DNA from: Bacteroidota bacterium
GTDB lineage: Bacteria > Bacteroidota > Bacteroidia > Flavobacteriales > Flavobacteriaceae
Direction of reading: 5' to 3'
NCBI GenBank assembly: GCA_024280635.1
Contig: JAJRPS010000002.1
Location: 1 to 64,000 of the forward strand
Length of the DNA stretch: 64,000 nucleotides
A program made the position numbers and the translations under genes. Numbering within the stretch: position 1 is the stretch's first letter; every line of letters starts with the position of its first letter. A model generated the notes under the pieces. The model was not told where the DNA came from and searched no databases. It saw only the letters and a program-made list of their open reading frames with translations. Below are positions 1 to 64,000 of the stretch, one piece after another.

Positions 1-1
1 T

Positions 2-1117
2 AGTGCACAATATCCTTGTGAAAATGGTACCGCAAACGGTTATCCTTGTAATGATTATGACTTAATGAGCCATTTAACTTTTGATGAATTAGGTTTTCCT
101 GGTGCAGAAGGCAATGATTCTTGGGGTTGGACAGATAGCACAACAGGAAAAGAATATGCCTTAATGGGTACCACAAAAGGGACTGCCTTTGTAGATATTT
201 CTGATTCAAACGATCCAATTGTACTCGGTACTTTAGCTACAGCAACGGTAACTAATATTTGGAGAGACATTAAAATTTATCAAGACCACGCTTTTATTGT
301 TAGTGAAGCAGCAGGTCATGGTATGCAAGTTTTTGATTTAACACGCTTGCGCAATGTAGCCAATCCGCCAGAAGTATTTACAGCAGACGCACATTATACT
401 GGTTTTGGAAAAGCACATAATATTGTAATTAATAAAGATTCAGGATATGCTTACGTTGTGGGTACGGATACTTTTTTAGGAAAAACACACATGGTAAACA
501 TTCAAAACCCAACAAATCCAGTTGGAGTGGGTGAAATACCAGATTATGCACATGATGCACAAGTATTAAACTATAATGGTCCAGATGCTGATTATGCGGG
601 CAGAGAAATTTTTATTGGTAGTAATGAAAATATTGTAGCCATTGTTGATATTACCGATAAAGCAAATCCAACGGTGATATCAACGATTACCTATCCAAAT
701 ATTGGTTATACACATCAAGGATGGTTTACGGAAAATAGAAAATATTTTATTGTAGGTGATGAATTAGATGAGTTAAACTTTGGAAACAATACCAGAACCA
801 TTGTTTTTAATTTTGAAGATTTAGATAACCCTGTTTTACATTTTGAATACACTACTAATAATGGTGCAATTGACCATAATTTATATACGGTAGGTAATTT
901 AATGTATCAAGCCAATTATACATCAGGAGTGCGTGTAGTAGATATTTCGGGTATTGATAATAGCACTTTTACTGAGGTTGGTTTTTTTGACACCTATCCA
1001 GCAAATGATAATACTAGTTTTCATGGTGCATGGAATGTATACCCATACTTTGTAAGTGGTAATATTTTAATAAGTGATATTGAAGGTGGTTTGTTTATTG
1101 TTAGAAAATCAATTTAA
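2..1117 (+). CDS. choice-of-anchor B family (LVIVD repeat) protein, 5' end cut by window start
   Basis: Frame is open from base 2 (SAQYPCENGTANGYPCNDYDLMSHL...) upstream of the listed ATG at 65. WGWTDSTTGKEYALMG, FVDISD and AHNIVINKDSGYAYVVG motifs; ends LFIVRKSI without a sorting domain. Confidence 0.85.
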   Translation, partial: SAQYPCENGTANGYPCNDYDLMSHLTFDELGFPGAEGNDSWGWTDSTTGKEYALMGTTKGTAFVDISDSNDPIVLGTLATATVTNIWRDIKIYQDHAFIVSEAAGHGMQVFDLTRLRNVANPPEVFTADAHYTGFGKAHNIVINKDSGYAYVVGTDTFLGKTHMVNIQNPTNPVGVGEIPDYAHDAQVLNYNGPDADYAGREIFIGSNENIVAIVDITDKANPTVISTITYPNIGYTHQGWFTENRKYFIVGDELDELNFGNNTRTIVFNFEDLDNPVLHFEYTTNNGAIDHNLYTVGNLMYQANYTSGVRVVDISGIDNSTFTEVGFFDTYPANDNTSFHGAWNVYPYFVSGNILISDIEGGLFIVRKSI

Positions 1118-1248
1118 AACCTTACTCTAAATCTGTTAGAAAATTTATTTAAATAGATGTTTTGTAGTAAATGTTATAAATCATCTACTTATAAATGTAT
1201 ATTTTAGTAACCAATATAATATAATTAATCCCCAAATTAATTTTAACA

Positions 1249-2702
1249 ATGATAAATAAAATAACATATATACTGCTCCTAATAAGTAGTATAGGTTTTA
1301 CGCAAACCAATTGTGTTTCCAATATGGCTGGAAGTTACCCTTGTAATGACTATGATTTGATGAGTCATTACAATAAAAACACATTAAGCACAAATGACGG
1401 TAGTGATATTTGGGGTTGGACCGATAGCACTACAAATAAAGAATACGCCTTGATGACCTTTGAAGATAAAATTTGCTTTTTAGATGTTACGGATGCTATG
1501 AATCCAATTTATTTAGGGTTTGTAAATACAAACGCAGGAGTACATTATTGGCGAGATGTAAAAGTATATAATAATACCGCTTATATTGTAGCAGATCAAG
1601 TAGGTGCACATGGTGTGCAAGTATTTGATTTAGAACGCTTGCGTAATGTAGCGAATCCTCCTGAAAATTTTGCTCCAGACACTGTTTTAACAGCAGGTTT
1701 TGGGGGTTCAACCATTGGAAGTTGCCACATATTGTGATTAATGAAAGTATTGCTATGGCATATGTTGTTGGTTGTAATAGTGCTAATAATGGAGCTGTTA
1801 TGGCATTAGATTTGTCAAATAGATTAAACCCTGTTGCAGTAGGGCAAGATGCAAATAATGGATATTCTCATGACGCACAGGTAGTAACCTATAATGGTCC
1901 TGATGCGGATTATACGGGTAAACAAATAATGGTTTCTAGTAATGAAAGTGAGGTAGTGTTTTTAGATGTTACAGATCCTACAAACATGATAACTATTTCC
2001 ACAATAAGCTATACCAATGCAGCTTATGTACATCAAGGGTGGTTTACAGAAGACCTAAAATACGTACTAATAGGAGATGAATTAGACGAACAAAACTTTG
2101 GAAACAATACTAAAACAATTATTTTAGATGTAAATGATTTAGATAATCCATTTGTAAAAAACATCTATGAAAATCCAACAACAGAGGCAATTGATCATAA
2201 TATTTATGTAAAAGGAAATCTTGCATTTGAAGCCAATTATAGAGCAGGAATGCGTGTGCTGGATGTTTCAGACATTGCCAATGGTAATTTATCTGAAGTA
2301 GGCTATTTTGATACGTATCCCACAAGTAATTCCGCTCAATTTAATGGTGCTTGGAGTATCTATCCTTATTTTGAAAGTGGCAATATATTGATAAGTGATA
2401 TTGAAGGCGGTTTGTTCGTAGTTCGTAAATCGGGCACATTGGCAGTTGGAGATGAGGTTTTTAACCCGTCTGAATTCACTATTTTTCCTAACCCAGCAAC
2501 AGCAAAGATAAAAGTAGTGTCAAAAAATAAAAATATCTCTCAAGTAGTTTTATATAATATTTTAGGACAAGAGGTTATATCGATAAAAAATAACACTCAT
2601 TTTAAAAATGTTTTAATAAACGTATCTGGTTTAAATGAAGGTGTTTATGTTTTAAAGATAAACAATTCAATAGCTAAAAAAATAGTAATAAATAGAAGCT
2701 AA
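1249..2702 (+). pseudogene. choice-of-anchor B family protein with C-terminal T9SS type A sorting domain, interrupted by a 1-nt frameshift near 1729
   Basis: ORFs 1249-1737 and 1722-2702 align end to end with the upstream paralog. Adding one A after CAC (1726-1728) gives GSCHNIVINESIAMAYVVG, matching AHNIVINKDSGYAYVVG. C-terminus FTIFPNPATAKIKV...GVYVLKI...IVINRS is a T9SS CTD. Confidence 0.85.
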
Positions 2703-2728
2703 ATACGTTGTAAAATAAAAAGTTGATT

Positions 2729-4072
2729 ATGGTAAAAATAATAAATACAGTGTTATGTTGCTCTTTATTTTTCATTTTAGGATGTAAAAGTGATGATGAC
2801 GCAGGTGTAACACCACCAACCACACAAATTACAAATACAGTCACTAGCATTTCAAATTACGGAGGATCAAGAAATGATGCATATACAGCTGTAGTTGCAA
2901 CTAATGATGGTGGATATATTGTTACAGGATATACCCAAAGTATAGACGGTGATATTACCGACAAAACAGTAGAAGAATTTGATTACTGGGCAGTAAAATA
3001 CGCTGCGGATGATACCTTACAATGGTCAAAAACTTATGGAGGCAGTCAAGATGATAGAGCCAGTCAAATTATACAAACTACTGATGGAGGTTATGCCCTT
3101 ATTGGATACAGTAAAAGTAACGACCTAGATGTTATTGGAAATCAAGGTCAAAAAGACTTTTGGATGTTAAAAATAGACGCTTCAGGAAGTATCTCTTGGC
3201 AAAAAGACTTTGGATTTAGTGGTAACGATAAAGGTATTACCTTAATACAAACAACTGATGATGGCTACCTTTTAGGTGGTATAATAGACGTTACCGCTTC
3301 TGGAGGTTTGGGAACCGATAAAAACCTGCAAATTAACCATGCAGGTGGCGATTATTGGGTAATTAAACTCGATGCATCTGGAATCAAACAATGGCGAAAA
3401 TTTTATGGTGGCGGACAAACCGACACCCTAAATGATATGATTCAAACTCCCGATGGTGGATTTTTATTGATAGGAGATTCTGATAGTACAGATGTTGATG
3501 TCAACAACAATAATGGAGGTTACGATTTTTGGGTAGTAAAAATCAGCAATACAGGAACACTTATTTGGGAAAAATCATACGGCGGAAGTGAAATTGAAAA
3601 AGGATATCACATTACCAAAACTAATGATAATAATTATATAGTTGTAGGTGATGCTCGTAGTACCGATGGAGATTTAACTAACTCAAAAGGAAATGCTGAT
3701 GTTTGGGTGCTTAAAATAAACGATGCAGGAAATATTATTTGGCAAAAAAATTATGGAGGCACTAGCTTTGATAGTGCAAGAAGTGTAATTACAGACACTA
3801 ATGGTGGATTTTTCATTACAGGAAGTTCACGTAGTTTAAATATAGATGCTTCATCAAATAAGGGTCAAAATGACGTTTGGATTCTTAAAATAGCTGAAAA
3901 CGGAAACTTAAAATGGCAAAAATCATTAGGAGGCTCACAAATAGATTTTGGATACGGAATTGCTCAATTACAAGACGGTAGTATTGTGGTTGCAGGAGAT
4001 ACTACAAGTGATGATTTTGATTTCCCAAATAATAAAGGATTTAAAGACGCATTAATTATTAAAATAAATTAA
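2729..4072 (+). CDS. lipoprotein with seven ~60-aa repeats, predicted beta-propeller
   Basis: Signal peptide with lipobox (ILGCKSDDD). Seven units of form YGGSxxDxAxxIxxTxDGGYxxxGxSxSxDxD...DxWVxKIxxxGxxxWxK. Confidence 0.75.
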   Translation: MVKIINTVLCCSLFFILGCKSDDDAGVTPPTTQITNTVTSISNYGGSRNDAYTAVVATNDGGYIVTGYTQSIDGDITDKTVEEFDYWAVKYAADDTLQWSKTYGGSQDDRASQIIQTTDGGYALIGYSKSNDLDVIGNQGQKDFWMLKIDASGSISWQKDFGFSGNDKGITLIQTTDDGYLLGGIIDVTASGGLGTDKNLQINHAGGDYWVIKLDASGIKQWRKFYGGGQTDTLNDMIQTPDGGFLLIGDSDSTDVDVNNNNGGYDFWVVKISNTGTLIWEKSYGGSEIEKGYHITKTNDNNYIVVGDARSTDGDLTNSKGNADVWVLKINDAGNIIWQKNYGGTSFDSARSVITDTNGGFFITGSSRSLNIDASSNKGQNDVWILKIAENGNLKWQKSLGGSQIDFGYGIAQLQDGSIVVAGDTTSDDFDFPNNKGFKDALIIKIN

Positions 4073-4122
4073 AGTATTGATGTTTAAAAGCTCACATGCT
4101 TACATCTATCAAAAATTAAATT

Positions 4123-4875
4123 ATGAAAAAATATATTTTATTATTCGCAATTACAACAATATTATTTTCTTGCACAAAAGATGATGGGGTTGATTTTACA
4201 ACAACTAGTACACCAATAACCGTAACTTTTACTCAAAATTTTGATGGGGATGCTATTACAGTAAATGAATTTAACAATTTAAGTTATACAAATGCACATG
4301 GCGAAACACTAAGTTTAACACGTTTACGTTATTTAATATCTAAAATTCAATTGCATAAAGCAGATGGTACTACAATTTTATTAAGAGATTATAACTTAGT
4401 AGATGTTACCAATGCTACTAACCTAAGTTTTACTACTACTGATAATATTCCTACAGGCAACTACACGCTTAGTTTTGTTTTTGGTTTTGATGAAGTTGAT
4501 AATCAGCAAAATTATATTCCGCTAAACACTGTTTCTTGGAATTGGCCAGCAATGTTAGGTGGTGGTTATCATTTTATGCAAATGGAAGGAAAATATACCG
4601 CTTCAGGTAGCACTACTCAAGAAATATATGCTTATCACATGGGTACTGCACGTGTAAGTACAGGTGTTTTTGAAGTCAATCATTTTACGGTAAATTTAGG
4701 GGCAGTAACTATTGCTGAAAATCAAAATATAGAAATTAAAATGAATATTGCTGAATGGTATAAAAATCCGTTTATGTGGGATTTAACACAACTAAACAAT
4801 ACACTAATGCCAAATTATACAGCGCAAAAGCACATGCAAGAAAACGGAGCAACCGTATTTAGTTTAGGAAATTAA
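4123..4875 (+). CDS. MbnP-like family lipoprotein (putative copper-binding)
   Basis: Lipoprotein signal (ILFSCTKDDG). FTQNFDGDAI...LSLTRLRYLISKIQLH, VSWNWPAMLGGGYHFMQMEGKY and AYHMGTA motifs fit the MbnP family; followed by a diheme peroxidase gene. Confidence 0.75.
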   Translation: MKKYILLFAITTILFSCTKDDGVDFTTTSTPITVTFTQNFDGDAITVNEFNNLSYTNAHGETLSLTRLRYLISKIQLHKADGTTILLRDYNLVDVTNATNLSFTTTDNIPTGNYTLSFVFGFDEVDNQQNYIPLNTVSWNWPAMLGGGYHFMQMEGKYTASGSTTQEIYAYHMGTARVSTGVFEVNHFTVNLGAVTIAENQNIEIKMNIAEWYKNPFMWDLTQLNNTLMPNYTAQKHMQENGATVFSLGN

Positions 4876-4959
4876 TAGCTTTAATTTACCGATGCAATAA
4901 TATTAAAAATCAATATCGATTACCTTTGTACTAATAAAAATTATCCGTTTTCACGAGTA

Positions 4960-6036
4960 ATGAATATGAAAAAAATAATATACATAATACTAACCTTATT
5001 ACTGACTATTTCTTGTTCAAAAGATGATAGAGGGGTAGCTGCAGTATACGTCCCAACACCAGCACCTTTACAAATACCACAAGTATTTAGTGATAATATT
5101 TTACCACCTATTATTCCTCCTGGAAATCCACAAACGCTAGAGGGAGTGGCTTTGGGTAGAAAATTATTTTATGAGACCCTTTTATCTGCAGATAATACTC
5201 AATCTTGTGCTAGTTGTCATGCACCAGCAAATGCTTTTACAGATGATACCCAGTTTAGTGAAGGTATAGATGGTCTTTTAGGAGCCCGTAATTCGATGCC
5301 AATATTCAATGCCGCATGGAATTATGATAATAAATTCTTTTGGGATGGACGTGAATTTGGATTAGAAATGCAAGCAACAAACCCTGTTGAAAATCCAATA
5401 GAAATGCACAATACGTGGCAAAATGCAGTACAAGCATTACAAAACATAAGTGAATATTCGTTTTTATTTGAACAAGCATTTGGGAGCAGTCAAATCACTA
5501 AAATGAATGTGGTTAAAGCAATCGCGCAATTTGAACGCACACTTATTTCTGCCAATTCTAAATTTGATAGACATTTGCTGGGAACATATACCCTTACTAC
5601 TGCTGAACAAAATGGATTAAATGTGTTTATGGATGAGGCAGCTGGTGATTGTTTTCATTGTCATGGAAACCCCAATAACCCACTTTGGACAGATAATAAA
5701 TTTCATAATAATGCCCTTGATGCTACTTTTACTGATTTAGGATTAGGTGAAATAACCGGAGATCCAAATAATAACGGATGGTTCAAAGCACCTTCTTTGC
5801 GAAATTTATCTTTCACAGCACCATACATGCATGATGGACGGTTCAATACATTGCAAGAGGTTATCAACCATTATAGTGATGGTTTACAAAGCTCCACTAC
5901 TAACGATCCTTTAATGAAAAATGTTTCAGCAGGAGGAAATCATTTAACACCACAACAAAAAAGTGATTTATTGGCTTTTTTATTGAGTTTAAATGACACC
6001 GAATTTATTAACAACCCTAATTTTCAAGAACCATAA
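4960..6036 (+). CDS. cytochrome c peroxidase / MauG / MbnH-like diheme protein
   Basis: Two heme c motifs (CASCH, CFHCH), FFWDGRE, APSLRNLSFTAPYMHDGRFNTLQEVINHY; lipoprotein-type signal (ISCSKDD). Confidence 0.9.
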   Translation: MNMKKIIYIILTLLLTISCSKDDRGVAAVYVPTPAPLQIPQVFSDNILPPIIPPGNPQTLEGVALGRKLFYETLLSADNTQSCASCHAPANAFTDDTQFSEGIDGLLGARNSMPIFNAAWNYDNKFFWDGREFGLEMQATNPVENPIEMHNTWQNAVQALQNISEYSFLFEQAFGSSQITKMNVVKAIAQFERTLISANSKFDRHLLGTYTLTTAEQNGLNVFMDEAAGDCFHCHGNPNNPLWTDNKFHNNALDATFTDLGLGEITGDPNNNGWFKAPSLRNLSFTAPYMHDGRFNTLQEVINHYSDGLQSSTTNDPLMKNVSAGGNHLTPQQKSDLLAFLLSLNDTEFINNPNFQEP

Positions 6037-6087
6037 AAATATAGTAAGGTATTGCCCTTATAGTCAATAATATTATTACAATGAAAA

Positions 6088-6492
6088 ATGAATAAAATAG
6101 AACACATTGGTATTGCCGTTAAAAATTTAGAAGAATCCAACCAATTGTTTGCAAAATTGTTTGGTAAACCTCATTATAAAATGGAAGAAGTGAAAAGTGA
6201 AGGTGTGAAAACTTCTTTTTTTCAGGTCGGTGAAAACAAAATAGAATTATTAGAAGCAACAAAAGAGGGTAGTCCAATAGCTAAGTTTGTCGCTAAAAAA
6301 GGAGAGGGTATCCATCATATCGCTTTTGATGTTACTGATATTCAAGCAGAGGTAATTCGTTTGCAAAAAGAAGGCTTTGTTATTTTAAACGAAGCACCTA
6401 AAAAAGGAGCAGATAACAAATTAGTTGTTTTCTTACACCCAAAAGGAACTAACGGAGTTTTAGTAGAGTTATGTCAAGAAATAAAAAAATAA
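6088..6492 (+). CDS. mce: methylmalonyl-CoA epimerase
   Basis: 134-aa VOC-fold protein: IEHIGIAVKNLEES..., GEGIHHIAFDV, LHPKGTNGVLVELCQ. Confidence 0.92.
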   Translation: MNKIEHIGIAVKNLEESNQLFAKLFGKPHYKMEEVKSEGVKTSFFQVGENKIELLEATKEGSPIAKFVAKKGEGIHHIAFDVTDIQAEVIRLQKEGFVILNEAPKKGADNKLVVFLHPKGTNGVLVELCQEIKK

Positions 6493-6537
6493 TTTGGTGT
6501 ATCTATAAATAAGTAGTATTATTGCACCCATAAAACC

Positions 6538-6611
6538 GGTCCCATAGCTCAGTTGGTTAGAGCATCTGACTCATAATCAGAGGGTCCCAGGTTCGAGCCC
6601 TGGTGGGACCA
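6538..6611 (+). tRNA. tRNA with CAT anticodon (Met or Ile2)
   Basis: Cloverleaf readable: acceptor GGTCCCA/TGGGACC, anticodon stem TCTGA-CTCATAA-TCAGA, T-arm CCAGGTTCGAGCCCTGG. Confidence 0.93.
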
Positions 6612-6703
6612 CTTCGTTAATAAATAAAAGTGTTAAAATAAAAAATAAAAATTATCTTATTTTTATTTGGTATTCTCATTGTTTTTTATAAATTTACACA
6701 ACT

Positions 6704-6919
6704 ATGAAAGTTAAAAAGAATAAATCCTTACAGTTTTTGCTTACTATCATACTTCTTTTAGTAGTATGTACTAGTTATGCTATTGTTGCGCCATCTCCAC
6801 CACAACCGTTAGCGCCTAATGGCCCAGGACCTGGACTAGTGCCAATTGACGGTGGGATTGCAATACTGTTAGCTGCAGGTGTAGCGTATGGGATTAAAAA
6901 AATAAAACAAAAAAATTAG
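6704..6919 (+). CDS. small PID-CTERM protein-sorting domain protein
   Basis: 71 aa: signal peptide, short Pro-rich segment, then VPIDGGIAILLAAGVAYGIKKIKQKN (PIDGG motif, hydrophobic helix, basic tail). Confidence 0.75.
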   Translation: MKVKKNKSLQFLLTIILLLVVCTSYAIVAPSPPQPLAPNGPGPGLVPIDGGIAILLAAGVAYGIKKIKQKN

Positions 6920-6945
6920 ATGTCGAATAAATGGTATCTTTTATA

Positions 6946-6985
6946 ATAAAAAGAGGAAAACAAATATTTGTTTTCCTCTTTTTAT
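6946..6985. terminator. bidirectional terminator, perfect 40-bp palindrome
   Basis: ATAAAAAGAGGAAAACAAAT / ATTTGTTTTCCTCTTTTTAT between convergent genes. Confidence 0.85.
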
Positions 6986-6994
6986 GTAGTAACC

Positions 6995-7582
6995 TTATCT
7001 GATGCTATATAGTTTGGCTATGTATTTTCCAATAACATCAAATTCTAGATTAACCAAGCTTCTAACGGTTACACTATTTAAAGTTGTATTCTCTAAAGTA
7101 TAGGGTATTATAGCAACACTAAACTCATTCTTTTTTGAGTTTACTACCGTTAAACTAATTCCATTTATTGTAATAGATCCTTTTTCAATCGTTACGTTGC
7201 CTAAAGTAGCATCGTATTGAAAAGTAAAAATAGTACTGCCGTCTTCTCTGATAATTCCAGTACATGTTGCAGTTTGATCTACATGCCCTTGTACAATGTG
7301 TCCGTCTAAATGTGCACCCAATTGCATGCCTCTTTCTAAATTGATAAAATCATCTTTTTTAAAATTATTTAAGGTTGTTTTTTGAAGGGTTTCGTGAATA
7401 GCGGTCACCGTATAGGTGTCGTCTTCAATTTTTATAACAGTTAAACAGACACCATTGTGCGCTACACTTTGATCTATTTTTAATTCATTTGTAAAATTAC
7501 AATGTATGGTAAAGTGTATATTACCACCTTCTTTTTCAATTTTTACAATTTTTCCGATACTTTCAACGATTCCTGTAAACAT
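6995..7582 (-). CDS. ribE: riboflavin synthase (alpha subunit)
   Basis: MFTGIVESIGKI..., internal duplication, NGVCLTV and NGISLTV motifs. Confidence 0.95.
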   Translation of the reverse strand: MFTGIVESIGKIVKIEKEGGNIHFTIHCNFTNELKIDQSVAHNGVCLTVIKIEDDTYTVTAIHETLQKTTLNNFKKDDFINLERGMQLGAHLDGHIVQGHVDQTATCTGIIREDGSTIFTFQYDATLGNVTIEKGSITINGISLTVVNSKKNEFSVAIIPYTLENTTLNSVTVRSLVNLEFDVIGKYIAKLYSIR

Positions 7583-7665
7583 GCTAATAAATAATTAGTT
7601 ACTTTTGTGAGTGTCAAAAATACGTAATTTTACGGCATTACGCTAAACCACCATTCAATAAAAAT

Positions 7666-8709
7666 ATGGATACTTCAAAAAAAATAGTAATCGGAATTTC
7701 AATAGGAGATTTAAACGGAATAGGGTCAGAAATTATTTTAAACACTTTTGCTGATGCAAGAATGTTTGATTTTTGTACTCCAGTTGTTTTTGCATCATAT
7801 AAAACAATGCAATATTTAAAAAAGCATTTTAATGCTCCTACGCACATTCAACGAGCAGATGATTTAGAAAATTTACGAGATAATAAACTAAATGTAATTG
7901 AAGTTTGGGACGAAGATTTTAATTTTAATTTTGGTCAAGAAGACGAAAAAGCAGGCGAGTTGTCTATACAATCTTTAAGGGCTGCAACATTAGCTTTAAA
8001 AGAAGATAAAGTAGATGCGCTACTTACAGCACCTATAAATAAATCAAATATTCAATCAGAAAATTTCTCATTTCCTGGTCATACCGATTATTTAGCACAA
8101 GAGTTAGAGGGGAGTCCATTGATGTTTATGGTTTCGGATAACTTAAAAGTAGGATTGTTAACCGACCATGTTGCCGTAAAAGATGTTGCAAAAACCATTA
8201 CACCTACACGTATTAGAAGTAAAATAATTACCATAAATGATTCTTTGAAAAAAGATTTTGGAGTTCGAAAACCGAAAATTGCAGTATTGGGTATCAATCC
8301 ACATTCAGGAGATAATGGCGTTATTGGGAAAGAAGATGATGCTGTTTTGAAACCAACCCTTCAGGAAATGAATGATAAAGGTATTCTGGTATACGGTCCA
8401 TATGCTGCTGATAGTTTTTTTGGGTCGGATAATTATCATCAATTTGATGCAATTGTAGCATCATACCATGATCAAGGGTTAATTCCTTTTAAAACACTAA
8501 CCTTTGGTAGTGGTGTCAATTATACTGCTGGGTTAAACAAGGTGCGTACCTCACCAGATCACGGTACTGCTTATGAAATTGCAGGACAAGGAAAAGCAAG
8601 TATAACCTCTTTTAAGCAAGCGTTGTTTACTGCTATTGAAATAGTAAAACACCGTGAAGAGTATAATGAGTTAACAAAAGACGTATTAAAGAAGAGAAGA
8701 AAGATATAA
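7666..8709 (+). CDS. pdxA: 4-hydroxythreonine-4-phosphate dehydrogenase
   Basis: GISIGDLNGIGSEI, FPGHTDYLAQ, ASYHDQGLIPFKTL, TSPDHGTAYEIAG. Confidence 0.95.
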   Translation: MDTSKKIVIGISIGDLNGIGSEIILNTFADARMFDFCTPVVFASYKTMQYLKKHFNAPTHIQRADDLENLRDNKLNVIEVWDEDFNFNFGQEDEKAGELSIQSLRAATLALKEDKVDALLTAPINKSNIQSENFSFPGHTDYLAQELEGSPLMFMVSDNLKVGLLTDHVAVKDVAKTITPTRIRSKIITINDSLKKDFGVRKPKIAVLGINPHSGDNGVIGKEDDAVLKPTLQEMNDKGILVYGPYAADSFFGSDNYHQFDAIVASYHDQGLIPFKTLTFGSGVNYTAGLNKVRTSPDHGTAYEIAGQGKASITSFKQALFTAIEIVKHREEYNELTKDVLKKRRKI

Positions 8710-8784
8710 GCAAAAAAATGTTTATAAGGTTATGAATATAAAATAAAAGTTATATATTTGCCCGCTCAAAACTTTGTTTTTCAG

Positions 8785-9315
8785 ATGAAAGAGATGAATG
8801 TATATCAAATTCCTTTTACAGGATTAAAAGAAGGAAAACACAATTTTGAGTTTAACGTAAAAAACACGTTCTTTTTACATTTTGGTTATGAGGAGTTTAA
8901 TAGCTCTAATATTACGGTGCACTTAGTATTAAATAAAACGGCAACCATGATGGAATTAACATTTGCTGCAACAGGAAGTGTTAGTATTAATTGTGATGTC
9001 ACTAATGAGCCTTTTGATCAAAAAATAGATTCCAGTTTAGACTTAGTTGTGAAATTTGGATCTGTTTTTAATGATGAAAATGATGATTTGCTAATTTTAC
9101 CACATGGAGAATTTGAGGTAGCAGTACAGCAATACATTTATGAAATGATTGTGTTGTCAATACCAGTAAAAAGAGTACACCCAGGTATTGCAGACGGTAG
9201 TTTGCAATCTGAAATGTTAACCAAAATAAAAGAATACAGCGGAGAAAATAAAAAAGAAGAGGATCAAATTGACCCTCGTTGGAATAAATTAAAGAATCTA
9301 TTAACAGATAAATAA
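8785..9315 (+). CDS. DUF177 (YceD-like) protein
   Basis: Directly upstream of rpmF; C-terminus DPRWNKLKNLL is typical. ATG at 8785 preferred over TTG at 8758. Confidence 0.88.
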   Translation: MKEMNVYQIPFTGLKEGKHNFEFNVKNTFFLHFGYEEFNSSNITVHLVLNKTATMMELTFAATGSVSINCDVTNEPFDQKIDSSLDLVVKFGSVFNDENDDLLILPHGEFEVAVQQYIYEMIVLSIPVKRVHPGIADGSLQSEMLTKIKEYSGENKKEEDQIDPRWNKLKNLLTDK

Positions 9316-9323
9316 TATAGAAA

Positions 9324-9527
9324 ATGGCGCATCCTAAAAGAAAAATATCGAAAACAAGAAGAGATAAAAGAAGAACACATTACAAGGCAACTGTACCGCA
9401 AATAGCAACTTGCCCAACAACAGGTGAAGCTCACTTATATCATAGAGCACACTGGTTTGAAGGAAAATTATACCATAGAGGTCAAGTTTTAATTGACAAC
9501 TCTGTAGAAGAAGAATTAGTAGACTAA
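9324..9527 (+). CDS. rpmF: 50S ribosomal protein L32
   Basis: [22 protein letters not shown]... Confidence 0.97.
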
Positions 9528-9556
9528 ATTTTATAGTACTACTTTGTCATAGACGT

Positions 9557-9588
9557 TAAAAAAACTCTCATTTTTGAGGGTTTTTTTG
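9557..9588 (+). terminator. intrinsic terminator after rpmF
   Basis: AAAAAACTCTCATTTTTGAGGGTTTTTTT stem-loop with T-run. Confidence 0.8.
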
Positions 9589-9886
9589 CATATAAGTGTA
9601 TTTGCATTTTAATAATAACGTCCTATTTTAAAAGATGAGGTTAAAAGTAATATTATAATATTTTAAAATCGCCCCTAAACACAAGTTTATAAGGCGTTAC
9701 CCTTTTAAAGGATAAAGTTTTGCTGCAAAAATTTAAGTAATGAAACCTTTTTACCTGTCGTAATATGATTAAAAAAGTGGTTAATAATTTTTATATCTCT
9801 TAAAAAGAAGGTATTTTGCACTACTTTTTGAACAAAAAAAGATAAAAGCCAATTTTTTATTTTCTTTTTAAACAAAAAACTAAAAA

Positions 9887-10885
9887 ATGACTAAAATTAC
9901 TGCAGCAATAACAGCAGTCGGGGCACACGTTCCAGACGATGTATTAACCAACCAGATATTGGAAACATTGGTAGATACAAATGACGAATGGATTACCTCC
10001 CGTACCGGTATTAAAGAACGTAGAATTCTTAAAGAAGAAGGTAAAGGAACATCTTATCTTGCTATAAAATCCGCTGAAAATTTAATTCAAAAAACTAAAT
10101 TAGACCCAAAAGAAATTGACTTAGTAATTGTAGCCAGCGTATCTAATGATATGCCTGTAGCTGCAACAGCTGTTTATGTAGCTACAGAAATAGGTGCCAC
10201 AAATGCATTTGCATATGATTTACAAGCTGCTTGTTCAGGTTTCTTATATGGCATGTCAACTGCAGCAGCGTACATAGAATCAGGTAGATACAAGAAAATA
10301 CTCTTAATAGGTGCTGATAAAATGTCGTCTATAATTGATTATACCGATCGTACAACCGCAATTATTTTTGGTGATGGAGCAGGAGCAGTACTTTTTGAAC
10401 CCAATACAGAAGGCTTAGGATTGCAAGATGAATTTATGAGAAGTGATGGTGTAGGAAGACACTTTTTGAAAATAGAAGCAGGGGGCTCTATGCTTCCAGC
10501 GTCTATAGAAACGGTTACTAATAGACAGCATTTTGTAAAACAAGAAGGAAAACAAGTATTTAAATATGCAGTTACCAATATGGCTGATGTTAGTGAAATC
10601 ATTATGAAAAGAAACAACCTATCTCATGATGATGTAGACTGGTTAGTTGCCCATCAAGCAAACAAACGCATCATTGATGCTACAGCAAACAGAATGGGTG
10701 TTAGTGAAGAAAAAGTATTAATGAATATTCAAAAATACGGTAATACCACTTCAGCAACATTACCTTTGTTATTAAGTGATTTTGAGAAAAAATTTAAAAA
10801 AGGAGATACCTTAATATTTGCTGCTTTTGGTGGTGGATTCACATGGGGATCTATTTATTTAAAATGGGCATATAATTCAAATTAA
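9887..10885 (+). CDS. fabH: beta-ketoacyl-ACP synthase III
   Basis: TRTGIKERR, AACSGFLYG, HQANKRIIDA, NTTSATLPL; followed by accB/accC. Confidence 0.96.
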   Translation: MTKITAAITAVGAHVPDDVLTNQILETLVDTNDEWITSRTGIKERRILKEEGKGTSYLAIKSAENLIQKTKLDPKEIDLVIVASVSNDMPVAATAVYVATEIGATNAFAYDLQAACSGFLYGMSTAAAYIESGRYKKILLIGADKMSSIIDYTDRTTAIIFGDGAGAVLFEPNTEGLGLQDEFMRSDGVGRHFLKIEAGGSMLPASIETVTNRQHFVKQEGKQVFKYAVTNMADVSEIIMKRNNLSHDDVDWLVAHQANKRIIDATANRMGVSEEKVLMNIQKYGNTTSATLPLLLSDFEKKFKKGDTLIFAAFGGGFTWGSIYLKWAYNSN

Positions 10886-10907
10886 AAAAAACTAAAACAA
10901 CAATATT

Positions 10908-11384
10908 ATGGATTTAAAAGAAATTCAAAACTTAATTAAATTTGTAGCTAAATCAGGTGCAAGCGAAGTTAAATTAGAAATGGAAGACATCAAAATTACC
11001 ATTAAAACTGGTGATGGCGAAAATACAACTATTGTGCAGCAAATGCCAATGGGAACACCTATGATGGCAGCAGCTCCAGTAGCAGCAGCCCCTACTCCAG
11101 TAGTAGCAGAAGAAGCAGTAGCGTCTAGAGATGATGACTCTAAATACATTACCGTAAAATCACCAATTATTGGAACATTTTACCGCAAACCCTCTCCTGA
11201 TAAACCTAACTTTGCAGAAGTAGGGCAAACTATTGCAGAAGGTGATGTGTTATGTATTATAGAAGCAATGAAATTATTTAACGAAATAGAATCAGAAGTA
11301 TCTGGTAAAATTGTTAAAATATTAGTAGACGATGCTTCTCCTGTAGAATTTGATCAACCATTGTTTTTAGTAGATCCATCTTAA
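10908..11384 (+). CDS. accB: acetyl-CoA carboxylase biotin carboxyl carrier protein
   Basis: Biotinylation motif EAMKL; Ala/Pro linker. Confidence 0.97.
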
Positions 11385-11391
11385 AAATTCA

Positions 11392-11411
11392 GAATTCAGA
11401 ACTCTGAATTC
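11392..11411. repeat. short perfect inverted repeat between accB and accC
   Basis: GAATTCAGA-AC-TCTGAATTC. Confidence 0.7.
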
Positions 11412-11430
11412 ATAATTTAATTAATAAGTT

Positions 11431-12789
11431 ATGTTTAAAAAAATATTAATTGCCAATAGAGGCGAAATAGCACTGCGTATTATCAGAACCTGTAGAGAAA
11501 TGGGTATCAAATCTGTTGCAGTATACTCAAAAGCAGATGCAGATAGTTTACATGTAAAATTTGCAGATGAAGCCGTTTGTATTGGTCCAGCACCCAGTAA
11601 TCAATCCTACTTGGTGATGTCAAATATTATTGCCGCAGCAGAAATTACAAATGCAGATGCCATACATCCTGGATACGGATTCTTATCTGAAAATGCTAAA
11701 TTTTCAAGAATTTGTGACGAGCACAATATTAAGTTTATTGGAGCTTCAGGTGATATGATTGACCGAATGGGAGATAAAGCCAATGCAAAAACAACCATGA
11801 TTGAAGCTGGTGTGCCTTGTGTACCAGGTAGTGAAGGAACTATTGAAACCTTTGAAGATTGTGTAAAAATAGCTAAAGAAACAGGATATCCCGTAATGCT
11901 AAAAGCTTCTGCTGGAGGTGGAGGTAAAGGTATGCGTGCTGTTTGGAAACCAGAAGATTTAAAAGAGGCATGGGATTCTGCACGTCAAGAATCAATGGCA
12001 GCTTTTAACAATAATGAAATGTATATGGAAAAGCTTATTGAAGAGCCTCGTCATATTGAAATTCAAATTATTGGTGATTCTAATGGTAAAGCATGTCACT
12101 TATCTGAAAGAGATTGCTCAGTTCAACGTCGTCATCAAAAATTAACAGAAGAAACTCCTTCTCCTTTTATGACAGATGAATTGCGTGATAAAATGGGAGT
12201 GGCAGCAATAAAAGCAGCAGAATATATTAAATATGAAGGTGCAGGTACCGTAGAGTTTTTAGTAGATAAACATAGAAATTTCTACTTTATGGAAATGAAC
12301 ACTCGGATACAAGTAGAGCACCCTATTACTGAACAAGTAGTAGATCATGATTTAATACGTGAACAAATATTAGTAGCGGCAGGTGTTAAAATTTCAGGTA
12401 AAAATTATTTACCAAAATTACATGCTATTGAGTGTCGTATTAATGCAGAAGATCCATATAATGACTTCCGTCCATCACCAGGAGTAATTACAACTTTACA
12501 TGCTCCAGGAGGACATGGAGTGCGTTTAGATACTCATGTATACGCAGGGTATATGATACCGCCAAATTACGATTCAATGATTGCGAAATTGATTACCACT
12601 GCGCAAACACGTGAAGAGGCTATTGCAAAAATGAAACGTGCATTAGATGAGTTTGTTATTGAAGGTATTAAAACAACAATACCATTTCATAGACAATTAA
12701 TGGATGATCCAGCTTATGTTGCAGGAGAATATACAACTGCTTTTATGGATACTTTTGAAATGAAGAAACCAAGTGAAAGTACCATTTAA
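11431..12789 (+). CDS. accC: acetyl-CoA carboxylase biotin carboxylase subunit
   Basis: [44 protein letters not shown]. Confidence 0.97.
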
Positions 12790-12812
12790 GAATATAAAAT
12801 AAAATTTGAAAT

Positions 12813-12842
12813 AAAAAAGCCCCTCTATGTAGGGGCTTTTTT
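12813..12842 (+). terminator. intrinsic terminator after accC
   Basis: AAAAAAGCCCCTCTATGTAGGGGCTTTTTT. Confidence 0.85.
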
Positions 12843-13005
12843 AATATATTTAACCTGTCACAACCTATAAATATAAGTTGCTGGGAACAAAAATAAACCT
12901 GTTGTAAAACAAGTATCTAACCATGTATATTGCGATATTTGTTTAGGTGGTATGGGTTGTTATTGGGAGTTTAATAGGTGAAAAATTAGTAATATTAAGT
13001 ACAAC

Positions 13006-13455
13006 ATGAACATTAAAAAACAATTATATACCGAATCTTTAAATTTTGTAAAAAAACGATATACCGAAACACAAAAGCTTATTAATGAAATACAAAATGC
13101 ACTATTATCAGAAACAAAAAGTAGCGCAGGTGATAAGCATGAAACGGGTAGAGCAATGTTACAAATAGAAAGAGAAAAAGTAGGAAATCAGTTTATAGAA
13201 ATTGAAAGATTACAACAAATTTTACAACGAATTGATCTTAAAAAAAACACAACCAAAACATGTTTAGGTAGTTTAGTGATTACTACTAATGGAACTTATT
13301 TTATAGCTATTGGTAGAGGGGTGGTAACCGTAAATAACCAAAATTATTTTGTAATAGGAGTACATTCTCCTATCGGAACATTGCTTTTAGGGAAACAAAA
13401 AGGCGATGTTTTTACTTTTAACAACAAAAAAATAGAAATTTTAGAGCTGCAATAA
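13006..13455 (+). CDS. GreA/GreB C-terminal-domain-like protein of unknown function
   Basis: N-terminal coiled coil plus VHSPIGTLLLGKQKGDVFTFNNKKIEILEL, resembling the GreA/GreB C-terminal SPIGxALLGKxxGD motif. Confidence 0.55.
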   Translation: MNIKKQLYTESLNFVKKRYTETQKLINEIQNALLSETKSSAGDKHETGRAMLQIEREKVGNQFIEIERLQQILQRIDLKKNTTKTCLGSLVITTNGTYFIAIGRGVVTVNNQNYFVIGVHSPIGTLLLGKQKGDVFTFNNKKIEILELQ

Positions 13456-13540
13456 AAAACTGAATTTAGGTTTAAAGCAATTACCCCTACTAGATTATAA
13501 ACCTGGTGGGGGATTGTTAATTATAAGGTGAGTTGTTTTT

Positions 13541-13882
13541 TTAACCAAAAAAGCAGTGGTGTGCATCTTTTTCAATAACTTTAATTAATTCTGATAAATG
13601 GGTGGACTCCATAAAAGGCTCATAGCCTTCCCATTTATTATTAGCCTTTTTCCAATAAAGTTTCCAGACATTTTTCGATTTAAAATAACGTATTCTAGCA
13701 AATGGATATTCCTTTTTTTCTTCAGGTTTTATCCAGTCAGGTCTAATTTCAAATAATTCAAAAAGACCTATTTTATTAAAAGAATATCCCATATCTACTT
13801 CCTTTCTGATTTCTAAATCTTCAGGTCTAATAGATTTTATGTAGGCTTTCACAGTAGCTTCATTAATATTGATAACGGACAT
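13541..13882 (-). CDS. DUF3024-like protein
   Basis: RPDWIKPEEKKEYPFARIRYFKSKNVWKLYWKKANNKWEGYEP...DAHHCFFG pattern. Confidence 0.7.
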   Translation of the reverse strand: MSVININEATVKAYIKSIRPEDLEIRKEVDMGYSFNKIGLFELFEIRPDWIKPEEKKEYPFARIRYFKSKNVWKLYWKKANNKWEGYEPFMESTHLSELIKVIEKDAHHCFFG

Positions 13883-13897
13883 AATTTCACATTTTTT

Positions 13898-16753
13898 TCA
13901 CCCTACCAAGTTAATAATTTTACCAGGTACTACAATTACTTTTTTAGGAGCACGTCCATCCAATTGCTTAATGGTGCGTTCATCTTCCATAACTATTTTT
14001 TCCAATTCATCTTTGGTTAAATCTAAGGATAGCTCCAGAGTAAATTTCATTTTTCCATTAAAAGAAATAGGATATACTTTAGTGCTTTCTATTAAATATT
14101 TTTCTTCAAAAACAGGAAAAGAAGCGGTTGAAATAGATTCGTTGTTTCCTAATTTACTCCATAATTCCTCAGCAATATGTGGTGCATACGGTGAAATTAA
14201 AACAGCTAAATCTTGTAAAATAGCTTTGCTGGCACATTTTTGAGTCGTCAATTCATTTACGCAAATCATAAAGGTAGAAACCGAAGTGTTAAAGCTAAAA
14301 CGCTCAATATCTTCCACCACTTTTTTAATGGTTTTATGTAAGGTTTTTAAATTGTCTTTTGTAGGCTCTGTATCCGTAACTTTTAAGTCGTTTTCGCTTA
14401 CATATAACTTCCACATCTTCTTTAAAAAGTTGTGTACTCCTGTAATACCGGCGGTATTCCAAGGTTTCGCTTGTTCTAAAGGCCCTAAAAACATTTCGTA
14501 TAAACGCAGCGTATCGGCACCATATTGTTCTGATATTTCATCAGGGTTCACAATATTGTACTTTGATTTAGACATTTTTTCAACCTCACGACCAACAATA
14601 TATTTATCGTTATCACCTTCAATAATTTCTCCATTATCACCTATAAAAATAGCATCTCTATAATCTTGATTTAAAGGATGATTTCTAAAACACTCTATAT
14701 CTAATTCATTAGAAGCGTTTACTAAAGAAACATCTACGTGTAGTGGTATCACTTTGTGATTTTTAATTAAGCCTTTAGAAATGAATTTGTTTTCACCATC
14801 TATACGATACACAAAAGCACTCGTGCCTAAAATCATCCCTTGATTAATCATTTTTTTAAACGGTTCATCAACGGGTACAAAGTTTCTGTCGTGTAAAAAT
14901 TTTGTCCAAAAACGGGAGTACAATAAATGCCCTGTTGCGTGCTCACTACCGCCAATGTATAAATCTACATTTTGCCAATAGTCTAACGCTTCTTTACTTG
15001 CAAATTCGGTTTGATTTTGCGCATCCATATAACGGAACATATACCAACTACTTCCTGCCCACCCAGGCATGGTGTTGAGTTCTAAGGGAAAAACATTATT
15101 TGACTTCTCGACTGCGCTCGAAGAGACAACGGTATTTGTATTCGTATCCCAAGCCCAAACGGTTGCGTTACCTAAAGGTGGCTCTCCTGTTTCAGTTGGT
15201 AAATATTTTTCTACTTCTGGTAATGCTATTGGTAAATGTTTGGCGTCAATCATTTGTGGCATTCCGTCTTTATAATATACTGGGAAAGGTTCTCCCCAAT
15301 AACGCTGACGAGAAAATACAGCATCACGTAAACGGTATTGTATTTTTCCTTTTCCTTTTCCTATTTTTTCTAATTCGTAAATCGCTAATTTCCCTGCTTT
15401 CTTTGCCTTTAATCCGTTTAAGAAATCGGAATTTGTGATGGTTACATTTTTGTCTGCACAAGCTTGCTCGCTAATATCTACGCCTTCTAAAATATTCGGA
15501 ATCTCAATATCAAAATGCTTTGCGAAATCATAATCACGTTGGTCACCACAAGGTACTGCCATTACGGCTCCTGTACCATAGCTAGCTAAAACGTAATCAC
15601 CAATCCAAATAGGAATTAATTTTTTAGTAAACGGATGTTCAGCATAGGCACCTGTAAATACACCACTAATGGTTTTTACATCTGCCATACGTTCACGTTC
15701 GCTACGTTTTGCTGTTGCTTTTATATATGCTTCAACCGCTTCTTTTTGTTCATCCGTTACAATTTCCGACACTAATTCGTGCTCTGGAGCAAGTGTCATA
15801 AAAGATACTCCAAAAATAGTATCAGGTCTTGTAGTAAAAACTTCAATGAATTTTTCTGAATTTTGAATTCCGAATTTCACTTCTGCACCAACGGATTTAC
15901 CTATCCAGTTACGCTGAATTTCTTTTATAGAATCTGTCCAGTCTAAAGCTTCTTGGTTGTAATCAATACCATTAAGTAAGCGCTCTGCGTAGGCAGAAAT
16001 TCGCATACTCCATTGTGTCATTTTTTTACGTACTACTTCGTGTCCTCCACGTTCTGATACGCCGTTTATAATTTCGTCATTTGCTAAAACGGTACCTAAT
16101 TTTGGACACCAGTTTACTTCTGTTTCTGCTAAAAAGGTTAAACGATATTGTAATAAAATTTCTTGTTGTTTCTTATTGTCAAAAACATTCCATTCTTCTG
16201 CTGAAAAAGAAACAATATCCGCATCACAGTCGGCATTTACGGTAGTGTTTCCAGAGGTTTCAAAAACAGCAACCAAAGTACTGATGTCTTCTGCCTTATC
16301 AGTATCTTTATTATACCAAGAGTTGAATAACTGAATAAAAACCCACTGCGTGTACTTGTAATAATCGGAATTTGAGGTACGTACTTCACGAGACCAATCA
16401 AAAGAAAAACCTATTTTATCTAACTGCTCACGATAGTGTTTTATATTGGTTTCTGTAGTTACTGCTGGATGTTGACCTGTTTGTATGGCGTATTGTTCTG
16501 CAGGCAAACCAAAACTATCATACCCTTGCGGATGCAATACATTAAATCCTTGATGACGCTTGTACCTTGCAACAATATCACTTGCAATGTACCCTAACGG
16601 ATGCCCAACGTGTAACCCTGCTCCACTTGGATATGGAAACATATCCAACACATAGTATTTTTCTTTATCGGAATTATTTTGTGCTTGAAAGGTTTTGTTT
16701 TCAGCCCAATATTTTTGCCAATTGGCTTCTATTTCGTTGAAATTGTATTGCAT
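13898..16753 (-). CDS. leuS: leucyl-tRNA synthetase
   Basis: MFPYPSGAGLHVGHPLGY (HIGH region), GGSEHATGHLLYSRF, KMSKSKYN; start at MQYNFNEIEANWQKYW. Confidence 0.96.
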   Translation of the reverse strand: MQYNFNEIEANWQKYWAENKTFQAQNNSDKEKYYVLDMFPYPSGAGLHVGHPLGYIASDIVARYKRHQGFNVLHPQGYDSFGLPAEQYAIQTGQHPAVTTETNIKHYREQLDKIGFSFDWSREVRTSNSDYYKYTQWVFIQLFNSWYNKDTDKAEDISTLVAVFETSGNTTVNADCDADIVSFSAEEWNVFDNKKQQEILLQYRLTFLAETEVNWCPKLGTVLANDEIINGVSERGGHEVVRKKMTQWSMRISAYAERLLNGIDYNQEALDWTDSIKEIQRNWIGKSVGAEVKFGIQNSEKFIEVFTTRPDTIFGVSFMTLAPEHELVSEIVTDEQKEAVEAYIKATAKRSERERMADVKTISGVFTGAYAEHPFTKKLIPIWIGDYVLASYGTGAVMAVPCGDQRDYDFAKHFDIEIPNILEGVDISEQACADKNVTITNSDFLNGLKAKKAGKLAIYELEKIGKGKGKIQYRLRDAVFSRQRYWGEPFPVYYKDGMPQMIDAKHLPIALPEVEKYLPTETGEPPLGNATVWAWDTNTNTVVSSSAVEKSNNVFPLELNTMPGWAGSSWYMFRYMDAQNQTEFASKEALDYWQNVDLYIGGSEHATGHLLYSRFWTKFLHDRNFVPVDEPFKKMINQGMILGTSAFVYRIDGENKFISKGLIKNHKVIPLHVDVSLVNASNELDIECFRNHPLNQDYRDAIFIGDNGEIIEGDNDKYIVGREVEKMSKSKYNIVNPDEISEQYGADTLRLYEMFLGPLEQAKPWNTAGITGVHNFLKKMWKLYVSENDLKVTDTEPTKDNLKTLHKTIKKVVEDIERFSFNTSVSTFMICVNELTTQKCASKAILQDLAVLISPYAPHIAEELWSKLGNNESISTASFPVFEEKYLIESTKVYPISFNGKMKFTLELSLDLTKDELEKIVMEDERTIKQLDGRAPKKVIVVPGKIINLVG
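15102..15127. repeat. REP-like palindromic element inside leuS
   Basis: GACTTCTCGACTGCGCTCGAAGAGAC; resembles the TCGACTGCGCTCGA repeats I know from Flavobacteriia. Read in frame as VSSSAVEKS. Confidence 0.6.
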
Positions 16754-16872
16754 TTGTTTATTTTTTATAAGTCGCAAATTTACGGTTAATACCCGAAAGG
16801 TAAAAGTTTAGTTAATTTAATTATTAGTTAAGCTGATATTTGTTATTTTTACACCTTATTGCAAACATTTTT

Positions 16873-17751
16873 ATGAGCACATCTTTTGAGAAATTTCAGA
16901 AAAGACGATTAATATCGTCTTACTTTTCGGTAGTAATTAGTATCACTTTGGTACTTTTTTTATTAGGAATAGTAGGGTTATTGATTATTAATGCTCAAAA
17001 AGTAGAAAAACACTTTAAGGAGCAAATAGCACTTTCTATTGATTTTAAAGCAAATGTAAAAGATGCCGAAATGAAACAGTTGCAAAAAAGTTTACAATTG
17101 GCAGACTATGTAAAATCTGCTCATTTTGTATCAAAAGAGGAGGCTGCAGAAATGGCAAAAAAAGAAAATGGGGAAGATTTTATGGACTTTATTGGCTATA
17201 ATCCGTTTCAAAATTCCATTGACGTGTACGTAAATAGTGAATATGTAACCTTAAACAAATTAGAGGAAATTAAAACAAATTTACTTAAAAAAAACTATGT
17301 AGATGATGTTCGGTATGATGTAGATATCGTTTCTTTAATGAATAAAAACGTAAAGAAAATTAGTTTTTGGGGAATAGTAATAAGTGCTATTTTTACAATA
17401 ATTGCCATGTTACTCATTAATAGTTCTATCCGTTTAACCATTTATTCTAAACGATTTATTATTAAAACCATGCAAATGGTAGGAGCAACAAAACGTTTTA
17501 TTAGGCGTCCTTTTATTTGGAGAAGTATTAAATTAGGAGTTTTAGGTTCTGTTTTAGCGGTTTTAGGCTTGATAACGGTTGCGTATTATTTGGATAAAAA
17601 CTTCCCAGAATTAAGCTTGTTAAATAATAATTTGTTTTTTATTTTACTATGTTTAGGTGTGTTAATTTTAGGGATTTTAATTACTTGGGTGAGTACTTTT
17701 TTTGCTACCCAACGCTTCTTAAATTTAAAAACAGATGACATACATTATTAA
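16873..17751 (+). CDS. ftsX: cell division protein FtsX-like ABC permease
   Basis: MSTSFEKFQKRRLISSYFSVVISITLVLFLLG, four TM segments, MQMVGATKRFIRRPF. Confidence 0.9.
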   Translation: MSTSFEKFQKRRLISSYFSVVISITLVLFLLGIVGLLIINAQKVEKHFKEQIALSIDFKANVKDAEMKQLQKSLQLADYVKSAHFVSKEEAAEMAKKENGEDFMDFIGYNPFQNSIDVYVNSEYVTLNKLEEIKTNLLKKNYVDDVRYDVDIVSLMNKNVKKISFWGIVISAIFTIIAMLLINSSIRLTIYSKRFIIKTMQMVGATKRFIRRPFIWRSIKLGVLGSVLAVLGLITVAYYLDKNFPELSLLNNNLFFILLCLGVLILGILITWVSTFFATQRFLNLKTDDIHY

Positions 17752-17827
17752 TCCAATAATTGGCAATTAATAGTAGGGCGATAGCCTTTCTTAAATATAT
17801 TTTTATTTTAAAAAAATTATAATCATT

Positions 17828-18070
17828 ATGAATAAAGAACAAAAACCTGATTTTATTTTTGGGAAAGCAAATTATAAAATTATGCTCATCGGTTTAGCCG
17901 TAATTGCTGTCGGATTTATTTTAATGTCTGGTGGAGGTAGTGATGATCCCAATATATTTAATCCGGAAATTTATAATTTCAGACGCATTCGTTTAGCTCC
18001 AACATTAGTGTTAATTGGTTTCGGAATTCAAATTTACGCCATTTTATTTGGTAGAAAAGAAGATCAATAA
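17828..18070 (+). CDS. DUF3098-like small membrane protein
   Basis: FIFGKANYKIMLIGLAVIAVGFILMSGGGSDDPNIFNPEIYNFRRIRLAP; between ftsX and uppP. Confidence 0.85.
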   Translation: MNKEQKPDFIFGKANYKIMLIGLAVIAVGFILMSGGGSDDPNIFNPEIYNFRRIRLAPTLVLIGFGIQIYAILFGRKEDQ

Positions 18071-18865
18071 ATGGAAATTATAAAAGCCATAATTTTAGGT
18101 ATTATTCAAGGATTAACGGAGTTTTTGCCTGTTTCCTCTTCAGGTCATTTAGAGCTGGGGAACGCTATTTTGGGTAATACAGCAACAGGAGAAGAAAGTT
18201 TGATTTTCACAGTTGTATTACATTTTGCTACCGCATTAAGTACCATTGTTATTTTTAGAAAAGATATTCTTGAAATTATTCAAGGATTACTAAAATTTCA
18301 ATGGAATGAACAAACACAATTTACAGTAAAGATTATTTTATCAATGATTCCAGCAGTTATTATTGGTTTGTTTTTTGAAGCAGAGTTAGAACAGTTTTTT
18401 GGAGGTAGTATTGCATTTGTAGGGGTTATGTTACTAATAACAGGGGTATTGTTATTTTTAGCCGATAGAGCAAAAAATACAACAAAAAATGTATCGTTAC
18501 CAAATTCCATATTAATAGGTATTTCTCAAGCAATAGCAATGTTACCTGGTATTTCAAGATCAGGAGCTACTATTTCAACTTCCGTTTTATTAGGTGTTGA
18601 TAAAACAAAGGCAGCACGATTTTCATTTCTAATGGTAATTCCTTTAATTTTCGGGAAAATAGGAAAAGATGTACTTTCGGGCGATTTATCTTTGGAGAGC
18701 ACCCAAATCATACCATTATCCGTAGGATTTATAGCTGCATTTATTTCGGGCCTTTTTGCTTGTACTTGGATGATATCTTTAGTTAAAAAAAGCAAGTTAT
18801 CCTACTTTGCATACTATTGCTTTATTGTTGGATTTATCGCAATTGGATATACGTTATTTAAGTAG
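18071..18865 (+). CDS. uppP: undecaprenyl-diphosphate phosphatase
   Basis: GIIQGLTEFLPVSSSGHL, LPGISRSGATIS. Confidence 0.96.
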   Translation: MEIIKAIILGIIQGLTEFLPVSSSGHLELGNAILGNTATGEESLIFTVVLHFATALSTIVIFRKDILEIIQGLLKFQWNEQTQFTVKIILSMIPAVIIGLFFEAELEQFFGGSIAFVGVMLLITGVLLFLADRAKNTTKNVSLPNSILIGISQAIAMLPGISRSGATISTSVLLGVDKTKAARFSFLMVIPLIFGKIGKDVLSGDLSLESTQIIPLSVGFIAAFISGLFACTWMISLVKKSKLSYFAYYCFIVGFIAIGYTLFK

Positions 18866-18893
18866 AGTACAACTAAAACCTACGAAGACACTT

Positions 18894-19604
18894 ATGAAAA
18901 CAGCAGAAGAATTTAAAGCAGGACAAATATTATTGGTTGATAAACCGCTAACATGGAGTTCCTTTGCAGCGGTAAATAAACTCCGTTGGGTAATCCGTAA
19001 GGCATTTGATATTAAAAAAATAAAAGTAGGGCACGCAGGTACTTTAGATCCGTTAGCAACAGGCTTATTAATTATATGTACAGGTAAATTTACCAAGCGT
19101 TTAAGTGAGTTTCAAGGGCAACCTAAAGAATATACAGGAGAAATTACTCTGGGCGCTACCACACCGTCTTACGATTTAGAAACTGAAGTAGACGCTACTT
19201 TTGAAACGTCACATATTACCGAAGCACAAATTCAGGAAATCGTAAAACAATTTATAGGCGATATAGAGCAATATCCACCTGTTTTTTCAGCGTTAAAAAA
19301 AGAAGGAAAACGTTTGTATGAGTATGCACGTAATGGAGAAGCAGTAGTGATAAAACCAAGAACGATAAATATTTCCGAATTTGAAATTACCAAAATAGAT
19401 TTACCTAAAATTGAGTTTAGAGTGGTGTGTAGTAAAGGAACTTACATTCGTTCTTTAGCGTATGATTTTGGGAAAGCACTAGGTTCTGGAGGATATTTAT
19501 CTGTATTGCGCCGCACCAAAATAGGTAATTTTAGTGTAGAGGATGCCTTTGGTCCTAAAAGTTTTGAGAAAAAATATTTGGGAGAATTACAAGAAGAAAG
19601 TTAA
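18894..19604 (+). CDS. truB: tRNA pseudouridine(55) synthase
   Basis: LLVDKPLTWSSFAAVNKLR, KVGHAGTLDPLATGLL, KGTYIRSLAYDFG. ATG at 18894 preferred. Confidence 0.95.
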   Translation: MKTAEEFKAGQILLVDKPLTWSSFAAVNKLRWVIRKAFDIKKIKVGHAGTLDPLATGLLIICTGKFTKRLSEFQGQPKEYTGEITLGATTPSYDLETEVDATFETSHITEAQIQEIVKQFIGDIEQYPPVFSALKKEGKRLYEYARNGEAVVIKPRTINISEFEITKIDLPKIEFRVVCSKGTYIRSLAYDFGKALGSGGYLSVLRRTKIGNFSVEDAFGPKSFEKKYLGELQEES

Positions 19605-19646
19605 ACAATTTTATTATGACGTTACAAAGTTGAATAGACATTATAT

Positions 19647-19679
19647 ACAAAGGCTGACATTTTATTGTCAGCCTTTGTA
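19647..19679. terminator. bidirectional terminator between convergent genes
   Basis: ACAAAGGCTGACA-TTTTAT-TGTCAGCCTTTGT. Confidence 0.8.
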
Positions 19680-19699
19680 ATATGATAAAGTATACTAAA

Positions 19700-20269
19700 T
19701 TATGCCATTACTGGTTTAAAAACAGTGTTGATCAAATCATCAACAATAGCTTTTCCTTTGTTTTTGGTGTACCAAACTTGTAAATCTTTCTTCAATTCAT
19801 CAGTTACTGCACCGTGTTTGGCTTTGTAATCAACAACCATTTGTGTTGCTTCGTTTGGGCGAGGTCCAAATTCTGAAATTACATCATTATTAGCATCAAA
19901 AGCTACTAATTTTGGGATTGCTCTACCACCATTGGTTAGGTGCTTGTCCATTACATCAAGGTTTTCATCACGTAATAAAATTTCTAAAGTAATGTTGTCA
20001 TTCAAAGCTGCAATTTTATTAATATAAGGTAAAATTTGAGCCGCATCACCACACCAACTTTCTGCTAAAACGACCCATTTCATAGGTGTTGTATTGGCTT
20101 TTATAATTTCAGAAGCTTCTTCGGAAACCATTGCTTTTTTATCCAAACGTTTCATGCGTTGATGATTTAAACTCGTAAAATTTACACGAGCTTCACTTTG
20201 ATCTGTTCCTGTTGATTTTTTTTGAGATACTAATGATTCCATTAATTCTCTATAAGCTGTATAGTTCAT
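19700..20269 (-). CDS. thioredoxin family protein
   Basis: MNYTAYRELMESLVSQ..., LAESWCGDAAQILPYI, GGRAIPKLVAFD; start at 20269. Confidence 0.82.
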   Translation of the reverse strand: MNYTAYRELMESLVSQKKSTGTDQSEARVNFTSLNHQRMKRLDKKAMVSEEASEIIKANTTPMKWVVLAESWCGDAAQILPYINKIAALNDNITLEILLRDENLDVMDKHLTNGGRAIPKLVAFDANNDVISEFGPRPNEATQMVVDYKAKHGAVTDELKKDLQVWYTKNKGKAIVDDLINTVFKPVMA

Positions 20270-20377
20270 TGTTTTAGTTTTTAATTCTATCTTGCAAAGA
20301 TATTGTATTTTCAAAATGCAGCGTGTAACATTTATTACAATAAAGACTATTGAATCTCTTATTTATAAAATTGACAG

Positions 20378-20947
20378 ATGAAAACCAATTTGAACCGTTG
20401 TGCTTGGTGCGAAAAAACCGATTTATATAAGGATTATCATGATAACGAATGGGGTGTTCCTGTTTATGAGGATCAAAAATTATTTGAGTTTTTAATTTTA
20501 GAAACTTTTCAGGCAGGTTTAAGTTGGTTAACTATTTTAAATAAACGTGAAAATTTTGTGGAAGCTTTTGAAAATTTTGATTATAAAAAAGTAGCACGAT
20601 ATGATGATGATAATTTTGGAGAGCTGGTAACTAATGCAGGTATTATACGTAATAAACTCAAAATAAAAGCAGCTATTAGTAATGCACAAGCATTTATTGA
20701 GGTACAAAAAGAATTTGGTAGTTTCTCTAAATACATTTGGGGTTTTGTTGATGATAAACCGATAAAAAACACCTATAAATCTTTAGCAGATGTGCCTGCA
20801 ACCACACCGCTATCGGACAAAATTTCAAAAGATTTAAAAAAACGGGGTTTTAAATTTGTGGGTTCAACCGTAATTTATGCCTACATGCAGGCAACGGGTA
20901 TGGTTAATGATCATTTGGCGAGTTGTTTTAGGTATGATGAGGTGTAA
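20378..20947 (+). CDS. tag: DNA-3-methyladenine glycosylase I
   Basis: RCAWCEKTDLYKDYHDNEWGVPVYED, FQAGLSWLTIL, KRGFKFVGSTVIYAYMQATGMVNDH. Confidence 0.95.
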   Translation: MKTNLNRCAWCEKTDLYKDYHDNEWGVPVYEDQKLFEFLILETFQAGLSWLTILNKRENFVEAFENFDYKKVARYDDDNFGELVTNAGIIRNKLKIKAAISNAQAFIEVQKEFGSFSKYIWGFVDDKPIKNTYKSLADVPATTPLSDKISKDLKKRGFKFVGSTVIYAYMQATGMVNDHLASCFRYDEV

Positions 20948-20971
20948 TTAAAAGTTGTGACACTTTTTGGT

Positions 20972-21466
20972 TTAAGGTAAAATCTCCTTAAGTTTATCAT
21001 AAACTAAATGACTTTCCCATCCTCTATACAACAGATAATCGGCTATTTTTTTACGTTTTTTGTACACATTACTTTCGGAGGCAGCATCCATTTTTTTGAT
21101 GGCTAAATAATGGAGTTTTTCAGTATAATCCACTTCATCTATTTCTTTTAAGGCTGTTTTGATGTTATAGGCAGAAATATTACGGAATTTTAATTCGCGC
21201 ACAATTCTATTTTTCCCCCAATGCTTAATATTAAATTTTCCACGGGCATAACTTTTTGCGAAGCGTTCTTCATTTAAAAAATTATGTTGTACCAAATGCT
21301 GTATAATATCATCAATTGCAATAGGTATCATTTGCATTTCTTTCAGTTTAGCATTTACTTCTTTATAACATCTGTCTTGATATACACAATAATGTTCTAA
21401 TTTCCGTTTGGCTTCAGTTACCGTATATGTTTTGTTTGATTTCAGGATATGAAAGTATTTGTAATG
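20972..21466 (-). CDS. recX: regulatory protein RecX; start codon unclear
   Basis: FLNEERFAKSYARGKFNIKHWGKNRI, AIKKMDAA...KKRKKIADYLLYRGW. Frame continues upstream of ATG 21337 as ILKSNKTYTVTEAKRKLEHYCVYQDRCYKEVNAKLKEM to a TAA at 21467-21469, without ATG, GTG or TTG. Confidence 0.8.
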   Translation of the reverse strand, partial: HYKYFHILKSNKTYTVTEAKRKLEHYCVYQDRCYKEVNAKLKEMQMIPIAIDDIIQHLVQHNFLNEERFAKSYARGKFNIKHWGKNRIVRELKFRNISAYNIKTALKEIDEVDYTEKLHYLAIKKMDAASESNVYKKRKKIADYLLYRGWESHLVYDKLKEILP

Positions 21467-21530
21467 TTATAGATACATTACAAATATAGGATATTATCTA
21501 TTCTACTTACAGAATTTATTGATAAAGCTA

Positions 21531-21795
21531 TTACAAGATTTTTAATGTTATTTTTATACCTACTTTAAGGCTTTTGTGACAGGTGACACAGTTGTTTAAA
21601 AGACTATTGAGCGCTTTCTGTGTTTGTTTTGGATTAAAATTAGTTTCAGTATTTTTTGCTAATTCATCAAACATACTGTGTGTACTCATTCCTAATGCTT
21701 TGAAACCAGCAGGTAAAGATTTCACTAACCCTTTAGGGGTATGATCTACTACTGAACCTTCTGATTTTTTGCGGCATCAATAATTTTCTCATAAT
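21531..21795 (-). pseudogene. c-type cytochrome remnant
   Basis: VVDHTPKGLVKSLPAGFKALGMSTHSMFDELAKN...LLNNCVTCHKS with CxxCH; the upstream part (EKIIDAAK) is in another frame, shifted at an A6 tract (T6 at 21765-21770 on +). No intact start or signal peptide. Confidence 0.65.
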
Positions 21796-21810
21796 TTTAT
21801 TTTAACAAAA

Positions 21811-23610
21811 TTACTTAAAATTATATTTTAGTCCAAATAAAACATTTCCTTTAGGCATTGGTACTAAACTAGTTTCAGTATATTCCGTATTAAAAATATT
21901 ATTTGCAATTGCCGAAATTTCTAGTGAATTTAAGGTGTAGGTTAACTTAGCATCTATGGTGTTATAACTTTTTTGATTGTTACGTTCAGCAAATTTATAC
22001 GTAATACTTTGTTTAATGTTTTTAAAAAATTGAGAAGAATAAGTAGTGGTAATATGATGTTTTAAAGAGTTTATGGAGTAACGAGAAAAGTTAATATTAC
22101 TAGTTTTTAAATCATCTTCTAAAAAGGTATACCCAAATGAAAGCCTTTGTGAGTAATCATTCATGTTGTACTTGTAAGATGCATTTACTTCATACCCTAA
22201 AGTATTTAATTTTTGAATGTTAGTAGCTTGCCATTTATCAGTGATATTATTTTTTGCATAATCAATTAAATTTGAGGCATCTTTATTAAAAAATACTGCG
22301 GAAAAATTAAATTTACCTGAATTGTATTTCACTCCAATCTCTTCTGTGATAGCTTCTTCAGGTTCTAAGTTTTCATCCCCTAAAGTTGTTGGAGAGGTGT
22401 AGAATAAATCGGTGTAAGTAGGGATTCTATAGGTATATCCCATGTTTGCATACACTTTAATTTTATCATTTAATTGATAACCTAAATCGATACCAGGGAA
22501 GGCATGGAATTTAAAATCTGAGAAATAATTCAATGATATACCAGGAGTAATATCTAATTTATCATTTAAGAAAACAAAGCGATGCTCTAAAAAGAAAGTG
22601 GTCATAAAACGATTTTTCGCGCCTAAATTATTACTTGACAAGTATATTTTTGCGATATCTACACCAAAACCAGTAATTCCTAAATTTGATTTATAAGACG
22701 CATTAACCATTGCTCCCATTTTATTACTAATGTGTAGGTTTCTATATAGTGATGGATTGCTTCTTACAAAAACATACATATCTTGATTTCTTTTCCAATA
22801 TAATTTTGGTTTCCAGGTAAATTTATCGGTTTTATAAGTGGTAGATAAACCAATTAAACTGGCTTGAGTTTCTTCATATTGATCAATATACGCTGGTGAT
22901 GCATAAAATCCATTTGCTCCAAATTTACGTTCACTAAATGTAGCGAGTAAGTTTATAGGAGTCTTGTTTTTATTAAAGGTGATTTTTACAAAGTAGTTTT
23001 GATTATCAAAGTCAGTATTATATCGATATCCATCTGATAAATTTCTTGAATAATGTACAATATGGGATGATTTTTCTAAACTACTCGTAACGGTAATGCC
23101 TACATTTTTTTGATAAAATGAACCTGCTTCAGATTTTAATATTACCGCATTTGTTGTTGTTGCTTTTTTGGTAACAATATTAATGGCACCTGTAAATGCA
23201 TTTTGTCCAAAAACGCGCGCAGCAGCACCTTTAATAATTTCAATGCGTTCAATTACCTCAATTGGTAATGCAATGTTTAAGGTGTGGTGTCCTGTTTGAG
23301 AGTCTTCTACCTTTATACCATCAATTAACAATAGTGTTTGGTCAAAACTCCCACCTCTAATATACAAATCTGCTTGCATACCGTTTGTGCCTCTTTGCCT
23401 AACATCAATACCTGCTACTTGTTGTAATAAATTAACTACAGTGCTTGCAGCGCTATTTTTAATTTCTTGTGCGGTAATAACAGTAATTGTTCTGGAGTCT
23501 TTTTTGAAAGGCAAATCAATTCTTGTAGAGGTAATGAGTACCGAGTCTAATTTTTGCTGACCAAAAATAAAACAGGTTATTAATAATGTATATATGTATA
23601 GGTATTTCAT
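21811..23610 (-). CDS. TonB-dependent receptor (BtuB-like)
   Basis: Signal peptide, plug domain (LLQQVAGIDVRQRGTNGMQADLYIRGGSFDQTLLLIDGIKVEDSQTGHH), terminal beta strand ending in F-x. Confidence 0.88.
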   Translation of the reverse strand: MKYLYIYTLLITCFIFGQQKLDSVLITSTRIDLPFKKDSRTITVITAQEIKNSAASTVVNLLQQVAGIDVRQRGTNGMQADLYIRGGSFDQTLLLIDGIKVEDSQTGHHTLNIALPIEVIERIEIIKGAAARVFGQNAFTGAINIVTKKATTTNAVILKSEAGSFYQKNVGITVTSSLEKSSHIVHYSRNLSDGYRYNTDFDNQNYFVKITFNKNKTPINLLATFSERKFGANGFYASPAYIDQYEETQASLIGLSTTYKTDKFTWKPKLYWKRNQDMYVFVRSNPSLYRNLHISNKMGAMVNASYKSNLGITGFGVDIAKIYLSSNNLGAKNRFMTTFFLEHRFVFLNDKLDITPGISLNYFSDFKFHAFPGIDLGYQLNDKIKVYANMGYTYRIPTYTDLFYTSPTTLGDENLEPEEAITEEIGVKYNSGKFNFSAVFFNKDASNLIDYAKNNITDKWQATNIQKLNTLGYEVNASYKYNMNDYSQRLSFGYTFLEDDLKTSNINFSRYSINSLKHHITTTYSSQFFKNIKQSITYKFAERNNQKSYNTIDAKLTYTLNSLEISAIANNIFNTEYTETSLVPMPKGNVLFGLKYNFK

Positions 23611-23804
23611 GTTATGTTTTTTTAAAAATTTGAATGCGCAATATGATATTTTTTTTTGATGGCACAATATTTTTATTAAAAAAACAGCACAAATAATTAA
23701 CTTATATTTAATAGTCTTAGGGGTAATAACTACTGCGGTTTTATTTCTGGTTTAAAATTGTTAACCGCCTATCGTAAAGTATTTCATGATATATTTGATG
23801 ACAT

Positions 23805-23843
23805 AAAAAATGGAAGTTAATAAATTACTAACTTCCATTTTTT
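23805..23843 (-). terminator. stem-loop terminator after rpe
   Basis: AAAAAATGGAAGTTA...TAACTTCCATTTTTTT. Confidence 0.75.
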
Positions 23844-23867
23844 TGTCAAACATATTACAACTATAAA

Positions 23868-24527
23868 TTAGTCAATAATTTTTTTCATATTAGCAATGGT
23901 GGCTGTAGGGTCATCTGATTTAAAAATATAGCTTCCTGCTACCAAAACGTCTGCACCTGCATCAATTAATTTTTTAGCATTTTTATCCGTAACGCCTCCA
24001 TCAATTTCAATGCGAGTATTTAAACCTTGGTCGTCAATCATTTTTCTTAATCTTTTTACTCTATTATATGTCATTTCTTCAAATTTTTGACCGCCAAAAC
24101 CAGGGTTGATGGACATTAATAAAATCATATAACATTTTGGTAAAATATCTTCTAAAACAGCAAGTGGAGTGGTTAAATTTAAAACAATACCGGCTTTACA
24201 ACCTGCATTTTCTATTTGTGTAAGTGTACGGTGTAAGTGTACGGTAGACTCATAGTGCACGGTAATAATATCAGCACCTACTTTAGCAAATTCTTCAATA
24301 TAGCGTTCAGGTTTTTCAATCATTAGGTGTACGTCTAATGGTTTGGTTGCATGTTTTTTTATGGCAGCAATAACAGGCATTCCATAAGAGATATTGGGTA
24401 CAAAATGACCGTCCATTACATCAATATGAAACCAATCGGCATCACTATTGTTAATCATTTTTACATCACGTTGTAAATTAGCAAAGTCTGCTGCTAAAAC
24501 AGAGGGGGCTATTAATTTTTTATTCAT
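23868..24527 (-). CDS. rpe: ribulose-phosphate 3-epimerase
   Basis: APSVLAADFANLQRD, HIDVMDGHFVPNIS, MSINPGFGGQKF, EIDGGV. Confidence 0.96.
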   Translation of the reverse strand: MNKKLIAPSVLAADFANLQRDVKMINNSDADWFHIDVMDGHFVPNISYGMPVIAAIKKHATKPLDVHLMIEKPERYIEEFAKVGADIITVHYESTVHLHRTLTQIENAGCKAGIVLNLTTPLAVLEDILPKCYMILLMSINPGFGGQKFEEMTYNRVKRLRKMIDDQGLNTRIEIDGGVTDKNAKKLIDAGADVLVAGSYIFKSDDPTATIANMKKIID

Positions 24528-24758
24528 TATAAATGATAGTTGTTGTTATTTTACAAATGTACTACAAAAATTAAACTTCCTCACTTAAAGGATACAAAGC
24601 ATTAAGCTTTAATTTACAGACCATCAATGTAAAGAAAACCCTTTGTATGATCATTTTGCGGCTAACTTCTTATCAATGCCATAAACTTAAAAACAACATA
24701 AATCATTTCATAAGAAGTGATTTATGAATTAAATTTCGTGGCATTCAAATAAAAACAC

Positions 24759-24766
24759 TAATTTTG
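24759..24766 (+). promoter_or_regulatory. Bacteroidetes-type -7 element (TAnnTTTG) upstream of the cox cluster
   Basis: TAATTTTG 26 bp before the heme o synthase start. Confidence 0.5.
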
Positions 24767-24791
24767 CAAACCTATTTTTTAATACAAAAAT

Positions 24792-25673
24792 TTGAATACC
24801 ACAAAACCAAATAGCATTACATTATTTAAAGATATTACAAAGCATAGGTTGTCTATGAGTGTAGTATTCTCCTCTGTTGCTGGATATTTAATAGCGGTAG
24901 GTAGTCAAGTAAATTACCTTACTTTAATTATGTTAGCTATTGGCGGTTATTGTATGGTAGGCGCATCTAACGCATACAATCAGGTATTGGAAGTGGATAT
25001 TGATAAGCTAATGGATCGTACTAAAAACCGCCCTGTGCCTTCTGGTAATATGACCGTTCGTACAGCCATGATTATTGCTATTACATTAACTATTATTGGC
25101 TTGGTGTTATTGTATTTGATCAATCCTAAATCGGCAATGTTTGGTGCCATTTCTATTTTTATGTATGTGAGTTTGTACACGCCTTTAAAAACAAAGACTC
25201 CTTTATCTGTGTTTGTTGGTGCTTTTCCAGGAGCAATACCCTTTATGTTAGGTTGGGTTGCTGCTACTAATGATTTTGGTATGGAAGCGGGTACGTTATT
25301 TTTAATGCAGTTTTTATGGCAATTTCCTCACTTTTGGGCAATAGGATGGTTTTTATATGATGATTATGCTAAAGCGAATATTTACATGCTTCCTTTTGGT
25401 AAAAAAGATAAAGTAACCGCTTCACAAATTATCATGTATACTTTATGGACCATGGTAGCATCAATAATCCCCGCATTTGGGTTTACAGGAACCTTGCAAT
25501 TATCAGTAGTATCAGCAATAATTGTAATTATTTTAGGATTCGGAATGTTGTATTACGCCATTTTATTATACAAAAAAATGGATAACAAAACCGCACGTCA
25601 GCTCATGTTGGCAAGTGTATCATACATTACGTTGGTGCAGATAGTATATGTAGTAGATAAATTTTTACAATAA
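24792..25673 (+). CDS. cyoE: protoheme IX farnesyltransferase (heme o synthase), TTG start
   Basis: ASNAYNQVLEVDIDKLMDRTKNRPVPSG, YTPLKTKTPLSVFVGAFPGAIPFMLGWVAA. Confidence 0.94.
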   Translation: MNTTKPNSITLFKDITKHRLSMSVVFSSVAGYLIAVGSQVNYLTLIMLAIGGYCMVGASNAYNQVLEVDIDKLMDRTKNRPVPSGNMTVRTAMIIAITLTIIGLVLLYLINPKSAMFGAISIFMYVSLYTPLKTKTPLSVFVGAFPGAIPFMLGWVAATNDFGMEAGTLFLMQFLWQFPHFWAIGWFLYDDYAKANIYMLPFGKKDKVTASQIIMYTLWTMVASIIPAFGFTGTLQLSVVSAIIVIILGFGMLYYAILLYKKMDNKTARQLMLASVSYITLVQIVYVVDKFLQ

Positions 25674-25685
25674 AATATAAAAAAG

Positions 25686-26270
25686 ATGGATTTAACATTA
25701 GGAACACATCAAGAAAAAACGATAAATGCCAAAAAAACCATGATGTGGTTTGGTATGGTAAGTATGTTTATGACATTTGCAGGCTTAACCAGTGCATTTG
25801 TGGTTAGTAAAAGCAGACCAGATTGGTTGCAAAATTTCGAAATCCCACCAATGTTAGTGTGGAGTACAATTGTAATTATTATAAGTAGTATTACTATTCA
25901 TTTTGCTAAAAAAGCCGTTCAAAAAGGAAATAATAAGTTGGGAATGACAATGTTGTTGGTAACCCTTGTTTTAGGAATTGCTTTTGTAATATTGCAGTTA
26001 CAAGGTTTCTCATATATTGTAAATGTATACGGCTATAATTTTACAGGACCAACCAGTAATGTAGTCATGTCATTTCTGTATGTTTTGGTAACATTACACC
26101 TATTGCACTTATTTTCGGGTATGATTGTGTTGCTGGCTGTAATTTATAACCACTCTAAACAAAAATACAACCCCTCTAAAACACTGGGGTTAGAGCTAGG
26201 TGTAATGTTTTGGCACTTTTTAGATTTCCTTTGGGTGTACTTGTTTTTATTTTTCTATTTCGTTAGATAA
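25686..26270 (+). CDS. heme-copper oxidase subunit III (short form)
   Basis: Five TM segments; LHLLHLFSGMIVLL, ELGVMFWHFLDFLWVYLFLFFYF. Confidence 0.88.
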   Translation: MDLTLGTHQEKTINAKKTMMWFGMVSMFMTFAGLTSAFVVSKSRPDWLQNFEIPPMLVWSTIVIIISSITIHFAKKAVQKGNNKLGMTMLLVTLVLGIAFVILQLQGFSYIVNVYGYNFTGPTSNVVMSFLYVLVTLHLLHLFSGMIVLLAVIYNHSKQKYNPSKTLGLELGVMFWHFLDFLWVYLFLFFYFVR

Positions 26271-26325
26271 TAAAAATGCTTATTTTTGGAGCTTTATTAT
26301 AAATGATTACAATTAAAAATTAAAT

Positions 26326-27297
26326 ATGGCAGCTACAGCAGTTACAACTGGGCATGATACAAGTAAAGGTTATGGTAAACCTTTTGGTATAAGTTACGGT
26401 AAAATGATGATGTGGTTTTTCATCTTATCAGATGCATTAACCTTTTCGGCATTTATTATTTCTTACGGATTTTCAAGATTCAAATTTATTGAAGAATGGC
26501 CAATTGCCGATGAAGTGTTTACGCACTTCCCATTTTTACACGGTGTAAATGCACCTATGTATTACGTTGCGTTAATGACGTTTATTTTAATTTTCTCATC
26601 TGTAACAATGGTATTAGCTGTTGATGCAGGTCATAAAATGGATAAGAAAAAAGTAACCTTATACATGTTCTTAACCATTATAGGTGGAGCAATATTCGTA
26701 GGTTCTCAAGCATGGGAATGGAAAAATTTTATAAAAGGAGAGTACGGTGCAGTACAAACCAAATCGGGCAATATTTTACAGTTTGTAAATGAAGAAGGGC
26801 ATCAAATAGCAGTAAGTGATTTTGTAACAGCCTCTCATAGTGAACGTGTACAACATACAGGAGATACTGGCTTATGGTATCAATCAGAAGCTGCGTTACC
26901 TACTTTTACAATGGCTGATATACAAAAATCATTTGCAGCACACCCTGAGGTAAGAGTAAGAACACAACAATTAGATGAAGCAGGAGCAAAAACAATTTTA
27001 GATAGAGCTAAATCTACTGCTGCGTTACAAACAGGTGTTAAAATGGTAGAAGGCGCAAACCTAAAAGAAAACGAATACGGGCATCCATTATTTGCTGATT
27101 TCTTTTTCTTTATTACAGGTTTTCACGGTTTTCACGTATTTTCAGGAATTGTATTTAATATTATCGTTTTCGTTAATGTAATATTAGGTACCTATGAGCG
27201 TAGAGGACATTATGAAATGGTAGAAAAAGTAGGATTATATTGGCATTTTGTTGACTTAGTTTGGGTATTCGTATTCACATTCTTCTACTTAGTATAA
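26326..27297 (+). CDS. cytochrome c oxidase subunit III with a large internal soluble insertion
   Basis: FFFITGFHGFHVFSGIVFN, GLYWHFVDLVWVFVFTFFYLV; ~110 aa hydrophilic insert after WEWKNFIKGEYGA. Confidence 0.9.
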   Translation: MAATAVTTGHDTSKGYGKPFGISYGKMMMWFFILSDALTFSAFIISYGFSRFKFIEEWPIADEVFTHFPFLHGVNAPMYYVALMTFILIFSSVTMVLAVDAGHKMDKKKVTLYMFLTIIGGAIFVGSQAWEWKNFIKGEYGAVQTKSGNILQFVNEEGHQIAVSDFVTASHSERVQHTGDTGLWYQSEAALPTFTMADIQKSFAAHPEVRVRTQQLDEAGAKTILDRAKSTAALQTGVKMVEGANLKENEYGHPLFADFFFFITGFHGFHVFSGIVFNIIVFVNVILGTYERRGHYEMVEKVGLYWHFVDLVWVFVFTFFYLV

Positions 27298-27385
27298 TCA
27301 CTAAAAATTAAAATACAACCACAAGATATTTTACACCTTGTAGTTAAAAAATATAAATAATCGTTTAACGATAAAACAATATAAA

Positions 27386-27766
27386 ATGGCACACGAAATA
27401 CAACCTTTCTTTTTAGGAATGCTAAAACCAAAAAATAACATTCAAAAAATATGGATGGTATTTGCATTACTATCTCTAGTAACAATAATAGAAGTAATAT
27501 TTGGAATTATCAAGCCTTCCGTAATGGTAGATAATAGTCTTTTCGGATTAAAATTATTAAACTGGTTTTTTATCATCTTAACAATTTATAAAGCGTATTA
27601 CATTACGTGGGCATTCATGCACATGGATGGTGAGCACAAATGGATGAGACGTTCTGTTGTTTGGACAGGAGTTTTCTTTATCGCATATATTGCTTTTATA
27701 TTCTTATTAGAAGGTGGGTATATTTATGAAATTATGAAAAACTCTTTCATTACAAGAGATTTTTAA
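27386..27766 (+). CDS. cytochrome c oxidase subunit IV-like protein
   Basis: Three TM small protein; KAYYITWAFMHMDGEHKWMRR; position after subunits III. Confidence 0.82.
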   Translation: MAHEIQPFFLGMLKPKNNIQKIWMVFALLSLVTIIEVIFGIIKPSVMVDNSLFGLKLLNWFFIILTIYKAYYITWAFMHMDGEHKWMRRSVVWTGVFFIAYIAFIFLLEGGYIYEIMKNSFITRDF

Positions 27767-27789
27767 AATCATTTTAAAACATATATTTT

Positions 27790-27820
27790 AAAAAGACGGT
27801 TATTGTAACCGTCTTTTTTT
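27790..27820 (+). terminator. intrinsic terminator
   Basis: AAAAGACGGTTA-TTG-TAACCGTCTTTTTTT. Confidence 0.85.
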
Positions 27821-27844
27821 ATTTTTGCACTATAAATATTTACC

Positions 27845-28540
27845 ATGAATAAAAAAACACTCATACTTGGATTGCTATTTGTATTGCCAATACTAATATT
27901 CTTGTTTTTTGCAACAGGTATTACCAATTTTAATACTTTGGATATTGATTCCGCTAAATTAACTGACATAACCGATTTTAAAACAATAGATGGAAAATCA
28001 GTTTCTTTAAAAAACAAAACTACTGTATTAGGTTTTATCGGAAATGATTTAACCTCCCGAAAAATAAATGTATACAACCTACACGAAGAAATATACAAAG
28101 GATTACACAGTTATGATGTCGATTTTCAAATGGTAATGCTTTTACCAAATGATGCAAAAGGAAAAATAGATGAAGTTTTAATTGAACTAAAACGCTATAC
28201 CGAAATTAGTAAATGGAAATTTGCGTATGGCACACCAAAAGCCATTCAAAAAGTATTTAATTCACTAGATACCTCTTTGCAATTAGATGCTAATTACGGT
28301 ACCGATTATGTTTTTATTGTAGATAAAGATGCCCGTTTAAGACACTCTAAAGAAAATAAAGAAATAGCGAAAACAAAAGGGTATAACGCAACATCTATTG
28401 CTACACTACATAAAGAAATGGATGATGATGTTACGATACTACTTTTTGAATATAAAGCAGCAACTAAAAGCAATTATACAGTAAGCAGAAGAGATTCCTT
28501 TTTAAAAATAAATCAGAAAAATAATAATGATGAAAAATAA
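27845..28540 (+). CDS. membrane-anchored thioredoxin-fold-like protein, unknown function
   Basis: N-terminal TM, C-terminal soluble domain; directly upstream of the SCO gene. Confidence 0.6.
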   Translation: MNKKTLILGLLFVLPILIFLFFATGITNFNTLDIDSAKLTDITDFKTIDGKSVSLKNKTTVLGFIGNDLTSRKINVYNLHEEIYKGLHSYDVDFQMVMLLPNDAKGKIDEVLIELKRYTEISKWKFAYGTPKAIQKVFNSLDTSLQLDANYGTDYVFIVDKDARLRHSKENKEIAKTKGYNATSIATLHKEMDDDVTILLFEYKAATKSNYTVSRRDSFLKINQKNNNDEK

Positions 28541-29261
28541 ATCATACATCGGTATTAGCTTTATCATTCTAATATTTGGAATCTATGCCATCCCTAAAAT
28601 TATTGCTGGTTTTAAAAATAATACCATTGTAAAAGAAAACCGCATGAGCAGGGTTCAACAATCTTTATCAGAAAATAAAAAATCCGATTTAGTAACCTTT
28701 GGGAAAGTACCAGACTTTCAATTTATCAATCAAGATAGCGTAAAAATATCGAATGACTATTTTAAAGGAAAAGTATATGTAGTAGAGTTTTTCTTCACCA
28801 CTTGCCCAACCATTTGTCCAATCATGACCAAAAACATGTCGGTAATTGCAAATGCATTTGATGATGTAGATGATTTTGCAATTGCTTCTTTTAGCATCAA
28901 CCCTAGTGCAGATACTCCTTCGGTATTAAAAGCGTACCAAAAAGAACACGGTATTACCATGAAAAATTGGCAAATGCTTACTGGAAATCGTGATGAAATC
29001 ATGAAATTAGCCAATAAAGGATTCAACCTATACGCAGCAATGGATGACAAAGCTCCAGGTGGTTTTGAGCATTCTGGATTATTTGCTTTGGTAGATAAAA
29101 ATGGATATATCCGTTCAAGAAAAGATGAATTTGGAAATCCTATTTTGTGTTATCGAGGTATTTCAGGCACACGTAAAGATGAAACAGGTGAGCTTGTTGA
29201 TAAAACACAACACCAAATAACCGAATTGAAACAAGATATTTTAAAATTACTAAAAGAATAA
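28527..29261 (+). CDS. SCO1/SenC family protein (copper delivery to oxidase)
   Basis: VVEFFFTTCPTICPIMTKNMSVIANAF (CPTICP), FEHSGLFALVDKNGYIR. Confidence 0.93.
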   Translation: MMKNKSYIGISFIILIFGIYAIPKIIAGFKNNTIVKENRMSRVQQSLSENKKSDLVTFGKVPDFQFINQDSVKISNDYFKGKVYVVEFFFTTCPTICPIMTKNMSVIANAFDDVDDFAIASFSINPSADTPSVLKAYQKEHGITMKNWQMLTGNRDEIMKLANKGFNLYAAMDDKAPGGFEHSGLFALVDKNGYIRSRKDEFGNPILCYRGISGTRKDETGELVDKTQHQITELKQDILKLLKE

Positions 29262-29804
29262 ATGAAGGTTCAAAACGACATTGAAAAAAAATACAACAAA
29301 TGGGTTTGGATATTATCTATTGTCATTCCATTAGCTGTTGCAGCTTTGTTTGGCATCAATTTGCCAAAAATGGGATTTGATGTACAACCACTCACCATGT
29401 TACCGCCTGTTTACGCTACTATAAACGGAATAACAGCAGTTGTTTTAATAGTAGCTGTATTGCAAATAAAAAAAGGAAACCGAGTAGCACATGAGCGTTT
29501 AATGAAAACAGCAATAGGGCTATCCATTTGTTTTTTACTTTTATACATTGCTTATCACATGACTTCTGAATCTACTAAGTTTGGTGGTGAAGGAACAATT
29601 AAAGTTGTGTATTTATTTATTTTACTCACGCATATTATACTTTCAATAGCAGTGATTCCTTTAGTATTAATCACCTATATTAAAGCATTAGCACAACGCT
29701 TTGATAAGCATAAAAAAATAGCAAAAATAACCTTTCCAATTTGGCTGTACGTAGCCATTTCTGGAGTGATTGTATATTTAATGATATCCCCTTATTATGT
29801 ATAA
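29262..29804 (+). CDS. DUF420 membrane protein
   Basis: Five TM helices; AHERLMKTAIGLSICFLLLYIAYH; clustered with SCO. Confidence 0.85.
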   Translation: MKVQNDIEKKYNKWVWILSIVIPLAVAALFGINLPKMGFDVQPLTMLPPVYATINGITAVVLIVAVLQIKKGNRVAHERLMKTAIGLSICFLLLYIAYHMTSESTKFGGEGTIKVVYLFILLTHIILSIAVIPLVLITYIKALAQRFDKHKKIAKITFPIWLYVAISGVIVYLMISPYYV

Positions 29805-30027
29805 AAAATATTTTTTACTTTTTACTCTTTTATTTTCCACTTACTACTCAAGTGCACAGTGTGCCATGTGTAGAGCTCAATTGGAAAGCATGGATGATCA
29901 AACTTTAGCAGAAGGAATTAACGATGGTATTGTATATTTAATGGCAGTACCTTATGTGCTACTGGCTATTATTGCCTATATTATTTATCGCGGTTTTAAA
30001 AAGAAATACGCTACGCAAGAACAATAA
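29797..30027 (+). CDS. small membrane protein, cytochrome oxidase cluster
   Basis: Signal peptide, CAMCRAQLES motif, single TM; overlaps the previous gene by 8 bp. Confidence 0.65.
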   Translation: MYKKYFLLFTLLFSTYYSSAQCAMCRAQLESMDDQTLAEGINDGIVYLMAVPYVLLAIIAYIIYRGFKKKYATQEQ

Positions 30028-30029
30028 AA

Positions 30030-30812
30030 ATGCAACACATAATTTACAAAGGTGCTAAAATTGCTTTTTCAGATGAAGGCAAAGGAACCGCAATTGTATT
30101 ACTACACGGTTTTTTAGAAAATTCAACCATGTGGGATGAAATTAAACCTGCTTTATTAAAAAGAAATCGCGTTGTTTGTATTGATTTATTAGGGCACGGA
30201 CAAACCGAATGCATGGGTTACGTGCATACTATGGAATTGATGGCAGAAACCATTGAAGCTGTTTTGCAACATTTAAAAATTAGAAAAATTATATTGGTTG
30301 GGCATTCACTAGGAGGCTATGTAGCATTAGCATTAGCAGAGCGTTATCCTGATGCGATAAAAGGATTAGTATTATTAAATTCTACCACTCGTGCAGACAG
30401 TAATGAACGTAAATTATTACGAGATAGAGCAATACAAGCAGTACATGGTAATTATGAAAACCTAGTACGCATGTCAATCAGTAATTTATTTAGACCCAAA
30501 AGCAGAACATTATTTACTACAGAAATTACTGCAGTAAAAAAAGAAGCACTACAAACACCCATTCAAGGATATGTTGCCGCTCAAGAAGGAATGAAATTAA
30601 GAGAAGACCGTGAGGTATTGTTAAATTTTTCGCCCTATAAAAAACTAATGTTCATTGCTAAAAAAGATCCTATTTTAAATTTTGAAGCAGCGTTAAGTCA
30701 AGTAGAAGGTACTGAGGTTCAAAAAATTATACTCCCAGACGGACACATGAGTCACATTGAAAATAAAGACGCTGTTATTGAAGGATTACTAAAATTTATA
30801 AAAACTTGCTAA
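30030..30812 (+). CDS. alpha/beta hydrolase
   Basis: IVLLHGFLENSTMW, LVGHSLGGYVALALAERYP. Confidence 0.92.
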   Translation: MQHIIYKGAKIAFSDEGKGTAIVLLHGFLENSTMWDEIKPALLKRNRVVCIDLLGHGQTECMGYVHTMELMAETIEAVLQHLKIRKIILVGHSLGGYVALALAERYPDAIKGLVLLNSTTRADSNERKLLRDRAIQAVHGNYENLVRMSISNLFRPKSRTLFTTEITAVKKEALQTPIQGYVAAQEGMKLREDREVLLNFSPYKKLMFIAKKDPILNFEAALSQVEGTEVQKIILPDGHMSHIENKDAVIEGLLKFIKTC

Positions 30813-30819
30813 TTATAAA

Positions 30820-30855
30820 AAATCCGCTTATGTTATTATACATAAAGCGGATTTG
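30820..30855. terminator. bidirectional terminator between convergent genes
   Basis: AATCCGCTTATG...CATAAAGCGGATT. Confidence 0.7.
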
Positions 30856-30876
30856 TAATATAGATAAAAATTAAAA

Positions 30877-31680
30877 TTAGTTTATCTTTTTTAAAAAAAT
30901 AGCAACACCATCTTCTTTATTGGTTTCAGTAATTTCATCAGCAATAGCTAATACCTCCTCTTTAGCATTTTTAACAGCAACACCTACTCCAACAGCTTTT
31001 AGCATTTCAATGTCATTATAATTATCACCAAAAGCTAAAATATTTTCAAATGACACTTTTGGGTAACGTAAATTTAATAATGTTCTAATAGCGGTTTTTT
31101 TAGATATTTTTCGATGTGAAATCTCTAAATATGTTGGTTTAGAGCGATATGGAATCACTTCATCATTTAAGTTTTGTTCAATAAAAGTAACTAGTGTATC
31201 GATTTCTTTTTCATCTCCCATACACATGATTTTATGCGCTCCTTTTCCTTCAATTCTCCACGTTTTTAAGGTTTCTGTTATGGATTTTACAGTTGGATCT
31301 ACCTTTGTATTGTTTTGTTCTCTTTTTGCCCAATAATCCATTTCCGGAACATACCATTCGTCATTATGATATAAGCTGATGTGTATGGTTGTTGTCTCGC
31401 AAAATTTAGCAATAGCTTCTCCTGTGTTTGCAGTGATTTCTGTAGTATCCAAAACCGCTCCGTTATCAATAATTAAGCCGCCATTGTAGGCAATTATAGG
31501 CAAGTGTGTATTGTTTAATTGTTTTTGCAAATGCACCATTGCTTGTGGCATGCGTGAAGAAATTAAAATAAAAGGCACATGTGATAGTCTTTTAATTTCT
31601 TGAATGGTTTTTTCTGACAGCTCTCTATCTTTATTTAAAAGCGTACCGTCAATATCTGAGCAAATAAGTTTTGTTTGCAT
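30877..31680 (-). CDS. Cof-type HAD-IIB family hydrolase
   Basis: LICSDIDGTLLNKDRELSEKT, LAFGDNYNDIEMLKAVGVGVAVKNAKEEV. Confidence 0.93.
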   Translation of the reverse strand: MQTKLICSDIDGTLLNKDRELSEKTIQEIKRLSHVPFILISSRMPQAMVHLQKQLNNTHLPIIAYNGGLIIDNGAVLDTTEITANTGEAIAKFCETTTIHISLYHNDEWYVPEMDYWAKREQNNTKVDPTVKSITETLKTWRIEGKGAHKIMCMGDEKEIDTLVTFIEQNLNDEVIPYRSKPTYLEISHRKISKKTAIRTLLNLRYPKVSFENILAFGDNYNDIEMLKAVGVGVAVKNAKEEVLAIADEITETNKEDGVAIFLKKIN

Positions 31681-31735
31681 TTTAGTGGTGTTTTGTATGA
31701 GTGCAAAGAAAAGATATTTTTCTTGATAAAAATTA

Positions 31736-31770
31736 AAAAGCGAGTTGGAAATATTTCCAATTCGCTTTTT
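31736..31770 (-). terminator. long stem-loop terminator after the M4 peptidase gene
   Basis: AAAAAGCGAGTTGGAAA-TA-TTTCCAATTCGCTTTTT, one mismatch. Confidence 0.75.
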
Positions 31771-31793
31771 AAACTTCTAATGTAATCTGTATT

Positions 31794-34739
31794 TTAATTT
31801 TTTATAATTTGTTTTACTGATTTATTAATGCCATTTTCAATCACTAGAACATAAGCTCCAGAAGCTAGTGCTTCTAAGTTAATTTCTAATTTATGCAAAG
31901 AAACCGTATTCACTTGTGTTTCAATAATTCGCCCTCTTAAATCTACTATTGAAATTTTTGTATCAGATAAATCTAAACTACTCGCTATTGTTACTGTATT
32001 TGAAGTAGGATTAGGATAAATTACCAAATCATCATATTCAAAAGAGTTAGTTGATAATGCAGGGTTGATATCCCCTGTAATTCTAAAGTTATCAATAATT
32101 ACTCCTTCTTCTGCATAACCTGCATCTGCTGCATAGTTAAACCTAAAAATTATATTCGTTTCTGCGCTACCATTTGTTCCATCAAAAGCCGATAAAGGAT
32201 ATTCATAATCATGCATTACATTGTTTTTTCCTCCATCTGGGTGAGTACTATTATCTATTGCTTCACCTGTCCACTGTTTACCAATACATTTCACGCAACT
32301 ATTATTTACAGCAGTATTACTATTATACCATTTTGGAGCAGTGTCTCCTAAAACAGACCAACTTACTCCTCCATTTGTAGAATATTCCATATACATCAAG
32401 TCAAAATCTTGTTCAATATCAAATGCCATGTCAAATTTAACAAAGGTGTTGTCTAATTGCGATAAATCATAACATTGTGATACTAAATAATAATTACTCG
32501 CATCACCATGAATCCCTGAAAGGTTTGTTCCATATACAGCTGAATTACCCGCTGCAGTTGCACCTAATGTAACTCCTGCTGCAGTTCCTCTTTCCCAAGT
32601 ACTAGTACCTGCTCCTTCATCATAAGCAATCAAAGCATCTGCATTTGTAGTAAATGTATTTATCACGTTTTCTGTACCACTATCATTTACAAAAATAGTT
32701 GATGATTTGGTGTTGTTGCTTGTTCTTTCATCTCCTACTATTGTAGTGGTGACGTTTAATATATGAGCACCTCTTGATAAACCTGCTATTGTTAAAGTAT
32801 ATGTTGCTTGTTCACAAATAGCTAAATTACCCGTCCAGGTTTCATTTATATTGGTACCACCATCTATGTTATAAGAAATATCGACAGTTGTTAAAGCTGT
32901 AGTTCCTCCATTTACGATTGTAATATCTTTAGAAAAAGAAGCTCCGCAGTTTACATTAGTATTTTTTGGAATAGTTATTAAAGCAACATCTTTTGCTACA
33001 TTTACATACGCTTCACCAACATTTACCGCATACCAAGCATCTGTTACTGCAATAGCTTCTGTACTTGCAGGACAATATAAAGATTCTACAACAGCAATAG
33101 TTGCTGCTCTTGCATCAGCAAAAGTTGAATTTGCAGTTAGGTAATCTCTTTCTGCCAAATATGCTATTTCAGAAGACTTTACCATTCCAATACCAGTTAC
33201 ATTATAAGTATCTGGTGATGGTGCATTGTTTGTTCCTGATTTACCTGCAGTTAAAATATAAAACCAGTGGTTTAAGACACCACTATTGTTATGTACACCA
33301 CATTGATCATTAGTACTAGAGGGTGTACACCCTCCTTCATCTCCTGTGGTTGTCCAATTTGTTCCTAGGTAAGTATCTGGATTCCCTCTGGATAATGGAT
33401 CACTCATTGAACGTAATGGATTAAACGCTAAGTCTTCTCCAATTTTCCAAACATCGGCATTAGGTGTTCCAGTTAAAGCTCCTGTTCTACCAAAATGTTC
33501 TATACACGCTCCCCAAATATCTGAATAACCTTCATTCATTGCCCCAGATTGATTTTGATATGCTAAGTTTGCTGTATTACTACAAATTGCATGTCCAATC
33601 TCATGTCCACAAACATCCAATGATGTTAAAATGTCAAAACTAGAGCCATCTCCATACGTCATTGCTGTTCCATTCCAAAAAGCGTTATCATAGTTTACAT
33701 CATAATGTACATAACTTTTTATTGTAGCTCCGGCGTCATCATAACTATTTCTTCCAAAAATGGTTTGCCAAAAATCATAGGTCATTTCTGCTCCCCAATG
33801 CGCATCTAAAGCACCATTATCTTTTGATCCATTATCAAACTCACTCGCTGTCCAATTGTTATCATTATCGGTAAAATCTACATTTTGATAGTTGGTGGTA
33901 GTTTGACAATTATACGTAAAAATACCGTTACCTCTTGTATTATCTTGTAATGTATAGCTACCACCTGTTAGAGTTGTTTCAATAGGTCGTGACCCACTAT
34001 AGCGTGTTGCTGCAGTTCCTGCTGCTACTAACATTGTAGCATCATCTAATGTTTCAAACAATGAAGATAGTTTTTCTCCATTTGTTTTTAATTCTTTGCT
34101 AGAAATTAAGCGGTTAGCGTGCTTAATAATTGGATTGGTATATAAAAATTTTCCAGTATGTGCATCTACATATATTTCTTCTCTTGAAATAGGGCTTGTT
34201 GCATAAATATCGAATTTATATGCTAAATGTACGTTCCCTGTATTTATATTTGGGAAAATTAACAACTCTCCGTTGGGTTTTTGATAATTCATTAATTTTG
34301 CTTCCGTTGGGTTTTCCCATAAGTAAGAAGTTGCTCCTACCATATTAACAGCATTTGTAAAAGCAGTACCTACTGATATTGTTGGTGATATGTTTAAGTT
34401 AGAAACGTCATATAATTCGCCATTTACACTTTGCACACGATTACCACTTCCATGAGTAATAGCCATTCCAAAAGTTACTGGTAGTCCTTTATAGTATTGT
34501 TGATGCCTGATGTGAGTAATACCATTTTTATCTGTATTACTTTTAGTTGCTATAAAAGTATTTTCGGAAGTTAAGCCATACTCGCTTGAAAAATTTAAAA
34601 GCGCTTCTGCTACTGTCTTAGGACTATTAAATGTAACTGTTTCTTGACGCGCTACATCTCCTTTTAATTGATTTTTGTTTTGAGCACTTATTTGCAAGAA
34701 AGCCATAAATAAGATGCTAAGTAGTAATTTATTTTTCAT
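31794..34739 (-). CDS. M4 family metallopeptidase with T9SS sorting domain
   Basis: FTP propeptide, VCGHEIGHAICSNTANLAYQNQSGAMNEGYSDIWG (HExxH...E), T9SS CTD (LVIYPNPTSNTVTI...IKN). Confidence 0.95.
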   Translation of the reverse strand: MKNKLLLSILFMAFLQISAQNKNQLKGDVARQETVTFNSPKTVAEALLNFSSEYGLTSENTFIATKSNTDKNGITHIRHQQYYKGLPVTFGMAITHGSGNRVQSVNGELYDVSNLNISPTISVGTAFTNAVNMVGATSYLWENPTEAKLMNYQKPNGELLIFPNINTGNVHLAYKFDIYATSPISREEIYVDAHTGKFLYTNPIIKHANRLISSKELKTNGEKLSSLFETLDDATMLVAAGTAATRYSGSRPIETTLTGGSYTLQDNTRGNGIFTYNCQTTTNYQNVDFTDNDNNWTASEFDNGSKDNGALDAHWGAEMTYDFWQTIFGRNSYDDAGATIKSYVHYDVNYDNAFWNGTAMTYGDGSSFDILTSLDVCGHEIGHAICSNTANLAYQNQSGAMNEGYSDIWGACIEHFGRTGALTGTPNADVWKIGEDLAFNPLRSMSDPLSRGNPDTYLGTNWTTTGDEGGCTPSSTNDQCGVHNNSGVLNHWFYILTAGKSGTNNAPSPDTYNVTGIGMVKSSEIAYLAERDYLTANSTFADARAATIAVVESLYCPASTEAIAVTDAWYAVNVGEAYVNVAKDVALITIPKNTNVNCGASFSKDITIVNGGTTALTTVDISYNIDGGTNINETWTGNLAICEQATYTLTIAGLSRGAHILNVTTTIVGDERTSNNTKSSTIFVNDSGTENVINTFTTNADALIAYDEGAGTSTWERGTAAGVTLGATAAGNSAVYGTNLSGIHGDASNYYLVSQCYDLSQLDNTFVKFDMAFDIEQDFDLMYMEYSTNGGVSWSVLGDTAPKWYNSNTAVNNSCVKCIGKQWTGEAIDNSTHPDGGKNNVMHDYEYPLSAFDGTNGSAETNIIFRFNYAADAGYAEEGVIIDNFRITGDINPALSTNSFEYDDLVIYPNPTSNTVTIASSLDLSDTKISIVDLRGRIIETQVNTVSLHKLEINLEALASGAYVLVIENGINKSVKQIIKN

Positions 34740-34911
34740 AATAATTGGGGTTAATTTATTTTAAACTTGAAAAAATAGAGTAGCAATATAAGAATAAATT
34801 AAAGAAATCGCCAAAAGATATAATTTTTAAAAGCATACACTCAATAATGATATCAAAAAAACTCCGAAATGTTTTTAAAGTATTGGAGTTGTTTTTTAGG
34901 GTTATGATACG

Positions 34912-36342
34912 TTATTCAATTTCCGAGACTCGCAAAGTGTTAACCTTCCCTTTTTTTATAATAGGCATGGATGATAGGTTGATTAGGTATTCCCCTTTTT
35001 TCACATATCCTAATTCTTTGCAAATATTATTTACATCTTCTACCGTATCATCAGTGCTGGTAAATTTGTTGTAAAAAATACCCTTCACGCCCCATAATAA
35101 ATTCAGGCGTGCTAATATATTTTTATTTGAGCTAAAGGCTAAAATATGAGCATTAGGTCTCCATGCTGAAATTTGAAAAGCGGTATACCCTGAATTGGTT
35201 AAGGTGCAAATGGCTCTTGCCTCAATATCATTTGCCATGTGTGCGGCATGGTAACATACCGATTTGGTGATGTAACGGTCGGTTTTAATATGTGGAGCTA
35301 TTTGTGGCACGATAATTAGCGGCGAGTCTTCAACACTTTTAATAATTTTCGTTACAGTTTCAATAACTTCTACAGGATATTTTCCTACAGATGTTTCTCC
35401 AGATAGCATTACTGCATCAGCACCATCCATAATGGAGTTGGCTACATCATTAACTTCAGCACGTGTTGGTGTTAAACTATCAAGCATAGTTTCCATCATT
35501 TGCGTTGCTATAATTACAGGTATTCTTGCTTTTTTTGCACGTAGTACTAACTCTTTTTGAACAATAGGAACCTGTTCAGCAGGAATTTCGACTCCTAGAT
35601 CACCACGAGCCACCATTAAAGCATCACAATTGGCTACTATTTCATCAATATTAGCAACACCTTCTGGTTTTTCTATTTTGGCGATAATGGGTATTTTAAA
35701 ATCGGAAAATTGTTCTACTAATTTTTGCAACAATTTTAAGTCGGCAGCATGACGCACAAAGGACAAGGCAAGCCAATCTACTTGTTGTTTGATGGCAAAC
35801 TCAGCATCAGCAATATCCTTAACCGTTAACGCGGGTAATGAAATGTTGGTGTTAGGTAAGTTCACCCCTTTTTTTGAACGTAAAGGTCCTCCTTGAATGA
35901 CAACAGCTTCAACTTCATTTTTGTTGTTAGTTTTGGTTACTTCAAACATTAATTTACCATCGTCTAATAAAATACGCTCTCCTGCTGTTACATCTTTAGG
36001 GAATTGTTCATAGTTCATGTATACACGTGTTGCGCTGCCATCAAATGGTTTTCCTGTACAAAAAGTAATAAAATCCCCTTTATTAACAACAACATCTTGC
36101 TTCATTACGCCTACACGTAATTTAGGGCCTTGTAAATCACCTAAAATAGCGATATTGTATTGGTATTTATCGTTTAGTTTTCTAATGATTTTAATACGTT
36201 CTTTTACATCATCATAATCGGCGTGAGAAAAGTTAATGCGAAACACATTTACTCCTGCTTTTATCATGTTGTGTATAATTTCCTCGGAGGAACTTGCGGG
36301 TCCTAGTGTTGCAACGATTTTGGTTTTTTTTGAGAATGGCAT
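34912..36342 (-). CDS. pyk: pyruvate kinase
   Basis: TKIVATLGPASSS, IIAKIEKPEGVANIDEI, MVARGDLGVEIP, DGADAVMLSGETSVGKYPVE. Confidence 0.97.
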   Translation of the reverse strand: MPFSKKTKIVATLGPASSSEEIIHNMIKAGVNVFRINFSHADYDDVKERIKIIRKLNDKYQYNIAILGDLQGPKLRVGVMKQDVVVNKGDFITFCTGKPFDGSATRVYMNYEQFPKDVTAGERILLDDGKLMFEVTKTNNKNEVEAVVIQGGPLRSKKGVNLPNTNISLPALTVKDIADAEFAIKQQVDWLALSFVRHAADLKLLQKLVEQFSDFKIPIIAKIEKPEGVANIDEIVANCDALMVARGDLGVEIPAEQVPIVQKELVLRAKKARIPVIIATQMMETMLDSLTPTRAEVNDVANSIMDGADAVMLSGETSVGKYPVEVIETVTKIIKSVEDSPLIIVPQIAPHIKTDRYITKSVCYHAAHMANDIEARAICTLTNSGYTAFQISAWRPNAHILAFSSNKNILARLNLLWGVKGIFYNKFTSTDDTVEDVNNICKELGYVKKGEYLINLSSMPIIKKGKVNTLRVSEIE

Positions 36343-36795
36343 TTAATAAAAAATTAAGTTGTTTTTAGATTTTAGTTGATTGGTGTCTATTTCAAAAGAG
36401 GTTATTACTTGTGAAATAGCGCTAATTTTTTTGTTTATATTTTTATGGTCATTACTATTTTCTATTTTTAAAAAATAGTCAACATTTTTATATTCAGGTA
36501 TTAAATAGGTTTTAATACGATTGGGTTCGGAGTCAAAAATAAGGGTGTCACCATGTGATTTTTCAATACAGCGTTCTCCAGTATTACTTACCAAACTCCA
36601 TGTTTCTTGTTGTTGTTCATTTTTATAATCAAATAACTCAAAACTATCAATATTTTGTTTGTATTTTAAATGTAGCAGCAAGTTTCGATTTAGAAAATAA
36701 GCCAATCGATACATTTCTAAAGTGGTATGAATGGCAAATAGCTTAAAATCTTCTTCTTGAAAGTCATCTAATGCTAATTTGTAAGTTGCTGCCAT
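36343..36795 (-). CDS. IPExxxVDY family protein
   Basis: LIPEYKNVDYFLKIE; adjacent to pyk. Confidence 0.88.
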   Translation of the reverse strand: MAATYKLALDDFQEEDFKLFAIHTTLEMYRLAYFLNRNLLLHLKYKQNIDSFELFDYKNEQQQETWSLVSNTGERCIEKSHGDTLIFDSEPNRIKTYLIPEYKNVDYFLKIENSNDHKNINKKISAISQVITSFEIDTNQLKSKNNLIFY

Positions 36796-36867
36796 ATTTT
36801 TTTTGCAAGAAACAAAGGTACGTAATATCTATTGTGAAACTATATTAATGGTGTTAAAAAAAATATG

Positions 36868-38229
36868 CTACCCAAATAATTCTGTTATTAAATCTTCAAT
36901 TTTAGATATTAAAACGATTTCTATTTTGGTGTTCTTTAAACCAATTTTATTGTGTTTTGCTACAATTATTTTTAAAAACCCTAGTTTTTCTGCTTCGGAT
37001 ATGCGTTGGTCTATTTTGTTTACAGGACGTATTTCGCCAGATAATCCTACTTCTCCAGCAAAAGCTACATTTTTTTCTACTAAAATATCTTCATTGCTGG
37101 ATAATATAGCGGCTACAACTGCTAAATCTATTGCGGGGTCATCAACACTCATCCCACCAGTAATGTTTAAAAATACATCTTTTGCTCCTAAACGAAATCC
37201 TGCTCGTTTTTCTAATACTGCCAATAACATGTTTAAGCGTTTGGCATTGTACCCTGTTGCGCTACGCTGTGGCGTACCATAAACTGCGGTACTTACAAGC
37301 GCTTGTATTTCAATAAGTAGTGGTCGCATGCCCTCAATACTTACCGCTATAGCATTACCACTTAATGGGGAGGTGTTTTTAGAAATTAATATCTCAGAAG
37401 GATTGAGTACTTCTCTTAAACCGGTACTTTGCATTTCATAAATTCCAATTTCATGTGTAGAGCCATATCGGTTTTTTAAAGCACGTAAAATTCGGTATAC
37501 ATGATTTCTATCACCTTCAAATTGCAATACAGTGTCTACCATGTGTTCTAGTATTTTTGGTCCTGCAATAGCGCCATCTTTAGTAATGTGTCCTATTAAA
37601 ATGACGGGTGTTCCTGTTTCTTTGGCAAATTTTATAAGTTCGGATGTAGTTTCTCGTATTTGAGAAATGCTTCCTGCAGATGATTCTACATAATCAGTAT
37701 GTAGGGTTTGTATGGAGTCAATTACAACAATATCAGGCTGAATGTCTTCAATTTGTTTGAAGATATTTTGTGTTTTGGTTTCGGTTAAAATGTAACACAA
37801 ATCGGAATTTGGCGTGATGCGTTGTGCGCGCATTTTTATTTGTTGTGCACTTTCTTCACCTGAAACATATAGTGTTTTGTATGGTAATTGCAATGCTATT
37901 TGCAGCAATAATGTTGATTTTCCAATACCAGGCTCACCCCCTAAAAGGGTTAGGGACCCAGAAACTAAACCGCCTCCTAAAACTCGATTAAACTCTTGAT
38001 TCAAGGTTTTTAAGCGCGCTTCTTTAGTGGTTTCAATGTCAGATATTCTTACGGGTTGTGCTGCTTTTATTTTGGAGGTTTTATCAGATTTCCACGTTTT
38101 TTTATCTTCCTTTTGAATGATTTCTTCAGCAATAGTATTCCACTCTTTACAAGTATTACATTGTCCTTGCCATTTGGAATATGCTGCGCCACAATTTTGG
38201 CAATAATATGCTGTTTTTACTTTTGCCAT
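36868..38229 (-). CDS. radA: DNA repair protein RadA
   Basis: N-terminal CxxC zinc finger, GGEPGIGKSTLLLQ, KNRYGSTHEIGIYEM, LSGEIRPV. Confidence 0.96.
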   Translation of the reverse strand: MAKVKTAYYCQNCGAAYSKWQGQCNTCKEWNTIAEEIIQKEDKKTWKSDKTSKIKAAQPVRISDIETTKEARLKTLNQEFNRVLGGGLVSGSLTLLGGEPGIGKSTLLLQIALQLPYKTLYVSGEESAQQIKMRAQRITPNSDLCYILTETKTQNIFKQIEDIQPDIVVIDSIQTLHTDYVESSAGSISQIRETTSELIKFAKETGTPVILIGHITKDGAIAGPKILEHMVDTVLQFEGDRNHVYRILRALKNRYGSTHEIGIYEMQSTGLREVLNPSEILISKNTSPLSGNAIAVSIEGMRPLLIEIQALVSTAVYGTPQRSATGYNAKRLNMLLAVLEKRAGFRLGAKDVFLNITGGMSVDDPAIDLAVVAAILSSNEDILVEKNVAFAGEVGLSGEIRPVNKIDQRISEAEKLGFLKIIVAKHNKIGLKNTKIEIVLISKIEDLITELFG

Positions 38230-38243
38230 GATATTTTTGTGTT

Positions 38244-39413
38244 TTATTTGTATCCAAAATCAGCTTTAATTTGTTCAGCACGTTCTAACATGCCATCTTT
38301 AGTAAGGTTGCCTATTTCTTTCATAGTATAAGCAGACATGTATGCTTTCATGGCTTTTTTAGGCTTAGGATCTTCTTCGGATTTTTCATAAAATAGTCCT
38401 TTGTAATATAATCCTAACATTGTTTCCGGATATTGTTGTTGGGCAAGTTTACTTAATAATTCAAATACTTCCCATTCTTCATTTTTTCTTAAAGCAGCTT
38501 CGGCGGCATTAAAATCATTTAAACGGATGCGTTTTTTAATACCGTACAATCTTTTAATGTCGTCATATTTTTTTACTAAATAGTCATAAGCGGTACCGTT
38601 TTCATACGTCAGTACTTTTTCTTTATATTCTTTACGATCAATGGGTTTGAAAGTTTTATAAACGGATTCTATAGCTTCTGGTATTGCATGACTAACCAAT
38701 TCATAATGTGTTTTTCCTTTGTAAAAGTTGTAGTTGTAGTGGAACAATGAATCGGTTACACTTTCTAATTTTTTATTAAGGGCTATAATTTTTTTCTTGT
38801 TCTTTTTTCTATCATTTTCTGATGTGGTTAAAGAGTAAAAAACATCTTCATTTAATCCTGTATTTTGGTTTAAACGATCGGTTAAATATTTTTCCATATT
38901 AACTGATAAATTAGGGCTTAATGAAATGTATGTTCTGAAAAAAGGTTGTTGTTGTAATAAGTAATAATTAATGTAATTTGCAGATTCTCCATGTCCAATA
39001 ATCGTTCTTTGTGGAACGGTACGATAGTTATTATCAATAAAGTTAAAGAGTTCATAGGTAACAAAATTCATGAAAGTTTCACCAAATTCAGTTGGTAAAC
39101 CGCTAATTTCATCTAAGAAAAAATCATCCATTTTTTTACCGTATTGATTTAAACCTACAACGATTGTTTCGGGCATTTCATCCCAGTAAGAGTAATAATC
39201 TACCGTACCAGCAACGGGTTCAAATAAATAATCTCCATCTAAAACTACTATTACAGGGTATGATTTATCGGTATTAGCAGTATAGTTACGTGGTAATTGT
39301 ACTTTTATTTGACGTTTTTCGCCGTTTGCATCACGAATTTCGGTGTATGATACTTGTGCTATCGTGTTTATACTGAAACAAAGGAATGCGAATGCTATAA
39401 TTATTTTTTTCAT
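38244..39413 (-). CDS. secreted alpha/beta hydrolase (esterase-like)
   Basis: Signal peptide, YPVIVVLDGDYLFEP, IIGHGESANYINYYLL, SLSPNLS. Confidence 0.82.
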   Translation of the reverse strand: MKKIIIAFAFLCFSINTIAQVSYTEIRDANGEKRQIKVQLPRNYTANTDKSYPVIVVLDGDYLFEPVAGTVDYYSYWDEMPETIVVGLNQYGKKMDDFFLDEISGLPTEFGETFMNFVTYELFNFIDNNYRTVPQRTIIGHGESANYINYYLLQQQPFFRTYISLSPNLSVNMEKYLTDRLNQNTGLNEDVFYSLTTSENDRKKNKKKIIALNKKLESVTDSLFHYNYNFYKGKTHYELVSHAIPEAIESVYKTFKPIDRKEYKEKVLTYENGTAYDYLVKKYDDIKRLYGIKKRIRLNDFNAAEAALRKNEEWEVFELLSKLAQQQYPETMLGLYYKGLFYEKSEEDPKPKKAMKAYMSAYTMKEIGNLTKDGMLERAEQIKADFGYK

Positions 39414-39466
39414 GATTAGATGATTTAAAATGTTAATCTAGATTTTTTAAAACGACAAGATAGTCA

Positions 39467-40462
39467 TTATTTTTTGTTGTTAAAAATAGGTATGTAAAAG
39501 AAAGATAAAGCTCCTGTTATAACGGTTAATATGGTTTGTGAGCTCCAAATGATCCATCCTATTGCCAAACCACTTTGTGTGCTTATTTTGAAAAGTGATA
39601 ACGTTTCTTGTATTACTAAAGGAAAACTTCCTAAACCTCCATTTGTTGTAGCAATAGTAAATGATCCCGTTACAAATGAAACAATTGCAGCGCTAAAGGA
39701 TATGTTTTGTGTTTCAGGAATGGCAAAAAAGACTACGTAAAACATGACTAAATACATGATCCAAATAAAAACGGTATGTCCTATAAATGCCCATTTTTTA
39801 TCCATAGAAAGAATGCTCAAAACGCCTTCTTCTAAGCCTAAAAGGAAGGATTTTATTTTTAAAATAAATTTATTGTGTGGGTTTTTAAACATGCGATATG
39901 CTAATAAAAATAGCACACTAGCTATAGCAAAAAATATTATTAACAACCAGATGTTACTAAATATTTTGGTTTGTATGAGTTTAAAAAGTTGTTCTAGAAT
40001 GCTTAATATTAAATCATATTGCAATAATAGGGCAGTTAAAACAAATAAAAGCGACATGATTACATCAGCAATGCGTTCAGCAACAATAGTTCCAAATGCT
40101 TTTTCAAAAGATACGTTTTCATAAGTGGTTATTGTAGTGGCTCTTAAAACTTCTCCAGAACGTGGGATGCCTAAATTAGCAAAATAGGCAATCATAACTG
40201 CCATAAACCGATTTAAAAATTTGGTTTTATAACCTAGTGTTCCTAGTGTAAATCCCCAACGATAGGCTCTTGATAAATGACTTAAAAGTCCAATAAAAAT
40301 AGAAACCCCTACCCAAAAATAATCAGCTTCTTTGATGTAGCGCATTACATCATTTCTTTCTTGTGGAGTGGTATTTTGATAAGTTATCCAAATTAAAAAA
40401 ACACCAAAAAGTACCGGAACGATAATTTTTAGTGCTTTTGTGATTTGTTTTTTTTGCAACAA
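39467..40462 (-). CDS. lysylphosphatidylglycerol synthase-type TM flippase family protein
   Basis: Multiple TM; LSHLSRAYRWGFTLGTLG, NLGIPRSGEVLRATTI, TNGGLGSFPLVIQE. Confidence 0.88.
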   Translation of the reverse strand: MLQKKQITKALKIIVPVLFGVFLIWITYQNTTPQERNDVMRYIKEADYFWVGVSIFIGLLSHLSRAYRWGFTLGTLGYKTKFLNRFMAVMIAYFANLGIPRSGEVLRATTITTYENVSFEKAFGTIVAERIADVIMSLLFVLTALLLQYDLILSILEQLFKLIQTKIFSNIWLLIIFFAIASVLFLLAYRMFKNPHNKFILKIKSFLLGLEEGVLSILSMDKKWAFIGHTVFIWIMYLVMFYVVFFAIPETQNISFSAAIVSFVTGSFTIATTNGGLGSFPLVIQETLSLFKISTQSGLAIGWIIWSSQTILTVITGALSFFYIPIFNNKK

Positions 40463-40464
40463 AA

Positions 40465-40815
40465 TTAGTTTAATAAGTTGTTTGCTTCATTTGGAAATAC
40501 CAATGCAGGCTTAAAGATTTTTGCTTCCTCAATATCCATCATGGCGTAAGTAATTAATATCAATACGTCACCTGGTGAAACTTTACGTGCGGCAGCACCA
40601 TTTAAGGTGATTTCGCCAGAATTTCGAGGTCCTGGGATGGCATAGGTTTCTAAACGCTCGCCGTTATTGTTATTTACAATTTGAACTTTTTCTCCTTGTA
40701 CTATATTTGCAGCATCCATTAAATCTTCATCAATGGTAATGCTTCCTATATAATTTAAATCGGCACCGGTTACTTTAATCCGATGGATTTTTGATTTTAC
40801 TACGTGTATTAACAT
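40465..40815 (-). CDS. panD: aspartate 1-decarboxylase
   Basis: [23 protein letters not shown] (YIGS cleavage region), [24 protein letters not shown]. Confidence 0.96.
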
Positions 40816-40827
40816 GGGGTAAAGGTA

Positions 40828-41676
40828 TTAATTTAAAGCGATATTATCTATTAATCTTACATTATCAATAAAAGCGGCAATAAATATTCTATATTTTTGC
40901 TTTTTCGATTTTCGTTTCACCGTTTTTAAGGTGGTAACTTCTGCAATGGTAACGTATTCTAGTTTAAAATGTTTATTTTTAGCAAACTGCTTGGTTACCC
41001 ATTCTTCTACTTTACTAGCACTTTTTGTGCCAAACTTTTTTTTTGCTTGTAAAAGTGTTTTGTATATAAAAGACGCTTCTGTTTTTCCAGTATCGGTTAA
41101 GCGAGTGTTTCGAGAGCTCATAGCTAAGCCAGATGCTTCTCTAAAAATTTCACAACCAATGATGTTTACGTCTAAATTGTATTTAGAAACTAATTTTTTA
41201 ACAATTTGAAGTTGTTGAAAATCTTTTTCTCCAAAATAAGCGTTGGTTGGTTTTAATGTGCTAAAAAAATAGTCTAAAATAGTACCTACGCCATCAAAAT
41301 GCCCATCTCTAAATTTGCCTTCCATCTGAAATTCTAGTCCATCAAAACTGTATTTTTTAGATTGTATAGTATTGCCGTAAATTTCATTAGTATTTGGAGC
41401 AAAAACAATAATTTTATCTGATAATGTTTGTATTAAAGCAACGTCTTTTTGTAAAGTTCTAGGGTATTTTTCTAAATCTTTTGTGTTGTTAAATTGAGTA
41501 GGATTCACAAAAACACTCACAATTACAACGTTATTTTGAGCAATTGCTTTTTTTATTAATGATAAATGCCCTTTGTGTAATGCTCCCATTGTAGGTACAA
41601 AACCAATAGTTTTTCCTTTATTTAATAGTGGTTCAAGGTGTTTGGTAACACTTGTATTGGTTTTAAATATATCCAT
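40828..41676 (-). CDS. panC: pantoate-beta-alanine ligase
   Basis: IGFVPTMGALHKGHLSLI, SVFVNPTQF, FGEKDFQQL, LAMSSRN. Confidence 0.96.
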   Translation of the reverse strand: MDIFKTNTSVTKHLEPLLNKGKTIGFVPTMGALHKGHLSLIKKAIAQNNVVIVSVFVNPTQFNNTKDLEKYPRTLQKDVALIQTLSDKIIVFAPNTNEIYGNTIQSKKYSFDGLEFQMEGKFRDGHFDGVGTILDYFFSTLKPTNAYFGEKDFQQLQIVKKLVSKYNLDVNIIGCEIFREASGLAMSSRNTRLTDTGKTEASFIYKTLLQAKKKFGTKSASKVEEWVTKQFAKNKHFKLEYVTIAEVTTLKTVKRKSKKQKYRIFIAAFIDNVRLIDNIALN

Positions 41677-41736
41677 TTATAAAAACTTTAACGAAACGCA
41701 AACATAATACATTATGGTTAATTTGCATAATTTTTG

Positions 41737-41744
41737 TAATTTTG
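41737..41744 (+). promoter_or_regulatory. Bacteroidetes-type -7 element (TAnnTTTG)
   Basis: TAATTTTG ahead of the glycogen synthase-like gene. Confidence 0.45.
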
Positions 41745-41812
41745 CAAAGTTTTAAATCATTTTTATGATTTATAAAAACAATTTATTTACAATACAGAAA
41801 GCACAAGAAGAC

Positions 41813-42643
41813 ATGAAAGATAAGAGAGTTTTATACATATCATCTGAAGTTGTACCCTATTTACCAGAAACAGAAATTTCTTCTACAGCATTTCAAGTAG
41901 CAAAAATGACCAATGGAGTAGGTGGGCAAACCCGTATATTTATGCCAAGGTTTGGAAACATCAATGAAAGAATACATCAATTGCATGAAGTAATCAGACT
42001 TTCAGGAATGAATATGGTTATTAATGATTTAGATATGCCTCTTATTATAAAAGTAGCTTCCATACCTAAAGAGCGCATGCAAGTTTATTTTATTGATAAT
42101 GAAGACTATTTTAAGCGCAAAGCAACCTTTACGGATGAGGATGGTAAATTGTTTGAAGACAATGATGAACGCGCTATCTTTTTTGCAAAAGGAGTTATTG
42201 AAACGGTAAAAAAATTAAATTGGGCGCCAGATGTAATTCATTTGCACGGGTGGTTAGCAGCATTGTTGCCAGTTTATCTTAAAAATTATTTTAAAGATGA
42301 GCCAATCTTTTTAGATAGTAAAATTGTAACTTCGGTTTATGGTGATGGTTTTGAAGGCGAGTTAAGCGAAAATTTAGTAGATAAAATTAAATTTGACGAA
42401 ATAGACAGTAAAGTTTTAAAAGTAATTGAAAAATCAACGTATACTAACTTAATGAAGTTGGCGGTTGATAACTCTGATGGAATTATAATCGCTTCAGAAG
42501 ATGTTAATAGTGAGTTAATGTCACATGTAGATGCGTTAGAAACACCTACATTGCCATTCAAATCTCCAGAAGAAATGGAAAGTACTTATATTGCTTTTTA
42601 TAAAGAATTAATTGGAGAAGATGAAGAAAGCGATGATGAATAA
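41813..42643 (+). CDS. glycogen/starch synthase N-terminal domain protein (short)
   Basis: KRVLYISSEVVPYLPETEISSTAFQVAKMTNGVGGQTRIFMPRFGNIN, WAPDVIHLHGWLAALLPVYLK; no C-terminal GT-B domain. Internal ATG at 41813 preferred. Confidence 0.8.
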   Translation: MKDKRVLYISSEVVPYLPETEISSTAFQVAKMTNGVGGQTRIFMPRFGNINERIHQLHEVIRLSGMNMVINDLDMPLIIKVASIPKERMQVYFIDNEDYFKRKATFTDEDGKLFEDNDERAIFFAKGVIETVKKLNWAPDVIHLHGWLAALLPVYLKNYFKDEPIFLDSKIVTSVYGDGFEGELSENLVDKIKFDEIDSKVLKVIEKSTYTNLMKLAVDNSDGIIIASEDVNSELMSHVDALETPTLPFKSPEEMESTYIAFYKELIGEDEESDDE

Positions 42644-42659
42644 CATAAAAAAAGTAAAC

Positions 42660-44186
42660 ATGAAAAATCTAATTGTTTTGTTAGGGTTGAGTGTGTTGTT
42701 AATTTCTTGTGATAAAGATTTTAATACCATTGGCACGGATTTAGTAAACGAGGACCATTTTGATATTAACACGCTAGAAACAACTACAGTTGCAACAGAA
42801 AATTTCCGTTTAGAGGGAGTTCATCCTGTTCAAACAGATAATTTACCATATACAGTATTAGGATATTATAATGATCCCATATACGGTAATACAACAGCAA
42901 ATGTATTGTCTCAAGTAGAACTAAGTGAATACGGAAAAGACTTTGGCAGTAACCCTGTAATTACTAAAGTAATCTTGTCAATACCATACTACAGCAGGAA
43001 AATAAGTACAGATGATAATGGAGCAAGTACCTATGAATTGGATTCGGTTTACGGCACAGGCGAAATGAAAATTTCATTGTATAAATCAGATTATTTTTTA
43101 AATGATTTTGATCCGAGTACAAATTTTGAAGAGCGTCAAAAATATTATTCAGATGCAGATGCAACTTTTGCGCCCCACAGTTTTGGAAACCCTGCAAATT
43201 TAATTTATGAAAAATTAGATTTAAATGTTGCTGCAGATGAGTTAGAAGTACCTTATGTAGATGACGCTGGTGATACACAAAAAAAATATTTTTCACCAAG
43301 ATTAAGAGATAGCACAAACCTTGATATTGCTGATTTTAACTGGTTAATTGATCCTAATAATGCTACTGCAATATCGACTAAAAGTGAGTTTAAAAACTTT
43401 TATAGAGGTATTTATATTAAAACGGAATTAGCAACTGGGTCAGGAACTTTTTTTGGTGTTGATTTAGCGCAAGTAAATATTGAAGTAAAATATGAATATG
43501 ATGATCCTGACGGTGGAGTAGACCCACTAGAAAGTAGTATTAGGCTTCTTTTTAGCGGCAATCGTGTAAATACATTTACCAATAACTTTTCTTATACTGA
43601 AGATGCAGATAAAATATACCTAAAAGGAGGAGAAGGAGCAATGGTTAAAATAGATTTGTTTGACCCAGTATCTGATGATGATAGAACTTCGGTGGAGTTA
43701 TCAGATATTCAAGATCAAGCAGAAAATTGGTTGATAAATGAAGCAAATATCGAATTTTATGTAGATGAAAATCCAGCGCTTACAGGAACAGCAGAGCCAG
43801 AACGTGTTTTCTTATACGACATAAAAAACAATAAAGTTTTGTTAGATTATTTAGTAGATGCAAATGTTACAGAGCCATTATATTCAAAAGTAAATCATTT
43901 AGGGCGTTTGGAAAGAGATGCTACAGGTAAAGGAGTTAAGTATAAAATAATGATTACCGAGCACATAAAAAACATCATAAAAAATGATTCAACCAATGTT
44001 AAATTAGGGCTGGTTGTTTCAAACAATGTGAATTTATTAGGGAGTTCAGATATTAAAGGGGTAAATGACCCTGAAAGTATTTCAACATCATCAATAACAT
44101 CACATCAAGGTACAGTATTGTATAATGAAAATGCTATAGCACCAAAAAAATTAAAACTAAAAATTCATTACACGAAAGTAAATTAA
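42660..44186 (+). CDS. DUF4270 lipoprotein
   Basis: Lipobox LLISCDKDFNTIGTDLV; conserved position between the GT5 protein and glmS. Confidence 0.85.
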   Translation: MKNLIVLLGLSVLLISCDKDFNTIGTDLVNEDHFDINTLETTTVATENFRLEGVHPVQTDNLPYTVLGYYNDPIYGNTTANVLSQVELSEYGKDFGSNPVITKVILSIPYYSRKISTDDNGASTYELDSVYGTGEMKISLYKSDYFLNDFDPSTNFEERQKYYSDADATFAPHSFGNPANLIYEKLDLNVAADELEVPYVDDAGDTQKKYFSPRLRDSTNLDIADFNWLIDPNNATAISTKSEFKNFYRGIYIKTELATGSGTFFGVDLAQVNIEVKYEYDDPDGGVDPLESSIRLLFSGNRVNTFTNNFSYTEDADKIYLKGGEGAMVKIDLFDPVSDDDRTSVELSDIQDQAENWLINEANIEFYVDENPALTGTAEPERVFLYDIKNNKVLLDYLVDANVTEPLYSKVNHLGRLERDATGKGVKYKIMITEHIKNIIKNDSTNVKLGLVVSNNVNLLGSSDIKGVNDPESISTSSITSHQGTVLYNENAIAPKKLKLKIHYTKVN

Positions 44187-44193
44187 TAAAAAT

Positions 44194-46047
44194 ATGTGCG
44201 GAATTGTAGGTTATATTGGATATAGAGAAGCATATCCAATTATTATAAAAGGGTTACAGCGTTTAGAATACAGGGGTTATGATAGTGCAGGTATTGCATT
44301 ATATGATGGTAAAAACATCAACCTGTCTAAAACAAAAGGAAAAGTAGTTGATTTACAAAAACGAGCAGAGCAGGAAATATCATTAAAAGGCTATATTGGT
44401 ATTGGGCATACACGTTGGGCAACCCACGGAGTGCCAAATGATGTAAATTCTCATCCACACTACTCTAATTCTGAAGACTTAGTGGTTATTCATAACGGAA
44501 TTATAGAAAATTATGCACCCTTAAAAAAAGAATTACAAAGCAAAGGGTATGTTTTTACTTCAGATACCGATACGGAGGTTTTAATAAACCTAATAGAGTA
44601 TGTGCAAAAAAATGAAAATTTAAAATTAGGTAAAGCTGTTCAATTGGCTTTAACTCAAGTAGTAGGAGCATATGCTATTGCAGTTTTTGATAAAAAGAAA
44701 CCGAATGAGGTAATTGCAGCTCGTATGGGTAGCCCATTAGCAATTGGTGTTGGAGAAGATAAAAAAGAATTTTTTATTGCTTCAGATGCTTCGCCATTTA
44801 TTGAATACACTAAAAACGCTATTTATTTAGAAGATGGAGAAATAGCAGTTATAAGAGTAGGTAAAGATATAAAACTTAGAAAAATAGCTGATGATACATT
44901 ACTAGATCCTTTTATTCAAGCACTTGAATTGAATTTAGAGCAAATTGAAAAAGGAGGATATGAGCATTTCATGCTTAAAGAAATTCATGAACAACCCAAT
45001 GCAATAATAGATACCTATAGAGGTAGAATGCTAGTGAATGAGGGTATTATTCGTATGGCAGGTATTGATAATCACTTAGAGCGTTTTTTAAATGCTGACA
45101 GAATTATTATAGTAGCTTGTGGTACCTCATGGCACGCAGCTTTAGTGGCAGAATATGTAATTGAAAGTTTAGCAAGAATACCAGTAGAGGTAGAGTACGC
45201 TTCTGAATTTAGATATAGAAACCCAATCATTACATCAAAAGATGTTGTCATAGCCATTTCGCAATCAGGAGAAACTGCCGATACACGAGCAGCAATACAA
45301 TTGGCAAAGCAAAAAGGAGCCTTTGTGTTTGGAGTATGTAATGTAGTTGGTTCAACTATTTCAAGGGAATCTGATGCAGGAGCATATACGCATGCAGGTC
45401 CAGAAATTGGAGTAGCATCAACAAAAGCATTTACGACACAAATTACAGTACTTATTTTAATCGCTTTAAAATTGGCGAAAGCAAAAGGAAGTATTTCAAA
45501 TGATGAATATTTTACGCATTTACAAGAATTGGAGCGTATTCCAGCAAAAGTAGCAGAAGCATTAACTTCAGATGAAAATATTAAAACAATAGCAGCTATT
45601 TATAAAGACTCACCTAATTTTTTATATTTGGGTAGGGGATTCAATTTTCCAGTAGCTTTAGAAGGGGCTTTAAAATTGAAAGAAATATCCTATATACATG
45701 CAGAAGGATATCCGGCAGCCGAAATGAAACACGGTCCTATTGCATTAATTGATGAAAAAATGCCAATAGTAGTAATTGCTACTAAAAAAGGACATTATGA
45801 AAAAGTTGTCAGCAATATTGAAGAAATTAAAGCACGTAGCGGAAAAATCATCGCCATTGTAACAAAAGGAGATGTAGATGTAAAAGCATTAGCAGATCAT
45901 GTTATTGAAGTGCCAGATACATTAGAGTTATTGAGTCCGTTATTGACTACAATACCCTTACAGTTGTTGTCATACCATATAGCGGTAATGCGTAATTGTA
46001 ATGTAGATCAACCGCGTAACCTTGCAAAATCAGTTACAGTAGAGTAA
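44194..46047 (+). CDS. glmS: glutamine-fructose-6-phosphate aminotransferase (isomerizing)
   Basis: MCGIVGYIGYREAYPIIIKGLQRLEYRGYDSAG, ending RNLAKSVTVE. Confidence 0.97.
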   Translation: MCGIVGYIGYREAYPIIIKGLQRLEYRGYDSAGIALYDGKNINLSKTKGKVVDLQKRAEQEISLKGYIGIGHTRWATHGVPNDVNSHPHYSNSEDLVVIHNGIIENYAPLKKELQSKGYVFTSDTDTEVLINLIEYVQKNENLKLGKAVQLALTQVVGAYAIAVFDKKKPNEVIAARMGSPLAIGVGEDKKEFFIASDASPFIEYTKNAIYLEDGEIAVIRVGKDIKLRKIADDTLLDPFIQALELNLEQIEKGGYEHFMLKEIHEQPNAIIDTYRGRMLVNEGIIRMAGIDNHLERFLNADRIIIVACGTSWHAALVAEYVIESLARIPVEVEYASEFRYRNPIITSKDVVIAISQSGETADTRAAIQLAKQKGAFVFGVCNVVGSTISRESDAGAYTHAGPEIGVASTKAFTTQITVLILIALKLAKAKGSISNDEYFTHLQELERIPAKVAEALTSDENIKTIAAIYKDSPNFLYLGRGFNFPVALEGALKLKEISYIHAEGYPAAEMKHGPIALIDEKMPIVVIATKKGHYEKVVSNIEEIKARSGKIIAIVTKGDVDVKALADHVIEVPDTLELLSPLLTTIPLQLLSYHIAVMRNCNVDQPRNLAKSVTVE

Positions 46048-46114
46048 TACGGTAATAAACTTTCTTAATCCAAGAGTATTAGGTGAGTTGTTGCCTCATG
46101 ATTAAATATTTTAG

Positions 46115-46146
46115 AAAAAGCATCTCAATTATTGAGATGCTTTTTT
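46115..46146 (+). terminator. intrinsic terminator after glmS
   Basis: AAAAAGCATCTCAA-TTA-TTGAGATGCTTTTTT. Confidence 0.85.
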
Positions 46147-46191
46147 CTTTAAAAAAATATTTTTATAGTTAAATATTACAATAAATAACAC

Positions 46192-46199
46192 TATATTTG
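46192..46199 (+). promoter_or_regulatory. Bacteroidetes-type -7 element (TAnnTTTG) upstream of atpD
   Basis: TATATTTG 65 bp before atpD. Confidence 0.55.
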
Positions 46200-46257
46200 C
46201 ACCGCAAAAAAAGACGAAAAAGCTATTTTTGCTTTATTATTTTTAAACATTAAATAA

Positions 46258-47775
<1,518 letters not shown>

Positions 47776-47801
47776 TTCATTATAATTTAACAAAGTCAAT
47801 T

Positions 47802-48080
47802 ATGTATTTAGAAATCGTAACACCAGAAGCTATTTTGTACAGTGGAGAAGTAACCTCTATTACTGTGCCAGGAGTAAATGGTGAATTCCAAATATTAGAT
47901 AATCATGCACCTATAGTTTCTATTTTAGGAAAAGGAGATGTGAAAATCCAAGGAAATGTAACTTTAGAAGAAGCAGTTGCAACTAAATTTTCTAAAGGCA
48001 GTAATAACGAAACACTATTAGGAATTAATAGCGGAACGTTAGAAATGAAAGAAAATAAAGTAATTTTGTTAGCCGATTAA
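47802..48080 (+). CDS. atpC: F0F1 ATP synthase subunit epsilon
   Basis: MYLEIVTPEAILYSGEVTSITVPGVNGEFQILDNHAPIVS; follows atpD. Confidence 0.95.
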   Translation: MYLEIVTPEAILYSGEVTSITVPGVNGEFQILDNHAPIVSILGKGDVKIQGNVTLEEAVATKFSKGSNNETLLGINSGTLEMKENKVILLAD

Positions 48081-48106
48081 GTCAAATAAAATTATAAAAT
48101 AACTTA

Positions 48107-48137
48107 AAAGCCTGAAGAATATCTTCAGGCTTTTTTT
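48107..48137 (+). terminator. intrinsic terminator after atpC
   Basis: AAAAGCCTGAAGA-ATA-TCTTCAGGCTTTTTTT. Confidence 0.88.
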
Positions 48138-48210
48138 GTTATGTTTAGTGCGGTTAATTTTGTGTAGAGAGTAAATTATTCAAAACTTTTTACCTATTTT
48201 TACAATCAAT

Positions 48211-49503
48211 ATGATATTTCAAATTGCCATCATACTTATTATGCTATTGCTCTCTGCATTTTTTTCAGGGATGGAAATGGCGTACGTATCTTCCAATAAA
48301 ATATACATTGAGTTGGAGAAAAAGAAAGGTGGATTCTTTTCAAAAATACTAACAAAAATAACCAAAAACCCTTCTAAATTTATTGCCACCATGTTGGTAG
48401 GTAATAATATAGCCTTAGTAGTATACGGTTTTTTTATGGGTGATTTAATTATGAGCTGGTTAAATGGGATGTTACCATTTCCTAACAATATTTTAAACAA
48501 TATCATTGAAAATTTTGGACTCTTAATACAAACCATAATTTCTACCCTTGTTATATTAATGACCGCAGAGTTTTTTCCGAAAATATTTTTTAAAATTTAT
48601 AGCAATACACTATTAAAGTTTTTTGCATTACCCGCCTACTTTTTTTACATGCTGTTCTATTTTATAACCACTTTTGTTATTTGGGTGTCAGACGTAGTGT
48701 TAAAAAAGTTCTTTAAAACAGGAAGTGATCAAGTACAGCTTACGTTCTCTAAAGTAGAATTAGGGGATTATATTACCGAGCAAATGGAAGATGTAGGTGC
48801 AGAGCAAGAAATTGATTCTGAAATACAAATTTTTCAAAACGCATTAGAATTTGCAGCCGTGAAAGCACGAGAAGTGATGGTGCCACGTACTGAAATTGTA
48901 GCTATTGAATTTCATGAAACCATAAAAAATATAAAGCAAATTTTTATTGAAACGGGTTTGTCAAAAATACTGGTATATAAAGATACGGTTGATGATGTTG
49001 TGGGTTATATCCATTCGTTTGACTTGTTTAAAAAGCCAAAATCACTTCGGTCTGTACTTTTACCAGTAGAGTTTGTGCCTGAAACCATGTTGATTAAAGA
49101 TGTATTAGATATTTTAATAAAAAGAAGAAAAAGCATTGCTATTGTTTTAGATGAGTATGGAGGAACATCAGGAATGATGACCGTAGAAGATATTGTAGAA
49201 GAACTTTTTGGAGAAATAGAAGATGAGCACGATACCATATTGCTTATAGAAGAACAATTGGATGATAAAAACTTTCGTTTTTCAGCACGCCAAGAAGTAG
49301 ACTATATTAATGAAACCTATAAGTTAAACTTGCCAGAAGCAGAGCAATATGAAACCTTAGGAGGTTTAATTATTTTTCATACAGAGGAAATTCCGAAAGC
49401 AAATGAAATCGTAGTTGTGGGTGAATTCCAATTTACTATTTTAGAAGTTTCTACCACAAAAATAGAGTTGATAGCACTTCAAATTCTTACAAAAGAAAGT
49501 TAA
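48211..49503 (+). CDS. hemolysin family protein (CNNM + CBS + CorC/HlyC domain)
   Basis: FFSGMEMAYVSSNKIYIE, AREVMVPRTEIVAIE, VLDEYGGTSGMMTVEDIVEELFGEIEDEHD. Confidence 0.93.
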   Translation: MIFQIAIILIMLLLSAFFSGMEMAYVSSNKIYIELEKKKGGFFSKILTKITKNPSKFIATMLVGNNIALVVYGFFMGDLIMSWLNGMLPFPNNILNNIIENFGLLIQTIISTLVILMTAEFFPKIFFKIYSNTLLKFFALPAYFFYMLFYFITTFVIWVSDVVLKKFFKTGSDQVQLTFSKVELGDYITEQMEDVGAEQEIDSEIQIFQNALEFAAVKAREVMVPRTEIVAIEFHETIKNIKQIFIETGLSKILVYKDTVDDVVGYIHSFDLFKKPKSLRSVLLPVEFVPETMLIKDVLDILIKRRKSIAIVLDEYGGTSGMMTVEDIVEELFGEIEDEHDTILLIEEQLDDKNFRFSARQEVDYINETYKLNLPEAEQYETLGGLIIFHTEEIPKANEIVVVGEFQFTILEVSTTKIELIALQILTKES

Positions 49504-49597
49504 AACAAAGCGTATTGTAATAAATATGTAAAACCACTTTTATTTTATCCAATAAAACAGTACTTTCGCTCACTAAATTTTTAAACACATAATCAAG

Positions 49598-51646
49598 ATG
49601 GCAATCTTAAGTAAAATAAGAGAAAGATCAGTTTTTTTAATATTCATAATCGCATTAGGTTTGTTTGCGTTTTTGGTACAACCAGACCAAATAATCAATT
49701 TATTTAAAGGCAACGGTAGTAAAGACTATGTAGTAAAAGTAGCAGATGAAACTATTGGTGTCAAAGAATTTGCAGCACAGGTAGATGCTCGTAAACGACC
49801 AGGAATGTCAGATTTGATAACAGCTACTCAAGTTTACAATCAAAAAGTTTCCGAAATAGTAATGGGTAAAGAGTTTGATAAACTTGGTATTACAGTAGAA
49901 AAAGATCAAATGTGGGAGTTAATTAAAGACGCCTATAAAAATTACCCAGATTTTAAAAATGAAGATGGCGTTTTTGATGAAGGACTATTAAAAGCATACA
50001 TTGAAAAGCAAGTAGCTGCAAATCCAAAAGCATGGGAAGCTAATGAAAAACAAATAGCATTTAATGGTAAGCAACAATTGTATTACGCATTAATTAAAGC
50101 ATCATCATTACCAACAGAAAAAGAAGGTGAAATAGCTTATAAAATGCAAAATGATTTAGTAGATTTTAAATTTGTAAACGTACCGTATTCAAGTATTGCA
50201 GATAGTACAATTACAATATCTAAAGAAAAAATTAAAAGCTATGTTGCAGCACATCCAAATGAATTCAAATCAGATGCAAGTGCAGCAGTAGAATACGTGT
50301 ATTTTGAAGAAAAACCATCAAAAGAAGATGAAGATGCTTTTAAAGCAAAAATAGATAAATTGTTACCTGAATTTAAAAAAACAAATGATGTAGCAACATT
50401 TATTTCAGAATACTCCGCATTACCTTTAGATACGCTTTATACCTTTAAAGCAGCTTTTGATAAACCGGTTCAAAACGTAATAGATAGCTTAAAAATAGGA
50501 GAAACAGTAGGTCCTTATACAGCAGGTGATTTTACTAAAGTAGTAAAATTAACAGGAACTAAAATGGTACCTTCAGTAAAAGCAAGTCATGCTTTAATAG
50601 CATATAAAGGAGCGCAAAGAGCAGCAGAAAAAGTAACACGTACCAAAGAAGAAGCAGGAAAATTAGCAAATGATTTGTTAGCAATAGCGAAAAAGTCAGG
50701 TACTGATTTTGCTGAATTTGCAAAAAAGAACTCCGATGGTCCTTCTGCAACAAAAGGTGGAGATTTAGGATGGTTTTATGAAGGGCAAATGGTACCTAAA
50801 TTTAACGATTATGCATTCAATAATAAAGTAGGTTCAGTAGGTATTGTAGAAACTCCTTTTGGATTTCATATTATTAAAGTAATAGATAAAAAACAAGAAA
50901 AGAAATATCAAATAGCAACATTAGCAATTAAAAATGAAGCTTCTCAAAAAACGATTAGCCAATTATATGCTGATGCTACACAGTTTGAAATAGATGCTAA
51001 TTCAGGTACATTTTCAGATGTAGCAAAAACTAAAAACTATGATGTTCGTCCTGTGAACAGGGTAACTGAACTATCAGAAAGTTTACCAGGAATAAAAGGA
51101 ACGCAACGTTCAATTGTAAAATGGATGTTTAAGTCAGATACTAAGTTGGGTAATATCAAGCGTTTTGATGTAAATGGAAGTTATGTAGTTGTGCGTTTAA
51201 CAGCTAGAAATCCAAAAGGACTTTCAACAGTAGAGGATGCTTCTTTTAAAGTGTTACCATTATTGCGTAATCAAGAAAAAGCAAGACAAATTAGAGCTAA
51301 AATTTCAGCAACTACTTTAGCAGATGTTGCAGCTAATCAAAAAGTAACAGTGCGTACTGTAAATGCAGTAAGTATGGGTAATCCAATGTTACCAGGTGCA
51401 GGTAGAGAACCTAAAGTTGTAGGTACTGCCTTCGCTTTAGAAAACGGGCAAATATCTAAATTGATTGATGGTGAAAAAGGTGTATTTATGGTTGAAGTTA
51501 CCAAACACACAGCAGCACCAAAAATGGATTCGTATAAATCATATGCAAAAGATCCTGCAAATAATGTGAATGCAGTAGGGCAAAAAGTAGTAGAAGCGTT
51601 AAAAGAAAAAGCGAATATTGAAGATAATAGAGCTACTTTTTACTAA
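49598..51646 (+). CDS. peptidylprolyl isomerase (PpiD/SurA-type)
   Basis: N-terminal TM, SurA_N-like region, parvulin domain (SHALIAYKG...GGDLGWFYEGQMVPKFNDYAF...TPFGFHIIKV). Confidence 0.93.
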   Translation: MAILSKIRERSVFLIFIIALGLFAFLVQPDQIINLFKGNGSKDYVVKVADETIGVKEFAAQVDARKRPGMSDLITATQVYNQKVSEIVMGKEFDKLGITVEKDQMWELIKDAYKNYPDFKNEDGVFDEGLLKAYIEKQVAANPKAWEANEKQIAFNGKQQLYYALIKASSLPTEKEGEIAYKMQNDLVDFKFVNVPYSSIADSTITISKEKIKSYVAAHPNEFKSDASAAVEYVYFEEKPSKEDEDAFKAKIDKLLPEFKKTNDVATFISEYSALPLDTLYTFKAAFDKPVQNVIDSLKIGETVGPYTAGDFTKVVKLTGTKMVPSVKASHALIAYKGAQRAAEKVTRTKEEAGKLANDLLAIAKKSGTDFAEFAKKNSDGPSATKGGDLGWFYEGQMVPKFNDYAFNNKVGSVGIVETPFGFHIIKVIDKKQEKKYQIATLAIKNEASQKTISQLYADATQFEIDANSGTFSDVAKTKNYDVRPVNRVTELSESLPGIKGTQRSIVKWMFKSDTKLGNIKRFDVNGSYVVVRLTARNPKGLSTVEDASFKVLPLLRNQEKARQIRAKISATTLADVAANQKVTVRTVNAVSMGNPMLPGAGREPKVVGTAFALENGQISKLIDGEKGVFMVEVTKHTAAPKMDSYKSYAKDPANNVNAVGQKVVEALKEKANIEDNRATFY

Positions 51647-51666
51647 GAGTACCATTATATAAATTT

Positions 51667-51701
51667 AAAAATCCTTCTGAATATATTCAGAAGGATTTTT
51701 T
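51667..51701 (+). terminator. intrinsic terminator, near-perfect palindrome
   Basis: AAAATCCTTCTGAATA-TATTCAGAAGGATTTTTT. Confidence 0.88.
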
Positions 51702-51777
51702 GTTGCTAAAAAAAGAATGTCACTGCTATCCCTAACGCAAAAGATATCCAAAAAAGAAATGTGTGCTGCGTATGCAA

Positions 51778-52692
51778 CTACAATATCATATTTTTAAAAG
51801 AAATAATAGTAGTATATCCATTAGCTTTAAAATAAGCTAGGTCAATTTTGTTTTTAACGGTAACCATAATAAAATCACCACCCCAAGCACCTAAGCTTTT
51901 AATACATCCGTTAGTGTAGTCTTTAAATAAAGTCTCTTGTACTGTAGGAGTATCAATTAGAGTTGAAATAATTTGCTCGTGTTGATTTATTAAATCATTA
52001 AAGCCAGTTATAGTAGTACAGTTAATCAATTGTTGTGTAATACTACTTATTGCTTTAATTTTTTCTTGTTTAATAGTAGTGTTTAGGTTTTTATAACGCT
52101 GGATCCCTAGTTTACTATCTTGTTTTTTGTTTAAATAAATAAAGTAAACCTGGTTGTTAAAATTAAGGTTAAATTCTAAGTGTTTAATAACAGGCTTGTT
52201 GTTATTCCGATTATAGGTTAATGCTCCATTGCTATTTGCACAAGCAATATCATAACCACTACCGCCAAAAGATTGTTGTAGCAGTTCAAACGGATTTACT
52301 TTTGCCCATTGGGCAATATTTGCAATTAAAGTAGAAGAGCTACCTAAACCAAATTGGCGATTAAATGTTAAACGAGTACAAACTAAATACCCTTGTTTGC
52401 CTTTTAAAAAACCTGGATTTATTTTTTTTGCAGTTTGTAGAATATTGAGAAGTGTTATTTCTTCTTTTGAGTTATTACGGTTCTTTTTTAAGTCAATCTC
52501 AAATTCCGTTTCAAACCAAATATTTTGTTGTTCGTCAAAACTTTTCCAAATAATTTTAGAAATTTCAATAGGTTGTACGCTTAGGTATTGCCCTTTTTTT
52601 GTAGGCATTGCTAAAGCATTTGCGCCATCTAATACTACATATTCTGCGGTAAGTAATAATTTTCCGTGACTGTAATATATTTTTGTTTTCAT
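51778..52692 (-). CDS. GYDIA family GHMP kinase
   Basis: KIYYSHGKLLLTAEYVVLDGANALAMPT, FGLGSSSTLIANIA, GGSGYDIACANSNG. Confidence 0.92.
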   Translation of the reverse strand: MKTKIYYSHGKLLLTAEYVVLDGANALAMPTKKGQYLSVQPIEISKIIWKSFDEQQNIWFETEFEIDLKKNRNNSKEEITLLNILQTAKKINPGFLKGKQGYLVCTRLTFNRQFGLGSSSTLIANIAQWAKVNPFELLQQSFGGSGYDIACANSNGALTYNRNNNKPVIKHLEFNLNFNNQVYFIYLNKKQDSKLGIQRYKNLNTTIKQEKIKAISSITQQLINCTTITGFNDLINQHEQIISTLIDTPTVQETLFKDYTNGCIKSLGAWGGDFIMVTVKNKIDLAYFKANGYTTIISFKNMIL

Positions 52693-52693
52693 A

Positions 52694-54007
52694 CTAGCCT
52701 CTAACTTCATTAAATTTAGTAACAACATTGCTATGAGTTACTGTTTTTCCTTCAAAATAAGCTGCTATTGTTGTTTTTTCCGATTTTGTAGCTCCAAGTT
52801 GATTTAAAATATTCATCAGGTGCATTTTCATGTGTCCTTTTTGGATTCCTGTAGTTGTCAATGAGTGTAGTGCTCCAAAATTTTGTGCTAAACCAGCTAC
52901 TGCAACAATTTGCATCAATTCCTTAGCGTTGGGTTTTTGTAAAATTTCTAATGCTAATTTAACTAAGGGGTGCAATTTGGTTAGCCCACCAACAGTACCT
53001 AATGCAAGAGGAAGTTCTATCCAAAATTTAAAAATTCCATTTTCAATATTCGCATGTGTTAAACTTTTGTACTGTCCACCTTTTGCAGCATATGCATGTA
53101 CGCCTGCTTCAATAGCTCTAAAATCATTTCCAGTAGCTAAAACCACAGCGTCTATGCCGTTCATGATGCCTTTATTGTGTGTAACGGCTCTATAGGGTTC
53201 AATTTCAGCAATTTTTACTGCAGTAATAAATTTTTGAGCAAATTCTTCACCACTAATGTCGCCAATTTTTAAATCAGATACAGGGCAAGATACACTCGCC
53301 TTAACCAAGCAATTAGGAGTAAAATTAGACAGAATACTCATCACAATACTAATATTTTTTTCGGTATTTGAAAAATCATCAAAAAGTAGTGCTTCTTGTT
53401 TAAGGGTTTTCGCAAATTGCTCTAAACAAGAGTTGATAAAATTGGCACCCATAGCGTCAAGGGTTTCAAACTCACAATGTATTTGATAATAGTTGTCTAG
53501 TTTATCTGTTTTATCTTTTAAAGTAATACCGGTAATACCGCCACCACGTTTTTCCATATTTTGGGTGATAGATTGTGTGCTGGATAGTAATTTTGGGACA
53601 ACTTGTTTAAAAAAAGCAGTCAATTTTTTAGTGCATCCTTCATATAAAAAATGTACCTGACCAATTTTAGTGGTTCCAAGTACCTCAGTAGTAAAACCAC
53701 CTCTATCATACCAAAACTTAGCAGCCTTACTAGCGGCAGCCACTACTGAGCTTTCTTCAATAGCCATAGGTATAGTGTGTAACGTACCGTTAATTAAAAA
53801 GTTTGGAGCAACTCCAAATGGTAAATAGTAGTTGGTGATGGTGTTTTCTATGAACTCATCATGTAATTGTTGTAGTTTTTCATCTTCATTCCAATACTTT
53901 TTAATTATTTTTTCAGCATCAATATTATTTTGAAAAAAAGTATCAATTATCCACGATACTTTTTCTTTTTTAGATCGTTTAGAAAATCCTTTTACTGGCT
54001 TTGTCAT
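52694..54007 (-). CDS. mvaA: hydroxymethylglutaryl-CoA reductase, degradative type
   Basis: FGVAPNFLINGTLHTIPMAIEESSVVAAASKAAKFW, HNKGIMNGIDAVVLATGNDFRAIEAG. Confidence 0.94.
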   Translation of the reverse strand: MTKPVKGFSKRSKKEKVSWIIDTFFQNNIDAEKIIKKYWNEDEKLQQLHDEFIENTITNYYLPFGVAPNFLINGTLHTIPMAIEESSVVAAASKAAKFWYDRGGFTTEVLGTTKIGQVHFLYEGCTKKLTAFFKQVVPKLLSSTQSITQNMEKRGGGITGITLKDKTDKLDNYYQIHCEFETLDAMGANFINSCLEQFAKTLKQEALLFDDFSNTEKNISIVMSILSNFTPNCLVKASVSCPVSDLKIGDISGEEFAQKFITAVKIAEIEPYRAVTHNKGIMNGIDAVVLATGNDFRAIEAGVHAYAAKGGQYKSLTHANIENGIFKFWIELPLALGTVGGLTKLHPLVKLALEILQKPNAKELMQIVAVAGLAQNFGALHSLTTTGIQKGHMKMHLMNILNQLGATKSEKTTIAAYFEGKTVTHSNVVTKFNEVRG

Positions 54008-54155
54008 TGTTTTTTATATAAAGAGTGGTTGCAAAGATAGTTAATTTATGGTTTGAGTAGAGAATCAAAAAAAGTGAATTTATATGGACTCTTTTTTAGC
54101 GGTAAATTAGAGTTCTAATGAGTAGAACAGTTAAAGTATTTTATTTAAAATCGGA

Positions 54156-54191
54156 CTTTTCACTTTTCACTTTTCACTTTTCACTTTTTTT
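54156..54191. repeat. heptanucleotide tandem repeat (CTTTTCA)x4 plus partial unit
   Basis: CTTTTCA repeated four times then CTTTTTTT, upstream of the S9 peptidase gene. Confidence 0.9.
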
Positions 54192-54245
54192 AGAGTATAT
54201 TGTACGCTTTAAGACGATTTAAACCATATTTTTACACTTTCAAAA

Positions 54246-56410
54246 ATGAAAAAAATATTTTTATGCTGTAGTTTTTTTTAATAGCTTTTACAGCAGTAAC
54301 CGCTCAGAATAAACAATTTACATTACAAGAAATTTGGGGGGGAGAATTTAGGTCAAATTATATGGATGCCTTAAACACCATGCAAGATGGGCAATATTAT
54401 ACCATTTTAAATTACAATTCCGAAACCAAAAGTACATCCGTAGACAAGTATAGTTACAAAACTTTAGAAAAAGTAGCTACTCTAGTAAACTCAGCTGATA
54501 TTGCAGAGATTCCATATTTTTCAAGTTACACTTTTAATGCTGATGAAACAAAAATGTTGCTATCAACTGAGGTTGCTTATATTTTTAGACATTCAACAGT
54601 AGGTAAATATTATATCTACGACATTGCAACGCAAAAAACAGTGCTTTTATCTGATAAAAAAATTCAAGAACCTACATTTTCTCCTGATGGTAAAAAGGTA
54701 GCATATGTTTTTGAAAATAATATTTATTACAAAAATATCATTACCAACCAAGAAGTTCAGGTAACGGATAACGGTGAAAAAGGAAAAATAATTAACGGAG
54801 TAACGGATTGGGTTTATGAAGAAGAGTTTGCCTTTGTACGTGCTTTTGTGTGGAGTCCTAAAAGTGATGTAATTGCATTTTTGCAGTTTGATGAAACGGA
54901 AGTACCAGAATTTTCAATGGATATATATGGTACGGATTTATATCCACGCCAAGAGCGTATCAAATACCCAAAAGCAGGAGAAAATAATGCAGTAGTTAAT
55001 TTACAAGTGTATCATGTAAATACAAAAACAACAGCGCCAATCAATTTAGGAGAGTATGAATATATACCAAGAATTAAATGGACAAATGACGATAATAATT
55101 TATCGGTAATTACTATGAATCGTCATCAAAATGATTTGAAATTACAATTTGTAAATATTCAAACCCAAAAAGCAAAAGTAGTTTTACATGAAACCGACAA
55201 AGCATATATTGATATTACTGATAATTTGACATTTTTGAAAGATAATAGCTTTATATGGACCAGTGAAAAAGATGGTTACAATCATATTTATCATTATTCA
55301 AAAGTAGGAAAATTGATAAAACAAGTAACTAAAGGAAAATGGGATGTAACCAAATATTATGGTTTCAATGAAAAAAAAGGAAAAATTTATTATCAATCCG
55401 TAGAAAAAGGAAGTGTCAATAGAGATGTATATGCTATTAAAATTAACGGAAGAAAGAAAAAGCGGTTATCTGAAAAAATAGGAAGCAATAGCGCAAACTT
55501 TAGTGCTGATTTCTCCTATTATATCAACACTTTCTCTAACAGTACAACACCAAATGAGTTTACACTAAATGATGCCACTTGCGGTACAATAATTAAGAAA
55601 ATAAAAGATAATAAAGCGTTACAAGAAAAAGTGGCACAATATCAATTTACTCCCAAAGAATTTTCGACTTTAAAAATTAACGGAAACGATTTGAATATGT
55701 GGATGATTAAACCTGCAAATTTTGATAAAACAAAACAATATCCAGTATTGATGTATCAGTATTCAGGTCCAGGTTCACAATCAGTGTCTAATAGTTGGAA
55801 TTCTGCTAATGACTATTGGTATTACCTATTGGCGCAAGAAGGGTATATTATAGTGTGCGTAGACGGTAGAGGAACAGGATATAAAGGTGCTGATTTTAAA
55901 AAAGGCACCCAAAAAGAATTAGGGAAATTTGAAGTAGAAGATCAAGTTGCTGCAGCACAACAATTAGGAAAAAGAAGTTATATAGATGCTAGTAGAATTG
56001 GTATTTGGGGTTGGAGTTATGGTGGTTTTATGTCCTCTAACTGTTTGTTTCAAGCAGCAGATACGTTTAAAATGGCAATAGCAGTTGCACCCGTAACCTC
56101 TTGGCGTTTTTATGATAGTATTTATACCGAGCGTTACATGCAAACACCTCAAGAAAACCCAACTGGATATGATCAAAACTCACCCATTACACATGTAGAT
56201 AAATTAAAAGGAAACTTTTTATTGATTCACGGTAGTGGAGATGATAATGTACATGTGCAAAACACCATGCGTATGGTAGAAGCATTAATACAAGCCGACA
56301 AACAATTTGAATGGATGATATATCCAGATAAAAACCACGGAATTTATGGTGGTAATACACGATTACACTTGTATAAAAAAATGACGAAATTTATTAAAGA
56401 AAATTTATAA
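54246..56410 (+). CDS. S9 family peptidase (DPP IV-like); signal peptide frameshifted at a T8 tract
   Basis: GWSYGGFMSSNCLF (GxSYGG), DKNHGIYGG; DPPIV N-terminal propeller. Main frame opens at the listed 54362 start; adding one T at 54272-54279 restores MKKIFLCCSFFLIAFTAVTAQNKQFTLQEIWGGEFRSNYMDALNTM. Confidence 0.88.
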
Positions 56411-56423
56411 AAAAACAAAAAAT

Positions 56424-57983
56424 ATGTCAACAACAACATTACAACCACATCAAAAAGAACTTTTTGGACACCCAATAGGTTTATTTGTATTATTTTTTAC
56501 TGAAATGTGGGAGCGCTTTTCATACTACGGGATGCGAGCAATATTGGTTATTTATATGATTGCAATGGCATCAGATAAAAACGGACCAGGATTAGGGTGG
56601 TCTGAAGTAGAAGCATTGAAGTTATACGGATGGTATGTCATGTTGGTATATGTAGTATCCATACCAGGAGGTATTTTAGCAGATAAAATTTTAGGACAAA
56701 AAAAGGCGGTAATGCTTGGTGCATCAATACTTGTTGCGGGTCATGGTATTTTAGCTATTGAAGCAACATGGGCATTTTTTACAGGATTGGGGTTAATTAT
56801 ACTGGGAGTAGGATGCTTAAAACCAAACATATCAACTATGGTTGGTGGTTTGTACCAAAAAGGAGACATCCGTAGAGATAAAGGGTTTTCAATATTTTAT
56901 ATTGGGATTAATCTAGGTTCACTATTAGCTACTTCACTCATCGGTTTGGTAGTTGCAAAATGGGGTTGGCATGCAGGATTTGGAATGGCAGGTGTTGCAA
57001 TGTTATTAGGTTTGCTAGTTTATGTTTGGGGGCAAAAGTACATTGCTCATGTAGGTAATAAACCTACAAAAGAGTCTTTAAAAGAAGATATTTCAATAGG
57101 ACAATTGTTTGCAGATTTGTTAAAATCACCTTTACAACTAGGTATTGTAGCGGTATTGTTAGGACTTTCTTTATATGCAGGGTTTACCTTTGAAGGTGTT
57201 GATCATTGGGGGTATGGAGCATTATTTATCTTTTTATCTTTAGTAACGGGTATGATGATGATGATTTACAAAAATTTAGATTCACAAATATTAAAAGATC
57301 GTTTTATTGTATTACTACTTTCTTTTTTAATCGTAATTGTTTTTTGGGGAGCCTTTGAACAAGCAGGAGGATTGATGAGTATTTATACCGAAACCAAAAC
57401 CGATAGAATGCTTTTTGGTTATGAAATACCAACACCCATGTTTCAAGGCTTAAATGCTGGTTTTATTTTATTATTTGCCGTTGCCGTTGCTAATTTTTGG
57501 GCAAAACGTAAACTAAAGGGTAAAGAGGCATCTTCATTATTTAAAATGGCAGTGGGAACGATTATTATGGGGCTCGGTTTTGTATTTATGGTGTTTGCCG
57601 TAAATGATTATGAGGCACATGGCAAATCAGCTATGATATGGTTAGTATTGGCTTATTTATTTCATACCATTGGGGAGTTGAGTTCTTCGCCGGTATCCTT
57701 ATCATTTATTACTAAATTAGCACCAGCAAAATATGCATCCTTAATGATGGGAGTTTATTTTGCAGCAACAGGTTTAGGAGGTAAAGTAGCAGGTATATTA
57801 GGTGAAAACTCTAAAGCACTTGGTGAGTACACCATTTTTGCAGGCATAACCATTTTTACTATATTGTTTGGTGTTTTGGTAATTGCGATACTAAAACCAC
57901 TAAAACGATTAACCCACGGAGCAGAAGACGACGAGCATGAAATACATGATGAAACCGAAGGTTTTGAATTAGCAGATAATTAA
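56424..57983 (+). CDS. peptide MFS (POT/PTR2) transporter 1
   Basis: FGHPIGLFVLFFTEMWERFSYYGMRAILVIYM, GGLYQKGDIRRDKGFSIFYIGINLGS. Confidence 0.94.
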   Translation: MSTTTLQPHQKELFGHPIGLFVLFFTEMWERFSYYGMRAILVIYMIAMASDKNGPGLGWSEVEALKLYGWYVMLVYVVSIPGGILADKILGQKKAVMLGASILVAGHGILAIEATWAFFTGLGLIILGVGCLKPNISTMVGGLYQKGDIRRDKGFSIFYIGINLGSLLATSLIGLVVAKWGWHAGFGMAGVAMLLGLLVYVWGQKYIAHVGNKPTKESLKEDISIGQLFADLLKSPLQLGIVAVLLGLSLYAGFTFEGVDHWGYGALFIFLSLVTGMMMMIYKNLDSQILKDRFIVLLLSFLIVIVFWGAFEQAGGLMSIYTETKTDRMLFGYEIPTPMFQGLNAGFILLFAVAVANFWAKRKLKGKEASSLFKMAVGTIIMGLGFVFMVFAVNDYEAHGKSAMIWLVLAYLFHTIGELSSSPVSLSFITKLAPAKYASLMMGVYFAATGLGGKVAGILGENSKALGEYTIFAGITIFTILFGVLVIAILKPLKRLTHGAEDDEHEIHDETEGFELADN

Positions 57984-58034
57984 TAACAAATAACCCTATT
58001 ATAGAGGTTTTTATAAACATTTAAAAAAGAAAAC

Positions 58035-59516
58035 ATGAGTACAGAAAAAAAATCATTTATTAATTTATTACTATCCTTTAAAAGTACATTTTGGGTAGCG
58101 AGTATAATGGAATTATTTGAGCGTTGGGCATGGTATGGTTTGTTTGCCGTTTTTGCCTTATACTTAACAGGTTCAACAGATAGTGGTGCTTTAGGGTTTA
58201 CACATGTTGAAAAAGGTCAAATAATGGGGTTTGTAACATCTATTTTGTATTTTTTACCAATATTAACGGGTATCATGGCAGATAAAATAGGATATAAACG
58301 CTCGTTAATTATTGCTTTTGCGATGTTAGCAATAGGGTATTATGCTATGGGAGAAGTAACTACGGTAAACATGATGTTTATAGCATTTTTATTTACCGCT
58401 TTAGGTGCAGCTATTTTTAAACCAGTAGCCTCAGCAATTGTAACCAAATCTACTAGTGATGAAAATTCAACCTTAGGTTTTGGAGTGTTTTATATGATGG
58501 TAAATATAGGTGGTTTTGTAGGACCAGCAATGTCATCTAACTTACGTACTACGTATGGGTGGAAGTTAATTTTTATTCAAGCTGCAGTAGTAATTTTAAT
58601 AAACTTAATAATTGTATTGTTCTTTTTTAAAGAGCCATATAGAGAGGTGAAAGAAAAAGAGTCGTTTACAGAAGCTGTTATAGATGCTTTTAAAAAAATA
58701 TGGGAAGCCATTTCAGATGTTAGATTAACCGTTTTATTATTAATTATGGTTGGTTTCTGGACCATGTTTAACCAGTTGTTTTATACACTACCAACTTTTA
58801 TAGAAGACTGGGTAGATACCGCTGCGTTACATGATTCTATTGCCGAATTTTCACCTTGGTTAGCAGGTTTTATGAGTGGAGGAGGTAATTCCGTAAATCC
58901 AGAAATGTTAATTAATATTGACGCTGGTTTTATTGTTTTGTTTCAAATAGTAGTTTCTTATTTTGTAATGAAAATGAGACATATAAACGCTATGATAACC
59001 GGTTTAATTGTTGCGGCAATTGGTGTAGGATTAACTTTTTATTTTAATAATGGAATGTATACTATTTTCGGAATTATGATTTTTGCTATTGGTGAAATGC
59101 TGTCAGGACCAACACTATCCTCTTTTATAGCAATGATATCTCCAAAAGGAAAAGAAGCATTATATCAAGGTACATATTTTTTACCTATTGCAGCAGGTAA
59201 CTTTTTTACTGCATTTATTTCAGGTAATTTATACCAATCGTGGTCAGATAAATTAAGCTTATTGCAAAAAACAATGGCTGAAAAAAAGATAAGCATGCCA
59301 GAAGTTGGAGATAGTTTTTCTAAAAACGATTATTTTGCAATGGCATCAGAAAAATTAAACATGTCACAAGTAGAAATGACTCAGATGGTTTGGGATACCT
59401 ATAATCCAAACAAAATATGGTATGTAATTGTGGGTATAGGTGTCTTAACTATCTTGGCATTAGTTATTTATGATAATTTAGTAATAAAACCAAGAGAGAA
59501 AGCACTGGGGAATTAA
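58035..59516 (+). CDS. peptide MFS (POT/PTR2) transporter 2 (divergent)
   Basis: FWVASIMELFERWAWYGLFAVFALYLTGS, STLGFGVFYMMVNIGGFVGP. Confidence 0.88.
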   Translation: MSTEKKSFINLLLSFKSTFWVASIMELFERWAWYGLFAVFALYLTGSTDSGALGFTHVEKGQIMGFVTSILYFLPILTGIMADKIGYKRSLIIAFAMLAIGYYAMGEVTTVNMMFIAFLFTALGAAIFKPVASAIVTKSTSDENSTLGFGVFYMMVNIGGFVGPAMSSNLRTTYGWKLIFIQAAVVILINLIIVLFFFKEPYREVKEKESFTEAVIDAFKKIWEAISDVRLTVLLLIMVGFWTMFNQLFYTLPTFIEDWVDTAALHDSIAEFSPWLAGFMSGGGNSVNPEMLINIDAGFIVLFQIVVSYFVMKMRHINAMITGLIVAAIGVGLTFYFNNGMYTIFGIMIFAIGEMLSGPTLSSFIAMISPKGKEALYQGTYFLPIAAGNFFTAFISGNLYQSWSDKLSLLQKTMAEKKISMPEVGDSFSKNDYFAMASEKLNMSQVEMTQMVWDTYNPNKIWYVIVGIGVLTILALVIYDNLVIKPREKALGN

Positions 59517-59533
59517 TTTTCATTTGAAATTGC

Positions 59534-59580
59534 AAAAAAAAACACTACTAAATACAAATTTGTATTAGTAGTGTTTTTTT
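59534..59580 (+). terminator. long stem-loop terminator between POT transporters 2 and 3
   Basis: AAAAAAACACTACTAAATACAAA / TTTGTATTAGTAGTGTTTTTTT, one bulge. Confidence 0.85.
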
Positions 59581-59616
59581 GTATCTTGCCACAACAAAAT
59601 GTATTAAAACAAAAAT

Positions 59617-61401
59617 ATGAGTACAGCAACAGCACAAGACAACTTTTTTAAGTCCAATGTATTAGGACACCCATCGGGGTTATTTGTTTTATTTTTTACC
59701 GAAATGTGGGAGCGCTTTTCATTTTACGGAATGCGAGTTTTATTGATTAACTTTCTAACCATGGCAGTAGTAGGCGCTAACCCAGGTTGGGGCTGGTCTG
59801 CAGAAAATGCAGCAGCACTTTTTGGAACATACGCCATGTTATTATACCTAACACCTATTTTGGGAGGTATTATTGCCGATAAATTAACAGGATATCGTTG
59901 GGCGGTAGTTATTGGGGCTGCAATCATGACTTTAGGGCATGCAGCAATGGCTATTGAAACAGAGTTTTGGTTATATGTGGGGTTAGCACTATTAGTAATT
60001 GGTACTGGTTTTTTTAAGCCAAATATATCATCTATTATTTCAGAAATGTATAAAGACGTGCCAGAAAAGAAAGATGGTGCATACACTATTTTTTATATGG
60101 GTGTAAATGCAGGAGCATTTTTCGGAATGATGCTGTGTGGTTATTTAGCTGAAAAAGTAGGATGGGCTTATGGTTTTGGTTTAGCGGGTATTTTTATGCT
60201 ATTAGGAACATTGCAATTTTGGTTAGCAAAACCTTTGTTTGGTGCTATAGGTGATGTACCGTCTAAAGTACATGAGGTAGAGTTGGAACATGCCATTAAT
60301 GAAAAGGATTCAGATTTTAAAAATGATCATTTAACAGATGAAGAAAAACCTAATCCATTTACGCTATTTGATCAAATAATGATAGCCATATCAACTGTTA
60401 TTGGTTTAATGTATGCTTTTAATGATCCATTATCTAAAATAGGAAATATCAATTTATTTCCCTTCGAAATGTTTGGTATGGAAGGGCAATATGTAGCCAT
60501 ATTATTCGCTTTATCGGTGTTTTTAATTTTGGTAATTAGTCGTATTTCTCGTTATACAAAAATAGTTAGAGACCGTATGATAGCGGTAATTATCTTCGCC
60601 TTCTTCACCGTATTTTTCTGGATGTCTTTTGAGCAAGGAGCAACTTCATTAGTATTATTTGCACGTGATAATGTTGACCGAACACTAACAGGTGATTCTC
60701 AAACCATATTTAATATTGTAAATACATTGCTAACAATAGTGCCTTTAGTAATTGTTACTTGGGTATTGTATTTATTGGCAAAGGAAACTTTTAAGCAAAC
60801 ACCTGGTTCAAACATCGTATTGGCAATATGTTTTGTAGGTATTTGGGCAGTTTCTTTATGGATGTTAAATAAAGAATTTAATGCCGAATCTTCTGAAATA
60901 ACAGTATCTTGGTTTAGTATTTTAAATTCATTTTTTATTATTGCCTTCGCATCATTATTTTCTAAATGGTGGGAATCTAAATACAACCCTTCTGCAGCTG
61001 TTAAATACGGTTTAGGACTAATTATTATGGCAATAGGTTTTGGTTTATTAGCGTTTGGTTCTCATGGAGTGGAAGCAGGAGTAAAAGTAAGTATGGTTTG
61101 GTTAGTGTTGGCGTATTTATTCCATACATTAGGAGAGTTATGCTTGTCACCAGTTGGACTGTCATATGTATCTAAATTAGTACCACCACGTATGATTGCT
61201 TTTATGTTTGGAATGTGGTACTTGGCAATTGCAATTGGAAATAAATTAGCAGCAAAGTTAGGGGGCGAAATTGATAACATTACTTCAGAATACGGGTTGT
61301 CAACGTTCTTTTTAATTTTTACAATTGTGCCTGCAATAGCAGGTTTGTTAATAATGACATTGAATCCGTTATTGAAAAAACTAATGCACGGTGTAAAATA
61401 A
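59617..61401 (+). CDS. peptide MFS (POT/PTR2) transporter 3
   Basis: LGHPSGLFVLFFTEMWERFSFYGMRVLLINFL, KPNISSIISEMYKDVPEKKDGAYTIFYMGVNAGAFFG. Confidence 0.94.
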   Translation: MSTATAQDNFFKSNVLGHPSGLFVLFFTEMWERFSFYGMRVLLINFLTMAVVGANPGWGWSAENAAALFGTYAMLLYLTPILGGIIADKLTGYRWAVVIGAAIMTLGHAAMAIETEFWLYVGLALLVIGTGFFKPNISSIISEMYKDVPEKKDGAYTIFYMGVNAGAFFGMMLCGYLAEKVGWAYGFGLAGIFMLLGTLQFWLAKPLFGAIGDVPSKVHEVELEHAINEKDSDFKNDHLTDEEKPNPFTLFDQIMIAISTVIGLMYAFNDPLSKIGNINLFPFEMFGMEGQYVAILFALSVFLILVISRISRYTKIVRDRMIAVIIFAFFTVFFWMSFEQGATSLVLFARDNVDRTLTGDSQTIFNIVNTLLTIVPLVIVTWVLYLLAKETFKQTPGSNIVLAICFVGIWAVSLWMLNKEFNAESSEITVSWFSILNSFFIIAFASLFSKWWESKYNPSAAVKYGLGLIIMAIGFGLLAFGSHGVEAGVKVSMVWLVLAYLFHTLGELCLSPVGLSYVSKLVPPRMIAFMFGMWYLAIAIGNKLAAKLGGEIDNITSEYGLSTFFLIFTIVPAIAGLLIMTLNPLLKKLMHGVK

Positions 61402-61494
61402 AAGAATTGTTTTTGTAATTTTGGCATATAAATTGCTACTATTACAAAAAACGAAGTTTAATTTAATAATTACCCCGTTTTACGGGTATAAAAT

Positions 61495-61956
61495 ATGAAA
61501 AAGATAATATTAGGAGCGTTATTAATGTTTGCAACCATAACATTTGCTCAAAGTGGTACAGACGGATTAGAATGGATAGAAGGCTATGAAGCAGCAGCAA
61601 AAATTGCACAAAAAACAGGAAAACCTATTTTAGCTAACTTTACTGGTAGTGATTGGTGTGGTTGGTGTATCCGTTTAGATAAAGAAGTTTTTAGTAAAAA
61701 AGAATTTGAAAAATGGGCTAAAAAAAATGTAGTCCTTTTAAAAGTAGATTTCCCGAAACGTAAAAAAATACCAGCAGCAATTGCAGATGGTAACAAAGCA
61801 CTACAACAAGCTTTTCAAGTACGAGGGTATCCAACCTTATGGCTATTTAGTGTAGGAAAAGAGGTAAGTGATATTACTCCGCTAGGAAGTACAGGTTATG
61901 TAAAAGGTGGTGCAACCAAATGGATTGAAAGCATATCACCAGCATTGCCAAATTAA
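61495..61956 (+). CDS. secreted thioredoxin family protein
   Basis: Signal peptide, FTGSDWCGWCIRLDKEVFSKKEF (WCGWC), VRGYPTLWLFSVGKE. Confidence 0.9.
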   Translation: MKKIILGALLMFATITFAQSGTDGLEWIEGYEAAAKIAQKTGKPILANFTGSDWCGWCIRLDKEVFSKKEFEKWAKKNVVLLKVDFPKRKKIPAAIADGNKALQQAFQVRGYPTLWLFSVGKEVSDITPLGSTGYVKGGATKWIESISPALPN

Positions 61957-62058
61957 GAGTAATAATGTTTTATGGGCTATCGCTCCGCGATTAAACCCTA
62001 ATAATGATTAGGTTGTAACTGAAATATTTATTGGTTATTTATACGATTTACAACTGTA

Positions 62059-62090
62059 CCCTTTTTACAATAAAGTAAAAAGGGTTTTTT
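62059..62090. terminator. terminator between convergent genes
   Basis: CCCTTTTTAC-AATAAA-GTAAAAAGGG then TTTTTT; perfect 10-bp stem. Confidence 0.85.
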
Positions 62091-64000
62091 ATTTCAATAT
62101 GATTGCCCCATCTTTTCCAATATCATGAAAAGGAATATTTTGATTTTTACACGTAGCTTTCCAGCGGGTTACATAACTTTTATAATTGTTATTGTCGGCA
62201 ATAATTTGTTGCGGTTTTAAGATACGTATTAATCTATTCAAGTTGATTTTTGGTGATTGGGTAAGTAGTATAATGTCTGATTTAAAAGTAGTATCGTAAA
62301 TACTGTTTGCATCTACAATTAAAATGTTTTTGCCTTTAAAAAGATAGCAGTTTCGTAATGAATCCTTAATGATAGTATGTACAAATTCATGTATACTATA
62401 GTTGTCTAAACTCTGTTTGTACCGCATATTTTTTGCAGCATAATATAAAGTATTACCTTTTTTATGCGCAATCAAAGTGGTTTTATACTGATTGAAAATT
62501 ACAAATTTCTCTGTTTGTGCATGTTTCTTATTATAGATAAATCCAACTTGTACGCTTATGGTCGCAATCGCCAAAAAAACGATACGCTTATAAGAAACCC
62601 GTTGCCATAATAACACTAAAGCTATAATGAGTAAATAGCCTGTTATTAAATTGATGGTGTTAAATGGAAGTTTGGTAAATACATAATCCTCCTTGCTACC
62701 TATTATATGAACAAAGTTGTTCAATGCCGTAATGCTATTGTCTAAAAACCAAAACAACAAGGAAGGTACATCGCCAAAATAAGCAAAAATCAAAGTAATA
62801 ATACCAACGCCTAATAACAAACCTAAAAGCGGAATAATAACTAAATTGGAAATTATAAATAACGCAGGAAATTGATGAAAATAATATAAAGACAAAGGTA
62901 AAATGCCAAATTGTGCAGAGACGGTAACACTAAAAACATCCCAAAGTTTTTTAGGAAGATAAGCAGTAGGATTCCATAGCGTATCAAACAATGGTTTTAC
63001 GGTAATAATAGCAAATACGGCACAATAACTCAATTGAAAACCAATATCAAAAATATAAAGAGGATTGACTAAAAGTAAAATAAAAGCAGAGATAATCAAT
63101 GTGTTGTATGTGTTTGTAATTCGGTTACTATACAAAGCCAAGGTAATTAATGAAAACATGGTAACGGAACGTACTACAGATGCCGATAAGCCTGTTAAAA
63201 AGGCATATCCCCACAATAAAAAAATAATGATAAACGGAATGGTTTTTTTACCTATTTTAAAATAAGATAGTGGGCTCAATACCCAGCCTAAAAGCAACAT
63301 CAATAATCCGATATGAAGTCCAGAAATGGCTAAAATATGTATCGCCCCAGATTGCGTAAAGCTCTTGTAAGTATCTTTGCTAATATCTTGCCGTTGCCCT
63401 AATAACAGCGCGTTAATAATACTTAAATTACCTGCAGAAAATGAATGCTTTTTTAAGTTGTTTTGAATACGTGTTCTAATTTTTTCAGAAAACCCATAAG
63501 CAGTATTTTTTGCAGGTAATTTAATATTGTTGTTTGCATTTAAAAAGACTTGATCATATACTTGCTGTTTTTCCATGTGCTTTTTAAAATCAAATTGATG
63601 CGGATTCAAAGGCTTATTAATGGCAATAAGTTTGCTTTTTACGTATAGCAAATTGTCAATATTTATTTGCTGAGTGCTATCAATATTTATAAGTATAATA
63701 CCAGATGCTTTTTTACCGTTAATACCTTTAATATACCCTAAATATTTACTGTAAAAACTATTGGGTTTTAACTTTTTATAAATTTGAATGCGTAAATTTT
63801 GTTTGGGTTTAGGTGTAATGTACTTTGAGTAATGATATAGCTGGTTTGAGTGTGTATGTGTAGTAATATTGGTGATTCCAATAAAAAGGATAAGCAAGTA
63901 ACTTAGTATACTAAAAAATGTAATTTGCTTTTTTAAGAAGATAAAAGCTATAAATAAGAGTATAGATAGCGCTCCTAAAATTAAAAATGAAGTTTGATGA
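62089..64000 (-). CDS. ComEC/Rec2 family competence protein, N-terminus beyond window end
   Basis: ALLLGQRQDISKDTYKSFTQSGAIHILAISGLHIGLLMLLLGW, LTGLSASVVRSVTMF, GFQLSYCAVFAII. Frame stays open past the listed start (63897) to base 64000. Confidence 0.93.
   Translation of the reverse strand, partial: HQTSFLILGALSILLFIAFIFLKKQITFFSILSYLLILFIGITNITTHTHSNQLYHYSKYITPKPKQNLRIQIYKKLKPNSFYSKYLGYIKGINGKKASGIILINIDSTQQINIDNLLYVKSKLIAINKPLNPHQFDFKKHMEKQQVYDQVFLNANNNIKLPAKNTAYGFSEKIRTRIQNNLKKHSFSAGNLSIINALLLGQRQDISKDTYKSFTQSGAIHILAISGLHIGLLMLLLGWVLSPLSYFKIGKKTIPFIIIFLLWGYAFLTGLSASVVRSVTMFSLITLALYSNRITNTYNTLIISAFILLLVNPLYIFDIGFQLSYCAVFAIITVKPLFDTLWNPTAYLPKKLWDVFSVTVSAQFGILPLSLYYFHQFPALFIISNLVIIPLLGLLLGVGIITLIFAYFGDVPSLLFWFLDNSITALNNFVHIIGSKEDYVFTKLPFNTINLITGYLLIIALVLLWQRVSYKRIVFLAIATISVQVGFIYNKKHAQTEKFVIFNQYKTTLIAHKKGNTLYYAAKNMRYKQSLDNYSIHEFVHTIIKDSLRNCYLFKGKNILIVDANSIYDTTFKSDIILLTQSPKINLNRLIRILKPQQIIADNNNYKSYVTRWKATCKNQNIPFHDIGKDGAIILK

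Follow-up and report, generated by a model that had tools for sequence, protein, structure and literature searches.

A divergent MbnP/MbnH pair with an altered predicted copper site from a flavobacterial subfamily

Results

Organization of the locus

We analysed a 64,000-nucleotide stretch of DNA from a member of the Flavobacteriaceae (contig JAJRPS010000002.1), hereafter called the window. The beginning of the window carries the following genes and heme-related features.

65-1117, plus strand: choice-of-anchor-B protein (TIGR04312, 507.6 bits), open at the contig start
1249-2702, plus strand: second choice-of-anchor-B gene, broken by a frameshift near 1722-1737 and encoding a T9SS C-terminal sorting domain
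2723-4072, plus strand: beta-propeller-like lipoprotein (SBBP-like), directly upstream of MbnP, with C-K-S-D-D-D after the lipobox
4123-4875, plus strand: MbnP-family lipoprotein of 250 aa, lipobox Cys17 at 4171-4173, then C-T-K-D-D
4960-6036, plus strand: MbnH-type diheme enzyme of 358 aa, predicted lipoprotein, Cys19 at 5014-5016, then C-S-K-D-D
5206-5220, plus strand: heme c motif 1, CASCH (residues 83-87)
5650-5664, plus strand: heme c motif 2, CFHCH (residues 231-235)
5872-5874, plus strand: Tyr305, at the axial (sixth)-ligand position, where bacterial CcPs have Met

The original prediction, an MbnP-like lipoprotein followed by a diheme partner, thus corresponds to the two open reading frames at 4123-4875 and 4960-6036. 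The frameshift that splits the second choice-of-anchor-B gene could mark a pseudogene or an error of the draft-genome assembly.

Conserved gene order and distribution

Across 101 related loci, the choice-of-anchor-B gene was present in 91, the SBBP-like lipoprotein gene in 92, MbnP in 100 and MbnH in 98. Because MbnP and MbnH are so regularly present, and nearly always adjacent, their pairing is not a matter of chance. Window-type MbnP occurs in 18 of the 60 genomes of family f1 (the window's own included). A strong choice-of-anchor-B match without MbnP was seen in ten f1 genomes. Seven of them lack MbnP/MbnH but have the anchor-B and SBBP genes placed between ThiL and SufA, two (L133, L140) have these genes beside only one of the two markers, and in the last (L138) no SBBP gene was found. 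Since anchor-B/SBBP loci occur without the pair, MbnP/MbnH is a module that can be missing from the locus, and the idea of an obligate four-gene cassette is weakened accordingly.

It is possible, if somewhat doubtful, that the four genes encode a single machine at the cell surface, with copper or oxidised MbnP put to use by the beta-propeller-like proteins, an arrangement that would be compatible with the copper-site reading developed below. Indeed, the order anchor-B, SBBP-like, MbnP, MbnH was kept in 75 of the 78 loci with adequate flanks, with median intergenic gaps of 5-16 bases; 64 of these 75 lie between ThiL and Suf genes, and the order is also kept in the 11 in which one or both flanks are changed. 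All 18 f1 genomes with window-type MbnP likewise hold the other two genes. The nine loci just described, however, hold the first two genes without MbnP/MbnH, and neither an anchor-B nor an SBBP gene lies beside the nearest relatives of the window MbnP (L031, L032). Furthermore, inherited synteny may account for part of the shared position, since the anchor-B/SBBP pair sits at ThiL/SufA even without MbnP/MbnH. The linkage is therefore suggestive and is not proof of a shared function. Our literature search found no paper on choice-of-anchor B or on a 'metallo-mystery pair'.

The Pfam MbnP family PF20243 was detected in 51 of 99 relatives and in 39 of 148 Bacteroidota genomes. When we scanned with the MbnP subfamily of the window, 426 encoding stretches were found, and the titles of the best 80 of them name mostly Flavobacteriaceae; the window pair belongs to a large subfamily of the Flavobacteriaceae. 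Two Saprospiraceae MbnPs of the same subfamily (L038:903-1640 and L045:1017-1754) are followed by an AIR-synthase-type gene (PF00586, PF02769), with no adjoining MbnH.

Identity of the MbnP lipoprotein

The product of 4123-4875 contains the MbnP-like motifs VSWNWPAMLGGGYHFMQMEGKY and AYHMGTA on which the original prediction was based, and the assignment was borne out by both profile and fold. The protein scored 118.3 bits against PF20243 (cut-off 27; E 5.1e-34), and its AlphaFold2 model, built from a 95-row alignment, reached a mean pLDDT of 92.8. In a Foldseek search with this model, the only matches at E <= 0.001 were six chains of 7L6G, the MbnP of Methylosinus trichosporium (E 1.7e-7 to 7.7e-7, TMq 0.56-0.62), with 12-14% identity across the fold match. 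Membership in the MopE/CorA group was rejected on fold, as neither protein is among the PDB fold matches listed.

The divergence of the protein is evident at the sequence level. It scored 21.8 bits against NCBIfam TIGR04052, under the 140-bit equivalog cut-off, and it lacks the four-Cys motif of the older family name shown for 7L6G, its sole cysteine being the lipobox Cys17. Neither the window MbnP nor subfamily-rich profiles retrieved a relative in a PDB sequence search; a profile of canonical-type MbnP relatives was the only query profile to reach 7L6G (E 0.0037), with its first Trp aligned to the WNW of 7L6G.

Conserved residues and the predicted copper site

The residues considered here, all encoded on the plus strand, are as follows.

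4537-4539, plus strand: Trp139, leading Trp of W-x-W and candidate precursor of kynurenine
4543-4545, plus strand: Trp141, second W-x-W Trp, variable across the subfamily
4570-4572, plus strand: His150, subfamily-specific candidate copper ligand
4636-4638, plus strand: His172, candidate copper ligand common to all divergent MbnPs examined
4756-4758, plus strand: Trp212, conserved outside the WxW motif
4777-4779, plus strand: Trp219, almost invariant within the subfamily and a candidate for an alternative MbnH target

Residues were counted over 101 aligned subfamily members; the unit is the locus, and a few genomes enter more than once. Position 139 falls in the column of the first canonical WxW Trp; 92 members have W there, seven F and two M, the two M rows being the outlying proteins L129 and L130 with a single Trp in the motif. 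Among 17 divergent MbnPs, the position is W in 15. Position 141 is W in 55 members and V in 46. Both tryptophans of WNWP had been proposed as candidate sites, and these counts narrow the proposal to Trp139, which is conserved in the family alignment. Trp212 is retained in 93 of 101 members and Trp219 in 99, with Ile in L129 and L130, and Met229 is invariant. His150 was found in all 101 members, the corresponding position being mostly K/R in divergent canonical-type MbnPs, and His172 in 100 of 101 and in 17 of 17 divergent members. In L046, two MbnP paralogues lie in tandem (8126-8962 and 8977-9726), the first with Asn in place of His172.

According to Manesis et al. (2021), MbnH reportedly converts the leading WxW Trp of canonical MbnP to kynurenine, and this MbnP is said to bind Cu(I) through His, Met and solvent, with the kynurenine nearby. 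In our set of 14 canonical-type MbnPs, both Trp residues are invariant, a Met at position -2 relative to the first of them is nearly so, and the column of His172 holds an invariant His; 7L6G itself reads GMAWNW, with Met at -2. The window MbnP reads V-S-W139 and lacks this Met, which is also absent there from the subfamily. The kynurenine chemistry of the original prediction is plausible for Trp139, judging from these alignments, and the copper ligand set of the window MbnP probably differs from that of canonical MbnP. With the -2 Met absent and His150 present together with the nearly invariant His172, the subfamily may hold a His150/His172/kynurenine139 copper site, and in the secondary structure of the model both histidines lie at one end of what is probably a hairpin, with strands at 152-159 and 166-173.

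This predicted set of two His and a kynurenine resembles that of CorA of Methylomicrobium album, whose copper site comprises two His and a kynurenine along with a water (PMC3912023). The CorA/CorB and MopE/SACCP (Methylococcus capsulatus) systems also share with the window pair a MauG-like partner enzyme and a surface location, the latter predicted for the window MbnP. The Trp-x-His arrangement of CorA (Kyn62, His64), however, differs from that of the window MbnP.

Loss of the motif tryptophan in one clade

We mapped the WxW, WxV and FxV motifs on a tree of MbnP from whose alignment the motif columns had been removed; two changes suffice, one to WxV and one to FxV. The seven FxV loci (L089, L091, L096, L102, L103, L107 and L126) belong to Winogradskyella, Psychroserpens and one further genome, and all seven retain His150, His172, Trp212 and Trp219. 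Their MbnH keeps both CxxCH motifs in the six loci that could be checked and the PYMHDG...Y motif in five of these six, the motif not being matched in L103. Pairwise NG86 estimates for MbnH among five FxV loci gave dN of 0.08-0.22, much like WxV loci, and dS of 1.4-2.3, rough values with dS saturated, so that only constraint on the gene can be read from them. The low dN/dS at saturated dS indicates that MbnH is under constraint in these loci.

One reading of these data is that the MbnH of the subfamily oxidises another target: in MbnP, Trp219 and perhaps also Trp212, or else the beta-propeller-like lipoprotein encoded next to it. The FxV loci favour it, as the motif has no Trp there while the other candidate residues are preserved, as are the heme motifs of MbnH in six loci and its Tyr motif in five, and the dN of MbnH is low. 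Against it stand the retention of Trp139 in most of the subfamily and the roughness of NG86 at saturated dS, and we know of no precedent for Trp219 as the target of such an enzyme. We consider this reading quite unlikely for the subfamily as a whole. For the Winogradskyella lineage taken separately, it is slightly less improbable, though still rather unlikely, that MbnH continues to modify MbnP at Trp219 and/or Trp212, or another surface protein; if this is true, MbnH acts there despite Phe139, and the enzyme superfamily would gain a new target.

Identity of the diheme enzyme

The product of 4960-6036 matched Pfam CCP_MauG PF03150 at 191.6 bits and carries the two heme motifs CASCH and CFHCH, as described for a diheme CcP/MauG-type protein in the original prediction; the Cys and His of both CxxCH motifs are invariant in 53 aligned MbnH sequences. 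Its closest PDB match is 6E1C, the MbnH of M. trichosporium (sequence E 2e-49, fold TM 0.80). The NCBIfam MbnH model TIGR04039 (256.1 bits, curated cut-off 362.85) outscored the MauG model TIGR03791 (169.6 bits, curated cut-off 443.85), with both scores under the cut-offs. Aligning 58 diheme proteins put Tyr305 in a column that is Tyr in 6E1C and in nearly all MbnP-paired enzymes, and Met in 1IQC and two Bacteroidota CcPs. In the tree, the window enzyme sits among the MbnP-paired enzymes, and one branch with moderate support (87/84) splits these and 6E1C from the CcP side. It is highly improbable that the protein is an ordinary H2O2-reducing cytochrome c peroxidase with MbnP as a functionally unrelated neighbour: it does match PF03150 and is structurally close to CcPs, but the axial Tyr in place of Met and the grouping in the tree led us to reject this identity, and the near-constant pairing with MbnP also speaks against it. 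Among the MbnP-paired diheme enzymes, L013 and L169 deviate: the axial Tyr is replaced by F or L, and PYMHDG by PYGSFG.

The findings that the original prediction had named as contradicting it, namely a product of 4123-4875 outside MbnP, a family alignment lacking a conserved Trp, or clustering of the diheme protein with CcpA, were not obtained. The window genes are a true MbnP/MbnH pair of a divergent, widespread flavobacterial subfamily. The pair shares with that of M. trichosporium OB3b (7L6G, 6E1C) both folds, the adjacency of the genes, the W-x-W motif, an HxG-type His, two hemes c and Tyr at the axial-ligand position. Unlike OB3b MbnP, the window MbnP lacks Met at -2 of the first Trp, has gained His150 and has only the lipobox Cys; the pair as a whole is further distinguished by being predicted lipoproteins with different neighbours, by scores under the NCBIfam cut-offs, and by the absence of a detected mbn operon.

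Cellular context

Surface location was assessed from the residues after the lipobox Cys, an acidic tail being defined as at least two acidic residues at positions +3 to +6. Such tails were found in 85 of 95 MbnPs, 64 of 84 SBBP-like proteins and 35 of 84 MbnHs, against a background of 41 of 158 other lipobox ORFs from the same loci. The Bacteroidetes surface-export signal has the optimum C-X-K-(D/E)2-X in Capnocytophaga (PMC5080379), and both the window MbnP (CTKDD) and MbnH (CSKDD) fit it. Since acidic tails are common in MbnP and CTKDD fits this optimum, MbnP is likely surface-exposed.

In the genome of the window, no PF03150 protein was found besides the 4960-6036 product, and a long cytochrome c assembly protein is also encoded there. 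The methanobactin protein MbnB (TIGR04159) was not found in this assembly, which is 80% complete, so that its absence is provisional; MbnP/MbnH pairs outside methanobactin operons were known already in 2013 (PMC3621798).

Near MbnP, at least 12 of 78 loci with no SBBP gene in view encode a small protein bearing the motif C...CxGxC(H/Q)L, a lower bound as many of these loci are short, against 0 of 108 loci with SBBP. The 12 loci are L003, L007, L008, L009, L016, L031, L032, L148, L149, L193, L194 and L205; in 11 of them the gene lies upstream of MbnP on the same strand, and L031 and L032 group with the MbnP of the window. A Pfam scan of four of these proteins gave no family. MbnPH-like genes occur elsewhere in CruR-type, copper-related operons (PMC9426467), which like the window locus place MbnPH outside methanobactin operons; in this comparison, the small Cys-rich gene stands upstream in 11 other Bacteroidota MbnPH loci, L031 and L032 among them, and is absent from the window locus. 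The copper link of the window pair through these loci and operons is circumstantial.

Discussion

Taken as a whole, the data are best explained, with a probability that we put at roughly 60%, by a divergent MbnP/MbnH pair that makes a kynurenine-shaped copper(I) site. In the proposed mechanism, both proteins would be outer-membrane lipoproteins, MbnP probably being surface-exposed, and H2O2 would charge MbnH, which would then oxidise Trp139 of MbnP to kynurenine. Kynurenine139, His150 and His172 would shape a mononuclear copper(I) site that may serve copper acquisition or homeostasis, and His would take the place of the canonical second protein ligand, Met, giving a CorA/MopE-like ligand set on an MbnP fold. 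Kynurenine formation, H2O2 use and copper binding are what we infer for the window pair. Counting against this explanation are Phe139 in seven subfamily members, the two Saprospiraceae MbnPs without MbnH in the adjoining DNA, and conserved neighbour genes without a known copper role.

Several features of the subfamily are new here. The canonical Met is gone and His150 and His172 are present, suggesting an altered predicted copper site; in one clade, Winogradskyella and its kin, the predicted target Trp has been lost and MbnH kept; and most subfamily pairs follow genes for choice-of-anchor-B and beta-propeller-like proteins that are also found without the pair. Few proteins are known to have a kynurenine in their copper site, and the subfamily offers a predicted natural ligand swap from Met to His at a probable surface location. 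The series WxW, WxV and FxV, with the enzyme retained, lets one ask what role each Trp plays and what the real target of MbnH is.
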